From a virus: DNA of 47,072 nucleotides. The notes under the pieces were generated by a model that was not told the DNA's origin, searched no databases, and saw only the letters and a program-made list of their open reading frames with translations. The stretch lies in IMG/VR virus record IMGVR_UViG_3300010373_000013, positions 1-47,072 of that record, one strand, 5' to 3'. Every line of letters begins with the position of its first letter. Position 1 is the first letter of the stretch. A program made the position numbers and the translations under genes. Positions 1-47,072 of the stretch are shown one piece after another.

Positions 1-123
1 GCAGAAGGTGCATGAGTTATAGGCGGTATGACAGGAGTCCTCAGAGCACTGTGTGCTCTCCTGCTCAATTCTTCTAGACGTGCTCTTTGACTTGGAGATG
101 TAGGTATGCGTGGAAGAAGAGGA
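1..123. repeat. Terminal direct repeat, left copy (circular overlap)
   Basis: These 123 bases are identical to 46950-47072. The repeat lies inside one continuous reading frame, so it is best read as the overlap left when a circular or circularly permuted genome is written as a line, not as a duplicated element. The unique genome length is then 46949 bp. A true terminal redundancy cannot be excluded from sequence alone. Confidence 0.95.
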
Positions 124-944
124 TGCGCATGATGACGTCCTAGCCGTACAGCCGCTGCAATTTGTTCGCGTTCTGATTCGTCAAGAGGAGAAAGAGAGCC
201 AACCATAGGCTGCCTACCTCTTATGATTTCCTTTTCTTCTGTCGTGATAGGAAATGAAGGACGTGCATGTGGTGCGCGGCTAGGGAGAAGTCCTTTTCCC
301 TTGAGTGCTTCTCTAACTCTAGCTGCTTCTCTAATATGCCCGACTTCTGATTCGTCAAGAGGATGACCTCCAGGAGGCTGAGGTATCTGCATTTCTCTTT
401 TTTTAATGGCTTCCCTAACTCTAGCTGCTTCTCTCAGATGTGCACGTTCTGATTCGTTAAGAGGATGACCTCCAGGAGGTACTGGAAGAGCTTCCCTCCC
501 ACCTATATCAGACCGTGCATCTGCTATAATTTCTGGGTAAGTCGTTTCAATGTTTTCTTGAAAATTTAAAATAGTCCTTTTTGAAGGATTTTGTATGCCG
601 GTTGCCCTTATATAGACTTGTCTGGCAGTAGGATAGGATGCATAAATAGCTTTTAGCTCAGCTGGATGAAAATAAATCTCTGTCCGAGGTAAGATATTGA
701 AAGGAAGAAGTTGCGATTGTTCTTCAGGTGTTTCTCTGGGAAGTTGGCTTTTTTTATGGGCAATTGCGCTCTTTCGTTCTGCCTTTGCTGCCATTATCTT
801 CGCTAATAGTTTTTCACTTTCAGTTTGAGCTTCTTGAGCTAAATAATGTTGTAATTTGGCATGCCACGCAGGTGAACCCCTTAATGATAAAAGAGGACCA
901 TATTCAGCGGCAGTGAGAGGATCTAATTTATATTCATGAGGCAT
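1..944 (-). CDS. Ejection-type virion protein, N-terminal part (gene crosses the contig join)
   Basis: The ATG at 944-942 shares one base with the stop of the upstream 685-residue gene (TAATG). The frame stays open to base 1 and continues at 46949, ending at 44849; on the circle the protein has 1014 residues. This part codes about residues 1-314: a charged helical start, then a Pro/Arg/His-rich stretch with two tandem 34-residue repeats (PPGGHPL, then ESE, then REAARVREA; residues about 156-218) and a third decayed copy with PLDESERE. I see no enzyme domain. Its size and its place in a run of four long proteins after the tail genes fit an internal (ejection) virion protein. That role is inferred from context. 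Confidence 0.85.
   Translation of the reverse strand, partial: MPHEYKLDPLTAAEYGPLLSLRGSPAWHAKLQHYLAQEAQTESEKLLAKIMAAKAERKSAIAHKKSQLPRETPEEQSQLLPFNILPRTEIYFHPAELKAIYASYPTARQVYIRATGIQNPSKRTILNFQENIETTYPEIIADARSDIGGREALPVPPGGHPLNESERAHLREAARVREAIKKREMQIPQPPGGHPLDESEVGHIREAARVREALKGKGLLPSRAPHARPSFPITTEEKEIIRGRQPMVGSLSPLDESEREQIAAAVRLGRHHAHPLLPRIPTSPSQRARLEELSRRAHSALRTPVIPPITHAPS
311..479 (-). repeat. Two 67-bp direct repeats, period 102 bp
   Basis: Bases 311-377 and 413-479 are near-identical 67-bp copies spaced 102 bp apart (34 codons, in frame). A weaker third copy is near 160-195. They encode the PPGGHPL...REAARVREA repeats of the 1014-residue protein. Confidence 0.8.
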
Positions 945-3001
945 TATCGTCTTCCTTCTTCAATATAATCCCAAGGTGATTTTGCCTTTATAGGCAATCC
1001 CCCTGCACTCTTAGACTTTTCTTTCCTAATATTCTTGACCATAGTCTTGAGCATTTTAGAGCCCTGTACCTCAGAACCATCTCCTAACAATTTAACTGTA
1101 AGAGGATCAAACTTATATTCCGAATCCGATAAATAAACAGGTAGCTGTTTCTTTGTTCTCGCTAAATGTTCAGCAATGATCATTTTTTTCTGTGGATGCA
1201 CCCTTTTCTTAATATCTTCTTCAAATTCTTTAAGAACATGAGCACCAGCATCTGAAGAACCATCACCTAACATACTGGTGGTAGAGGCATCAATAATATA
1301 GGAATCCTCTGGGACAGTTGTTGCAATAAGATCTTGTTGGCCTTTTCCAGGTCCTTTAATTAATACACCTTCAGTAATCGATTGAAGATTTTTTTGATCA
1401 TGATAAGGATGATGATGGACTAAGCCGCCTTTTGCATAGGTTTTAGGTTCGATAGACAAATCAGGATGATTAGAGATAGAATCAAGTCCTTTTATGACGG
1501 TTTTATCCCATGATAGAGATGAATCATGATGAACGTCTCCACCTTCAGCATATCTATTACAGGCACCTGGCACATGTGCATACAAAGGCTCAGCTCTTTC
1601 AATTACTTCTTCATTTGGCTCCAACCAAGGTAATTCAAAAAGGCCGCTTTCTCTCTCAGATTGTGTCTCTTTTCCATAATGAGGGTTCCTTCTAATTCTC
1701 ATGGGATCAGGAATAGCCGTTTTTATTTTTTCACCAAATCCCATATCTTGCTTTTCTTTTTTTAATTCCTTAAGAGCTTCTTTACGTAATACATCCACTT
1801 TATTCTGAAACTGATCGTGTTTCTTTTCTTGTTGTTTATGGGCTTTATAAGTCAATGCACCTATGCCACCAGTAAGAGCAGCTGGTAATATCCAACTACT
1901 AAGAGCGGAGGGACCAGCGGCGCTCGGTATAGCTGCCGCGCCGGCTGTTCCACTTGATGTTCCAGATGGAACAGCAGATGAAACACCTTCTGATTTCAAA
2001 TAAGCTTCACGCGCTGCTTGTGCTGGCGTTGGAGCTGCTTTTCCTCCAAGCCATGTAGGTAATTTACCGGCTTCATTCAATTTCGACATACCATAATGCC
2101 CAACTCCATGAAGAGCACCCGCTGTGAGAGCTTCTTTAGGCTTCGCACCTCCTAAGAGCTGACCACTTGTTTGACCTAATCCAGCACCTAAACTTGCATT
2201 AATACCAAGAGAAGGTGCCATTGCACTACCAATACCCCCTAATGCTCCCCCTAGACCTCCTTTAAGAGCTTCTTTGTGCTTTTCTCCCATAGCACGCCCA
2301 GCAACATAAGCCCCTGTTCCTCCAAGAGCAGCCGGTAATAGAACGGCCGAAGCACCCCCCGTTGCAGGAGCTAGTGCGGCACCTGCAATACCAGCTGCTA
2401 CTTTAATGAGAGGTTTTACAATGACAGAAGGTTTTCTGACGACCTTTCCAACAAATCTTCCCACTTCCTTAAAGGGACGAGCAATAAAATCAAAAAATCC
2501 AAACATAAGGAGACCTGTATGAGGATTGAATTTTGGCTGATATCCTACATCTAGAGCTAACTCCACAAATGACTCTGGAATCCATGCAAGGCGGTCATCA
2601 TGACCTGTTCCCTCTTCTTCCACTGCATGAATAGCGGGGTTTTTCTTTTCAATGGGAAGTTTTTTAAAAGCTTTAGGAAAACTTTTCTTTAAAAAGTGAA
2701 GATCTTTTTTATAAGATTGATCAATTTTATGCGCTGTTCCTTCATGCTTTTGACCTTCCATGAGAGGGCGCATTACCTCAATCATCTTTTCTTTGATTTC
2801 AGGTTTTTTTAAAAGTCGATCAAGGGCACTATATTCTTTGAATCCTGTTTCAGGGTCGGTATGAATACCTCCTTGAATCACATCAAGGGCACCTAATTCA
2901 ATATCCATAAAGTGAGCCAAAAGCATTTTTGGCTTTTTCTTTTTCTTAGGCGTTTCCTCCCAATAAGCTTCTGGAAGTTTTGTATTTTCTCTTAGAGCCA
3001 T
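944..3001 (-). CDS. Large virion-associated protein with AEGG and LGDGS motifs (ejection-type)
   Basis: 685 residues. The start is chosen on AGAGG nine bases before the ATG. Residues 25-31 (KMLLAHF) open a segment shared with the next gene upstream (3030-4094). A FNPHTG motif follows near residue 190, then a long Gly/Ala-rich hydrophobic middle (about 200-400) able to form membrane-active helices. The end carries RYAEGG and YAKGG, then GPGKGQQD (550), LGDGSSDAG (578), a second MIIAEHL (607) and LGDGSEVQG (639), so the last 130 residues are a diverged tandem duplication. The pattern GPG-x-GQ-D ... YIIDA ... LGDGS-x-x-AG is known from podovirus virion proteins. An ejection role is inferred from the hydrophobic middle and the position after the tail genes. 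Confidence 0.75.
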   Translation of the reverse strand: MALRENTKLPEAYWEETPKKKKKPKMLLAHFMDIELGALDVIQGGIHTDPETGFKEYSALDRLLKKPEIKEKMIEVMRPLMEGQKHEGTAHKIDQSYKKDLHFLKKSFPKAFKKLPIEKKNPAIHAVEEEGTGHDDRLAWIPESFVELALDVGYQPKFNPHTGLLMFGFFDFIARPFKEVGRFVGKVVRKPSVIVKPLIKVAAGIAGAALAPATGGASAVLLPAALGGTGAYVAGRAMGEKHKEALKGGLGGALGGIGSAMAPSLGINASLGAGLGQTSGQLLGGAKPKEALTAGALHGVGHYGMSKLNEAGKLPTWLGGKAAPTPAQAAREAYLKSEGVSSAVPSGTSSGTAGAAAIPSAAGPSALSSWILPAALTGGIGALTYKAHKQQEKKHDQFQNKVDVLRKEALKELKKEKQDMGFGEKIKTAIPDPMRIRRNPHYGKETQSERESGLFELPWLEPNEEVIERAEPLYAHVPGACNRYAEGGDVHHDSSLSWDKTVIKGLDSISNHPDLSIEPKTYAKGGLVHHHPYHDQKNLQSITEGVLIKGPGKGQQDLIATTVPEDSYIIDASTTSMLGDGSSDAGAHVLKEFEEDIKKRVHPQKKMIIAEHLARTKKQLPVYLSDSEYKFDPLTVKLLGDGSEVQGSKMLKTMVKNIRKEKSKSAGGLPIKAKSPWDYIEEGRR

Positions 3002-3029
3002 TATATTTTACCTCTGATGAAAGCATGGT

Positions 3030-4094
3030 TTACGCATAAATGGAGCCTTGTACATCCGTAGAGGAAGGCATCAAATGTGGTGGAGTATAATCATTAGCTG
3101 GTGGCATATTTCCTGCAGGCGATGCTGAAGAAACTTGTTGTGGTCTATATCCTCCTTGTTGAAGAGCTTGCCCTCTATTGTACACATAAGGAGAAGGTGT
3201 AGGTTGGAATGAGTCAGGTTTTGGCATCGTACGATTAGCAAGATTAGCTAAGGTACCTGGACTTCCACTTGTTGGAGAAGGATTAGAATATTGACGACTT
3301 ATATCGGCAAGAGGAGATGGAGGCGTAACAGTCCTTTGGTTATTATCCATCGAACCATTGGATGTTTGGGTGGGCCCCATGGCAGAAGAAGGCGTTACTG
3401 GAGGATTAGGCGCAGGCGGAGGCGTAGGAGAAGGAGCTGGAGTCAAAGGAGTAGCAGCAGAAGGACTTGGTTTTGAACCACCTCCACCAAAAAATCCACT
3501 AATAGTATCTAAAACAGGGGGAACAAAATGACCTAACGCACTTGTCATAGGACTGATGACAGGGGAAAGAATTTTACCCATTCCTCCAATAATATTATCT
3601 AAAAAGGCATAATGAGGATGTTTTGAATGTGGATTATGTTGAGGTTGATGTTCAGTAATACCTAAAATAGTATCAAATACATTTTTTGTATGAGGGCCAA
3701 TAAGACCTAATTCAGTATCTCCATGCACGCCTAGATCAGCCATTTTATTCAATCGATCATCCTTATAATCATGGAGATGACCACCCTCAGCATGTGGTTT
3801 CCTAGGGGAAGAAGAAGGGCGAGAATTTCCCACATATTGAAAAAGATTCTTTAAAATATGAGGGTTTTTTAATAATTCTTCTAAATGAGAATAAGACCTC
3901 ATACCTGTCTTTGGATCTTCTTCTCGTTTACCTTGAAGAAGATCCAAGGCATCTAACTCTTTGGGATTAAAATGAGCGATGATCATCTTAACGCGTTTTG
4001 TTCTTCCTCCTTTCGCATAAGGAGAAGAATAACGAGGGTGTTGTTGAACTCCTGGTGTAAGAGTGGGATTAGGATTACGAAGAGGAGAAAACAT
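3030..4094 (-). CDS. Virion-associated protein sharing the MIIAHF and AEGG motifs
   Basis: 354 residues, with AGGA before the ATG. It has YAKGG (27-30), then KMIIAHF (36-42) with an ELDALDLLQG segment that matches ELGALDVIQG in the 685-residue protein, so the two share an N-terminal domain of about 55 residues. It continues with HAEGGH near 103, HNPHS near 155, a hydrophobic patch (about 165-210), and a long Pro/Ser/Thr-rich tail from 210 to the end that is probably disordered. No enzyme domain is visible. Its position between nozzle and ejection-type genes suggests a virion component. Confidence 0.7.
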   Translation of the reverse strand: MFSPLRNPNPTLTPGVQQHPRYSSPYAKGGRTKRVKMIIAHFNPKELDALDLLQGKREEDPKTGMRSYSHLEELLKNPHILKNLFQYVGNSRPSSSPRKPHAEGGHLHDYKDDRLNKMADLGVHGDTELGLIGPHTKNVFDTILGITEHQPQHNPHSKHPHYAFLDNIIGGMGKILSPVISPMTSALGHFVPPVLDTISGFFGGGGSKPSPSAATPLTPAPSPTPPPAPNPPVTPSSAMGPTQTSNGSMDNNQRTVTPPSPLADISRQYSNPSPTSGSPGTLANLANRTMPKPDSFQPTPSPYVYNRGQALQQGGYRPQQVSSASPAGNMPPANDYTPPHLMPSSTDVQGSIYA

Positions 4095-4104
4095 GATGAT
4101 TTTC

Positions 4105-4353
4105 CTAACTTAAATTAAGAGTTTCTATAAAATAAATGGCCCAATAGCGCCAATCTTCTATGTTCCTAAAAATTAATTTGGTGGCATAAGGAACGTTTGC
4201 CAACTCATTGAGAGAAATCACTTGATTTGCCCAATACCACCAATCAACGACACTCGATGCCAAAGGTATAAAAACATCAGGCAAATCATCTCGTATTTGA
4301 TTGCTCCATGTTAAAAAATCAATACCAATTGGTAATGTAATAATATTACTCAT
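4105..4353 (-). CDS. Small Trp/Tyr-rich protein, unknown
   Basis: 82 residues, aromatic-rich, with two related segments (VVDWWYWANQVISLNEL and IEDWRYWAIYFIETLNL), which suggests an internal duplication. No clear Shine-Dalgarno precedes the ATG; the perfect palindrome at 4369-4382 occupies the leader instead. It lies between the nozzle gene and the ejection-type genes in one transcription direction. Function unknown. Confidence 0.6.
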   Translation of the reverse strand: MSNIITLPIGIDFLTWSNQIRDDLPDVFIPLASSVVDWWYWANQVISLNELANVPYATKLIFRNIEDWRYWAIYFIETLNLS

Positions 4354-4368
4354 ATTATGAGATTACAT

Positions 4369-4382
4369 CTGTAAATTTACAG
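4369..4382. promoter_or_regulatory. 14-bp perfect palindrome CTGTAAATTTACAG, candidate operator
   Basis: Perfect dyad in the 35-bp gap between the nozzle stop and the ATG at 4353. The same core (GTAAATTTAC) occurs twice upstream of the portal gene (27903-27912, 27925-27934), and diverged forms lie upstream of 23715. Recurrence before several genes suggests a repressor or activator site. Confidence 0.5.
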
Positions 4383-4388
4383 AATCAA

Positions 4389-6062
4389 TTATTTTAAAGT
4401 GTCTCCTTTTTGGTAGAAATACAAAATTTTCCCTGCTTGGTAATCACCATCAACCACATTGGAAGCAAAAGTAAAACTGTTAAGGGCACCTTGACAATTA
4501 AAGTCGATAAAAGGTGTTGTCTTATCAAAAGGAAAAGGACCATAAGCCGTCGTAGGATCATTAGGGTATGTCTTAGTCAGAAGTTCTACACTCATGACAC
4601 CAGTTTGTAAGAAGTCCGGCACAATACGCCGGTTGTTAATAAGATTAGAAGTAGAACCTTGAGAGCTCCATAAATCAATTAAGGGAGTCGTATAGGTAGA
4701 GGGAATAGCAAATTTCTTATCACCAATGGTTCGATTAATTCCCGATTCATGTGTCCATATAGGATATGTATCATTGGTGGGCGTAATGGGATTATTAATA
4801 AGCGTATTATCCGCATAAATTGGAAACGGATATTGACCAGAAGCTTGAACGCCGGCACTTCTGGTAAAATTATGGATATTAAAAACATCATCCGGATCTA
4901 TCGTATTATCATACCAAATATTCTGTTCAATGTTATAAATAATGGTAGCGTTACATTCAGTAGCCGTACTTCCTCTCACATAAAACCACCAAATCTCCTT
5001 ATAACGTGGAACAGCCACACCCCATATTTTATTGGTTTGCGCTAAATTCACATTATTAAAAAACCAATCATTATTCATACTATTGGGAAGATTTTGAACA
5101 ATACCGTTATAGACATAAAATTGGTCTGTTCCAATCCAAAAGAATTGTTGTTCGTAATTCACTACTGAATTAGGCGCAATGATAGAGATATTGTCTTGAA
5201 CAATCGTATTCACAAATTGCAGTCCAGAATTTGTTTGTGTTAATGTGGCCCGACATAAACTATTTAATGACCACAAGAGCATCGTAGGTGATCCCGAACC
5301 ACGTGTATTAGCTGCTTTTACAATTTTGGTATTGGTAAGATTTAATACATCAGTTGTCGTATCCCATGTTCCAGGACTGGTAGGGGAACCAGGATCAAAA
5401 GGAGTGACATCATTACCTATACCGGTCCATGTGATATTACCATTGTTCCCATAGGCAACGATCACGGGTGCACAATATAAAATACCCCCCGATGCTTCGA
5501 CTAACTGCATATTCTTATCATAAACTGGAACCAAAGGAGAAGTCGCAGGTGTCATATCAGGATTATTAACACCCCCTACAAAAATAGGCCCCGCTTCTTG
5601 TGATTCCATATCAAGGGAAATATAATTTGCAAACAATAAATTAGTGGATGCACCACTATAAGGAGCTGGGGCATATCGAAAAGAAGCTGTATCGAAAACC
5701 CATATAGTATTCAGTCGAGGAACAAATGCAGGATCGGTGGGTGTTCTATCAACAGGAACACCCGCAACACCATCATTCGTGATAATGGAGTATTGAATAT
5801 TACCAGGTACCACCGGTGAACCTCCTACCACAGGATTTCTTCCCATATATAAATAAAAGGAAGTAGCTTGGGGAATGGTATATAGGGTTCGAATGATTGT
5901 ACTATCCCCATATAAAGTAAGGGTACATCCTCCCATTTTCTTGGGAACGTTTTCATAAAAACGGACCCATTGCCCCGCTACATAATGTTCAGAAAAATAA
6001 GGTGTGCCGTCTCTTTGGATTCCGTTTTTAGGATGTAAAACCGTAATTTGATAATTAAGCAT
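4389..6062 (-). CDS. Tail nozzle / gp10-like stabilisation protein
   Basis: 557 residues, beta-rich with little helix. The middle has the pattern common to podovirus tail-hub or nozzle proteins: ISIIAPNSVVNYEQQFFWIGTD, then FYVYNG, LPNSMNNDWFF, and PRYKEIWWFYVRG followed by YNIEQNIWYD (about 300-400). In related phages these form repeated beta blades at the tip of the short tail tube. It starts two bases after the stop of the 783-residue fibre gene, with only a weak ribosome site. The call rests on pattern memory and on its place among adaptor and fibre genes. Confidence 0.65.
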   Translation of the reverse strand: MLNYQITVLHPKNGIQRDGTPYFSEHYVAGQWVRFYENVPKKMGGCTLTLYGDSTIIRTLYTIPQATSFYLYMGRNPVVGGSPVVPGNIQYSIITNDGVAGVPVDRTPTDPAFVPRLNTIWVFDTASFRYAPAPYSGASTNLLFANYISLDMESQEAGPIFVGGVNNPDMTPATSPLVPVYDKNMQLVEASGGILYCAPVIVAYGNNGNITWTGIGNDVTPFDPGSPTSPGTWDTTTDVLNLTNTKIVKAANTRGSGSPTMLLWSLNSLCRATLTQTNSGLQFVNTIVQDNISIIAPNSVVNYEQQFFWIGTDQFYVYNGIVQNLPNSMNNDWFFNNVNLAQTNKIWGVAVPRYKEIWWFYVRGSTATECNATIIYNIEQNIWYDNTIDPDDVFNIHNFTRSAGVQASGQYPFPIYADNTLINNPITPTNDTYPIWTHESGINRTIGDKKFAIPSTYTTPLIDLWSSQGSTSNLINNRRIVPDFLQTGVMSVELLTKTYPNDPTTAYGPFPFDKTTPFIDFNCQGALNSFTFASNVVDGDYQAGKILYFYQKGDTLK

Positions 6063-6064
6063 TC

Positions 6065-8416
6065 CTACACCGGATTAACCACGAGCCACATGACAGAACT
6101 TGTATCTCCTATATCTGAAGAAACCATATCAAAAGATCCAGCATTTCTATTAACAACAGTGACTTGTCTCCCTGTTACTGCCGCACCTAATACGGTCAAC
6201 AAAACAATGGAATTAACAGTACAATCTGTAGCAATAACATTTTTATTAGTGGTTCCCGTCAAAGTATCAACGCCTGCCGTCACCCCCGTATTAGCTGTTA
6301 CGACATTAGTACCATCAACAACGGTGGTGATTCTTCCAAAATTATCTATCGTTAAACTTGGATGCGTAAATGAACCACCCGCTACCACTGTGGGTAAATC
6401 AATAGTAAGAGTACCGCTTGTTGTGATGGGACTCCCTGTTATGGTTAAGTTTGAACTGGATGCAGCTACAGAAGTAACGGTGCCATTAGTACCATTAGAA
6501 GCAGCTGTAATGCGACCAAAATTGTCTACTGTTAAATTGGTATTGGTAAATGATGCCCCTACGATCGTCGTTGGCAAATCAATATCAATAGTTCCACTTG
6601 TCGTAATTGGACTTCCAGTAACAGTTAAATTGGTGCTGGAAACAGCCACATTTGTAACAGTACCATCCGTACCATTAGAGGCTGCCGTAATTCTTCCAAA
6701 ATTATCTACGGTTAAATTTGTATTCGTAAAGGATGCTCCTGCGACAACAGAAGGCAAATCAATAGTAAGTGTGCCAGAAGTAGTAATAGGGCTTCCAGTT
6801 ATCGTTAAATTTGAACTGGTTGCAGCTACTGACGTAACCGTCCCAGAAGGTCCCGTATTATTAACGGTTACATCAATAACCGTTCCTGTATCCACTACAT
6901 TAACAGTAGCATTCGTTCCGCTAATAAAATTAAACGTTCCACGTTGACCAATAAATGAACCACCCATTTGAGCGCCAATACCTGAGCTCAAATTCATCTT
7001 AGTTCCATCACTATAAAAAATCTGTGTTTCACCTTGAGGAATGATCACAGGAGTTCCTGGGCTACCTATATTAACACTGACTGTAAATGCCCCTGTTGTT
7101 TGATTAGAAATAATCCATTCACCAATTGTGAGAGGGGGGAATAATACTTGAACATTGGCCGTTAAAAGACCAGTGAATTCTTGAATATCAATAAAAGCTT
7201 GTTCAACCGTAAGAGTGACATCTGCTCCCCCTAATACAACAGAATTGATGGCAAGAGAAGGACTGGGAATAACCATATTTTGAAGAGAGGTAGAACTACC
7301 ATCATTATAAAAAAGCTGACGTCCACCATGGGGGATAACAAAAGCAGTTCCTATAGGACTGATGGGTGTTCCTAATTGAACACTGAGATTAAAATTGCCG
7401 CTCGTTGTTGTATTATTAAAAATCCACCATTGACCAGCCGTACTGCTTGGAAAAAATATAGTAATATTGGCCGTTAAATTACCACTATATATTTGAATGC
7501 CACTACTTGCTTCCGCTGTATCTAAAACGACATCCATGGAAGATAAACTGTTAAGTGGATTAACAGTAACCTTGGATAAACTTAAATTGGTTAACCCTAA
7601 TGTTAACCAATTACTATTCATCGTTGCTATTTCAATAGGTGGATCAATGGCTATGAGCGTAACAGTTTCTCCAGGCTGTAACTCAAGAGTTGGTGAACCT
7701 TGAATAGCTGTACCTTGAGCACTTGAAAGTGTAATAGGACCTGTCCCCGCATTATTAATGGAAACATAATAAAAAGGTGGAACGACAGGCGTAGCAGGGG
7801 GATCAGGATAAGGACCACTTACAGAAACTTCAGGTAATGTCATACCAAAAGTTCCACCAGTCCATACGATCATAGAAGCATAATCAGTTATTTGTATTTT
7901 ATAAGGAGAAGGAAGAACCGCAGAAAGATCATTAATGCTGATCTGTGTATTAATACGACCTGTATTAATGGTGGGCAAACTTAATGCATTGACTCCATAT
8001 CCAACCAAATCAGCCGGAGATATGCTAGCACTATCAGCTCCAAATGTTAAATTATGCCAAACACCAGCGGGGGTACTATTGTCTACCAAGATTACATAAA
8101 ATTTTTTACCTGGAGTTACATTGAAGAGAAAACCACCTGAACCTAAATTGTTATTGAGAACAGGTGTATTGGCAGCCAGATTACTAATGATAAAGTTTTG
8201 TCCCACACTGACTTGGGTAGCATCAGGTAAATTAATATTAAATCCAGTAGCAAAAGATCCGCTGATCTCCATGTAGGCAGCTACAACATTGGGAGAATCT
8301 TGATAAGAAGTAGGCCATACAAGTTGTAAAGGAGAAGTAACACTTGTTAAATCATAGAGTTTATAAGATACATAGGCGGTTTGAACGGCACCAAATGGAT
8401 TGACATAAACAGGCAT
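6065..8416 (-). CDS. Tail fibre/appendage protein with beta modules and three 60-residue repeats
   Basis: 783 residues. The start overlaps the upstream stop (TAATG). About residues 48-120, 300-375 and 390-475 hold three copies of a beta module (LTANV.FPP, then W.I.N.TTG.F.LSV, then IP.G..Q.FY.DG) that also ends the 212-residue protein at 12777-13415. Residues about 522-702 are three near-identical 60-residue units (GTVTSVA.SSNLTITGSPI, TSGT, NTNLTVDNFGRITAASNGT), of the kind that form trimeric fibre shafts. The C terminus is short, with VNRNAGSFDMVSSDIGD. It probably binds the host surface or links fibre to tail. Gene order with the nozzle supports a tail role. Confidence 0.8.
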   Translation of the reverse strand: MPVYVNPFGAVQTAYVSYKLYDLTSVTSPLQLVWPTSYQDSPNVVAAYMEISGSFATGFNINLPDATQVSVGQNFIISNLAANTPVLNNNLGSGGFLFNVTPGKKFYVILVDNSTPAGVWHNLTFGADSASISPADLVGYGVNALSLPTINTGRINTQISINDLSAVLPSPYKIQITDYASMIVWTGGTFGMTLPEVSVSGPYPDPPATPVVPPFYYVSINNAGTGPITLSSAQGTAIQGSPTLELQPGETVTLIAIDPPIEIATMNSNWLTLGLTNLSLSKVTVNPLNSLSSMDVVLDTAEASSGIQIYSGNLTANITIFFPSSTAGQWWIFNNTTTSGNFNLSVQLGTPISPIGTAFVIPHGGRQLFYNDGSSTSLQNMVIPSPSLAINSVVLGGADVTLTVEQAFIDIQEFTGLLTANVQVLFPPLTIGEWIISNQTTGAFTVSVNIGSPGTPVIIPQGETQIFYSDGTKMNLSSGIGAQMGGSFIGQRGTFNFISGTNATVNVVDTGTVIDVTVNNTGPSGTVTSVAATSSNLTITGSPITTSGTLTIDLPSVVAGASFTNTNLTVDNFGRITAASNGTDGTVTNVAVSSTNLTVTGSPITTSGTIDIDLPTTIVGASFTNTNLTVDNFGRITAASNGTNGTVTSVAASSSNLTITGSPITTSGTLTIDLPTVVAGGSFTHPSLTIDNFGRITTVVDGTNVVTANTGVTAGVDTLTGTTNKNVIATDCTVNSIVLLTVLGAAVTGRQVTVVNRNAGSFDMVSSDIGDTSSVMWLVVNPV
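6311..6850 (-). repeat. Three tandem 180-bp in-frame repeats
   Basis: Units begin near 6311, 6491 and 6671 (each near the conserved stretch accat[ct]). Each codes 60 residues of fibre shaft. A related single unit lies in the 1232-residue fibre near 11820-12010 (NTNLTVDPYGRITAASNGT). Confidence 0.85.
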
Positions 8417-9060
8417 TATAGACCTTCCTGACGGTTAATATTGTAGTTATCCCAAAGACGCATAAGATCTTCTTTGTTCAATGCCTCCTTGGCTAAATTG
8501 TAGTATTGAAGCCATGAAGCAATACGATCATCATCCTTTAAATAAGTGGCACTTTCTAATAAACAGGCATAGAGCAATACATCGGGACAACTTTCCGTCA
8601 TAAAGTTTACTGATACCGTTTCATCAATGAGTTCGGGTACTTCAAAATAAGCAATCTGATAGGGATAAGCGAGATCAGGTGTAGGAGCTAAGTACCAAAA
8701 ATTAAAGTTAAAATCACTAAAATATTTAGGTTCAGTCATTTGGGTAGGATCTGGCCAATAGATATTACAATACTCGTAACTACGCATGGGTAAGTTTTGA
8801 ATGGTATTAAAGCCAGTGCTAGTTCCAATGTTGAAGGTAGAAGTGTTAAACCAACGGGTCGGCTTTTGTAATTGCGCCGACCCTGGTATGAGAAACCCAC
8901 TAATGACAACGCGCATCCCTAAAATTTTGAGATCTCGGGCTACGCGTCTTTGCCCCAACATAATAAACAGGGGGATTTCAGACAAAAAATCAGCGTCTGT
9001 CCTTTGAAGATACTTTTCTAAGGATGTAACAAGATTAGTATATGTAAGAACATACGCCAT
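8416..9060 (-). CDS. Tail adaptor-type structural protein
   Basis: 214 residues from the ATG at 9060. Upstream in-frame codons run antisense-like through the end of the fibre gene and look unreal (Arg/Cys-rich), so this start is preferred. It opens with LVTSLEKYLQRTDADFLSEIPLFIMLGQRRVARDL, followed by PKYFSDFNFNFWYLAPTPD..YPYQIAYFEVPE and a helical end (CPDVLLYACLLESATYLKDD). This pattern fits small neck/tail adaptor proteins of podoviruses that sit next to fibre and nozzle genes. Family recall only; no catalytic motif. Confidence 0.65.
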   Translation of the reverse strand: MAYVLTYTNLVTSLEKYLQRTDADFLSEIPLFIMLGQRRVARDLKILGMRVVISGFLIPGSAQLQKPTRWFNTSTFNIGTSTGFNTIQNLPMRSYEYCNIYWPDPTQMTEPKYFSDFNFNFWYLAPTPDLAYPYQIAYFEVPELIDETVSVNFMTESCPDVLLYACLLESATYLKDDDRIASWLQYYNLAKEALNKEDLMRLWDNYNINRQEGL

Positions 9061-9065
9061 TCTAT

Positions 9066-12000
9066 CTATGCATATTCTGTAATGATCAATATACCATCGG
9101 CACCCCTGGAAGAACCTATGGCAACTGTGTCGGCATAAGTACCATCGCTTCCTTCTCCTGGATTGATTCCAGCGTGTGTACCGCCGGTATTTGATGTAGT
9201 ATCTACGAAACGCACACTCGTCTGTGAAGATCCAAAGAAAGAACAACCGCCTCCACCTATTTGAGTAGATGCGGCCATAGAGTTACCACTCGATCCACCC
9301 TCCTTGCCGGTCAAATTCAAATAACCACCTGTACCGACACCTCCTGCACTTTCCGGTGCACCTCCGGCAGCTACGGTACCTTTAGCACCTCCCGTTGCAG
9401 TTAAGGTCATAAAGGTACTTGTTCCTCCATCATTACCATCACCACCTCCAGGAGTTTGGGCAGCTCCCCCCTCTCCAACCGTAAATGGTTGTGAAGCACC
9501 AATCTCAGCAGCCGTAAAGAGTTGTTCAGTATAACCTCCACCACCTCCAGCAGAACCAGCCTGTCCAGCAGGTGCACCACCTCCGCTTCCGCCCGCTCCA
9601 CAAAGTTGTACAATGGCATATTTCATCCCTGGAGTTGGTGTATATGTTCCTGATTGAAAGGTATTCCAAAATTGAACATTCACGACGGTCCCACTACCCC
9701 CTGCAATCGGTGTCCACGCTGTACCATTGAAAAATGCAGGTTCATGAAGCGTACTATCATAAATTGTTAAACCTTCAGAAGGTAAGGCTATAGCATTCCT
9801 TTCAACGGTTGTCATACGAGGAGGCAAAAATCCTTGTGTCGTACTCTCCAAATCTAATATGGCAGATGCCTGAGCAGCTGGTGAACCGATAACTACAGAA
9901 GCGCCATTACCAAGAGCAATCATATTAGAAGCGCCTACGACTGCATTGAATCCAATAGCGGTTGCATTGGACAAACCATCAACAGTTACATTGGCTCCAT
10001 GTCCTAATATGGTATTGTTGCTTCCAGCGATGTTGGTATTAAAGGCTTGAGCTCCTACCACTGTATTTTGAGATCCCGTGGTATTGACAGTGGCAGAATT
10101 ATTACCGACGACCGTATTATCGTTGGGAGACCCCGTTGTAATGTCATGAGCTAATGAATTACTTCCAACAACTGTACATCCGGCGCCAGTTTTATTACCC
10201 TTAAATGCTTTATATCCAATGATAGTATTATCATCGGTGGTGTCTGCAACATTCATGGCTTGATAACCAATTACGGTATTAGAGCTACCCGTTGTTGTCG
10301 CAGCTAAGGCCTTCCATCCTATACCTATATTAAATCCACCAGTGGCAAGATTTAAAGCGTTATAACCGACTGCTACACATCCACCAACATTGGGTATATC
10401 GGTGTTATCATACGTATGAAGGGCGCCAGAACCAATGGCTACACATTCACTCGCCTGCGTAGCAGTAGTGAGTGCATTGAGACCTACGGCTGTATTATCA
10501 TTACCCGAAGTGTTACTTACCATAGAACGATAACCCATAGATGTATTGTTAGATCCTGTATTTGCGGTCAAAGCTTGATAACCAACAGCCGTATTAGACC
10601 CGCTACCAGTATTTGCAGCTAAAGCCGAAGATCCAACTGCCGTATTTCCTGGACCTGATGTATTCTTACCTAAAGCAGCATATCCAAAGGCAGTATTATC
10701 TCCTGTGGTGTTCTGAGAGAGAGCCACATATCCCATAGCCGTATTGCCAGTATTCACTCCGCAATCAGCTGCTTGAGCTTGAAAACCAACAGCCGTATGA
10801 AAAGTACTTGTGACATTCTGTAAAGCTTGGTAACCAATACCAACACATCCCCCAGGATTTGATCCATCAACATTGTCATACATCTGAAGGGCCCCAGAAC
10901 CAACCGCTACACACATTGAGCCTGTCGTATTGGTCAAAAGGGAATTATATCCCATCGCAGTATTATCGTGACCTTGTCCCACCAACGTTGGATTATTATT
11001 TTCGAGAGCAAAAGCACCCACAGCAGTATTGAAACTACCCCCTCCATTCTGGTTTAAAGCAAAATAACCTACACCGGTGTTAGAGCCTGCACCTGTATTA
11101 GTTCTCAAAGTACCCGAACCTACCGCCGTGTTCTGAGAGCCATTATTATTATTTAAAGCTTCGTAACCGACCGCGGTATTATCCTGTGCAGTGAGATTGT
11201 TCGTTAACGCACTAAATCCTAGGGCAGTATTTCGAGCGCCCGTATTCATCTTAAGGGCCTCATAACCAACTGCTACCATCTCATCACCGCCATTATCCAA
11301 TAATGCGTTATACCCAATAGCAACGCATTTAGAAGCGGTATCATTGGCACTTAATGCAAAAGCACCGATAGCTACGTTTTGACCTGTTGCACTGGTATTA
11401 GCATTCATAGCACTATTTCCCATAGCTACATTATTAGAGCCAGAAGAAATACCGGTTGCTGCTTGATATCCGACCACCGTATTGGTACCACCCGTTGTCT
11501 GAGATAAAGCACTTAATCCAATACCAATACTGCCAGAGAATCCAACATTAGCATTCACTGCGCCGGGTCCTATGGCTATATTGTCGGCCCCCGTTGTATT
11601 GGCATTTAAACAATCAGAACCAAAAGCTATGTTATTATTACCAGTGGTATTAGCCGTTAAACAATGTGAACCATAGACGATATTACCGCCGCCCCCCGAG
11701 GTTCCAGATGTTCCCACATCATGTCCAATAAGAACATTGAATTCTGCTGTCGATGCACTGGGAGCTTGCGCCGTTGTTCCACCAATAAGAGACCAAGCAT
11801 TTTCTGTAAGGCCACCACCTCCACCAGTACCATTAGAAGCCGCCGTAATACGTCCATAAGGATCAACCGTTAAATTGGTATTGGTATAACTTCCTGGTGT
11901 AACACCTGAGCTATTCAATTCAAAATGAAAATCACCACTGGTTGTAATAGGGTTAGTGGTTGTTGATGTAACCGAGATTGTATCGAGTGGACTTGATGCG

Positions 12001-12764
12001 CCTATAGAAGTGACTGAGCCGCCGCCACCTGATGTGTTGGCTTCTATATTGATTTGGCCACCTGGATCAGTGACCGTGAAAGTAACATTTCCAGTATTCA
12101 TGAAAACAAGAGTATTTTCATCACCTATCTCGGTTAGATTCTCACGCACCTTAATCGTAGGATGAGATTCTACCGTAACGGTTCCACTTCCGTTATTCGT
12201 GACCGTGAATTGATTAAAGGGACCGGTAGAAATGTCACTGAAATTAATGTTAGGAACAGGCGCACCTACATCGGTACCATTATGTTGGATCTGAACATCT
12301 GAACCACCACCACCTGTAGAACCAATGGTGATCTCCATATTAGTACCAAGATTATTCACCGCACTGATACTGATATTAGGACCTTCTACAAATTTAAGTG
12401 TACTCTCTGCTCCTCGAATAACATTCTGCGTCTCTACCTGAACTTTTTGAATAGAAGTACTATCAACGACATCCATACTGATATCACCCGCAACACCATT
12501 TCCATTATTAACCGTAATGGAATCACTAGATGTTACACTGCGAGAGACAAATTCATTGCCACCGATATAAGTTGTTAATCCATCAGTATTAATCCCTACC
12601 AAGGACTGGAGATTAAGGACAGTATCAATAGCTATTTCTCCACCAGGTCCCGAATCCTGCAATTGCAAATTAGAGGTGTTTGGATTGGTAGTAAGTACGC
12701 GCCCATTTGGTGCATCTGTAGAATCAGGTGTGACGAGGACATAGGTTGGATCAGTGGACGCCAT
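9066..12764 (-). CDS. Long tail fibre with YadA-like TAVG repeats and Gly-rich tip
   Basis: 1232 residues, with an AAGGAG ribosome site. The N-terminal third is beta-rich and includes one shaft unit like those of the 783-residue fibre. From about 355 to 960 it is built of repeats of the type NTAVGYxAL.xNTTGxx (some as CVAIG or NVAMG), the head-repeat pattern of trimeric autotransporters (YadA/Hia), which fold as a left-handed beta roll trimer. Near 978 comes the common fibre motif STTQGFLPPRMTTVERNAI. Residues 1041-1232 are Gly-rich (GAGGSGGG, GGGGGYTEQ), like glycine-rich receptor-binding tips of phage fibres. It is probably the main receptor-binding fibre; the repeats are length-variable by nature. 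Confidence 0.88.
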   Translation of the reverse strand: MASTDPTYVLVTPDSTDAPNGRVLTTNPNTSNLQLQDSGPGGEIAIDTVLNLQSLVGINTDGLTTYIGGNEFVSRSVTSSDSITVNNGNGVAGDISMDVVDSTSIQKVQVETQNVIRGAESTLKFVEGPNISISAVNNLGTNMEITIGSTGGGGSDVQIQHNGTDVGAPVPNINFSDISTGPFNQFTVTNNGSGTVTVESHPTIKVRENLTEIGDENTLVFMNTGNVTFTVTDPGGQINIEANTSGGGGSVTSIGASSPLDTISVTSTTTNPITTSGDFHFELNSSGVTPGSYTNTNLTVDPYGRITAASNGTGGGGGLTENAWSLIGGTTAQAPSASTAEFNVLIGHDVGTSGTSGGGGNIVYGSHCLTANTTGNNNIAFGSDCLNANTTGADNIAIGPGAVNANVGFSGSIGIGLSALSQTTGGTNTVVGYQAATGISSGSNNVAMGNSAMNANTSATGQNVAIGAFALSANDTASKCVAIGYNALLDNGGDEMVAVGYEALKMNTGARNTALGFSALTNNLTAQDNTAVGYEALNNNNGSQNTAVGSGTLRTNTGAGSNTGVGYFALNQNGGGSFNTAVGAFALENNNPTLVGQGHDNTAMGYNSLLTNTTGSMCVAVGSGALQMYDNVDGSNPGGCVGIGYQALQNVTSTFHTAVGFQAQAADCGVNTGNTAMGYVALSQNTTGDNTAFGYAALGKNTSGPGNTAVGSSALAANTGSGSNTAVGYQALTANTGSNNTSMGYRSMVSNTSGNDNTAVGLNALTTATQASECVAIGSGALHTYDNTDIPNVGGCVAVGYNALNLATGGFNIGIGWKALAATTTGSSNTVIGYQAMNVADTTDDNTIIGYKAFKGNKTGAGCTVVGSNSLAHDITTGSPNDNTVVGNNSATVNTTGSQNTVVGAQAFNTNIAGSNNTILGHGANVTVDGLSNATAIGFNAVVGASNMIALGNGASVVIGSPAAQASAILDLESTTQGFLPPRMTTVERNAIALPSEGLTIYDSTLHEPAFFNGTAWTPIAGGSGTVVNVQFWNTFQSGTYTPTPGMKYAIVQLCGAGGSGGGAPAGQAGSAGGGGGYTEQLFTAAEIGASQPFTVGEGGAAQTPGGGDGNDGGTSTFMTLTATGGAKGTVAAGGAPESAGGVGTGGYLNLTGKEGGSSGNSMAASTQIGGGGCSFFGSSQTSVRFVDTTSNTGGTHAGINPGEGSDGTYADTVAIGSSRGADGILIITEYA

Positions 12765-12776
12765 GGTGATTTCTCC

Positions 12777-13415
12777 TTAAGTGGCTGGTTGATAATCTGG
12801 ATTGATAATATGTATTGTATACCCATCATTACATAAAAGCATGGTTTGATTACGTAAAATTACAACATTTGATGGGGGAAAACCGAGCGCTGAGGCGCTT
12901 GTTCCCGTGATTTGCATGGATAATGTAAAATTACCTAATGTCTTGTTAATGGCAAAAAAGTTGATGAGACTTCCAAAGTTTAAAACTCGTGGAATAGGTG
13001 GAATCGATGGAATGGATGTCTCTCCTAAAAATACAATCACATTGCCGGTAAGAGTCCCTGTAAAAATGAAATTTGTATTGGTGATTTGCTCCGCACTCAA
13101 AGTCACATTGGTATTACCTGATACATCAAGTTCTAATGTGACATCCGGAACTACATCGACGATATTATCTGGCCTTGGATTAATAAGGGGAACAGGATCA
13201 GCCTTGATAAGGGGCGTTAAATCTTGAGCATTAGGTACATCTAAAAATTTGGGATAAACCAAATAACCTGTATTAACTAATCCTTGTCCTCGATATTGAT
13301 ATTGAGCTTTCAGTTTATGATGAGCCACCATCAAACCAGAATAGTCGCAGCGCGCAATACCGCGAGGACTATTCTTTCGCATGTTTGTATATTTACCGTG
13401 ATTACGTGCTTGCAT
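12777..13415 (-). CDS. Neck/tail structural protein with C-terminal beta module
   Basis: 212 residues, with a GAGG ribosome site. The first 85 residues follow a pattern I recognise from many short-tailed phages (RNHGKYTNMRKNSPRGIARCDYSG, Q..Y.GQGLVNTGYLVYPKFLDVPNAQ, then DPVPLINPRP). Residues 100-212 are one copy of the beta module also seen three times in the 783-residue fibre (FTGTLTGNVIVF, NKTLGNFTLSMQI, ILRNQTMLLCNDG). It lies between the adaptor and the long fibre. It probably connects neck and appendage; exact role unknown. Confidence 0.65.
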   Translation of the reverse strand: MQARNHGKYTNMRKNSPRGIARCDYSGLMVAHHKLKAQYQYRGQGLVNTGYLVYPKFLDVPNAQDLTPLIKADPVPLINPRPDNIVDVVPDVTLELDVSGNTNVTLSAEQITNTNFIFTGTLTGNVIVFLGETSIPSIPPIPRVLNFGSLINFFAINKTLGNFTLSMQITGTSASALGFPPSNVVILRNQTMLLCNDGYTIHIINPDYQPAT

Positions 13416-13421
13416 GATGCC

Positions 13422-14516
13422 TCAACTATAATTCAAGAAATCTGGTTGAACACGAAGGGGAACATAAGTAGCATCTGTGAGAGCCGCTAATTGGAATGCT
13501 TCTTGTGCATCTGCTTTCAAGGATTGTGCTAATTGAGGAGCAAATTTAACGGCAATTCTATAAGATAATTCTGCCACCAAAGCATCGTAAAATCGTTGAG
13601 GAATATCCACTTGATTAAACAAGTTGGTGATATCTTGAGAATATTGATAAGCCGTATAAAGAAGACCCGTAAATTGATTGGCTTGTGCAGTGGGTCCTAA
13701 AATCGGCCATAGCGTCAAATAGGGATTAATTTGCTCATTAAAGAAATAAGAACTGGGGAAACCTTGACTGTTTTTGGTAGGGATCTGCATCCATTCTGTA
13801 TAAGAAAGAGGCGTTAAATAACGATCTCCTGTACCTGTAACTGTCGGTACTGAAAAATAAATCTGTTGAATTTCTAAGGTAGCGCCCTTCGTTTCTCGAA
13901 TACGCCAGCTCATGGCATTCAAAGAATTCTCAATCACAAACCATACAATTTGATTAGCAAAATAAGTTTGAGTAGGTGCTTTGTAAATGGTTTGCCAATT
14001 TACATTATCGAAAGAATATTCAACAAAGAGTGTATATGTAGCTTGTGTTTGAAGAGGAGTAATCCCCACATATTGAATGGATTGGCTATTGTTCGTTCCA
14101 TAATTATAGGCAATATTACCATTGGGAGCGGTTTGAATACATCCCGCTGTCGTTGTTGGATCGAAACAATTAGCAGCGCTGGTACCAGGAGAAGTAGAAG
14201 TAGAAGATGTAGCTAACCCTCCACTATTAAGTCTTTGAGGTTGAACAGCTGCTACATCTACAATTCTTGTGATTGTAGATGGCAGCTGATATGTTGGCTG
14301 ATTGATATATAAACTAATAAGAAAGCGCTTACGTGTCCATTGAAGTGGAACTTTTCCTTGCCAACTTGTGAGAGCTAGATTAGCAGATAAGACAGCTGAT
14401 TCTGCTTGCATACCTGTAATACGGCTACCAATAATACCAATGCGATGAAAAGCTTCTCTTAAAAAATCATCAACTTGGGTATTTGACCCAAAGGTGTAGG
14501 TATTGCTGGTACTCAT
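13422..14516 (-). CDS. Head-to-tail adaptor-like protein with a beta-sandwich insertion
   Basis: 364 residues, with a GAGGAG ribosome site. The N-terminal helices (VDDFLREAFHRIGIIG..ITGMQAESAVLSANLALTSW) and the end (IPQRFYDALVAELSYRIAVKFAPQLAQSLKADAQEAFQLA) are the usual parts of a podovirus head-tail adaptor. Between them, about residues 95-235, sits a beta-rich insertion (SIQYVGITPLQTQATYTLFVEYS, NAMSWRIRETKGATLEIQQIYF) resembling an F5/8C-type sandwich that might bind sugar. The core then resumes with RYLTPLSYTEWMQIP. Position after the capsid genes and before the fibres supports the call. Confidence 0.7.
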   Translation of the reverse strand: MSTSNTYTFGSNTQVDDFLREAFHRIGIIGSRITGMQAESAVLSANLALTSWQGKVPLQWTRKRFLISLYINQPTYQLPSTITRIVDVAAVQPQRLNSGGLATSSTSTSPGTSAANCFDPTTTAGCIQTAPNGNIAYNYGTNNSQSIQYVGITPLQTQATYTLFVEYSFDNVNWQTIYKAPTQTYFANQIVWFVIENSLNAMSWRIRETKGATLEIQQIYFSVPTVTGTGDRYLTPLSYTEWMQIPTKNSQGFPSSYFFNEQINPYLTLWPILGPTAQANQFTGLLYTAYQYSQDITNLFNQVDIPQRFYDALVAELSYRIAVKFAPQLAQSLKADAQEAFQLAALTDATYVPLRVQPDFLNYS

Positions 14517-14546
14517 CGATAGGTGTGGTGCTCCTCATGGTATACA

Positions 14547-15035
14547 TTAATGGTGATGAAACTTTCTCAATGTATCGGCAAGACGCGCTTCCTTCGCAAT
14601 CGTTTGATTAGGACTATGTTCCGCTTTCTTGATTCTCTTTAATGGTATTTTTTGACCTTGAGGAATGCCTAAATGTTGATGAAGCTTTCCTTTACTAGAA
14701 GGAGGAAGAGCACTTTGAATCCAACGACCACCTTCAGCTAATCCACCTTCTTTATAGTGTCTTTTCCCAGCTAAGGTACGCTTATAGTTAGAACCAAATT
14801 CTAAAGGTTGCTCAAATATCGCATTGGGCGTTTTTTGAGTCCCTTTCCCTCTTATAATGCGATGACCTTTAGAAGGATGTAAATGATTGGGGGACTGTTG
14901 CGAGATACCCTCATTTGTCTCCGATCTTCTTGCATGTAAAGCTTTAAAAGATGGTTCCGTTTGTAATGTGTGATGTGTAGTAGATCCAGAAAGGTTTCTA
15001 AAACCACCGCGGCGTCTTAATTTTCTAACACTCAT
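14547..15035 (-). CDS. Basic virion-associated protein with KEGG/AEGG motif
   Basis: 162 residues, strongly basic and His-rich, starting by ATGA overlap with the gene upstream. It contains KEGGLAEGGRWIQSALPPSS, then KGKLHQHLGIPQGQKIPLKRIKKA and ARLADTLRKFHHH. The KG.LH..LGIP.GQKIP...I.KA......A.LA.TLRKF pattern is a short motif found at the ends of many phage virion proteins. The charge suggests DNA contact inside the particle. No enzyme motif. Confidence 0.6.
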   Translation of the reverse strand: MSVRKLRRRGGFRNLSGSTTHHTLQTEPSFKALHARRSETNEGISQQSPNHLHPSKGHRIIRGKGTQKTPNAIFEQPLEFGSNYKRTLAGKRHYKEGGLAEGGRWIQSALPPSSKGKLHQHLGIPQGQKIPLKRIKKAEHSPNQTIAKEARLADTLRKFHHH

Positions 15036-15808
15036 CTTGCAATCCCCTGTTGATAAAATGTGTAATAGAAAGAAGCATTACCGTCACCCCCACTATCATT
15101 AATATTCGCCCAACCGAGACGAATAAAAGGATAAAGGGATAAGTTTGCTTGTCCACTAAGATTACTTATAAGAGTGTTAAGAACTGAAGCAGGAGCCGCT
15201 AACAAAGGAAAAGATGGGATGGGATGAGGAAAAGGCGTTAGATTTCCATACTGTGTATTAATGATTTCTGGAACCGTTAAAGAGCCATAAAAGGTATAAC
15301 GAAAACCTGCAGCTGCATTAATAGGTTGCCCTTGAAAAGCCCAATGTTGGGGTGGTGAGACATCCATATTCAAGAAAGTGTACGCCGTTATACCATGCGT
15401 TCCAAAACCTACCGATATGGGAAAAGGATCTGGAATAGGTGTGCTGGTCGTAATAGAATCAATGCGTGCATAAACACGTGCGGTTTCACTAGGGGCTGGA
15501 TTAGGGCCAGGAATAGTTTCCGTAAATACGCTCAATGTTTCACTAGGATTTCCATTACCATCAACTGGAGCACTTAACCCCGTAATAAAAAAATTAGTAG
15601 CAGCCCAATTATGAACACTGTTGATGCTCACCGTACGTAACATGGAATTATAATAGTAAACACCACTATCATTCACAGAAACATTCGGTTGGTTTGGTTG
15701 ATTGGATCGAATCTTAACAGTCAGATCGGCCCCTACAGTCTGTAAGGGCGCAATAGTAGCCACATTATCATTAAAAGATGGCCAAAAGATCTGACTAGTA
15801 ATGCTCAT
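15032..15808 (-). CDS. Beta-rich structural protein, unknown
   Basis: 258 residues, almost all beta-prone and rich in Asn, Pro, Ser and Thr, with no charged helical part. It begins by TAATG coupling to the 466-residue gene and ends by ATGA coupling to the basic 162-residue gene, so the three are probably made together. Its place right after the capsid genes suggests a capsid-surface or neck decoration. I do not recognise a family. Confidence 0.55.
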   Translation of the reverse strand: MSITSQIFWPSFNDNVATIAPLQTVGADLTVKIRSNQPNQPNVSVNDSGVYYYNSMLRTVSINSVHNWAATNFFITGLSAPVDGNGNPSETLSVFTETIPGPNPAPSETARVYARIDSITTSTPIPDPFPISVGFGTHGITAYTFLNMDVSPPQHWAFQGQPINAAAGFRYTFYGSLTVPEIINTQYGNLTPFPHPIPSFPLLAAPASVLNTLISNLSGQANLSLYPFIRLGWANINDSGGDGNASFYYTFYQQGIAR

Positions 15809-17208
15809 TAAGCAGGAACTCCAGTGTAGTACTGTTGAACACCATAAAGTGTATTGATGGTAAATGGCGTAGGTACTGTATTCACAACAATCTTTTGTGT
15901 ATAAATATTGGGTGGAACGATATTGTTAGCACTCGGTGGATTAGGAACACCATTGAATTGAGGTTGAGCACCCGCATTCAATATATTCAACTGCTCATCA
16001 AATCCTTCACAATACCAACTCACAATACATTGAGATTGTCCATCAGGAGGAGGCGCCCATGTTTCACCTATATAAGGCAATTCTATAAGACCCCGCACAT
16101 CTCCTGTGGCAGCTCCTTGTATAGGATACACAGTTGTATCAATGGAAGTTGGCGGTCTTAAATCGGCTGGTGAAAATATAGCAGCTCCACCATTGATGAG
16201 GGACCAACTTACTTTACTATCATCAGCGCCATTCGTAGATGTAATAGAAAACTGACCGATTCCTTGGGTTGGAGAAGATAAAACAGCATTCTCAGGATAT
16301 AAAACACCCGTATTAGCCGCAACAGTTGCCGCATTGAAGTGAGCTAATGTTAGAGGTGTCGTTGCATCAAATCCAGCTGCTCCAAAAAATATCCCCAAAG
16401 CTGCTGGTGATCTTACGTTGACTGTTCCTGCAGCTAATGTTGCTTCTCCACTTTGAACCAACATATTAAATGTTTGTCCATTTGATCCCCATCCTATGGC
16501 CGTCATATCAAGATAACTTTTTGCAACAAAAGGAAGACCAAAAGTATTACTGACCTGACATTGAATTTCAGCAGTACCACTTGTTCCATTGAAATAGACA
16601 CCTGTTAATCTGTAAAATGCCTTTTGAGGCACTCTTCCAGCAGGTGTAAGAGGGGTTGGAGGACCAAGGGTAGGATTCTGAAATACAGGTCCTGGGAAAG
16701 TACCCATATTAACACTATAATCTGCTCCTGGAATGGTCACCGTATGTTGGAGCGGAAAACCATAATAATCTATTCCAAAGAAAGTAACATTGACGGCTCC
16801 AGGCAATACACCACCACCAATGGTGATACATGGAACACGTGGCCAATCAAACTGAAGGTAATGAGTATTAGGCGCTCCGGTAGGGAATATCTCACTTACC
16901 CCCGATGCTGTTAAGGTAGTAGCTGCATTATCACCTGCAAGTGTTAACCAAGAAGGACCTACTACGACAGCCGGTACAGGATTAGCTACATTACCAGCTG
17001 TTGTGGGATAAGGCGTAAAATTCCATGTGGCTAATGGAGTCATAGGCATTCCTGGTCCTACATTATTATAGGAAGAACCAGAAAGTATGAGACCATTTAT
17101 ATCTACACCGGTTTGCCCCAACGTATTAAACGGGGGAGCAATCCTATAACCATCTGCAACAGCTGTTCCTTTCGGAATATTAAAAGGCACTTGAAAAGGT
17201 TGTACCAT
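15808..17208 (-). CDS. Beta-rich structural protein downstream of the capsid gene
   Basis: 466 residues, with AAGGAG before the ATG. It is beta-prone and rich in Gly, Pro, Thr and Asn, with segments like ITIGGGVLPGAVNVTFFGIDYYGFPLQHTV, FYRLTGVYFNGTSGTAEIQC and DMTAIGWGSNG. No membrane segment and no enzyme motif. It lies directly after the major capsid gene (23 bp) and overlaps the next gene. Probably a head decoration or neck protein; function not recognised. Confidence 0.55.
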   Translation of the reverse strand: MVQPFQVPFNIPKGTAVADGYRIAPPFNTLGQTGVDINGLILSGSSYNNVGPGMPMTPLATWNFTPYPTTAGNVANPVPAVVVGPSWLTLAGDNAATTLTASGVSEIFPTGAPNTHYLQFDWPRVPCITIGGGVLPGAVNVTFFGIDYYGFPLQHTVTIPGADYSVNMGTFPGPVFQNPTLGPPTPLTPAGRVPQKAFYRLTGVYFNGTSGTAEIQCQVSNTFGLPFVAKSYLDMTAIGWGSNGQTFNMLVQSGEATLAAGTVNVRSPAALGIFFGAAGFDATTPLTLAHFNAATVAANTGVLYPENAVLSSPTQGIGQFSITSTNGADDSKVSWSLINGGAAIFSPADLRPPTSIDTTVYPIQGAATGDVRGLIELPYIGETWAPPPDGQSQCIVSWYCEGFDEQLNILNAGAQPQFNGVPNPPSANNIVPPNIYTQKIVVNTVPTPFTINTLYGVQQYYTGVPA

Positions 17209-17231
17209 GATCGAATCTCCTTTTAATTAAT

Positions 17232-18131
17232 TTAGGCGCCGACAGAACCAAAAACCGCACGCCAGTTTCTACAACCAAAGCTATAACGTTCCAATGCTCT
17301 TACGGTCACGTTGTCAGTGACAACATCTGTAATGAAGTCAATATCAAGGTTTTCACGTTGGTAATATCTGAAACCATCGCAATCGGTTAAGATAAACCAG
17401 GAATTACCATTGTTGATAAATTGGTTAACAATATATCCACCAGGCATGTACTTATCATGAACGATGGCATTAATATCGTTATTCGCTGTTCCTGTTTGAT
17501 ACTCTGATTTAAAGATACGCGCTGCATTGAAAGCCTGTTTTTGTGGAACAAGTGCTTTAATGGAGTGATAGTTGATCTGCAAACCAGCTAAGTTTAACCA
17601 GGAACGGATAATCGTAATGGCATCTTCTACAGCTGATTCAGTAAACCCAACACCGTTACTAAATGTGTTCGCGAGAAAACCAGTCGAGATAGGATGTTGT
17701 GTGCTACAAAGTGGCTGACCATCACTGACCGTTGAATTATTATTGAATGCATTATTAAAGATATACATCGCATTGATGTTCTTTAATGTGTCTAAGCTGT
17801 TTCTTAGCTGCATAGCCTGTTGAGGGAACTGACTTTGGTACAAGTTATCCAAAATAGCTGCACGAGTGATCACAAAGCTTGTTGAATAGTATTGGTGTAC
17901 GAAAGAAGTTTGATAACCCTGTTGCATATAACTTTGGGAAGTCGGTGCACCATCAGATTTTAACTGAGCAATACCGAGACCCTGCATTTCGAGTTCGTAT
18001 TCAACAGCCTTATCAGATCTTAAAGTCTTAAAGACATCTTTCCAAAGGGCCGGAAAAGTATTCCAATCTCCAAAGACATCGGCCAAACCTGGCCTTAGGA
18101 GTGAGGGAAACGCTGAGCGATTTATTAACAT
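17232..18131 (-). CDS. Major capsid protein
   Basis: 299 residues, with an AAGGAG ribosome site. The pattern fits the HK97-fold capsid family close to Mu gpT used by many marine-type podoviruses: early F.ALWKDVFKTLRSD, then AQLKSDGAPTSQSYMQQGYQTSFVHQYYSTSFVITRAAILDNLY, IFNNAFN, PLCSTQHP, a mid helix with A..IIRSWLN, LVPQKQAFNAARIFKSEYQTG, and VRALERYSFGCRNWRAVFGS at the end. It has its own ribosome site and lies 12 bp after the decoration-like gene. Expected to be the most abundant virion protein. Confidence 0.85.
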   Translation of the reverse strand: MLINRSAFPSLLRPGLADVFGDWNTFPALWKDVFKTLRSDKAVEYELEMQGLGIAQLKSDGAPTSQSYMQQGYQTSFVHQYYSTSFVITRAAILDNLYQSQFPQQAMQLRNSLDTLKNINAMYIFNNAFNNNSTVSDGQPLCSTQHPISTGFLANTFSNGVGFTESAVEDAITIIRSWLNLAGLQINYHSIKALVPQKQAFNAARIFKSEYQTGTANNDINAIVHDKYMPGGYIVNQFINNGNSWFILTDCDGFRYYQRENLDIDFITDVVTDNVTVRALERYSFGCRNWRAVFGSVGA

Positions 18132-18143
18132 GATTGATTCTCC

Positions 18144-18821
18144 TTATGTACGAATAGCAGCCCGTTGAGTGTACTGATGGTTTTGAATCAATACCTCGGC
18201 GTTGTTAAAAGCAGCTCCATCTATAGATGGATTGGGTGGTGATGGTACAAGGCCTACAATGATGACATTCGTATTGGCTACATTTCGTGCAGGATTCTGA
18301 ATAGAAACTTTGGAAGTTCCTGTAATGGTATTGCCATCCACAAGAGTCGTTGTTGGAATAATAGGGATAAAATAAGTGGCACCCGCTCCTACATTTTCTT
18401 GTTTAATACCAGGATTGTTATGAGATTGAACATTGAATACCGTATTAGGGTCATCCACCACATATCCTATAGCCGGAACACCATTGAGTGTCCTTGTCCC
18501 ATTTGGCCAAAATTGACGCCCAGGGGAAGCTGGATCTATCGGGTTATTAGCGGTATCGGTGATATAAGCACATCCATCAAAAATACCAAAAGTGGCAGCA
18601 GTATTAAAGGCATTTGCCGCAACATCATAGATGCTGATTAAATACCCTGTAAATGTTCCACCGGCATCATTGGCACCTGCTACGACAACAGGATCACCTT
18701 TAAAAATATTGTTGGTATAACCGGATTTAATTAAGTAAGAATTTACTTGCCCATTCCATGTGGATGCACCCAAAGAACGGGTCGGCTGTAATCCCCATGG
18801 TAAATCTTGTCCATAAGACAT
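18144..18821 (-). CDS. Capsid decoration-like protein
   Basis: 225 residues, with TAGGAG before the ATG. The opening WGLQPTRSLGASTWNGQVNSYLIKSGYTNNIFKGDPVVVAG, then FGIFDGCAYIT, FWPNGT and IGYVVDDPNTVFNVQSH follow the family of small beta proteins coded just before the capsid gene in many short-tailed phages. It is the first gene of the capsid transcription unit and faces away from the plus-strand initiator island. A capsid-surface role is inferred from family and position. Confidence 0.7.
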   Translation of the reverse strand: MSYGQDLPWGLQPTRSLGASTWNGQVNSYLIKSGYTNNIFKGDPVVVAGANDAGGTFTGYLISIYDVAANAFNTAATFGIFDGCAYITDTANNPIDPASPGRQFWPNGTRTLNGVPAIGYVVDDPNTVFNVQSHNNPGIKQENVGAGATYFIPIIPTTTLVDGNTITGTSKVSIQNPARNVANTNVIIVGLVPSPPNPSIDGAAFNNAEVLIQNHQYTQRAAIRT

Positions 18822-19198
18822 ATTTACTCCTATTACATTAATAATGAATTTTGAATTATTACTAGATTTGGGGACGCCACATCATTACTGGAAAGGCGCT
18901 ACGCGAAAAGGCAAATCTTAAGCTTCTCACGGAAGACATGGCTCGTATACTCGTTTCTTACTATGCATGTCCAATAGAAAAAACGGCAGAAATTCAACTT
19001 GAAAGAAAATTACATTACCTAAAAGGCTTTTAATCCAAGGAATCTCTTTAAATTAATTATAACTTTCGCCTGTAAGGGGAATCAATAAAATTTTTTCTAA
19101 TTTTTATGAAAATTTATCTTGAATTTAATAGCGGATGACGTGACTATTTGTCCATAGAGATAAAGGGAATCACATGAAAGGAAACCTAAGGAAACCTT
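18822..19198. other. Divergent intergenic region between capsid operon and initiator gene
   Basis: 377 bp between the minus-strand capsid unit and the plus-strand initiator. It should hold promoters for both, but I see no consensus -35/-10 pair and no clear iterons. AT-rich stretches lie at 19049-19064 and 19084-19132. A plus-strand frame of 55 sense codons (18866-19033, no ATG until 18938) ends in LERKLHYLKGF; it may be a gene remnant. Just before the initiator start the sequence gaaaggaaacc/taaggaaacc is doubled, and the second copy serves as ribosome site. Confidence 0.5.
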
Positions 19199-20455
19199 AT
19201 GACATCCGCTATCATTATTAAAAACGATCGTCTACTATGTTGTCAACCACAAGTTGTTAAAAAATTTGGAAGATCAAGTGCTCAATTCATATCCCAATTA
19301 GATTATTGGCTTAAAAAGCCAAAATTAGGGGTTTGGCGGGAAGATAGACATTGGATTTTTAACTCTGCTGAAGAATTCGGCAATCAAATTTCCTTAAGCA
19401 AACCACAAACACAAAGAATTATTAAAAAGCTCAGAGATCTTAAAATTTTATTGGTGCGTAAATTTGGAAAATGGCATCGCGTTAATTATTATTCCATTGA
19501 TTATGAAATGCTCCAACAACTCGTGGGAGATAATGAATCCTCTCAAGAAGAATTACCAGTAGAAGAAAAAACCGAGGAACCTTCAAACGAAGTCGTAGCA
19601 ACGGATACAAATGACACTACATTGCATCATTCTGATGTAATCAATTACATAGATGACCCCCAAAATATTATTAATAACTCTAGTTATTTTTTTAATAAAT
19701 TAAAAAAAATAACTAGAGGTTATATATCCGCGCGCGCGCGCGAGGGGTTTGAGCCTCGCGCTTCGCTTCAAAACGGCCCTGAAAATGTTGATATCTCTTC
19801 TCCCACCGCGGAGATGTTTAAAATTTGGAAAGAAAACCTGGAGGAAAAGGCTCATGAGTTTTTGGATCACCAAACGGAAACCTTTTTGCTATCAGCCTTT
19901 AGGCATAAATTTGGTGAAGATTTGAACAATTGGAAATTCTATTGCCAAAAAATCAGATCGAGTTCATACCTAATGGGTGAGAACTTTCAACTATCGCTTT
20001 CCTGGGCACTCAAATGGGGAACCATAGATCGTATCCAGCGCGGTGAATTTGGGGTCGTCAGGGAGGCCGAAATGGCGAAAAAAAATGAAACGAGTCCTGC
20101 TAGTGGAAATGCAGTTACTCAATTCCAGATGGAATCGCTCATTAGACTTCTCCAGGAAGATGAAGAATTGAAGAAAATACGTCGTCATATCCTTCTTTTG
20201 GTAGGACCGGAAGAATATTATTCTTGGTTTCATCGAGGAGAATACACACGAGACGGGAAAAATGTTTATTTTACAACACCGAGTCATTTTGTAGCCGACA
20301 CGCTTGAAAATAAACGTTATCCTTTTATGCAGGAAAGAGAAGATTTACGATTTTTCCTTCAGTCTAAGGACAAGGAAAAATCTGTCGTTCCACAGGAGGA
20401 AAGAAAATATGAAATTATTGACGGAAAGAAATATGAAATTTTTGAAATTGGATAA
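19199..20455 (+). CDS. Replication initiator: winged-helix N terminus plus DnaA domain-I-like C terminus
   Basis: 418 residues, with AAGGA eight bases before the ATG. Residues about 25-105 look like a winged helix (AQFISQLDYWLKK, LSKPQTQRIIKKLRDLKILLVRKFGKWHRVNYYSID). Residues 105-205 are an acidic, low-complexity linker. Residues 304-377 (LLQEDEELKKIRRHILLLVGPEEYYSWF, then VYFTTPSHFVADTLENKRYPFM) match the layout of DnaA domain I, a helicase- or DnaA-contact module found in initiators of alphaproteobacterial plasmids and phages. It heads a plus-strand operon. Its task is probably origin binding and loading of host replication proteins. The DNA of the linker is unusual (see 19678-19742). No partition genes accompany it. 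Confidence 0.75.
   Translation: MTSAIIIKNDRLLCCQPQVVKKFGRSSAQFISQLDYWLKKPKLGVWREDRHWIFNSAEEFGNQISLSKPQTQRIIKKLRDLKILLVRKFGKWHRVNYYSIDYEMLQQLVGDNESSQEELPVEEKTEEPSNEVVATDTNDTTLHHSDVINYIDDPQNIINNSSYFFNKLKKITRGYISARAREGFEPRASLQNGPENVDISSPTAEMFKIWKENLEEKAHEFLDHQTETFLLSAFRHKFGEDLNNWKFYCQKIRSSSYLMGENFQLSLSWALKWGTIDRIQRGEFGVVREAEMAKKNETSPASGNAVTQFQMESLIRLLQEDEELKKIRRHILLLVGPEEYYSWFHRGEYTRDGKNVYFTTPSHFVADTLENKRYPFMQEREDLRFFLQSKDKEKSVVPQEERKYEIIDGKKYEIFEIG
19635..19650. repeat. Inverted repeat ATGTAAT-N2-ATTACAT inside the initiator gene
   Basis: Two 7-bp arms around a 2-bp centre, 28 bp before the larger AT-rich inverted repeat. Its sequence resembles the TGTAAATTTACA sites elsewhere. It may be an initiator or regulator site. 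Confidence 0.4.
19678..19742. repeat. AT-rich 16-bp inverted repeat followed by a (CG)7 tract: candidate origin
   Basis: Perfect arms at 19678-19693 and 19703-19718 around a 9-bp loop, all A/T except CTC/GAG ends, then TATATAT and seven CG steps (19729-19742) that could form Z-DNA. A shorter GC stem (GCGCGAGG/CCTCGCGC) follows. All lie in the linker codons (about 160-181) of the initiator, as the origin does inside lambda gene O. Alternatively it is an inserted palindromic element. Confidence 0.45.
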
Positions 20456-20780
20456 AATATTATATTTGGCATTTTTAGGCCTATTCATAGGATCGGTCTA
20501 TGGCTCGAGTTCTTTTGATATTGATATGCCTATCAAAGATTGTTTTTCACCGCGCCTACAGATAATGATTGAAACGGAATCTACGCCTGATCCTAAACCA
20601 CTTTCTCCAGGCTATCCAAGACCGCTCAGTCGTGTTTGGAAGTCACCTAAAGTATGTCGGTGTTTATTTGATGAGCCTTCCAATATATGTGATACGGATT
20701 GTATAGCTAATATGGTCCATCAACTATGTATGGATCCTTTTATAAGAGATATGGAATTAGTAAGAGATCTAGTCAGATGA
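20409..20780 (+). CDS. Exported Cys-rich protein, unknown
   Basis: 123 residues. The start at 20409 follows AGGAGG at 20394-20399. Upstream in-frame codons overlap the end of the initiator and lack a comparable site. The N terminus is a Sec signal peptide (KFLKLDKILYLAFLGLFIGS with probable cut after VYG). The mature part has six Cys (CFSP, VCRC, NIC, TDC, QLC), suggesting disulfides and a periplasmic or secreted location. The gene overlaps the end of the initiator by 47 bp and the next gene by ATGA. Such cargo is unusual for a phage head operon and may act in the host envelope or in superinfection exclusion. Confidence 0.7.
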   Translation: MKLLTERNMKFLKLDKILYLAFLGLFIGSVYGSSSFDIDMPIKDCFSPRLQIMIETESTPDPKPLSPGYPRPLSRVWKSPKVCRCLFDEPSNICDTDCIANMVHQLCMDPFIRDMELVRDLVR

Positions 20781-21235
20781 AAATTTTATTAATCTTTTTA
20801 TGTGCACTACAGGCACTCTATGCAACAAGTCTTCCATCTACCCCTGCAACAAGTGCACGTCGGAGGTTGTCCTTTACGAGTCAACCAACTCAACAAGACA
20901 TTCCCATTTCATTACCGGTTATGACGGGGGGACCCCAACCCAATGTTATTCCTCATGGTCCTGTTTCTTCGAATGCTTCTTCGAATCCATCTATTAATTT
21001 GAATATCTATACATTCTCGCCTTTTGATTATTATCCATGGTATTTAAAGGGTAAAATACCATTTTATCGTTATAAGCTTCTCTATCCTCATTGGAATGAT
21101 ATTATTGGCTTTCTTCCTATTTATAGGAATCATCAATTGTTTTTGAGACCCATTAAGAAAAAAGCGTCTCCTAAGAAAGTTGTGAAAAAAAATGATGCCA
21201 AGAAAAACCCCGTTAAGAAAGTGTTATTTAAATAA
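20777..21235 (+). CDS. Exported Pro-rich protein with basic tail, unknown
   Basis: 152 residues, starting by ATGA overlap at 20777. The N terminus MKILLIFLCALQALYA is a clear signal peptide. The mature protein is Ser/Thr/Pro/Asn-rich, then has an aromatic segment (FSPFDYYPWYLKGKIPFYRYKLLYPHW) and a Lys-rich end (IKKKASPKKVVKKNDAKKN). It is coupled to the Cys-rich exported gene, so the two probably act together. Its 3' end overlaps the minus-strand 63-residue gene by 12 bp. No family recognised. Confidence 0.7.
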   Translation: MKILLIFLCALQALYATSLPSTPATSARRRLSFTSQPTQQDIPISLPVMTGGPQPNVIPHGPVSSNASSNPSINLNIYTFSPFDYYPWYLKGKIPFYRYKLLYPHWNDIIGFLPIYRNHQLFLRPIKKKASPKKVVKKNDAKKNPVKKVLFK

Positions 21236-21415
21236 ACTCTCTAACTGAACATCTTGGCTTTTCATAAAAAAATAATTAACCTTCGCCAACTTAAAGATAT
21301 CCATTAATGCTTCATACCTTTGTTCAGGCGTTTTATGTTTACTTAATTCATCCGTCTTAAAGGAAACTTCATAAGCGAGTTTAAGAGCCTCTAAACGTAA
21401 TTGTTCTTCTGTCAT
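21224..21415 (-). CDS. Small helical protein, unknown
   Basis: 63 residues, predicted all helix (TEEQLRLEALKLAYEVSF, TPEQRYEALMDIFKLAKVNYFFMKSQ). It is the last gene of the scaffold transcription unit and starts six bases after the stop of the tiny membrane peptide gene. It converges with the plus-strand exported-protein gene, overlapping it by 12 bp. Function unknown. Confidence 0.6.
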   Translation of the reverse strand: MTEEQLRLEALKLAYEVSFKTDELSKHKTPEQRYEALMDIFKLAKVNYFFMKSQDVQLESLFK

Positions 21416-21420
21416 GGCAT

Positions 21421-21507
21421 CTATTCCATTTTTCTAAAACCATAGATAATTGTCGCTGCGATAATACATCCTATAATCAATACTAATGATACAATCACTG
21501 TCATCAT
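21421..21507 (-). CDS. 28-residue single-span membrane peptide
   Basis: Starts by ATGA overlap (ATG 21507-21505) with the stop of the 157-residue gene, so it is translationally coupled. The product is MMTVIVSLVLIIGCIIAATI followed by IYGFRKME: one hydrophobic helix with a short basic cytoplasmic end. The size and coupling suggest a real small gene. A lysis (holin-like) or membrane-regulatory role is possible but only a guess. Confidence 0.55.
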   Translation of the reverse strand: MMTVIVSLVLIIGCIIAATIIYGFRKME

Positions 21508-21977
21508 CCCGTTGGCTGCCATCTTCTCTCATCTTGTAAAAGAGTAGGATTCTGTGGGTTCATTGTATGTAAAGCCTTAATCTGTTCTTGGCGCATATTA
21601 TATTCATCATAACGCCTATCTTCAGCTTTCTTATCCTCTAACTCTCTTACCATAAGAACCTGTCCTTTTACTTTCACAAGTCCATCATCTTCTTTTTCAG
21701 GAAAAGGGCTATGAGGCAATCTTCTAGATAATTCCTGGAAGTTATTCGTCAATACAGGTTCAAATTTTCTTTTATGCACAGCATCATAATAATCGTCCAC
21801 TAATTGAACACCCCCACATATATAGGGAACATAGCAAAAACTCTTGTCAGGATACTTCGCTAAAAATGCTTGGGGTAAATTGAAAGCACTATCTTCTCCC
21901 AAACTTACAGCTTCTCTTTCAACATTACGCTCTATGGGGCGATCAGCTCTAATGGATCTATCAGCTCTTCCACTCAT
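21504..21977 (-). CDS. Head-region protein after the scaffold gene, unknown
   Basis: 157 residues, with AAGGAG before the ATG. It has an Arg-rich start (RADRSIRADRPIERNVERE), a folded middle (YPDKSFCYVPYICGGVQLVDDYYDAVHKRKFEPV), then a charged helical end (VRELEDKKAEDRRYDEYNMRQEQIKAL). It lies 11 bp after the scaffold gene and is coupled to the tiny membrane peptide. Similar-sized proteins next to scaffold genes exist in many short-tailed phages, but I cannot assign a function. Confidence 0.55.
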   Translation of the reverse strand: MSGRADRSIRADRPIERNVEREAVSLGEDSAFNLPQAFLAKYPDKSFCYVPYICGGVQLVDDYYDAVHKRKFEPVLTNNFQELSRRLPHSPFPEKEDDGLVKVKGQVLMVRELEDKKAEDRRYDEYNMRQEQIKALHTMNPQNPTLLQDERRWQPTG

Positions 21978-21988
21978 GTACTTTCTCC

Positions 21989-23083
21989 TTAAATAATAGT
22001 TAGACGATAAGGTGTGCCACCTGCTAAAGGACTTCTTGGGTAATTTTTACCAGTTGTATATCTTTTAACTAAATCGATTTCATTCTCTCCACGTTTCCTT
22101 ACTGGTAAGTGACGCGCTATTGCAAATTCTTCTTTAGAAAGTGTGCGTAAAGGAGTTGTAGCCCCTCTATCTTGTACATATTGATTAGCCATATTTGTTC
22201 CTTTTTGATGACTCACAGGTGCTACAGTGGGACGAGACCAATGTGGCGGTGATGGATTATTATAAGATTGATCTTCAACTTCATTGACATCATGATTTAT
22301 ATCATTTGCAGGCCGTTGACGTCGATATTGAGAACTCATAGTCTCCGTAATATGTTGATAAAATTCCGGTGTTCCAATTAAATGAGCTTCATTATTAAAA
22401 GCATATTGATCAGCTAAATCTTGACCAATCTTATCTGCTTCTGCTCTCAACCTAGTACTTGTGTTATACCAAGGATTCTCATCTACCCAATCTTGATAAT
22501 GCTCATTAACCGAAGAAGAAGGCTCGGGAGAGACTATAGGCTTTTCAATAGGTATATATTCTTCTTGTTCTACGCGTTGAGCTTCTCTCTCATACTTTTG
22601 ATACTGTGCTAATTTGTTGGTATTCTTCTTAGCTTTAACATCAGCAAGCTCATTGATAAGCTTAACCTCTCTATGTGTATCCCCATCTTCTTTAGCTCTT
22701 ATCAAAGCATCCGTGAGACTCTCTTCATACGCATCTAAACTTGTTTCATAATATTGATTAGCTTCTTCATCCTTTTTGAAAAGCTTCTCTTCAAACGATT
22801 TTAATCGACGTTCTTGCTCTCTAATCAGATCAAGTTGTTGCTGATTTTGTTGAGCTAAGAATGTATTTTCCTGCTGAAGTGTACCCTTTTCCATGAGGAC
22901 ACGATCAAGACGTCTTTCCCCAGAATGCTTTCGTCTGCGTTTTCCTTCAGGTGCTTCTTCTCTTTCTTCTTGTCCTTCTAAAGACATTTCTTCTTCTGAA
23001 GATTCTTCTTGAGGTATATCTACTTCCTCACTTCCAAAGTCAGGAGGAGAATAACCAGGCAATACATTCTCATCATCTGTCAT
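21989..23083 (-). CDS. Scaffolding protein
   Basis: 364 residues, acidic and coiled. It starts by ATGA overlap with the GroES-like gene. The acidic N terminus (SEEVDIPQEESSEEEMSLE) is followed by a basic patch (GKRRRKHSGERR), a long coiled coil (about 60-180, rich in Gln, Glu and Lys), then the scaffold-type segment DWVDENPWYNTSTRLRAEADKIGQDLADQYAFN, with GTPEFYQHITETMSS (about 205-260). The DWV.ENPWY ... A..IG.DL pattern is typical of scaffold proteins of marine-type podoviruses. It should guide capsid assembly and leave the head. Portal and capsid genes nearby agree. Confidence 0.78.
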   Translation of the reverse strand: MTDDENVLPGYSPPDFGSEEVDIPQEESSEEEMSLEGQEEREEAPEGKRRRKHSGERRLDRVLMEKGTLQQENTFLAQQNQQQLDLIREQERRLKSFEEKLFKKDEEANQYYETSLDAYEESLTDALIRAKEDGDTHREVKLINELADVKAKKNTNKLAQYQKYEREAQRVEQEEYIPIEKPIVSPEPSSSVNEHYQDWVDENPWYNTSTRLRAEADKIGQDLADQYAFNNEAHLIGTPEFYQHITETMSSQYRRQRPANDINHDVNEVEDQSYNNPSPPHWSRPTVAPVSHQKGTNMANQYVQDRGATTPLRTLSKEEFAIARHLPVRKRGENEIDLVKRYTTGKNYPRSPLAGGTPYRLTII

Positions 23084-23439
23084 CTAATGTGCTCCAATAT
23101 TTTACTAACATCTTCTTGTGAATAACGTGCCAAGATGTGTGCATCACTCACATAATAGAGAACATGCTCTCCTACATATTCCGGACTTCTTTCAAAGTTG
23201 GAATAAGAAACCCAGTCTCCTACTTCGCACTTACGATCAGAACATTTATCCTTAAAGGCAGTAGGTCCTATCTTTAAGATTAATCCTATGTTCTGGCGTC
23301 TCTTTTGTTCTTCAATGATTGAATCAGGGCGGATGATTCCACCTCGTGTCTTCTCCTCTAATTTGGGAGATTTTAATAATACTTGATAACCTAAAACTTC
23401 GGGGTCAATCCCCACTTGGGCAAAACAAAATGATGTCAT
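23080..23439 (-). CDS. GroES-like co-chaperonin
   Basis: 119 residues, with AAGGA before the ATG. The Cpn10 layout is clear: VLLKSPKLEEKTRGGIIRPDSIIEEQKRRQNIGLILKIGPTAF, then VGDWVSYSNFER, and the end VSDAHILARY. The GGIIRPD loop is the mobile loop that docks GroEL; it comes early, as in other phage Cpn10-like proteins. Phages use such proteins to pair with host GroEL for folding of capsid protein. The gene is coupled to the scaffold gene, which supports a head-assembly role. A Cys-containing insertion (KDKCSDRKCE) is unusual. Confidence 0.82.
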   Translation of the reverse strand: MTSFCFAQVGIDPEVLGYQVLLKSPKLEEKTRGGIIRPDSIIEEQKRRQNIGLILKIGPTAFKDKCSDRKCEVGDWVSYSNFERSPEYVGEHVLYYVSDAHILARYSQEDVSKILEHIR

Positions 23440-23499
23440 TAATCAATCCTTAATATTTCTAATATCTTCTTTATAAATGCTTTTAAAAAATCACAGATC

Positions 23500-23715
23500 T
23501 TAAGCAGCAGCTTTTGCATCGTGGAAGTCTCTTAAAAGAGGATCTAATTTATTAAGAAGTTCGATCATCATGTCTCTATAACCAGCAAGCCTGGAAAGAT
23601 TCATCGTATTTTGATCAATACCTTGAGATACTAAATTTAAAATATTGTTCTCTACAGGCTTAACTGCATCAATTAATTTCACTTTTAAAAATTGGGCAAA
23701 CGCTTCTGAATCCAT
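23500..23715 (-). CDS. Small helical protein, first gene of the GroES-scaffold unit
   Basis: 71 residues, with AAAAAGGA before the ATG. It is all-helical (SEAFAQFLKVKLIDAVKPVENNILNLVSQGI, then a second helix with MIELLNKLDPLLRDFHDAKAAA). It lies directly downstream of the promoter at 23757-23784. Function unknown; its position suggests a head-assembly factor. Confidence 0.6.
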   Translation of the reverse strand: MDSEAFAQFLKVKLIDAVKPVENNILNLVSQGIDQNTMNLSRLAGYRDMMIELLNKLDPLLRDFHDAKAAA

Positions 23716-23756
23716 AATCTTGATTCCTTTTTGATATATTTTTCTTTGTATATCTC

Positions 23757-23784
23757 ATTGTAAGGAATCGCTGTAAAATTACAA
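23757..23784 (-). promoter_or_regulatory. Candidate sigma70 promoter for the GroES-scaffold unit
   Basis: On the minus strand, -35 TTGTAA (23784-23779), 16-bp spacer, -10 TACAAT (23762-23757). It lies between the terminator at 23817-23856 and the gene starting at 23715. The -35 overlaps an operator-like dyad. Confidence 0.5.
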
Positions 23785-23805
23785 ATATCTTTTTGTATAT
23801 TTACA
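23772..23805. promoter_or_regulatory. Two diverged operator-like dyads
   Basis: TGTAAAATTACA (23772-23783) and TGTATATTTACA (23794-23805), 22 bp centre to centre, the same spacing as the pair before the portal gene. The first covers the -35 of the promoter at 23757-23784, as expected for a repressor site. Confidence 0.45.
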
Positions 23806-23816
23806 AATAAATAGAT

Positions 23817-23856
23817 AAAAAAAATGCGAAGGAAACTTTTAAAAACCTTCGCATTT
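23817..23856 (-). terminator. Rho-independent terminator after the portal unit
   Basis: On the minus strand, an 11-bp perfect stem (arms 23846-23856 and 23822-23832; core GCGAAGG/CCTTCGC), a 13-nt loop, then a run of eight T (23824-23817). It lies 60-100 bp past the stop of the Gly/His repeat protein gene, closing the portal transcription unit. Confidence 0.8.
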
Positions 23857-23919
23857 CTTATAAAGGAATGTGAAATCAATGAGAACAATTAAAATTCACA
23901 TTTAAATATTAACCTATTC

Positions 23920-25230
23920 TTAGGTATTAGGATAGTGTTTTCGAGTTTTACCAGCACCACCCATGGCTCTATGCATGTGATGGCGACGACGACCACCAAG
24001 ACGCATTTTAGGCTCCTGCTCTACGTGACCACCCTCAGCAAAAGGAAGTCCACCTGGCATCATATGCATAAGGGGACCAGCTATTGTACCTCCAACATGA
24101 CTTACAGTGTCTGCAACATCCTTAATGCCATTAAGGAAATCACCAAAACCAAAGTACTGAGGATGACCTGTGTGTGGATTGTGATGTTTTGAATGGCGAC
24201 GACCACCACGACGCATTGCCTTTTGGCTCGCTGCCCCTGGATGATCGCGGAAATATTGACCCCAATATTGAGGAGTCGACATAGTCTGTCCACCGTCAGC
24301 ATAATGCTCTCCACCAGCTGAACCACGATTATCACTATCAATAGCACTTCCACCCATAGGTCTCATCATTCCACCGCTCGCATTTCCACGTGCCTGTCCT
24401 TCAATAGGAACTGTTCCACCTTCAGCAAAAGGTAAGAAACTAGATAACAAACCGGATAACATCCCATAAGCTGGATGACCACTCATATGATTAACATGAC
24501 CACCTTCAGCAAATGGAAGTAAGTGACCTAATCCTCCACCTAAAATACTACCTAAAAGACCATAACCAGGATGGCCACTGTGCGGATTAACATGGCCACC
24601 CTCGGCAAATCCCATCATTTGAGCTGCATTATTAGCTTTATTAGCCATATTTAATCCCTGATTAACTTTATTGCTTACAGTTTCAGGTAAAAGAGAATGG
24701 AGAATGGGGGCATGCTGATTAACTATGTCCAATCCAGTTCTAGCAGCATCTTTGGCTTTGTTGAGTCCACTCATGAAATCGCTAAATCCCCAATATTGTG
24801 GATGACCGGTTCCATGATTAACATGACCACCTTCAGCAAAACCAAACATCTTGGCGGTATTATTGGCTTTATTAGCCATATTTAACCCTTGATTTAGTTT
24901 ACCACTTACATTTTCAGGTAAAAATTGACCAGCCAACGGAGCAAATTTATTCGCCATATCCAAACCACCTCTAGCAATATCTTTTGCTTTATTGAGACCG
25001 CCCATGATATCACTCATTCCCCAATATTGTGAGTGACCTGTATGTGGGTTATGATGACGTCCGCGGTGATGACGCCGACCCCCTCTTTTCATTTTTTCAT
25101 CTTCAACATGCCCACCTGTAGCATATTTTCCGCATTTTGCAGTCCTAAAGGTGTCGTGAGCTGCACCGTGTACTTGATGACCTCCATGACTCATTAATAT
25201 GTGAGCTGGAGAACCTGATTTATGAGACAT
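23920..25230 (-). CDS. Gly/His-rich repeat protein with FAEGGHV motifs
   Basis: 436 residues, with AAGGAG before the ATG. It is built of repeats: two long units (about 95 residues each: NPHTGH.QYWG.SD.M.GLNKAKD, then LPE.VS.K.NQGLNMANKANN, ending G-FAEGGHV), two short units (GHP.YG.L, then LPFAEGGHV), and a last unit GHPQYFGFGDFLNGI. Basic clusters (RRGGRRHHRGRHH, LGGRRRHHMHR) sit at both ends. The same NPHTG and AEGG motifs occur in four or five other virion-type proteins here. Located right after the portal gene. The function is unknown; an internal head or DNA-contact protein is a reasonable guess. Confidence 0.7.
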   Translation of the reverse strand: MSHKSGSPAHILMSHGGHQVHGAAHDTFRTAKCGKYATGGHVEDEKMKRGGRRHHRGRHHNPHTGHSQYWGMSDIMGGLNKAKDIARGGLDMANKFAPLAGQFLPENVSGKLNQGLNMANKANNTAKMFGFAEGGHVNHGTGHPQYWGFSDFMSGLNKAKDAARTGLDIVNQHAPILHSLLPETVSNKVNQGLNMANKANNAAQMMGFAEGGHVNPHSGHPGYGLLGSILGGGLGHLLPFAEGGHVNHMSGHPAYGMLSGLLSSFLPFAEGGTVPIEGQARGNASGGMMRPMGGSAIDSDNRGSAGGEHYADGGQTMSTPQYWGQYFRDHPGAASQKAMRRGGRRHSKHHNPHTGHPQYFGFGDFLNGIKDVADTVSHVGGTIAGPLMHMMPGGLPFAEGGHVEQEPKMRLGGRRRHHMHRAMGGAGKTRKHYPNT

Positions 25231-25251
25231 TGATTCTCTCCTTGTTAATGG

Positions 25252-27858
25252 TTATTCTATCCCCTCAACTGGGAGAGGGACATTGTTCGATATCGATTCT
25301 TCTTTAACTAGATCAAGGTGTTTCACAACTTCTTCTAGCTGCTTATATAATTGCATATTTTGTGCCTTCATGTATTCAACTTCTTTCGTTTTCTCCTCTA
25401 ATGAGAACTTCATCGCATCGGCTTCTTGTTTTTGTTGAATTTTCATGGTTTCTATATCCATCCCACCCTTTATTTTGTCTTCCTCTAATTGCAAACGCAT
25501 CTGCTCAATCATTAATTTAGTTTGTTCATTTTCTCTATCCATGGACAATTTTTGAGCATCATTCGCTAGTTTTTGTGTATCTGTTTCACGTTTTTGATCA
25601 ATCTTCATTTTCTCAATTTCCACCGTTGCCAATACAGGATCCATGGGAGGTGGTGGTTGTTGTGCTTGTTGCTCTTGCATTTTTTGTTGCGCCACTTGAG
25701 AAGCCATAACAGCAATTTGGTTTTGCATTTCAGGTGGAATCTGAGAAGCATCCGGAGGTAATTGAAAGCCAAGACGTGCTTGCATATCAACTAAGAATTG
25801 TTGTGCCTCATGCTCTTGTAAATGCGCTTTTGTAGCTGCTCCAACTTCAGGGGTTGTATTAGGATTCGCTAATATCAACTGGTGAACCATCATATGTGCA
25901 GCATGATCTTGTGTAAGGGTTGCCTGTACAGGTTTGTTAGTCATTAAATACGTATTCTCTGTTACAGGATCTCCACTGAAAGGAGGAGGATTTTCTTGAG
26001 GAGAAGGAATTAATTCTTTGATCTCTTCAGGAGATAGACCTAAGTTCTTATAAAAATATTCATAAGCAAAACGCATGTTATGAATATCCGCACCTTGTCT
26101 TGCTTGATTTAGAATAATTTCTGATTGCATGAATCTAAAACTACTGTTCTGTAAGGCAGGATTCGATGCAGGCGTTACCAAAATATCATCATCAAAATCT
26201 GTTTTCATGATTTGATGTTCTCCACCAGGAACCTTAAAAGGATAAGGAACATTAGGAGGCAACCATTCGGCAAACCTGTCATTGAATAACATCAATTCAT
26301 GACTAAAGGATTCATGAAAGCCTTCCAAAATAGCATTCGGAACCTTTTGTAAGCTCTCTAACATGGCAAGAACTGATCCCATAGGAGCTTGAGGCGTCAT
26401 CTCGGCTACCTTTTGATTGATAATAGCAGAGGGTCTTTTGATACTATCTTCAATTTGCGTCAGTAAAGCTCCAAGTGTTGGAGAAGGTTCCTTATAGGGA
26501 AGAGGAGATATGACTTGATCAATGGCAAGTCCCCCTGTTTGTACAGGTACAAATTCACCAGGAGCAGGTCTTAAGTTATTGTTCTCAACACGTATACCAG
26601 CAGCATACAAACCACCAGGAAAGTTAGCATAAGTTCCTGTATTAATGAGCTGCCTTTTAATCATGGTAGCTGCTTCAGACAATCTACCGGCATAATGGGT
26701 TAATCCATATCCTTCTCCCTCTAAACTTGGTAAGAGAGAATAATTAACAAAGTACTCCTTTTTCTTACGAAGAACATCTTGAGGATCCCAATTGCGACAA
26801 ATATCTAAAACATAGCCACTCTTCGCATCAATGGTAACGATATAAGGCATAGGGAGATCATAAGGGGGCGCTTTAGGGTCTGATTCGAGATAATGTTCAC
26901 AATGAATCTCATAAAGTAGATATTCTTCATCGCCATATCGTCCTGTATGCGTTAAATCAATACCCATGGTTTCATTAAGAGCGTCTTGAATCTCTGGAAC
27001 GTCTGCCCGATATTGATCTTCTTTAATGAGATTAGTTTCATCTCTATATCGCCCCGACATAATACGTAATTTCAGATCTTTTTGACCCATTCGAATAATA
27101 TGAGTCTTTCTCATGGCCGTTAAATGTGTCGCATGATGGGAATGAATTATAAAATCTTCAGGTCTAATGAATTGTGCAACCGGTCTTTGTAACAGCGGAT
27201 CTATATAGACCTTCTTGTAACAAGAACCAGCTAAAATGGCCCACGATAAAGCTCGTCGGGCATCTTTCTTATATTCTTTTGCGACTTGTGTAAGATAATA
27301 ATTAAAAAAGAGCTTCTTCCTATAGGCTCTATCCAATAATTCTTGGGTAGATTCTCCTTGTACGACCGTATCAACCATACCGGTCGGAGGGTACAAACTT
27401 GATGTAGCTGTCGCCAACATATCCAAGAGAGATTCAAATAAAGCTGTAGAGCAAATCCCTGTTGCTCCTTCAAAAGGAAGGTCTTCTTTTTCATTGGTTC
27501 CTTCAATATCTAGCCCTAAGAGCCGAATAGCATTGGCAATCGCCTCAAAATAAGATTCTTGGCTCTGTATATCTTCTTCAACAGCATTCTTAAGCTCAAA
27601 TCCTAACTGTCTAACGTCCTGTTCAGGTAATACCTTGGCTATATTTTGATAATGATCTTCTTCATTCATCATTTCATGATTAGAAAGGGCTTGCGGATCT
27701 TCTCCAATAGCTGCACTTCCATCAGGAAATTGTAATAAACGGGTGTCTCCATGCATACTTTCATAAGGTTGACCCTCTTCAGGATTCCCTGGAGGTGGTA
27801 ATTGTGGAATACCAGCTAATGGAGGTTGATACTGATCAATATAAGGATTGTCGGCCAT
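25252..27858 (-). CDS. Portal protein
   Basis: 868 residues. After an acidic/Pro-rich start the portal core shows: DLPFEGATGICSTALFESLLDMLATATSSLYPP (about 125-155), LFFNYYLTQVAKEYKKDARRALSWAILAGSCYKKVYIDP, FIRPEDFIIH, then GEGYGLTHYAGRLSEAATMIKRQLINTGTYANFPGG and PFKVPGGEHQIMKTDFDDDI. The C terminus from about 720 is a Gln-rich coiled coil (MASQVAQQKMQEQQAQQPPPP, then long helices), much like the barrel of large podovirus portals. It forms the dodecameric DNA gate. No Shine-Dalgarno is visible; a hairpin abuts the ATG (27860-27892), hinting at translational control. Confidence 0.88.
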   Translation of the reverse strand: MADNPYIDQYQPPLAGIPQLPPPGNPEEGQPYESMHGDTRLLQFPDGSAAIGEDPQALSNHEMMNEEDHYQNIAKVLPEQDVRQLGFELKNAVEEDIQSQESYFEAIANAIRLLGLDIEGTNEKEDLPFEGATGICSTALFESLLDMLATATSSLYPPTGMVDTVVQGESTQELLDRAYRKKLFFNYYLTQVAKEYKKDARRALSWAILAGSCYKKVYIDPLLQRPVAQFIRPEDFIIHSHHATHLTAMRKTHIIRMGQKDLKLRIMSGRYRDETNLIKEDQYRADVPEIQDALNETMGIDLTHTGRYGDEEYLLYEIHCEHYLESDPKAPPYDLPMPYIVTIDAKSGYVLDICRNWDPQDVLRKKKEYFVNYSLLPSLEGEGYGLTHYAGRLSEAATMIKRQLINTGTYANFPGGLYAAGIRVENNNLRPAPGEFVPVQTGGLAIDQVISPLPYKEPSPTLGALLTQIEDSIKRPSAIINQKVAEMTPQAPMGSVLAMLESLQKVPNAILEGFHESFSHELMLFNDRFAEWLPPNVPYPFKVPGGEHQIMKTDFDDDILVTPASNPALQNSSFRFMQSEIILNQARQGADIHNMRFAYEYFYKNLGLSPEEIKELIPSPQENPPPFSGDPVTENTYLMTNKPVQATLTQDHAAHMMVHQLILANPNTTPEVGAATKAHLQEHEAQQFLVDMQARLGFQLPPDASQIPPEMQNQIAVMASQVAQQKMQEQQAQQPPPPMDPVLATVEIEKMKIDQKRETDTQKLANDAQKLSMDRENEQTKLMIEQMRLQLEEDKIKGGMDIETMKIQQKQEADAMKFSLEEKTKEVEYMKAQNMQLYKQLEEVVKHLDLVKEESISNNVPLPVEGIE

Positions 27859-27859
27859 G

Positions 27860-27892
27860 AAGATAAGAAATGACGATAACTTTTCTTATCTT
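27860..27892 (-). promoter_or_regulatory. 11-bp hairpin directly before the portal start codon
   Basis: Perfect arms 27860-27870 and 27882-27892 (AAGATAAGAAA/TTTCTTATCTT), 11-nt loop. Its inner edge is one base from the portal ATG, and no ribosome site is visible. It could regulate translation by folding. Confidence 0.45.
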
Positions 27893-27902
27893 ACATCAGT
27901 AA

Positions 27903-27934
27903 GTAAATTTACAAAACTTATTAGGTAAATTTAC
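27903..27934. promoter_or_regulatory. Paired GTAAATTTAC dyads, candidate operator
   Basis: Perfect 10-bp palindromes at 27903-27912 and 27925-27934, 22 bp apart centre to centre (two helical turns). They lie 45-75 bp upstream of the portal ATG. One-mismatch copy GCAAATTTAC at 28101-28110. Confidence 0.5.
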
Positions 27935-27942
27935 AAATTTGT

Positions 27943-28045
27943 TGATCAATCTCACTCAGGCTTAGCTACTGATAAGTAAGATTGATCATTTTTAAAGAAA
28001 AAGTTTAGGTTTATTGCGGTTTTTACGTAAGAAAATGATCAATCT
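27943..28045. repeat. Three copies of TGATCAATCT
   Basis: Direct copies at 27943-27952 and 28036-28045 and an inverted copy at 27979-27988. The first two make a longer dyad (14-bp arms, one mismatch, 18-bp spacer). With the hairpin at 28050-28071 they fill the 285-bp gap 27859-28143, which has no gene. This may be a control region or a packaging site. Confidence 0.5.
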
Positions 28046-28049
28046 AAGG

Positions 28050-28071
28050 CGATTTTCATTTTTGAAAATCG
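28050..28071. repeat. 9-bp hairpin, possible weak terminator of the terminase unit
   Basis: Arms CGATTTTCA (28050-28058) and TGAAAATCG (28063-28071), 4-nt loop. On the minus strand no strong T run follows, so terminator function is uncertain. Next to it GGTTTTA-x-GT occurs twice (28071 and 28091). Confidence 0.35.
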
Positions 28072-28143
28072 GTTTTATGTGAATGAATCCGGTTTTAAGT
28101 GCAAATTTACGTGTTATAATAAAAGGTTTAATCAGATTTTTTC

Positions 28144-28674
28144 CTAAATTAAAAATTGGATAATTTCTTCTTTAGACAATTTTTCACAAAAAAGTTCTGC
28201 AATTCTTTTTCGGATAAATCGTTGTGAGTTTACTTCCTCATAAGAAAGATCTAAAATTTTTCTTAATTGATCTTTCTTCAATTCCTTTTCTATATCTTCT
28301 TGAAAAATAAAATTATATTCCCTTACCTTTAAATAAAGACCGTAATTAACTAATCGATCCAATCGATCCATATCTATTGTTCTATCCAATAAAATTTCTT
28401 TTATTTTTTCCCAAATATTATTTTTTACGATATCTAAACAAAATTTAGACAAATGATATCCTTTAGGTTTTCCCTTTCCAGCACTACCCATCCAGACTGA
28501 ATAGGAGTGGCAATAATCATGCCATATAACCCCATTAAGTAATTCTCGATTTTCAAATTGATACTTTCCTTTAAGAACACATTTAAAATCTTTAAAGTGA
28601 GGTTCAATTTGGTCCCATTCCTTATTGGAAATAAAAGGATAAGTTTCAATTTCATTCATATAGGAAGTGGTCAT
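28144..28674 (-). CDS. Stand-alone IS5-type transposase N-terminal (DUF4096-like) protein
   Basis: 176 residues. Residues about 12-90 follow the helix-turn-helix head of IS5-family transposases: FISNKEWDQIEPHF, then KGKYQFENRELLNGVIW, W.GSAGKGKPKGYHLSKF and NNIWEKIKEILL. In transposases this is followed by a DDE nuclease; here the rest is short and helical (KKDQLRKILDLSYEEVNSQRFIRKRIAELF), with no DDE domain, no terminal inverted repeats and no second frame. It sits 10 bp after the terminase gene, so it may be a domesticated DNA-binding protein. A role in packaging (small terminase-like) or control is speculative. No Shine-Dalgarno seen. Confidence 0.55.
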   Translation of the reverse strand: MTTSYMNEIETYPFISNKEWDQIEPHFKDFKCVLKGKYQFENRELLNGVIWHDYCHSYSVWMGSAGKGKPKGYHLSKFCLDIVKNNIWEKIKEILLDRTIDMDRLDRLVNYGLYLKVREYNFIFQEDIEKELKKDQLRKILDLSYEEVNSQRFIRKRIAELFCEKLSKEEIIQFLI

Positions 28675-28684
28675 AATATTATCT

Positions 28685-30313
28685 TTAATAATATGGGCGT
28701 TTAGTTTTCTTCCAGGCTTCTTCTTGAGGAGCGTCTCTTGGATCTTCTTTATTCATTAGCCATCCAGAACTGGTTAATCGTATAAAGGCTTGGCTTGTAC
28801 TATCAATAATATCATTGCTGGCATCATTGGGAAACAAAGAAGCCGCCTCTAAGAAGATCTGGGCTTCTTCAGTTAGATAACGACAATTAGGCGTGACGGT
28901 AGGTAACCATACTAAACCATTTTCCATTAAATGAGTTACCAAGCGACAGCGTCCTAGTTTATTTCCATAGGGATTAGGATTGAACTTTAATACAGGAATA
29001 TTGGTAGCCATTAAATCCTGTAAAAGAGAATAACCACTCACCTTTTGTTCAATCAAAATGTGATGTGGTTTATTGAATCCCACTATAGGATCATCAATAA
29101 GAGTATCTTCATAGTTGTTATAGAGACGTACTGCCATCTTACGTAATTCTGGGTATTCTAATTTCTCCCGAAATACACTCAGTAACATAAGATTCTTAAT
29201 ACCATTATCATCAAAGACTCCCCAGGTGGTACAGGCACTATAACAACTGGTGACGTTACTGGTTAAAGCAGTATCCCAGCTTTGAAGAATATATTCGAAG
29301 TCTGGGTAATCAGGTTCTTTCCACCATTTAAACCAATCCTTTTGAATGATACCTCCTCCTTCAGGACTTGGCCTTTGTTGTAGTTGTCCCGAAATCCTAT
29401 AAGAGTCATAGTTAAAGTCAGCCTTTAGATTCTTAAGTTCAGTATCTCCTATTCCGTCTGGCCACAATAAATCCCCTTCCTTTTCTCTCGGATCTTTCCA
29501 TACGAAATCATCATTAACGAGAGGAATGGTTGTACATCGTCTCGTTGATTCAAATTCCATAGGGAGACATAAATGAATCCAATCATCCAATTCTTTCGAT
29601 AAGATGTGCCCTGATAAATCCAATGTATGTGTTCTTTGTTGTGCTACAACCCACCTTGATGTCTTAAAGTTACAGACACGAGTTGACATAACATAATCCC
29701 ACCATTCATTGATACCCGTACGAATCACATCGCTTTCTACGTCTTTCACATTATTGGGGTCATCAGCTAAAATAAAGTCTCCACCCAATCCAGTGTTTGT
29801 ACCACCTGTAGAACTGGCAATACGATAACCCGCTTTGTTGTTATCAAAACGTAATTTGTTATTTACATCGGACATGAGGCTAAATTTATCTCCCCACAGA
29901 AACTTATACCAATCAGAGGTAATAAGACGTCTACACGCAACACTATCCCTTACAGATAGTGTTTGCGCATACGACGTATATAAGAAGCGTAGTTCTGGTT
30001 GTTTAACCCAACACCAGGCAGGAAAGAGTACACTAATGATATTGGACTTTCCTGTACGTGGAGGAAGGTTAATAAGGAGTTTTCTTATATCAATGTAATA
30101 GAGGGCCTCTAAGTGTTCACAAAGAACTTGAACATGCCAACCATCAATGAATTCTCTATTCTCTAAAACTTTCCAAGCATGTTTAACGAACTCATAGAAT
30201 GACTCTTCACAGTCTTCTTTAATGACTTGCCATTCCTCAGATAAGAGTGGAACGGTGTGAGTCTCTAGTTCTCGAATCTTTTTAAATTGTCTAAGGGAAG
30301 ATGAAAAACTCAA
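28685..30313 (-). CDS. terL: Terminase large subunit
   Basis: 542 residues. The ATPase is clear: Walker A PPRTGKS (84-90) and Walker B FILADD (180-185), with coupling segments between (LYTSYAQTLSVRDSVACRRLI). The RuvC-like nuclease follows: Asp in LQSWDTAL, Glu in ILIEQKVSGYSLLQDL, and Asp in NDIIDSTSQAF near the end. It packages DNA into the head through the portal. The frame has no ATG before these domains; TTG at 30313 is the only usual start and has no ribosome site, so the true start is uncertain. It is followed by the IS5-type domain gene and the portal unit. Confidence 0.95.
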   Translation of the reverse strand: MSFSSSLRQFKKIRELETHTVPLLSEEWQVIKEDCEESFYEFVKHAWKVLENREFIDGWHVQVLCEHLEALYYIDIRKLLINLPPRTGKSNIISVLFPAWCWVKQPELRFLYTSYAQTLSVRDSVACRRLITSDWYKFLWGDKFSLMSDVNNKLRFDNNKAGYRIASSTGGTNTGLGGDFILADDPNNVKDVESDVIRTGINEWWDYVMSTRVCNFKTSRWVVAQQRTHTLDLSGHILSKELDDWIHLCLPMEFESTRRCTTIPLVNDDFVWKDPREKEGDLLWPDGIGDTELKNLKADFNYDSYRISGQLQQRPSPEGGGIIQKDWFKWWKEPDYPDFEYILQSWDTALTSNVTSCYSACTTWGVFDDNGIKNLMLLSVFREKLEYPELRKMAVRLYNNYEDTLIDDPIVGFNKPHHILIEQKVSGYSLLQDLMATNIPVLKFNPNPYGNKLGRCRLVTHLMENGLVWLPTVTPNCRYLTEEAQIFLEAASLFPNDASNDIIDSTSQAFIRLTSSGWLMNKEDPRDAPQEEAWKKTKRPYY

Positions 30314-30317
30314 ATAT

Positions 30318-30381
30318 AGAGAATGATTGACATACTGGAATAATCATACACGCGGAGTTTTTGAACTATCAACCATTCTCT
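30318..30381. promoter_or_regulatory. 13-bp inverted repeat framing the gap before the terminase gene
   Basis: Arms 30318-30330 and 30369-30381 (AGAGAATG-x-TTGA/TCAA-x-CATTCTCT, 12 of 13 paired), 38-bp spacer. It fills the gap between the 67-residue gene and the terminase start (TTG at 30313), so it could shape terminase translation or act as a protein or packaging site. Confidence 0.45.
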
Positions 30382-30383
30382 AA

Positions 30384-30587
30384 TCAAAAATAATCTATAT
30401 CAGTTAATGCATCAATTAAATAATCCTCAATATTGTCTATTCTTTCGCGTTCTTTCTCGTCCAAATCAGCATGTTTTAAAATTGATTTTAAATGTTCCAA
30501 AAAACATTCAACCACTCCTTTTAAATCAGAAGCTGCCAAATAGAGTTTCATTTCTTTTTTATCATCAGTCGCTATTGTGTATTTCAT
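30384..30587 (-). CDS. Small protein MKYTI-type, unknown
   Basis: 67 residues, with GGAG before the ATG. It begins MKYTIATDDKKEMKLYLA and continues as a Glu/Asp-rich helix. The first residues match the gene just upstream (30565-30732, MKYTITTDNKEKINLYL), so the two are tandem paralogues in their start region. It ends immediately before the inverted repeat upstream of terminase. Function unknown. Confidence 0.6.
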   Translation of the reverse strand: MKYTIATDDKKEMKLYLAASDLKGVVECFLEHLKSILKHADLDEKERERIDNIEDYLIDALTDIDYF

Positions 30588-30732
30588 TTAATCGCTCCAT
30601 TAACATTTTTCTAAAATCTTCTATCATTTTGAACTCTTCTTCATCCATGTCAGGGGGCTTTTCTATTGAATGAGGAGATATTAAATAAAGATTTATCTTT
30701 TCTTTATTATCAGTCGTTATTGTGTATTTCAT
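30565..30732 (-). CDS. Small nested MKYTI-type protein, unknown
   Basis: 55 residues. A strong site AAGGAG lies seven bases before the ATG at 30732. The start overlaps the end of the 161-residue gene by 23 bp, and its own end overlaps the next gene by 23 bp in the same way. It opens MKYTITTDNKEKINLYLI and ends NEIHNSD; the gene upstream ends NEIHNND. The overlap cassette is therefore duplicated. Product acidic and helical; function unknown. Confidence 0.55.
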   Translation of the reverse strand: MKYTITTDNKEKINLYLISPHSIEKPPDMDEEEFKMIEDFRKMLMERLNEIHNSD

Positions 30733-31195
30733 TTTCACGCTCCTTGTTCTTCTCTCTCACAAAATCTTCTAAATAATCAAGCATGGGATCAAAATTATCT
30801 GGATTTGGCTCCTCAGGTTTCTCCCCAATGATTTCTTCTATTCCAAATTTCAAAGATTGTATAAGAGTTTTTTTTCTCATTCTTTTTTTTGTTTCGTGGA
30901 GTTTTTCTATTTTTTCCACTAACTTGTGAATCTCTTTTTTTAAAAAAAATAGAAAATAATTTAAAGTCTGCCATTTATGTTTGTAGATGGATGAAGAACC
31001 TTGGATCTCTCGCATAATACTATTTAAATGATCATTTTCTGCTTTCGTAAGGTAAAATTGTTCATGAATCCATTGGATATATTCATCGCAAAAATTAGGA
31101 TCGTTTTTAACATTTTCAAATGCACTCAACGCCTTTCCAAAATTCACATCTCCATTATAACTATCCCATAAGGATCTAAATTCTTTTTCTCTCAT
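30710..31195 (-). CDS. Helical coiled-coil protein, unknown
   Basis: 161 residues, mostly helix, with a charged coiled coil near 85-115 (KKEIHKLVEKIEKLHETKKRMRKK). It begins MREKEFRSLW; the sequence before the ATG (gagaacgaaga) and the first codons repeat those of the gene at 31806. Its end overlaps the 55-residue gene. Function not recognised; part of the packed small-gene operon. Confidence 0.55.
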   Translation of the reverse strand: MREKEFRSLWDSYNGDVNFGKALSAFENVKNDPNFCDEYIQWIHEQFYLTKAENDHLNSIMREIQGSSSIYKHKWQTLNYFLFFLKKEIHKLVEKIEKLHETKKRMRKKTLIQSLKFGIEEIIGEKPEEPNPDNFDPMLDYLEDFVREKNKERENEIHNND

Positions 31196-31204
31196 TCTTC
31201 GTTC

Positions 31205-31525
31205 TCAAATTCCCGTGATATTTACTGTATTAATAGTATCGCTGACACCTCTTTCCTTCATAGGTTGCTGCCATGTGGGCAAAGAAGAAGGCATCTCATC
31301 ATATTTTTTCAAAATCATTTCATAACTACATCTCATCAAATGAGAATTCTTATCATCCTCTATTTCTTCCATCAAATGTCTACGTAAACTTCCCAAATTC
31401 CCTTCCCAATAACGAATGTTGGTTAATATATCCTCCGTTGATCTTTGATCAATTCTTTCTGGATTTTTCTTTAACCATTCAATAAATTCATCGGACAAAT
31501 GATCATAATAATTTAAATCTCTCAT
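31205..31525 (-). CDS. Small helical protein, unknown
   Basis: 106 residues, starting MRDLNYYDHLSDEFIEWLKKN; the MRDL start matches that of the gene upstream (MRDLDDSFETL). It is charged and helical, with no motif known to me. It starts by ATGA overlap with the alphaCTD-like gene at 31522-31806, so the two are translationally coupled. Function unknown. Confidence 0.55.
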   Translation of the reverse strand: MRDLNYYDHLSDEFIEWLKKNPERIDQRSTEDILTNIRYWEGNLGSLRRHLMEEIEDDKNSHLMRCSYEMILKKYDEMPSSLPTWQQPMKERGVSDTINTVNITGI

Positions 31526-31806
31526 AATTCTGTTTTAATATCAAAATCTACCCAATGATTTTTCTCAGTCACTTTAACAACTGCAGGAGGACCTGGAATA
31601 AAAGGAAATTTTCCTAAAACATCTCGAAGACGCCTCTCGCTTTTTGGACCTAAATAACGATGTGCAATCAATTTCCAGCCAGGGAACAAAAGTAATTGTC
31701 TTATTGTTATAATATTTTCTTTTTTAATCGCCTCTATAAGTCGAGTATCTAAGTACTTCTTTCGAGGTATAAAAAGTGTTTCAAAAGAATCATCTAAATC
31801 TCTCAT
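31522..31806 (-). CDS. Diverged RNA polymerase alphaCTD-like protein (third copy)
   Basis: 94 residues, starting by ATGA overlap with the 170-residue gene. Residues 20-65 (DTRLIEAIKKENIITIRQLLLF, then YLGPKSERRLRDVL) follow the helix-hairpin-helix layout of the alpha subunit C-terminal domain. Aligned by eye to E. coli alpha: Arg265 is kept (R22), Asn268 and Cys269 are replaced (E25, A26), and Gly296, Lys298 and Ser299 are kept (G53, K55, S56). The loss of Asn268 suggests weaker or changed DNA contact compared with the two other copies nearby. It probably regulates transcription; alternatively it is a generic helix-hairpin-helix DNA-binding protein. Confidence 0.5.
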   Translation of the reverse strand: MRDLDDSFETLFIPRKKYLDTRLIEAIKKENIITIRQLLLFPGWKLIAHRYLGPKSERRLRDVLGKFPFIPGPPAVVKVTEKNHWVDFDIKTEL

Positions 31807-32315
31807 TCTTCGTTCTCTTTTTTCTTAGAATCAGCCCATATATCACTAGAAGAGAAAGCAAAGGTAGCTCTAATATTCTTTAAAGTGAGTATCCTCTCTT
31901 CTTCATCTTCTTCAGAAGAATCCATCCAATCATTATATTCTTCTTCATGCCCTTCTATTAAAATCTCCTTAAGTGCAAAACAAATTTTAGAGTGGGTGTG
32001 CCCCATCAATAAACTCTCATTACTATCATCCTTATCATCCCTACCCCAATGTAATCGTTGTATTTCACGTAGAGATTCTATTAAATTACATAGCCATTCT
32101 TTTATGTTTTCATCACTTATATGCTCTATTTTTTTAACGGAACTGAGAGCTAACAAATAACCAGATAATTTGAGAAGACTATCGTAATTTCCTTCTTTCT
32201 CATAAAACTCAGTCCTTTCATTAAGAAATTTAATAAACTTCAAAGAACGTTTTCTAATTTCTTCAGGCGTCAAGGTATCAATCACGAACTTTTTGTATGC
32301 TTTTATTTTAGTCAT
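31803..32315 (-). CDS. Acidic helical protein, unknown
   Basis: 170 residues. It is helical, with a strongly acidic segment near 130-145 (DSSEEDEEERILTL). It overlaps both neighbours by ATGA. Repeated short Leu-rich helices (YDSLLKLSGYLLALSSVKKI) suggest a helical bundle. It sits between the coiled-coil gene and the third alphaCTD-like gene. No family recognised. Confidence 0.55.
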   Translation of the reverse strand: MTKIKAYKKFVIDTLTPEEIRKRSLKFIKFLNERTEFYEKEGNYDSLLKLSGYLLALSSVKKIEHISDENIKEWLCNLIESLREIQRLHWGRDDKDDSNESLLMGHTHSKICFALKEILIEGHEEEYNDWMDSSEEDEEERILTLKNIRATFAFSSSDIWADSKKKENEE

Positions 32316-32773
32316 GATTCTTTCTCTTTATTAATCGCTCTATGAACAGCTCTTGACCATATGAAATCAAACTGTTCATCCCGATTCATCTTCAGGTAAG
32401 TATCATTCTGCTTAATCAAATCTTTTACCCAATCTTCTCTTACTTGTTTGCGGACAAGTTCTTGAAGTTCCTTGGAAATAGCTTTGTTTACAATATTCTC
32501 AATCTTTTTAAGTTCAGGCTTACATATGTTAATGGCATCACTCGTTATATGTTTAGTAACCAAATCCTTTAGTTCTTTATTAACCGCCTCCCTTATTACC
32601 CATTCATTTTCTTTGGATAAAAGCTTCGATAAATTCTCAAACTGTTTCTTAATCAATATAGTTAATTCTTTTTCAATCATTAACTTTGCGATTGTTTCAT
32701 TTGAAGGAGATAAAGCTTTAGGAACTTGTTCTTTCTTTTTTTTCTCTTTAATCTTTTCAGTAAGGCCTTGCAT
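32312..32773 (-). CDS. Lys/Glu-rich helical protein, unknown
   Basis: 153 residues from the ATG at 32773, chosen because GGAG lies five bases before it; an earlier ATG (32806) would extend it by 11 residues without a ribosome site. It is almost wholly helical (KELTILIKKQFENLSKLLSKENEWVIREAVNKELKDLV; IVNKAISKELQELVRKQVREDW), with a repeated pattern of ELxxLVxKxI that suggests an internal duplication. It overlaps the end of the 269-residue alphaCTD-like gene by 17 bp. Function unknown. Confidence 0.55.
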   Translation of the reverse strand: MQGLTEKIKEKKKKEQVPKALSPSNETIAKLMIEKELTILIKKQFENLSKLLSKENEWVIREAVNKELKDLVTKHITSDAINICKPELKKIENIVNKAISKELQELVRKQVREDWVKDLIKQNDTYLKMNRDEQFDFIWSRAVHRAINKEKES

Positions 32774-33566
32774 GCCATCTCCATTCCATCTGCCTTTTAA
32801 ATCCATATGACTCTAATACTTCATTTAATCGGTCAAAACTTTTCTTGCCAAAATTAGGCATCCACCATAATTGTTTTTCTAATTCCTTTGGATCTTTCTT
32901 GAGTAAGTCTCTAATCGTCTCAAATCCGTCGTCCCTTAGACAATTAACAATTCGTATATCAGTAGGATTCTTTTGTAGTGTACGATCTCTATATATGGGA
33001 AATAGCATTCCAATAGGTTCATCGATCCCTACCCATCCTGAGGATTCCGAATATATCTTATTTTCCGTCACTTCCCCTTTCATTCCACCAATGACTATAT
33101 TCCTTCTTTCTCCTTTTAATTCCTCTTTTTGTTTTCTAGTTTCTTTATCATAATCAGAATGAAACTGCACCCAGTCTTCTTTTTTATTTATTATTTGTTC
33201 TAATTTATTTACAAGCTTTTCCACCTCTAATTTTTTTTTATTTTCTTCTTTTTCGTATTCGGGGTGAAGATCTAACCATACTCCCTTCAAAACATAATAT
33301 TTAATGACATCTTCACCAGGAGAAAATAGTTTTAACGCATTTACAACAAGACCATATAATATGCCATTACTTCTATCTCCTAAATATTCCATCAGTTCTT
33401 CAATAGTAGAGAATCTGTCTGCAAATAATCTCCATAAAAGGGTCTTATCCTCCAAAACGAACAGAATATTTAAATCAGAAGGAAGATCATTAATAGTCAC
33501 AACAATCTCCCACCAAGACGTATAACCTTTATATCGTTTGATGGTTATTTTTTCTTCCATATTCAT
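32757..33566 (-). CDS. RNA polymerase alphaCTD-like protein with N-terminal domain and coil
   Basis: 269 residues, starting by ATGA overlap. Three parts: an unknown N-terminal domain (1-105), a charged coil (105-165) resembling the 117-residue gene upstream (LVNKLEQIINKKEDW against LINKLEKIINNNDVY), and an alphaCTD-like domain (165-265) nearly matching the 112-residue protein. In RIVNCLRDDGFETIRDLL and MPNFGKKSFDRLNEVLESYGF the E. coli alpha DNA-contact residues line up: R265=R205, N268=N208, C269=C209, G296=G240, K298=K242, S299=S243; E302 is Arg (R246). It could bind UP-type AT-rich DNA or contact host sigma or activators. A role in taking over host RNA polymerase is inferred. Confidence 0.75.
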   Translation of the reverse strand: MNMEEKITIKRYKGYTSWWEIVVTINDLPSDLNILFVLEDKTLLWRLFADRFSTIEELMEYLGDRSNGILYGLVVNALKLFSPGEDVIKYYVLKGVWLDLHPEYEKEENKKKLEVEKLVNKLEQIINKKEDWVQFHSDYDKETRKQKEELKGERRNIVIGGMKGEVTENKIYSESSGWVGIDEPIGMLFPIYRDRTLQKNPTDIRIVNCLRDDGFETIRDLLKKDPKELEKQLWWMPNFGKKSFDRLNEVLESYGFKRQMEWRWHARPY

Positions 33567-33901
33567 TGCGAACCCATATATTTATTTTTTGGTTTTTCTT
33601 TTATTTTCCATCTCATATCCAAATTAAACCCATATAACGCTAATACTTCCTTTAATCGTTCTAAACTCTTTGGACCAAAATTATAGGTTGTCCATAATTG
33701 TTTTTCTAATTCCTTTGGATATTTCTTTAATAAGTCTCTAATAGTCTCAAATCCTTCATTCCTCAGACAATTAATAATCCGTAAATCTATACCATTTCTT
33801 TCTATTGGAATTTTTCTAAAGGTAGGAAATAACATATGTATAGGCTCGTCTACACTTATCCATCCTACGGATTCAGAATATATTTTATTTTCCATATCCA
33901 T
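33563..33901 (-). CDS. RNA polymerase alphaCTD-like protein (short form)
   Basis: 112 residues. An N-terminal leader (ENKIYSESVGWISVDEPIHMLFPTF) is shared with the 269-residue protein, then an alphaCTD-like domain: RIINCLRNEGFETIRDLL and YNFGPKSLERLKEVLALYGFNLDMRW. E. coli equivalents by eye: R265=R41, N268=N44, C269=C45, N294=N74, G296=G76, K298=K78, S299=S79, E302 replaced by R82. Even the end GFNLDMRW parallels GLSLGMRL of alpha. It lacks the alpha N-terminal assembly domain, so it cannot replace alpha but could act as a free DNA-binding or decoy domain. Coupled to the next gene by ATGA. Confidence 0.78.
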   Translation of the reverse strand: MDMENKIYSESVGWISVDEPIHMLFPTFRKIPIERNGIDLRIINCLRNEGFETIRDLLKKYPKELEKQLWTTYNFGPKSLERLKEVLALYGFNLDMRWKIKEKPKNKYMGSQ

Positions 33902-33904
33902 TGA

Positions 33905-34258
33905 TTATTCCTTTGAAATCATCTCTTTAACCAGACTTACAAGAAAGTCTAACAACTCAACTAACTTAATTTGTTCTTGCCGCTCATCCTCAAAAAGATC
34001 ATCCACTTTTGTTAAACTCTTTTTATAGGATTCTACTTTCTCATTTAAAACATTTAATTTCTTAGAATTGCTCAAGACTTTTTCCCTATAAACATCATTA
34101 TTATTTATTATCTTCTCTAACTTATTGATTAGATCTTCTGATAATACATTCGTCATACCTGCATAGTACTTAAGATGGTGTATATTATTGCGATACTCAC
34201 TAATTGCATCCAATAGATGGTGATGAATTTTACACCAAGCTTTCTCTTCTTCTGTCAT
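33905..34258 (-). CDS. Coiled-coil protein preceding the alphaCTD-like genes
   Basis: 117 residues, mostly coiled coil (LSEDLINKLEKIINNNDVYREKVLSNSKKLNVLNEKVESYKKSL). Part of it resembles the coil of the 269-residue alphaCTD-like protein. It lies three bases before the short alphaCTD-like gene, and its ribosome site AAGGA lies in the 3' arm of the hairpin at 34268-34309. It may dimerise with, or tether, the alphaCTD-like proteins; this is inference. Confidence 0.55.
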   Translation of the reverse strand: MTEEEKAWCKIHHHLLDAISEYRNNIHHLKYYAGMTNVLSEDLINKLEKIINNNDVYREKVLSNSKKLNVLNEKVESYKKSLTKVDDLFEDERQEQIKLVELLDFLVSLVKEMISKE

Positions 34259-34267
34259 ATATTATTC

Positions 34268-34309
34268 ATTCCTTTTGCCTCTTACCCCTCAAGGTAAGGC
34301 AAAAGGAAT
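34268..34309 (-). promoter_or_regulatory. Long leader hairpin masking the ribosome site of the alphaCTD operon
   Basis: Outer stem of 12 bp (34268-34279 with 34298-34309; ATTCCTTTTGCC/GGCAAAAGGAAT), a 2-nt bulge and a 5-bp inner stem TTACC/GGTAA. On the minus-strand RNA the 3' arm includes AAGGA, eleven bases before the ATG at 34258. No T run follows, so translational control fits better than termination. Confidence 0.5.
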
Positions 34310-34340
34310 ACTATAAGAAGTTGAATTAAAGGATAACTTT

Positions 34341-34901
34341 CTAATGAGATGAGTGATTAAAGGTAAGTATCTTCTTCTTATCTTCAGACATCTTAATAAG
34401 TTCAGCTAATATAGGTTCTAAAGCTGCTTCTTTGAATATCTTCTTATCCTTTAACAAAGCCATAAGCATATTAGCAGCTCCAGGTGCTAACTTATTCATA
34501 ATGACACATCGAATAACAATACTAGAGAAGGCATCCATACCATCAAAGCTATCCAATTGATCTAATGCCCTCAATTCATCTAAATCATGACCATAGTATT
34601 GATTATCCATGTCATGCCATATACGAGCAGCTTGGGTACTATCTTTAAAGACAGCTTGCTTCCATAAAGCATCCATGACTGTTCTAATTTTCTCTTCCCT
34701 TGATATATTGAGATGGTCCTCTTCTTTACATAACTCAGGGGATAGACCTTTTTCCAAAAGAGTAGCTTTATTCACTGTACCCTTTGTTCTCCCTGATCCA
34801 GGTGTCTTAGGTAAACCTACAGGTCTTCCCTTCTTCTTCCTTACCTTCTCAGGCTTCTCAGCCATCTTAAGTATATAATCACCAATCTTAATTTCAGACA
34901 T
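34341..34901 (-). CDS. Possible small terminase / DNA-binding phage protein
   Basis: 186 residues from the ATG at 34901, preferred because AGGTGG lies eight bases before it; a GTG four codons earlier is possible. Near residue 25 comes KKKGRPVGLPKTPGSGRTKGTVNKATLLE, the Lys/Gly/Arg-rich pattern that opens many small-terminase-like or DNA-binding phage proteins. A helical part follows (REEKIRTVMDALWKQAVFKDSTQAARIWHDM), ending with ILAELIKMSEDKKK. In other phages this kind of protein precedes the large terminase; here the alphaCTD cluster lies between. Assignment tentative. Confidence 0.45.
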   Translation of the reverse strand: MSEIKIGDYILKMAEKPEKVRKKKGRPVGLPKTPGSGRTKGTVNKATLLEKGLSPELCKEEDHLNISREEKIRTVMDALWKQAVFKDSTQAARIWHDMDNQYYGHDLDELRALDQLDSFDGMDAFSSIVIRCVIMNKLAPGAANMLMALLKDKKIFKEAALEPILAELIKMSEDKKKILTFNHSSH

Positions 34902-34913
34902 ATCACCAACCAC

Positions 34914-35306
34914 CTACTCTTTTTCAATATAATTATGCATCTTCAGATATATTTCACATATCTCTGCAAGAATCGTACGTATCTTCGCATCTTTATTTAT
35001 ATACCATTCCCTAGGCACATCATCCTCTTCTTTCATCAAACCTTCACATTCCCTCATCAAAATAAGATATATAAAAAGAAACGCACTTATCCCATATTTA
35101 GTATTAAGGAGAGCAACAGAGTGACGTTTGATCTCTACATATTTCAATGATAAATCCTGACGTACCTCCACATCAAATGTTTCTAGATCAACGTTTATGA
35201 TTCCTCCCACTTCGTATTTTTTATAGGAATCCTTAAATCTTTTCTTTACCTTCTTTAAAGAATTATTAATCAATTTTAGTTCTTTTTTTGTTGCTTTTTC
35301 AGCCAT
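34914..35306 (-). CDS. Unknown helical protein
   Basis: 130 residues. It has a basic N terminus (KATKKELKLINNSLKKVKKRFKDSYKKY), then INVDLETFDVEV, a hydrophobic helix (SAFLFIYLILMRECEGL) and a charged end. The RF..SYK....INVDLETF part weakly resembles RFVEKYK...VINLDGLL in the next upstream gene, so they may be distant paralogues. No function recognised. Confidence 0.55.
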   Translation of the reverse strand: MAEKATKKELKLINNSLKKVKKRFKDSYKKYEVGGIINVDLETFDVEVRQDLSLKYVEIKRHSVALLNTKYGISAFLFIYLILMRECEGLMKEEDDVPREWYINKDAKIRTILAEICEIYLKMHNYIEKE

Positions 35307-35348
35307 TCTTACACCCTATACAATCTCTAAAAGCCAGTCTTTGAGCCA

Positions 35349-35669
35349 TTATTTATCTGTATCTTTATACAAACTTAAATACATAACTATTGAAGAATAA
35401 ATGAGGGATTGCAAGAACGCACACGCATCGTTTTCTGCATAGAAAAGTCTATCGCATTTTGTTTTTGCATACATATTCAACAGTACAAAAGTTAAAGCCA
35501 AAAATTTTTCTGGCATCGGCCCTGTTTGTGAACCATTAAGTAAACCATCTAAATTAATAACCCAATTCCCATCGAGAGGTCGCTCAGGATTATCTTTATA
35601 TTTTTCAACAAATCTTTCCTGATTTTTATTAAGTACATTCCTAATAGCTTGGATATCTTCTTCTTTCAT
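35349..35669 (-). CDS. Unknown protein, weakly related to its neighbour
   Basis: 106 residues. An N-terminal helix is followed by RFVEKYKDNPERPLDGNWVINLDGLL, then helices rich in Leu/Ala/Tyr (FLALTFVLLNMYAKTKCDRLFYAENDACAFLQSLIYSSIVMYLSLY). It lies eight bases after the 127-residue gene in the same operon. Function unknown. Confidence 0.55.
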   Translation of the reverse strand: MKEEDIQAIRNVLNKNQERFVEKYKDNPERPLDGNWVINLDGLLNGSQTGPMPEKFLALTFVLLNMYAKTKCDRLFYAENDACAFLQSLIYSSIVMYLSLYKDTDK

Positions 35670-35677
35670 AAATCATC

Positions 35678-36061
35678 TCAATGAATAATAGAAGATTTTG
35701 GATCTTCTATTGATATACTCCAACCTTTAGAAGCGGCTTTTAACATTAATTCAATAAACTTTTGTCCACTTTGCCGCATCACGTGCATAAATAACATAAA
35801 CTCATTTTCAGCTTTAGGGGAACCATCCTCTATCATCTTTTGGACGTCCTCTTTTATTTGAGTGACAATCGCATCATAAGCAAGCGCAAGATATACAAAA
35901 GAAATTGGTGCATGATTATTTTTCTTCTCATAAGAAGAGAATTGAGTACGTATTTTTCCTGGTTCCTTTTCATCAAAGAATCGCAATAAAAGAACAGCAT
36001 CTGCGCTTTCTACGTCGTTTATTGTAATTTCTTCTTCTTTCCATTCTTTATTATCTGTCAT
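35678..36061 (-). CDS. Unknown helical protein
   Basis: 127 residues. It has an acidic start (WKEEEITINDVESADAVLLLRFFDEKEPGKIRTQF), then helices (HAPISFVYLALAYDAIVTQIKEDVQKMIE; FMLFMHVMRQSGQKFIELMLKAASKG). It lies in the minus-strand operon from the promoter at 36673-36701. No motif known to me. Confidence 0.55.
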   Translation of the reverse strand: MTDNKEWKEEEITINDVESADAVLLLRFFDEKEPGKIRTQFSSYEKKNNHAPISFVYLALAYDAIVTQIKEDVQKMIEDGSPKAENEFMLFMHVMRQSGQKFIELMLKAASKGWSISIEDPKSSIIH

Positions 36062-36106
36062 GACAATTTCTATTTGAGTATATGTATGCCATATAGTAAA
36101 TCATTC

Positions 36107-36640
36107 TTATTCACTATGCAATGTCTGATATCGTATTAACTCAGCGTTAAAAGCTTTAAAAAACATAAAACAATCTTTATGATATACATCATATGTAACT
36201 GTAAAATTCTTGATTTGTGATTCGGGTGCCATCACGATCGAATAAGTTTCAGTTTCAGTTTTTTTATCGCGAGAGATTTGGATATACTCCATACATTCAA
36301 ATGGCATTTTTACAAGCTCATTCTCTCGAGAATCCCCGTAAATATTTCCTCTAAATAATCCAAGATCCGTTAATATAATAAAACGAGCATCAACTCTCCT
36401 AAAGGAGGGACATATGGCTGGAGTAATAATATTCATCCTCTTTATCTTGTGATCTTTAAAGGTTGTACGAAAAAGATCGAGTAAAGGTTCTTTTAGTTTA
36501 TCTAATTCTTTTTTTGTAAAAAAAGCGAGATGATAAGGAGGAAATTTAAAAATTTTGTTTACTAATTTTCTAAGGATTTTTTCATGTGTAGATAACTTAA
36601 AACGCCCACGAATAACATTATCTGTTTTAGAGGTTGACAT
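36107..36640 (-). CDS. First gene of the leftward operon, possibly PH-like
   Basis: 177 residues, with AGGA before the ATG. The N terminus is basic and helical (THEKILRKLVNKIFKFPPYHLAFFTKKELDKLKEPLLDLFR), then a beta-rich half (RFIILTDLGLFRGNIYG, PFECMEYIQISRDKKTETETYSIVMAPESQIKNFTVTYD) ending in a helix (CFMFFKAFNAELIRYQ). This order resembles bacterial PH-like domains, a weak structural guess. The TTGACA of the opposing promoter overlaps its first codons. Confidence 0.5.
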   Translation of the reverse strand: MSTSKTDNVIRGRFKLSTHEKILRKLVNKIFKFPPYHLAFFTKKELDKLKEPLLDLFRTTFKDHKIKRMNIITPAICPSFRRVDARFIILTDLGLFRGNIYGDSRENELVKMPFECMEYIQISRDKKTETETYSIVMAPESQIKNFTVTYDVYHKDCFMFFKAFNAELIRYQTLHSE

Positions 36641-36661
36641 AATGTATTTCCTATTTATAAT
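36634..36661 (+). promoter_or_regulatory. Consensus sigma70 promoter, rightward
   Basis: TTGACA (36634-36639), 16-bp spacer, TATAAT (36656-36661): both hexamers perfect. The start point would be near 36668, giving a leader of about 33 nt before the gene at 36701. It faces the leftward promoter at 36673-36701. Confidence 0.8.
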
Positions 36662-36672
36662 CTCTTTTGAAG

Positions 36673-36701
36673 ATAGTAATTATTAGACATATATTTATCA
36701 A
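36673..36701 (-). promoter_or_regulatory. Candidate sigma70 promoter, leftward
   Basis: On the minus strand, TTGATA (36701-36696), 17-bp spacer, TACTAT (36678-36673). The start point would be near 36666, about 26 nt before the gene at 36640. It overlaps the reach of the opposing consensus promoter, so the two should exclude each other. Confidence 0.55.
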
Positions 36702-37039
36702 TGGTTTTATTTAAGCCTCCTATTCATACTATCAATCCTTTTCATAAGGAAAATGTAATAAATGAAATCGTTGATATGGTTCAAAGTAAATTTCCCACTT
36801 ATAGGGTTTTAAAGTTACCGGATGCTATTTTTGATTTATTAATCATTCGAAGTTCTTCTTATCAAGTTAAGAAAGCGATTGGCCAATATGAAGGATTAAA
36901 TGAGATGATCTTACAGCAGGTATTTGGTATATCTGTGACGCAGGAAAAGGATCAAGAAAAGATTAAAGATAATGGACTCACAGAACATATCATCACAGAT
37001 AATATGAGAGATGTCATACGCATTTTAGAAAAGGAATAA
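36701..37039 (+). CDS. Unknown protein behind the consensus promoter
   Basis: 112 residues. It begins MVLFKPPIHTINPFHKENVINEIVDMVQ, with alternating helix and strand (TYRVLKLPDAIFDLLIIRSSSYQVKKAIGQYEGL) and ends in a helix (MRDVIRILEKE). No Shine-Dalgarno is visible, and the ATG overlaps the -35 of the leftward promoter. As the first gene under a strong promoter it may be expressed early. Function unknown. Confidence 0.55.
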   Translation: MVLFKPPIHTINPFHKENVINEIVDMVQSKFPTYRVLKLPDAIFDLLIIRSSSYQVKKAIGQYEGLNEMILQQVFGISVTQEKDQEKIKDNGLTEHIITDNMRDVIRILEKE

Positions 37040-37068
37040 AGACAATGATTAAATTTGGATAATACACG

Positions 37069-37326
37069 ATGACTAAATTTGAAGAAGTATCAGCTTTAGA
37101 GTTCTACACTTATTTAGAAGATATTAAGAATAAACTTGCTAACGAAGTTCCTCAATGGAAGGTAGAAATAAAGGTAGCAGGTCAACCACCTCAAACATTT
37201 TATCATTTGGGACAATGGGATTTTACGAATGGGAAAGTAGAAAAACCCTTTTTTCAAGGGATATTTGCGTATCATTTGGAAGATCGTCACTACATTCTCA
37301 ATCATCATCCTCTGAATCAAATTTAA
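37069..37326 (+). CDS. Unknown small protein
   Basis: 85 residues. A helix (LEFYTYLEDIKNKLANEVPQW) is followed by strands (KVEIKVAGQPPQTFYHLGQWDFTNGK, GIFAYHLEDRHYILNHH). The bases around its start repeat a short upstream start-like stretch (atgattaaatttgga at 37044, then atgactaaatttgaa at 37069), so a small duplication occurred. The 3' end overlaps the convergent gene at 37298-37894 by 29 bp. Function unknown. Confidence 0.5.
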   Translation: MTKFEEVSALEFYTYLEDIKNKLANEVPQWKVEIKVAGQPPQTFYHLGQWDFTNGKVEKPFFQGIFAYHLEDRHYILNHHPLNQI

Positions 37327-37894
37327 TGGGAGCTCCATACCCTCTACGTTCTTTTGGGACAGATCCTCGTGCACCTGGTATAACACCTGATAAATGTTGA
37401 ACTTGATATGCCTGTGGATTTCCAGGTATGGGTGCCCCTGATACACGTAAGGCTTGCGGTTGATCGAGTATATTAAGATGAGAACGTGTTACATCTATTC
37501 CTTGCGCACGATGTGGTCCCCATCCTGTACTAAATCCTCTTTCAGGTAAAGGAAGAGTAAAAACCTCACTTGTGCTTAATTGTCTTTGGCCTTGTGGACT
37601 TCGTAAAGTATTTTCCAAATGTCTTCTTGTAGAAGGGCTCATGCCTACGACAGTATTAGAATGAAGGGGAACTTGTTGAGACCGTCTAGCTTCTTGACGA
37701 CTTCTCTCCTCATATGTATCAATAGCTTTTTTCTGAAGTCCACTTCCTTTAACCCGTGATTGCGGTAACGTTGCTAAATGTTTTTCCTCGAAGGTTTGTC
37801 TAAACATAGGATCATGAATACCTACATTTTCAGCTACGACAGGCCAATTGCGCGCTTTTAAATGAAGTCTTTCCATTTTCTTTGAACGTCCCAT
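37298..37894 (-). CDS. Pro/Arg/Gln-rich, probably disordered protein, unknown
   Basis: 198 residues of low order: rich in Pro, Arg, Gln, Ser and Gly (KKAIDTYEERSRQEARRSQQVPLHS; LPLPERGFSTGWGPHRAQGID; IPGARGSVPKERRGYGAPI). The composition resembles the N-terminal region of the 1014-residue ejection-type protein, so a virion role is possible, but it is far from the structural operons. No clear ribosome site. Overlaps the plus-strand gene at its 3' end. Confidence 0.5.
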   Translation of the reverse strand: MGRSKKMERLHLKARNWPVVAENVGIHDPMFRQTFEEKHLATLPQSRVKGSGLQKKAIDTYEERSRQEARRSQQVPLHSNTVVGMSPSTRRHLENTLRSPQGQRQLSTSEVFTLPLPERGFSTGWGPHRAQGIDVTRSHLNILDQPQALRVSGAPIPGNPQAYQVQHLSGVIPGARGSVPKERRGYGAPIKFDSEDDD

Positions 37895-37957
37895 CAGATG
37901 CTTTTCTTGGGAATGATATTTTACCTTATCATATTGAGGGATGTATTTAGATTGTTA

Positions 37958-37996
37958 TTTTTTCCTCTTTATGATTGTTCCATAAAGAGGAAAAAA
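37958..37996. repeat. 15-bp perfect inverted repeat, T-run before and A-run after
   Basis: Arms 37958-37972 and 37982-37996 (TTTTTTCCTCTTTAT/ATAAAGAGGAAAAAA), 9-nt loop. T lies 5' and A lies 3' on both strands, the reverse of a terminator, so it is better seen as a protein site or cruciform. It lies 64 bp upstream of the gene at 37894. Confidence 0.6.
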
Positions 37997-38090
37997 CCAT
38001 GAACATACAATACACATATGAGGCATTCCCCATTGAGGGATTAAGAAGAAGAGAAAGCTAGAAAAGGAAAAAAGGGAAACAAAAAGGAAT

Positions 38091-38315
38091 CTAGATATAT
38101 ATTGGTGAGTTGGTTTTATTAAATGAGATAAACAAGAAAACGTACTTTGGATCCATACGTATCGCATTGAAAACAATGGGAGGGATACCGTGGACCATTC
38201 GTAGGAAATGATCATCAAATGAATGAGGATCAAGAGCTCTATATAGTTTACCCACGGGTGTTGTTCCAGTACAATGGTAAGAAGCTTTTTTGTGATTTCC
38301 TTTGCCATTCAACAT
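38091..38315 (-). CDS. Doubtful small protein
   Basis: 74 residues: MLNGKGNHKKASYHCTGTTP, VGKLYRALDPHSFDDHFLRM, then a hydrophobic end (YVFLFISFNKTNSPIYI). Composition is more protein-like than the other open frame on this strand (to 37955), but no ribosome site precedes it. The rest of 37895-38454 holds the inverted repeat and AT-rich sequence that probably includes the promoter of the plus-strand genes; I see no consensus hexamers. Confidence 0.3.
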   Translation of the reverse strand: MLNGKGNHKKASYHCTGTTPVGKLYRALDPHSFDDHFLRMVHGIPPIVFNAIRMDPKYVFLFISFNKTNSPIYI

Positions 38316-38454
38316 AATTGGTTAATGAAAAAACATCTCTTAGTTTTACATAAATTTAAGAAATAAAAAAAATTGCAAAATCATTCAAAATTCAACTAGA
38401 AGGAAACATCATTTATTTCTATCCTTTGGAAAACAACAATTTTAGGAAAATTTT

Positions 38455-38679
38455 ATGAATGAATGCCAAGCAAACATTAAAGTTATGGCGGATCTTTTAA
38501 GAGAGATTTATTTAGCTCTTGAGAATGAACAAGATCAATGGCGACGTATGATGCCCATTGCGAAATTAAAAACCATGGTGGAGATATTGGAGGAAAAAGG
38601 AAATGAAACGAGCTTTCCTCAACCTAAGGCTTGTGAAGAATTACGTCATGCGCTAAATGGTTTAAGAAAGAAAAAATGA
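38455..38679 (+). CDS. Small helical protein, first gene of the recombination module
   Basis: 74 residues, with AGGAAA before the ATG. All helical (NIKVMADLLREIYLALENEQDQWRRM; KLKTMVEILEEKG; KACEELRHALNGLRKKK). It overlaps the DUF1064 endonuclease gene by ATGA, so the two are translationally coupled, which suggests a partner or regulator role. Function not recognised. Confidence 0.6.
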   Translation: MNECQANIKVMADLLREIYLALENEQDQWRRMMPIAKLKTMVEILEEKGNETSFPQPKACEELRHALNGLRKKK

Positions 38680-38975
38680 GACATAAATTTAGAAATGTTC
38701 CTCAATTAGTAGAAGGGATTCATTTTTCATCGAAGAAAGAAGCTAAGCGTTATGCGGATTTGAACCTACTTAAAAAAAATGGAGAGGTTGTTTTTTTTCT
38801 TCGTCAAACACCTTTTCATTTACCTGGAAATACTAAATATGTTTGTGATTTTGTCGTCTTTTGGAAAAATGGAGATATCTCATTTGAGGATGTTAAAGGT
38901 ATGAGAACCCAAGTTTACATCCTCAAGAAACGTATGGTGGAGGATTTATATCCCATTCAAATCACAGAGATATAA
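38676..38975 (+). CDS. DUF1064-type endonuclease (Holliday-junction resolvase-like)
   Basis: 99 residues. The family pattern is clear: RNVPQLVEGIHFSSKKEAKRYADLNLLKKNGEVVFFLRQTPFHL, then YVCDFVVFWKNGDISFEDVKGMRTQVYILKKRMVEDLYPIQITEI. The Glu of KEAKRY, Asp of CDFVV and Glu-Asp-Val-Lys of FEDVKG correspond to the PDDEXK-like active site of phage recombination endonucleases. It probably resolves branched DNA made during recombination or before packaging. Coupled to the small gene upstream and two bases before the next; ERF and SSB lie close by. Confidence 0.82.
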   Translation: MRHKFRNVPQLVEGIHFSSKKEAKRYADLNLLKKNGEVVFFLRQTPFHLPGNTKYVCDFVVFWKNGDISFEDVKGMRTQVYILKKRMVEDLYPIQITEI

Positions 38976-38976
38976 A

Positions 38977-39252
38977 ATGAATGATACATTGATCGATGCA
39001 AGATTGAGGAAAAATAAGTGGACATTTAAAGATGTAAATTTGACAAGAAGAGCGCTTGGAATTCCTGAACTCACCCTTGAAGAATATGAAAAAAAAACTA
39101 AAAAATTAAGAAAATTAATGGGAGAAAAAAAATATAAAATAGAAGGAATGAGTGAATCTTTTAAGAAAGTATGGAAGAAAGGGGAACATCAATTAAAAAA
39201 AACTGGAAGAATTAAAATCACATTAAAAGATTTCAATAAAAAAGATGATTAA
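38977..39252 (+). CDS. Basic Lys-rich protein, unknown
   Basis: 91 residues, strongly basic (KKTKKLRKLMGEKKYKIEGM; KKVWKKGEHQLKKTGRIKITLKD). It follows the endonuclease gene by one base, and its end lies in the arm of a bidirectional terminator. Possible nucleic-acid contact by charge only; no family recognised. Confidence 0.55.
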   Translation: MNDTLIDARLRKNKWTFKDVNLTRRALGIPELTLEEYEKKTKKLRKLMGEKKYKIEGMSESFKKVWKKGEHQLKKTGRIKITLKDFNKKDD

Positions 39253-39269
39253 ATAATAATCATCTTTTT
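39239..39269. terminator. Bidirectional terminator
   Basis: Perfect 13-bp arms AAAAAGATGATTA (39239-39251) and TAATCATCTTTTT (39257-39269), 5-nt loop, A run before and T run after on both strands. It contains or touches the stop codons of the convergent genes 38977-39252 and 39260-39481. Confidence 0.85.
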
Positions 39270-39481
39270 ATCCCCAAAAATATCCCCTCTTTCACTGTCG
39301 AGGAAGTACTTACAATCACACTCCGTATATCCGTAACACCAAACCCTCCCATGATTGACTTTTCCCATCCTATCAATTTTATCAAAGTCATTTTATAAGA
39401 TGGTTTCATATAAGCAGGAAGCAATAGTGCTCCTGCTAACATCACTAAAAAACCAATAGGGAAAAGAAAATTATTCTTCAT
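39260..39481 (-). CDS. Small membrane protein, unknown
   Basis: 73 residues from the ATG at 39481, which follows GGGAGGT by ten bases; a TTG further up would overlap this ribosome site and is not used. The N terminus (FLFPIGFLVMLAGALLLPAYM) is one membrane span or an uncleaved signal anchor, followed by a soluble part (LIKLIGWEKSIMGGFGVTDIR). It lies downstream of SSB. Lysis-related or envelope role possible, not shown. Confidence 0.55.
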   Translation of the reverse strand: MKNNFLFPIGFLVMLAGALLLPAYMKPSYKMTLIKLIGWEKSIMGGFGVTDIRSVIVSTSSTVKEGIFLGIKR

Positions 39482-39572
39482 ACTTTGGATACCTCCCAAA
39501 ACAAAAAGGAATCAGTAAGGGAAGAGTTCCCCATAGAAACGCCACTATAAAGAAAAGATATTCCAAGCTCAT
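39471..39572 (-). CDS. 33-residue membrane peptide overlapping the next gene
   Basis: ATG 39572, stop at 39473-39471; its end overlaps the start of the 73-residue membrane gene by 11 bp in another frame. The product is MSLEYLFFIVAFLWGTLPLL with a short charged end (RYPKYEE): one span. The ribosome site is weak. The overlap suggests coupling with the next gene; the pair might be a two-part membrane function. Confidence 0.4.
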   Translation of the reverse strand: MSLEYLFFIVAFLWGTLPLLIPFCFGRYPKYEE

Positions 39573-39616
39573 AAAGTTATCCACAACCTAATTTTTATTT
39601 TTAATCAGGTTCCCTT

Positions 39617-40078
39617 TTAAAATGGGATTTCATCATCTCCAAGATCTACATCATCTTTTTCTAAAGATACATTGGAGATATTGTTATATTCTACTTTAGG
39701 GTCCTTCGCATCTAAGAGAACAAGTTCACCATTAAATTGGCTTAAGACAATTTCCGTAATATATTTCGTATCTTTATTTTTCCAATTTTGACTTCCATTA
39801 TTTTCAGGTTGGATCTCCCTTGTCTGAAGTTTTCCTTCAACGTAAATACGAGAACCTTTATTAAGGTGCTTTTCAGCAATGGTACAAAGGAGGGGATTGA
39901 AAATGATAATTTTGTGCCATTCTGTCTTAGTCTTGTACTCTCCCGTACTTCGATCCTTCCATGATTCACTGGTCGCCATGGAAAAGCTCACTACTTTTTG
40001 ACCTGTAGTAGTCACCCGTGATTCTGGTTTTCTGCCGATATATCCTATTAAAACAACTTTATTAACTGAATTTGCCAT
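39617..40078 (-). CDS. ssb: Single-stranded DNA-binding protein
   Basis: 153 residues. The OB fold is complete: SVNKVVLIGYIGRKPESRVTTTGQKVVSFSMATSESWKDRSTGEYKTKTEWHKIIIFN, then KGSRIYVEGKLQTRE and the end of the fold TEIVLSQFNGELVLLDAKD. The tail ends in DDEIPF, the host-partner docking tip used for contact with replication and repair proteins. The pattern TSESWKD..TGE...TEWHKI and the tail are alphaproteobacterial in style. It protects single strands and works with the ERF protein coded divergently at 40221. It has its own promoter (40163-40191). Confidence 0.95.
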   Translation of the reverse strand: MANSVNKVVLIGYIGRKPESRVTTTGQKVVSFSMATSESWKDRSTGEYKTKTEWHKIIIFNPLLCTIAEKHLNKGSRIYVEGKLQTREIQPENNGSQNWKNKDTKYITEIVLSQFNGELVLLDAKDPKVEYNNISNVSLEKDDVDLGDDEIPF

Positions 40079-40162
40079 ATTTCTTTCTTATTAAGTTTCT
40101 TTCTCATATATACCTTTCCCAATAGAAAAAGCCAGTTGAATTTTCAGTATTTTTTCTACTGT

Positions 40163-40191
40163 ATTATATGGTTTTTCTTATTTATAGTCAC
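40163..40191 (-). promoter_or_regulatory. Candidate sigma70 promoter of the SSB gene
   Basis: On the minus strand, GTGACT (40191-40186), 17-bp spacer, TATAAT (40168-40163). The leader would be about 78 nt. It lies in the divergent gap between SSB and the annealing-protein gene. CAGTA-N7-TACTG beside it may be an operator. Confidence 0.5.
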
Positions 40192-40220
40192 CCTGAAGTC
40201 AACAAACAAAAAGGTATATT

Positions 40221-40967
40221 ATGTTTATTATGAGTGAAAAAATAGATGAATTAGTCAAGGCGTTATGTTCTCTGCAAAACAGCTTACCAAAATTAACAAA
40301 AGAATCTAAAGGGTATGCTCACAAATATGCAGATTTAACAACATGTTTGGAAGCCATACGCGAACCATTACGGGATAATGGATTCGCGTTGACTCATATC
40401 GTCACTATAGAAGAAGGACAAACCATTTTAGCAACCTTTCTTCTCCATACGAGCGGACAATGGATGAAAGCCTCTTTTCCGCTACATGCGGATATGGTTG
40501 ACATGAAAAATAAAATACAAGCATTCGGTTCTGTCATTACTTATGCAAGGCGTTATTCATTAACAGCCATGATTGGACTCACCCAAGAAGATGATGATGG
40601 CACTAAAGGAGGTACTATTTACTCGCCTCCATCTAAATCTATGGCCTTAAGTGGCGTAGATTTTTCCAATATGAAAGGAAAATTTGTCAAAGATTCAACA
40701 AGTATTTATCCCAATAAACCTACCATCAAAGAAAATGATTATGAGGAAAACAAATCGAAGAAATTAGTCGTAGAACTGCGTCTTCTTTGTGAAGAATACA
40801 ACATTGATATGAATGATTTCGCAGCCTTTCATAAAATCCAGTCCAAAAACATTTTGATGATGGAAAATATCATTAAAAATTTCATGGAGTTTTATGACTC
40901 CTATAAATTGGCTAAATTAGCGCAAGCACCTGCCTGGGATGTTCAAAAGGAAAAGGTTCAAATATGA
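40221..40967 (+). CDS. erf: ERF-family single-strand annealing protein
   Basis: 248 residues, with AAAGG before the ATG (a second ATG three codons on is possible). The ERF core is clear: KIDELVKALCSLQNSLPKLTKESKGY..KYADLTTCLEAIREPLRDNGFALTHIV, then GQTILATFLLHTSGQWMKASFPL and NKIQAFGSVITYARRYSLTAMIGLTQEDDDG. The C terminus is helical. It anneals complementary single strands in phage recombination and end repair, with SSB coded next door and the DUF1064 nuclease nearby. It overlaps the next gene by ATGA. Confidence 0.92.
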   Translation: MFIMSEKIDELVKALCSLQNSLPKLTKESKGYAHKYADLTTCLEAIREPLRDNGFALTHIVTIEEGQTILATFLLHTSGQWMKASFPLHADMVDMKNKIQAFGSVITYARRYSLTAMIGLTQEDDDGTKGGTIYSPPSKSMALSGVDFSNMKGKFVKDSTSIYPNKPTIKENDYEENKSKKLVVELRLLCEEYNIDMNDFAAFHKIQSKNILMMENIIKNFMEFYDSYKLAKLAQAPAWDVQKEKVQI

Positions 40968-41398
40968 GTGATCGTATCTCTATTGAAATACAGAGGGTGG
41001 GTCAGCAGACCATAGATGTAGGGAAGCAAGCGGTATTTATTGGTAATATCAATAAGAGAAATCATCTTATCTATAATGAACGTGAAATGATGGATCATGT
41101 TGTAGAATTTGCCAATAAAAAAGGAGGACATATTTTTTTAGGTATGCATCCTGATTTGAAAACGGTAGAAGGAATTATAGACCCTTATAAATGCGCTCAA
41201 CGACTTGTTGAAAGAATTGAATCTTTTATTGATCCACATGTAAGCGCAAAATTGAGTATCGTCCCTCATAAGGATACCCATATCATTCATTTAATGGTTT
41301 ATCCAAGTCGATCAGGCCCTCATTTCTTTTCCAAGAATTATAGATCTGAAAAATTTGCAGATGCTTTATATCATCAAACTAAAGGAATAACCCAATGA
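40964..41398 (+). CDS. Schlafen AlbA_2-like protein
   Basis: 144 residues, coupled to erf by ATGA. The pattern NEREMMDHVVEFANKKGGHIFLGMHPDLKTVEGIIDPYKCAQRLVERIESFIDPHVSAKLSIVPHKDTHIIHLMVYPSRSGPHFF follows the AlbA_2 (AAA_4/Schlafen) domain: a helix with FAN..GG..FLG, then a nucleotide-like turn, helices and SRSGPHF. The usual N-terminal EFK motif is not obvious, and no helicase or other domain follows. AlbA_2 proteins bind nucleic acid and some cut tRNA. Here, next to erf, DNA metabolism or defence against host responses are both possible. Confidence 0.65.
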   Translation: MSDRISIEIQRVGQQTIDVGKQAVFIGNINKRNHLIYNEREMMDHVVEFANKKGGHIFLGMHPDLKTVEGIIDPYKCAQRLVERIESFIDPHVSAKLSIVPHKDTHIIHLMVYPSRSGPHFFSKNYRSEKFADALYHQTKGITQ

Positions 41399-41643
41399 AA
41401 ATGATTTACATGATGATGATACCGCCTGCAATCTGGGGCACTTATAAACTCATTCAAGGAGTGAGGGAAGAAATAAAAAGAGAAAAAAGAAGACGTGATG
41501 AAGCGCTTATCAATTGGTTGCGTCTGAAAAAACAAGAAAGGGAAATGAATGAAACATTAATTAAAGAACCACCTATTAAAAAATATGAGAACAATGTCGT
41601 TCAATTTAAAAAAAGAAAAAATTTAAAGAAAAGGAAAAAATAA
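41395..41643 (+). CDS. Basic single-span membrane protein, unknown
   Basis: 82 residues, coupled to the gene upstream by ATGA. A short hydrophobic N terminus (MKMIYMMMIPPAIWGTYKLI) is followed by a long charged helix (EEIKREKRRRDEALINWLRLKKQERE) and a Lys-rich end (VQFKKRKNLKKRKK). Probably anchored in the inner membrane with a basic cytoplasmic part. Function unknown. Confidence 0.55.
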   Translation: MKMIYMMMIPPAIWGTYKLIQGVREEIKREKRRRDEALINWLRLKKQEREMNETLIKEPPIKKYENNVVQFKKRKNLKKRKK

Positions 41644-41644
41644 T

Positions 41645-42208
41645 ATGAAAAAAACTAGGATAGCCCTATTAGGGATAATGACAATTTTTACCTCTCTCCA
41701 TGCTATGGATGAGACAACACCTTTGGATAGAAGTACGCCAACCAAAGTTCAACAAGTGCAAGCAAGTTCCAATCAATGTTGTGGATGCGGTCCACAATTA
41801 CCTGATTGGTTTGATAGTTGCTTTGGACCTGTGGTTACTAATATCAAGACAGGTCAGATGGATCCTTACTGGGTCAATTCTATGTCTCCATTATTTCAAG
41901 AAATCTATGAAAACGGGATGGAAGATACACATAAAAGTATTATACGAGCGATCACAAAACCTTGTATTTTTACCCGTACCCTCCATGGGCGCGAAGAGAG
42001 ATATAACCCTATCCTTCATTGGGGTGCTCTCGGCGCTATTCCTGTGGGCCTAGCAATTGCTATACCAACAGCATTAGTATCTCCTGATTTAGGAATAGCT
42101 GAATATTTAATCGGAGGGGGAAGTGCAATCGGGTGTGTGGGGTGTCTTAGATCTATTCTTGCACCTATATGTGCAAAAATAAACTATAAACATCCAACTG
42201 AAGGTTAA
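41645..42208 (+). CDS. Exported Cys-rich membrane protein, unknown
   Basis: 187 residues. The signal peptide is clear (MKKTRIALLGIMTIFTSLHA, cut before MDETT). A Cys cluster follows (NQCCGCGPQLPDWFDSCFG), then a soluble part and two likely membrane spans near the end (ILHWGALGAIPVGLAIAIPTALV; YLIGGGSAIGCVGCLRSILAPI). It starts one base after the stop of the basic membrane protein gene. With the exported proteins at 20409-21235 it is the third phage protein sent to the envelope; it may alter the host surface or block other phages. Confidence 0.65.
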   Translation: MKKTRIALLGIMTIFTSLHAMDETTPLDRSTPTKVQQVQASSNQCCGCGPQLPDWFDSCFGPVVTNIKTGQMDPYWVNSMSPLFQEIYENGMEDTHKSIIRAITKPCIFTRTLHGREERYNPILHWGALGAIPVGLAIAIPTALVSPDLGIAEYLIGGGSAIGCVGCLRSILAPICAKINYKHPTEG

Positions 42209-42211
42209 AAC

Positions 42212-42559
42212 ATGACATATAAAAAGAAAAAAGGTTGTAAATCTACGGAATCTCTAACGGTTCGAATATCTCCAAAACAAAAATTTGGTTTGGAATTGTT
42301 AAAGAGAAAACAGAGAAGGAATATTACCGACATTATAGCATGGACTATTGAGAAAATATTTAAAGATCCTGAGGAAGGATTGATTGAAAGAAATAGAGAG
42401 TTAGAGGAGGTAAATCTTTTAGATCTCTTATGGGATATTGACGAAATAGAAAGAATAAAGAAGATAGCTACTTATAGACCTAACTTTCTTCTCTATGATG
42501 AAGAAGTTAAATTAGCAAAACATCATAACAGCTTGCTCTTGCCATCCCAAAAAGACTAA
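42212..42559 (+). CDS. RHH-like small protein
   Basis: 115 residues. Residues 12-50 (TESLTVRISPKQKFGLELLKRKQRRNITDIIAWTIEKIF) follow the ribbon-helix-helix pattern: a strand, then two helices with a polar turn. The rest is charged and helical (NLLDLLWDIDEIERIKK). It may bind DNA as a dimer and could be the regulator of the palindromic sites seen upstream of the portal and other genes, but nothing here shows this. It ends three bases before the convergent tRNA gene. Confidence 0.5.
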   Translation: MTYKKKKGCKSTESLTVRISPKQKFGLELLKRKQRRNITDIIAWTIEKIFKDPEEGLIERNRELEEVNLLDLLWDIDEIERIKKIATYRPNFLLYDEEVKLAKHHNSLLLPSQKD

Positions 42560-42566
42560 GGATGGC
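42541..42566. repeat. 7-bp inverted repeat at the tRNA 3' end
   Basis: GCCATCC (42541-42547) and GGATGGC (42560-42566) pair around the stop codon of the RHH-like gene; the right arm includes the tRNA 3' CCA. No T run follows on either strand, so terminator function is not supported. It may assist tRNA 3' processing. Confidence 0.4.
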
Positions 42567-42638
42567 TCCCCGCGACGGGCTCGAACCGCCGACCCAATGG
42601 TTAACAGCCATTTGCTCTACCGACTGAGCTAGCGGGGA
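42563..42638 (-). tRNA. tRNA-Asn (GTT anticodon), CCA encoded
   Basis: 76 nt cloverleaf: acceptor TCCCCGC/GCGGGGA, D stem GCTC/GAGC, anticodon stem AATGG/CCATT with loop CTGTTAA, T stem GGCGG/CCGTC with TTCGAGC loop, discriminator G and genomic CCA. Its 5' end directly touches the TAG of the 735-residue gene (42639), so it is probably cut from that long transcript. It may serve codon supply or be a relic of an attachment site; no integrase is present. Confidence 0.96.
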
Positions 42639-44846
42639 CTATTCTTCTTCCTCTTCATGATCATATGGAGGATGATCATGAAGGGATGATCTAGCAGCCG
42701 CTGCCAATACTTGTTTGACCTCGGGGGCTTTTAACAATAACTTGATATGATTAATTTTAGAAGGAACCGTATCGGCTCTTCTTACCTTGGCGATACGATC
42801 TAAATATGTTTTATCCGTTAATAATTTACCTCCTCCTAAGACCGCTAAATCTTGAAGAATTAAATTAACCGCTTCTGAGACTCCTGACTTAAAAGAACTC
42901 AAACCTAGAGGCGACCCCACAACCTTAGAAACAGATTGAAGATAAGCAGCACTTCTTAATATATCGGCTCCCATATGAGCACTTCCCGATGTATTAGCAA
43001 TTTTAGAAATGTTTCGTTTGTTCTCGCCGATCCAAGAAAGCGCATCAACAAAGTTTTCTCTTTCTTTGGCTGTAGGAAAAAAAGAAGCCATTTTTTTTCT
43101 TACTTCATAAGGATATTTTAGAAGTTCAGTATGAGCATGTGCTATATTAAAACGACCTTGACGATTACCCGCGGTTGCAACTAAAGTTTCGAGTAAATCT
43201 CTTTTTTGATCTGTATCTAAATATTTACTAGCTGCCTCTAAATAACGAGGATCTTTGGTTAATTTTCTAAAAGCATCTTGTTCATTACGCGTTCCCGTTA
43301 AATCATATACAAAATGCTTCATATCAGATTGTTCACGACTAGCATAATCTGCATATTGTGCATTGGATTCTTTATAAGATTTTATTTGCTCAGGCGTTGC
43401 ATGATGTTCAATATGACTTTCTATTTTTCCTCGCACCATATCATAAAGGTCAGTCGCCTCACGGTAGGCACGAGCTTGTTTCTTTGGATCTAATGCATTT
43501 TTATGATCCATAATTTTAACACGTAATTTTTCTAAGGTAGTGAAAGGAACGCCTGTTCTTTCTTGTTCCAAAGAACCAAACATCTTAGAAGCTTCTTTTT
43601 GGGCTACTTCCTTACTAATTCCTTTATTCAAAAGATCGCGCACATACTGAGAACGTTCGACTTGACCATGAGATCTATTTTGCGCTTGTGCTTTTAATAA
43701 TTGCTTTTCAATTTTTCCAGGATAGGTTTGTCCAAACATTTCTTGATGTGACTCAAGATAATGTCCTTTTTTATAATTCTCCTCTATTCGCCCTAATAAA
43801 TCATCGATGGGAATATCATGATGGGATTCATACAATTCTTTAAGAAAAGGACGATAAGCCTCTTGCTTTTCTCTAAATTCAGCTCCTTTAGCTTCTTTAT
43901 ATTTCTCTGATCCTTCTTTAGCCAAAAAGTGCTGCGGTTGTTCAACGGCCTTTTCTAGGTTTTCTTCACGTATACCTAAATGTTTACTTAATTTCGCTTC
44001 TCTTTGAGCATGTAACTTATCAAATAATCCTGATGTCTTAGGATGTTTGGCTAACTTCAATTCGATACCCATGGCAGAAGGAGAAGACGAAGCCATTCCT
44101 ATACTTGGTTCTAATCCTAATTTTATACCTCTCTCATAAAGTTCAGGCTCTACCTTAAATGCTTTCCCTACCCGATTAGCCACGGTATTTTGAGGGGAAC
44201 GTGATAAAACATTCACAGCGGTCCGAGCAGCTGGTAAAGTGGCTCCTCCTAATATACTCCCTCCTAATCCAGATAACATAGAACCGAGCGCGGACGGCTT
44301 CTCCATCTGTTCTTGATATTCATGAGCAGCTCCAGTCCCTCCGGCTGTCGCTGCTATATTTCCAAGAGTAGGGTGGGATATACGATGTAATCCTTTTCCC
44401 GACATGGAAAGTGCCTTTAAAGGAATCTTCGCCGCAATACTTCCTACGCCTGCTCCAACTGGTAAACCCACCACACCACGTGTTAAGGATTCTGCTAATC
44501 TTTCAGAATGCGTGCGTGGTTTGGTATATCCTTTGGTGGCTACATCAATGCCATGAGCTATTTTTTCTCCTAGTCCAGGAAGCCATTTTCCAAACTCTGG
44601 CTCCTCTTCCTCATGGCCTAATGCATGACGTGCTTTCTTATATCCATATCGACCTAATTCAAAGGGAAGGGCAGGAAGGTCCGCTACATCTCCTACACCA
44701 GCTGCAACATTTCTTCCCAATTGAGCGACAATTCTTTTACCTTTATCAAGATAATTGCCACTGCTCGCTTCTTCTTCGGATAATCCGCGAGCAGCGGCTC
44801 TTCTTTTTTTTTCAGCAATGGCCTGTGCTACTGTAATCCCTACCAT
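42639..44846 (-). CDS. Large internal (ejection-type) virion protein
   Basis: 735 residues. It starts two bases after the stop of the 1014-residue gene and ends directly at the tRNA. After a charged start (AQAIAEKKRRAAARGLSEEEASSG) comes a segment like other ejection proteins (IVAQLGRNVAAGVGDVADLPALPFELGRYGYKKAR), then Gly/Ala-rich hydrophobic stretches (about 125-215: GVVGLPVGAGVGSIAAKIP, LGSMLSGLGGSILGG), then a long charged helical region and an acidic end. Such proteins enter the host with DNA to form a channel. No lytic transglycosylase motif seen. Confidence 0.68.
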   Translation of the reverse strand: MVGITVAQAIAEKKRRAAARGLSEEEASSGNYLDKGKRIVAQLGRNVAAGVGDVADLPALPFELGRYGYKKARHALGHEEEEPEFGKWLPGLGEKIAHGIDVATKGYTKPRTHSERLAESLTRGVVGLPVGAGVGSIAAKIPLKALSMSGKGLHRISHPTLGNIAATAGGTGAAHEYQEQMEKPSALGSMLSGLGGSILGGATLPAARTAVNVLSRSPQNTVANRVGKAFKVEPELYERGIKLGLEPSIGMASSSPSAMGIELKLAKHPKTSGLFDKLHAQREAKLSKHLGIREENLEKAVEQPQHFLAKEGSEKYKEAKGAEFREKQEAYRPFLKELYESHHDIPIDDLLGRIEENYKKGHYLESHQEMFGQTYPGKIEKQLLKAQAQNRSHGQVERSQYVRDLLNKGISKEVAQKEASKMFGSLEQERTGVPFTTLEKLRVKIMDHKNALDPKKQARAYREATDLYDMVRGKIESHIEHHATPEQIKSYKESNAQYADYASREQSDMKHFVYDLTGTRNEQDAFRKLTKDPRYLEAASKYLDTDQKRDLLETLVATAGNRQGRFNIAHAHTELLKYPYEVRKKMASFFPTAKERENFVDALSWIGENKRNISKIANTSGSAHMGADILRSAAYLQSVSKVVGSPLGLSSFKSGVSEAVNLILQDLAVLGGGKLLTDKTYLDRIAKVRRADTVPSKINHIKLLLKAPEVKQVLAAAARSSLHDHPPYDHEEEEE

Positions 44847-44848
44847 AT

Positions 44849-47072
44849 TTACCTTCCCTTAGAAATAATATGATCTATTTCTTTATCTGAAAAATCTTTT
44901 GGATTATCAGAGTGTCCAAAAGTAAGAGGATGATCTTCTTTAGAATCGTGTGGGCTTATTTCTTCCATATATTCTTGTATTTCTTCTTTAGGTAGACCTA
45001 TCTCGTTATGAAGAACATGAGCATTATGGTTGATCGAAAAATCAATCCCTTTTTCATATTGATTGATCGTGGAAAGATTAACCTTCTTTGTATTGTAAAA
45101 ATTCATTTTCCCTGACTGAATCAATCGAAGGGCCATATTAGAGCGACCTCCTCTTTTACCCATTTCCTGAACTTCTCTCACAAACTCATTGGTTAAAGTA
45201 CGAGCTCTCTGTATCTTATCAACATCTCCTACTCCTCCCACTTTAGAAGCAATCGTATCCCAACCATTTTCAGCTAAATATCCAAGTTTTGGACCTGTAT
45301 CTAAATCAGAATAAACTTCGCGAAGTTCTTTAAGCATCTCCTTGAGACGCAGTCCTTCTTTAAGATTCTCTTTCGCTTTAACAATTCTCTCTTTATCTTT
45401 TTCACTGAAGGTAGGTTTCGCAGCTACTCTTTGTGACCCTAGGAGTTCTGCCATACGATGATGACGAGATTGCTCCTCTTCCATCGATCGATGATGACGT
45501 TTACCTTCTTCTAGTCCTTCCCTTTTAAGTTCATAGTTGGCTAAAAACTTTTTTTGATCATGCAGAGATTGACGCATTTTGTCATACAATTCAAAGGCCA
45601 CCCCTCTTTTTTTATCTTCATATTCATTATGTTCTTGTTGGGCTTTATGAGTTCTCGTTGCAGCTTCCCCCAATAAATTAAGAGGTTGAGGATGTGAAAT
45701 ATTGCTCAACAAACCTCTTCCAGCTTCCCCCACCCAATGCAAAAGAGGATTAAATTCAGTCGGTTTTTTAAAATGACTGGCCAATTCTTCCTGATGTTTT
45801 AAATACTTATCTTCTTCCATTTGATCAGCAAGTTCTTTCCATTTTGGCATTCCCCCTTCAGCTAACTTCTTAGCTTTAATGGGACCTCCATGAGCAGCTG
45901 ACCCTCCTGTTAAAGCACTTGCAACAGCAGGTATAAGGGAAGGTCCTACCGTTCCTAATATGCCAGCAGCTAGTGCTGCACCTGATGCAGGTGGTCTAAA
46001 AGTAGCAATCGATGGTGAAAGAGATGATTCAAATGTTGGCGGATTCAAACCTTGTGCCAAAGCAGCTTTTCTTTCCAATAAATATTGAGGGCGGTGCAGC
46101 TCTTCTTCTTCTTGGCGTCTGCGTTCATTCATTTCTGTTTGGTGTTGAGCTTGTTTTTGAGCTGCTAATTGACTCATCGCACTCATGGCTGCTTGATCAC
46201 GCGTTTGATTTAATGCTTGTTGACGAAAAGCTAATTCCTCGGCAGCATGAGCATGTGATCTTTTATGATGAGACAAAGAAGCTTGAGTCTCTGCTCCTCT
46301 TAATGCCATCTGTTCTTCTAAATTGGCATGTGCGAGAGCTTTTTCATAAGCACGTTCCTTTAAAATATCAATATGATCTCTTAATTTCTCAAAATGCTCC
46401 AAACGGGCTTTTGTAAGAGCATGTGCATGTGCCCCACTTCCTCTGGGATGTATCATGCTCCAATAGCCGCTCAACTCTGGTGCTATTTTTTCTTCCCATT
46501 CTTTATTAGCTCTTCGCTCAAGTCTTTCTATTTCTTGTGTGGTCGCCTCAGGTCTCATATGACGAGAAATGCGAGTTTGTCTTCTTTCTTCTGGCTCCCA
46601 TCCTTCAGGGCCTTTTTGGAAAAGATCTAAAAATTTTTGACCAGAAGGAAAACGTTCATCTTCTCTTAATTTTTCTAATTTTTGAGCAGCATGTTCCTTT
46701 GCTTCTTTTCCTTCTCTAATAGACTCCCTTAAAAGTTCCTCGGATTCCCTATGTTCTGGTTGAAGACGAGCAATATTACCGAATTGTTGGTCAATATCTT
46801 CTTCTTTTCGAAGAGTATCTAATCTTCTAAAAAGTTTTTGCCGTTGAGCGGGAGACAAAAAAGTCTCTGATGATTTACGAACATCGGAGGGTTCAAGAAT
46901 GGCTCTTGCTACTCTCGGTGTAGTTCCTTTTAATGATGGAATAGCAATAGCAGAAGGTGCATGAGTTATAGGCGGTATGACAGGAGTCCTCAGAGCACTG
47001 TGTGCTCTCCTGCTCAATTCTTCTAGACGTGCTCTTTGACTTGGAGATGTAGGTATGCGTGGAAGAAGAGGA
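44849..47072 (-). CDS. Ejection-type virion protein, C-terminal part (same gene as 1-944)
   Basis: Continues the 1014-residue frame across the join; bases above 46949 repeat 1-123, so the gene really enters here from 944. A TTG at 47017 could look like a start but has open frame upstream on the circle and no ribosome site. This part codes about residues 315-1014: long charged coiled helices, a hydrophobic Ala/Gly segment (SGAALAAGILGTVGPSLIPAVASALTGG), then LAEGGMPKW (about 677), FNPLLHWVGEAGRGLLSNI, and a helical end with QRARTLTNEFVREVQEMGKRGGRSNMALRLI. It probably acts inside the virion with the 685- and 735-residue proteins. Confidence 0.8.
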   Translation of the reverse strand, partial: PLLPRIPTSPSQRARLEELSRRAHSALRTPVIPPITHAPSAIAIPSLKGTTPRVARAILEPSDVRKSSETFLSPAQRQKLFRRLDTLRKEEDIDQQFGNIARLQPEHRESEELLRESIREGKEAKEHAAQKLEKLREDERFPSGQKFLDLFQKGPEGWEPEERRQTRISRHMRPEATTQEIERLERRANKEWEEKIAPELSGYWSMIHPRGSGAHAHALTKARLEHFEKLRDHIDILKERAYEKALAHANLEEQMALRGAETQASLSHHKRSHAHAAEELAFRQQALNQTRDQAAMSAMSQLAAQKQAQHQTEMNERRRQEEEELHRPQYLLERKAALAQGLNPPTFESSLSPSIATFRPPASGAALAAGILGTVGPSLIPAVASALTGGSAAHGGPIKAKKLAEGGMPKWKELADQMEEDKYLKHQEELASHFKKPTEFNPLLHWVGEAGRGLLSNISHPQPLNLLGEAATRTHKAQQEHNEYEDKKRGVAFELYDKMRQSLHDQKKFLANYELKREGLEEGKRHHRSMEEEQSRHHRMAELLGSQRVAAKPTFSEKDKERIVKAKENLKEGLRLKEMLKELREVYSDLDTGPKLGYLAENGWDTIASKVGGVGDVDKIQRARTLTNEFVREVQEMGKRGGRSNMALRLIQSGKMNFYNTKKVNLSTINQYEKGIDFSINHNAHVLHNEIGLPKEEIQEYMEEISPHDSKEDHPLTFGHSDNPKDFSDKEIDHIISKGR
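46950..47072. repeat. Terminal direct repeat, right copy
   Basis: Identical to bases 1-123. Removing one copy closes the circle and restores the 1014-residue frame. Confidence 0.95.

What the first reader, a model, noticed from the sequence alone, without database searches (positions are those of the whole stretch)
31522..34258. A phage cluster of three RNA polymerase alphaCTD-like proteins with the DNA-contact residues kept
The 269-, 112- and 94-residue proteins share the fold pattern of the alpha C-terminal domain. In the first two, the E. coli 265-determinant residues R265, N268, C269, G296, K298 and S299 all line up; only E302 is changed, to Arg in both. None has the alpha N-terminal domain, so they cannot build polymerase; they look like free domains that could occupy UP elements, compete with host alpha at activators, or be delivered to late promoters. 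A tandem set with graded loss (the third lacks N268) suggests split roles. I know of no described phage system of this form.
Basis: partly seen in the sequence, partly recalled or inferred. Interest (0 to 1): 0.85.

Follow-up and report, generated by a model that had tools for sequence, protein, structure and literature searches.

The report
Phage free-standing RNA polymerase alphaCTD proteins
This bacterial virus carries two clear copies and one eroded copy of the DNA-gripping tail of the host's RNA polymerase alpha subunit, without the rest of the subunit, and similar stand-alone tails turn up in more than fifty other phage contigs, which suggests that phages repeatedly steal this piece to interfere with host gene expression.

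Summary
The 112-aa and 269-aa proteins match Pfam PF03118 (RNA polymerase alphaCTD) above the curated cut-off; their best solved-structure relatives are RNA polymerase alpha, not helix-hairpin-helix repair proteins. The 94-aa protein is below the cut-off, but 0 of 20,000 shuffles reach its score, and it is a diverged paralogue. R265, N268, C269, G296, K298 and S299 are kept in the first two, and E302 is Arg in all three.

The form is not unique. Three sibling phages (terminase 78, 68 and 44% identical) each carry one free alphaCTD, in other genome positions. Two scans on different motifs found 51 virus contigs with an alphaCTD and no alphaNTD. A cultured phage, Goe8, has one at both genome ends, annotated 'RNA polymerase subunit alpha'. 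In these relatives the DNA-binding face is nearly invariant, and the domains group with rpoA of different bacterial groups, as if captured repeatedly; some are fused to sigma region 4.

Most likely: host-derived DNA-binding modules that occupy AT-rich promoter DNA and modulate host sigma70 transcription. Function, direction of effect and host are unshown. I found no paper describing the class.

The parts
33563..33901 (-). 112-aa protein: free alphaCTD with a 35-aa N-terminal block
   Evidence: PF03118 37.7 bits, over cut-off; best solved-structure hits are RNAP alpha
33638..33814 (-). alphaCTD domain of the 112-aa protein
   Evidence: PF03118 positions 12-66, 37.8 bits; R265, N268, C269, N294, G296, K298, S299 kept, E302 is Arg
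32757..33566 (-). 269-aa protein: about 165 aa of unknown N-terminal part (low-confidence model), then the same block and alphaCTD
   Evidence: PF03118 35.4 bits; C-terminal 101 aa 62% identical to the 112-aa protein; model pLDDT about 75-88 over the alphaCTD helices and below 50 over residues 1-137
32811..32957 (-). alphaCTD domain of the 269-aa protein
   Evidence: PF03118 positions 22-66, 37.7 bits
31522..31806 (-). 94-aa protein: eroded alphaCTD paralogue
   Evidence: PF03118 15.1 bits, below cut-off; BLASTP 36% over 55 aa to the 112-aa protein, E 2.8e-4; 0 of 20,000 shuffles reach its 16.0 bits
31615..31746 (-). alphaCTD-like domain of the 94-aa protein
   Evidence: PF03118 positions 22-65, 15 bits; R265, G296, K298, S299 kept; N268 Glu, C269 Ala, N294 Tyr, E302 Arg
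33788..33892 (-). shared block ENKIYSES.GW...DEPI.MLFP in the 112-aa protein (second copy about 32961-33065 in the 269-aa gene)
   Evidence: alignment A2
31803..32315 (-). 170-aa ORF between the 269-aa and 94-aa genes; not alphaCTD
   Evidence: no curated Pfam match; -0.5 bits with the alphaCTD profile
32312..32806 (-). 164-aa ORF between the 269-aa and 94-aa genes; not alphaCTD
   Evidence: no match over a curated cut-off; 1.7 bits with the alphaCTD profile
33905..34258 (-). 117-aa ORF at the head of the cluster; not alphaCTD
   Evidence: no match over a curated cut-off; 0.6 bits with the alphaCTD profile
34341..34913 (-). probable small terminase gene upstream of the cluster
   Evidence: homologous to L021:5095-5529, just upstream of that phage's TerL; assignment inferred from position, no family match
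28685..30313 (-). large terminase (TerL) downstream of the cluster
   Evidence: phrog_38, E 8e-77
36634..36661 (+). perfect sigma70-type promoter TTGACA-N16-TATAAT between the divergent operons
   Evidence: only exact match in the window, 0.08 expected

Best explanation
The phage acquired the 3' part of a host rpoA gene (alphaCTD without alphaNTD), duplicated it and let the copies diverge. The proteins are probably DNA-binding modulators of host sigma70 RNA polymerase: they bind AT-rich upstream (UP-like) DNA through the 265 face but are not tethered to polymerase. In sibling phages the domain keeps the 265 and 261 residues and most 287 residues, so it could pose as host alphaCTD towards DNA, sigma region 4 and activators. 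In this phage the 261 patch is gone and E302 is reversed to Arg, so the likeliest action is occupying or re-specifying UP-type DNA, as a dominant-negative competitor at UP-dependent host promoters (for example rRNA) or as a DNA anchor for the 269-aa protein's extra domain. Shown by sequence: domain identity, no alphaNTD, paralogy, purifying selection, recurrence. Inferred: DNA binding, competition, direction of effect. My odds: alphaCTD identity 0.95 (94-aa copy 0.85), DNA-binding transcription modulator 0.65, competitor or occluder specifically 0.35.
For: PF03118 over cut-off; rpoA models are the NCBIfam matches to both proteins; solved-structure hits are RNAP alpha. Siblings L004 (86 bits), L021 (89 bits) and G008 (73 bits) each carry one free alphaCTD. 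51 contigs from two scans on different motifs, no alphaNTD in any flank while control rpoA loci ring. Counted only where a scan did not select for it: R265 16/16, N268 14/16, N294 15/16, G296 16/16, K298 13/16 plus 2 Arg, S299 15/16, E302 16/16. The window paralogues evolve under constraint, dN/dS about 0.26-0.43. Some phage domains are fused to sigma region 4 or HTH domains; of ten neighbours tested most are DNA polymerase, helicase, RecT or exonuclease genes; in Goe8 the gene occurs at both genome ends. Host-type promoters lie at the divergent early region and no phage RNA polymerase or sigma was found. The alphaCTD is a known phage target: T4 Alt/Mod, G1 gp67 and LUZ19 Rac (PMC7552054).
Against: No binding or expression data. 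E302 contributes to DNA binding in E. coli (own knowledge) and is Arg here, though Glu in 16/16 relatives tallied. The 261 patch is absent, so a sigma contact is unlikely. The genes lie between the terminase genes in the probable late operon, not an obvious place for early host shut-off. Fold searches gave no support, with poor models. Purified alphaCTD binds DNA weakly (own knowledge).
Confidence: 0.45

Rival explanations
1. The domains are activator-like adaptors for the phage's own genes: bound to AT-rich DNA at phage promoters, they recruit host RNAP through other surfaces (extra domains, or a bridge to sigma), raising phage transcription.
For: Sigma-region-4/alphaCTD and HTH/alphaCTD fusions in other phages; intact 261 patch in siblings; the window genes sit in the probable late operon; the 269-aa protein has a large extra N-terminal part.
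Against: The window copies lack the 261 patch; no sigma-like domain in the window proteins; no conserved UP-like motif was demonstrated at phage promoters.
Confidence: 0.3
2. Decoy: the free alphaCTD protects phage transcription from host or rival factors that act on alphaCTD (ADP-ribosyltransferases, proteases, regulators) by soaking them up.
For: Several phages attack alphaCTD (PMC7552054); two sibling copies are 72-79% identical to alphaproteobacterial alphaCTD, as a decoy should be.
Against: The window copies are only about 45% identical to bacterial alphaCTD; the strongest conservation across the class is on the DNA face.
Confidence: 0.1
3. The helix-hairpin-helix-like domain has been repurposed for something outside transcription (DNA packaging, recombination or nuclease recruitment); its location between TerS and TerL reflects that.
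For: Position between the terminase genes in the window and near TerS in L021; Ruegeria phage V16 fuses an alphaCTD to a pyrophosphatase-family domain; many homologues neighbour replication genes.
Against: Position is not conserved: near the ERF gene in L004, opposite strand to TerL in G008. DNA-face residues specific to alphaCTD are kept.
Confidence: 0.12
4. Spurious similarity to generic HhH proteins, or host DNA contamination.
For: The alphaCTD is itself an HhH-like fold (own knowledge); the third protein is below the Pfam cut-off; some public 'phage' records carry full rpoA operons.
Against: Solved-structure hits are RNAP alpha; no alphaNTD in the window or the relatives; siblings carry them in phage context; the three window copies form a clade (support 0.92).
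Confidence: 0.03

Closest known systems
C-terminal domain of bacterial RNA polymerase alpha subunit (RpoA; PF03118)
   Same: Same domain by profile; most of the 265 DNA-contact determinant kept.
   Different: No alphaNTD and no linker to polymerase; 261 patch lost, E302R, 4-residue insertion between helices 2 and 3 in two copies; three paralogues.
Bacillus phage vB_BmeM-Goe8 gp005 ('RNA polymerase subunit alpha', YP_009849950.1)
   Same: A phage protein ending in a free alphaCTD (78 bits) without alphaNTD.
   Different: Firmicutes-type domain with an intact IEELDLSIR segment; one gene, present at both genome ends; unrelated N-terminal part of about 145 aa.
Free alphaCTD genes of sibling phages (L004:1347-1769, L021:4001-4411, L131:1258-1683)
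   Same: Same phage group by terminase; alphaCTD without alphaNTD.
   Different: One copy each; L004 and L021 copies 72-79% identical to alphaproteobacterial rpoA, L131 about 52% to gammaproteobacterial rpoA; 261 segment kept; other genome positions.
Phage factors that act on host alphaCTD: T4 Alt/ModA/ModB, LUZ19 Rac, phage G1 gp67 (PMC7552054)
   Same: Would act at the same point, alphaCTD-dependent promoters.
   Different: They modify, cleave or block host alphaCTD; none is itself an alphaCTD.

Membership tests
PF03118 RNA_pol_A_CTD | Profile score above the curated cut-off (23.8 bits), 112-aa and 269-aa proteins | tested here: met
   112 aa 37.7 bits, 269 aa 35.4 bits
PF03118 RNA_pol_A_CTD | Same, for the 94-aa protein | tested here: not met
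   15.1 bits; kept as a paralogue only on shuffle and BLASTP evidence
alphaCTD 265 (DNA-binding) determinant | R265, N268, C269, G296, K298, S299, E302 | tested here: inconclusive
   6 of 7 kept in the 112-aa and 269-aa proteins, 4 of 7 in the 94-aa protein; E302 is Arg in all three
alphaCTD 261 (sigma-contact) determinant | Acidic D259/E261 patch | tested here: not met
   No aligned counterpart in the profile alignment
RNA polymerase alpha subunit (RpoA) | alphaNTD for dimerisation and assembly | tested here: not met
   No alphaNTD hit in six frames of the window; control rpoA loci ring
alphaCTD fold | Four short helices in the alphaCTD arrangement | tested here: inconclusive
   269-aa model has helices 201-212, 218-222, 226-235, 241-253 at pLDDT about 75-88, but whole-model fold searches gave no significant match; 94-aa model unusable (pLDDT 54)
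Generic HhH repair proteins (rival) | Better match to HhH families than to RNAP alpha | tested here: not met
   No HhH family in Pfam at E up to 1; solved-structure hits are RNAP alpha
UP-element binder | Binds AT-rich upstream promoter DNA | not testable with these tools
   Needs gel shift or footprint

The most novel reading that the evidence does not exclude
Phages of several bacterial groups have repeatedly captured the host rpoA C-terminal domain and use it, free or fused to sigma region 4 or HTH domains, as a class of host-takeover transcription regulator that has not been described as such; the window phage has diversified it into a tandem set with altered contact surfaces.
Probability: 0.5. 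Interest if true: 0.78.

Novelty: new variant of a known kind. Interest (0 to 1): 0.62.

Why it matters
The alphaCTD decides how strongly many bacterial promoters fire, above all rRNA promoters, and several phages are known to attack it. A phage that makes its own free copies would be a different strategy. The class is testable at once: natural variants with and without the sigma-contact patch, with E302R, and fused to sigma region 4 separate DNA binding from polymerase contact, and one lies in a cultured Bacillus megaterium phage.

Tried and rejected
Single-sequence model of the 94-aa protein: pLDDT 54, unusable. Fold searches with both models (PDB, BFVD): no significant match, attributed to poor models, not counted for or against. 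Direct virus-contig scans with the 112-aa protein and with alignment A2 found no relative. A genome scan with TerL for a host or prophage found only a distant Halanaerobiaceae contig, so the host is inferred only as probably alphaproteobacterial from SSB, the nearest TerL and sibling alphaCTDs. 'Phages'-collection hits that proved to be full rpoA genes beside ribosomal genes were set aside; other unannotated hits were not checked. PHROGs gave no family for the window proteins or the L004 one. Literature searches found no description of free alphaCTDs in phages; most subscription papers are not held. Considered and dropped: polymerase assembly by these proteins (no alphaNTD).
Full report
OBSERVATION. 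The window is a virus record of 47,072 bases. The three ORFs exist as described. PF03118 is matched above its cut-off by the 112-aa (37.7 bits) and 269-aa (35.4 bits) proteins and below it by the 94-aa protein (15.1 bits). NCBIfam's matches to the first two are rpoA models. In the solved-structure library the 112-aa protein's leading hits are RNA polymerase alpha chains (best 4e-7), and all 41 hits of the 269-aa protein are. A profile made only from E. coli and other phages' domains scores the three proteins 46.1, 45.1 and 16.0 bits; the next window protein scores 6.1, and none of 20,000 shuffles of the 94-aa protein reaches 16.0. So the third is most likely a real but eroded member.

RESIDUES. 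R265, N268, C269, N294, G296, K298 and S299 are kept in the first two; E302 is Arg in all three. The 94-aa copy keeps R265, G296, K298, S299 and has lost N268, C269 and N294. The acidic 261 patch (D259, E261), which in E. coli contacts sigma region 4 (own knowledge), has no aligned counterpart. The 112- and 269-aa proteins also share a 35-residue block before the domain and a four-residue insertion between helices 2 and 3. They are 62% identical over 101 residues with dN/dS about 0.43 (NG86) or 0.26 (YN00): functional paralogues rather than decaying debris.

GENOME CONTEXT. The cluster lies between a probable TerS (34341-34913) and TerL (28685-30313, phrog_38), on the strand of the structural genes; several neighbouring ORFs in it overlap by a few bases. 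The early side (SSB, ERF) is read mostly the other way. An exact TTGACA-N16-TATAAT promoter lies in the divergent gap, and L004 has TTGACA-N16-TATGAT at the corresponding place (read). No RNA polymerase or sigma factor was found among the window proteins searched, so the phage probably depends on host sigma70 polymerase. The host is probably an alphaproteobacterium (SSB; TerL nearest Roseobacter phage CRP-901 at 43%; sibling domains closest to alphaproteobacterial rpoA), but is not identified.

SIBLINGS. Phage L004 (TerL 78% identical) has a 140-aa free alphaCTD scoring 86 bits, near its ERF gene. L021 (TerL 68% over the part held) has a 136-aa one upstream of TerS. G008 (TerL 44%) has one on the strand opposite to TerL. 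Other TerL relatives of similar length (G006, 54 kb; G014, 44.5 kb) have none. The trait is common in the nearest relatives but is not fixed in position.

THE CLASS. Two virus-contig scans on different motifs (alphaCTD residues about 258-272, and about 275-300) returned 30 and 28 loci, 51 distinct contigs by my count. All encode short ORFs (99-297 aa) with an alphaCTD; three (L024, L030, L047) run off the contig's 5' end. A six-frame alphaNTD search of all these flanks found nothing, while two control rpoA loci scored over 340 bits. Ten neighbouring genes were tested with PHROGs: most are DNA polymerase, helicase, RecT, exonuclease and the like. Four of ten tested proteins carry sigma-70 region 4 and others HTH domains beside the alphaCTD. 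In halves of the domain that a scan did not select for, R265 (16/16), N268 (14/16), N294 (15/16), G296 (16/16), S299 (15/16) and E302 (16/16) are conserved, which suggests that DNA binding is the property under selection. In a tree the phage domains interleave with alphaproteobacterial, gammaproteobacterial, Bacteroidetes and Bacillus rpoA, consistent with repeated capture; the window trio is one clade (0.92), but the domain is short and most supports are modest. Cultured examples are Bacillus phage Goe8 gp005, annotated 'RNA polymerase subunit alpha', whose gene occurs at both genome ends, and Ruegeria phage V16 gp23, an alphaCTD ahead of a pyrophosphatase-family domain.

MECHANISM. Shown: host-type alphaCTD, no alphaNTD, tandem paralogy, purifying selection, recurrence with the DNA face kept. 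Inferred: free DNA-binding domains that act on UP-type DNA at host sigma70 promoters. Sibling copies could pose as host alphaCTD towards DNA, sigma and activators. The window copies have lost the sigma patch and carry Arg at 302, so simple competition for sigma is unlikely; occupation or re-specification of AT-rich DNA is the best reading, at modest confidence. That phages target the alphaCTD is established: T4 ADP-ribosyltransferases, gp67 of phage G1, Rac of LUZ19 (PMC7552054).

NOVELTY. A database annotation of one phage copy exists (Goe8), and PF03118 is well known, but eight searches of the held literature found no description of free phage alphaCTDs. The library lacks most subscription papers, so absence is weak evidence. 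The tandem, diverged set in one phage is a new variant.

LIMITS. Fold comparison failed for lack of good models. Whether bacteria also carry free alphaCTD genes outside phages was not tested. The contigs may be fragments. The first scan selects for an intact 261 segment, so its frequency there is biased.

Noticed in passing
L021:6406-7251: The large terminase reading of this sibling phage runs into an intein-like segment (CFPYSTKVMTAQGSIPIGM...CTPDHPIFVKGKG) after about residue 183.
   Followed up: no
L009:4971-5837 (Ruegeria phage V16 gp23): An N-terminal alphaCTD-like domain (41-44 bits) precedes a pyrophosphatase-family domain, a fusion not recorded in the annotation.
   Followed up: partly
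L039:3308-4201, L041:3602-4267, L029:1255-1980, L010:4365-5363: Phage proteins that combine sigma-70 region 4, in some cases with a Cro/C1 or other HTH domain, with an alphaCTD: both promoter-recognition parts of host RNAP in one small protein.
   Followed up: partly
L170:1959-2591 (Bacillus phage Goe8 gp005): The free alphaCTD gene occurs at both ends of the genome (2397 and 156544), so it appears to lie in the terminal repeat, where related SPO1-like phages keep host-takeover genes (own knowledge).
   Followed up: partly
window 30384-30587 and 30565-30738: Two small overlapping ORFs are paralogues (34% over 64 aa, E 5e-7), another duplication in the same operon.
   Followed up: no
window 40964-41398: A 144-aa protein with a Schlafen AlbA_2 domain (42.6 bits) directly after the ERF gene.
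   Followed up: no
window 19199-20455: A 418-aa protein on the opposite strand within the structural region has a weak DnaA N-terminal domain match (20.4 bits, below cut-off).
   Followed up: no
window 42563-42638: A tRNA-Asn (GTT) gene lies between the early + strand genes and the large - strand genes.
   Followed up: no
L008, L011, L012 (MT835508, MT839982, MT839913): Public 'Bacteriophage sp.' records from human faeces that carry full rpoA with ribosomal protein genes, apparently bacterial contamination.
   Followed up: partly
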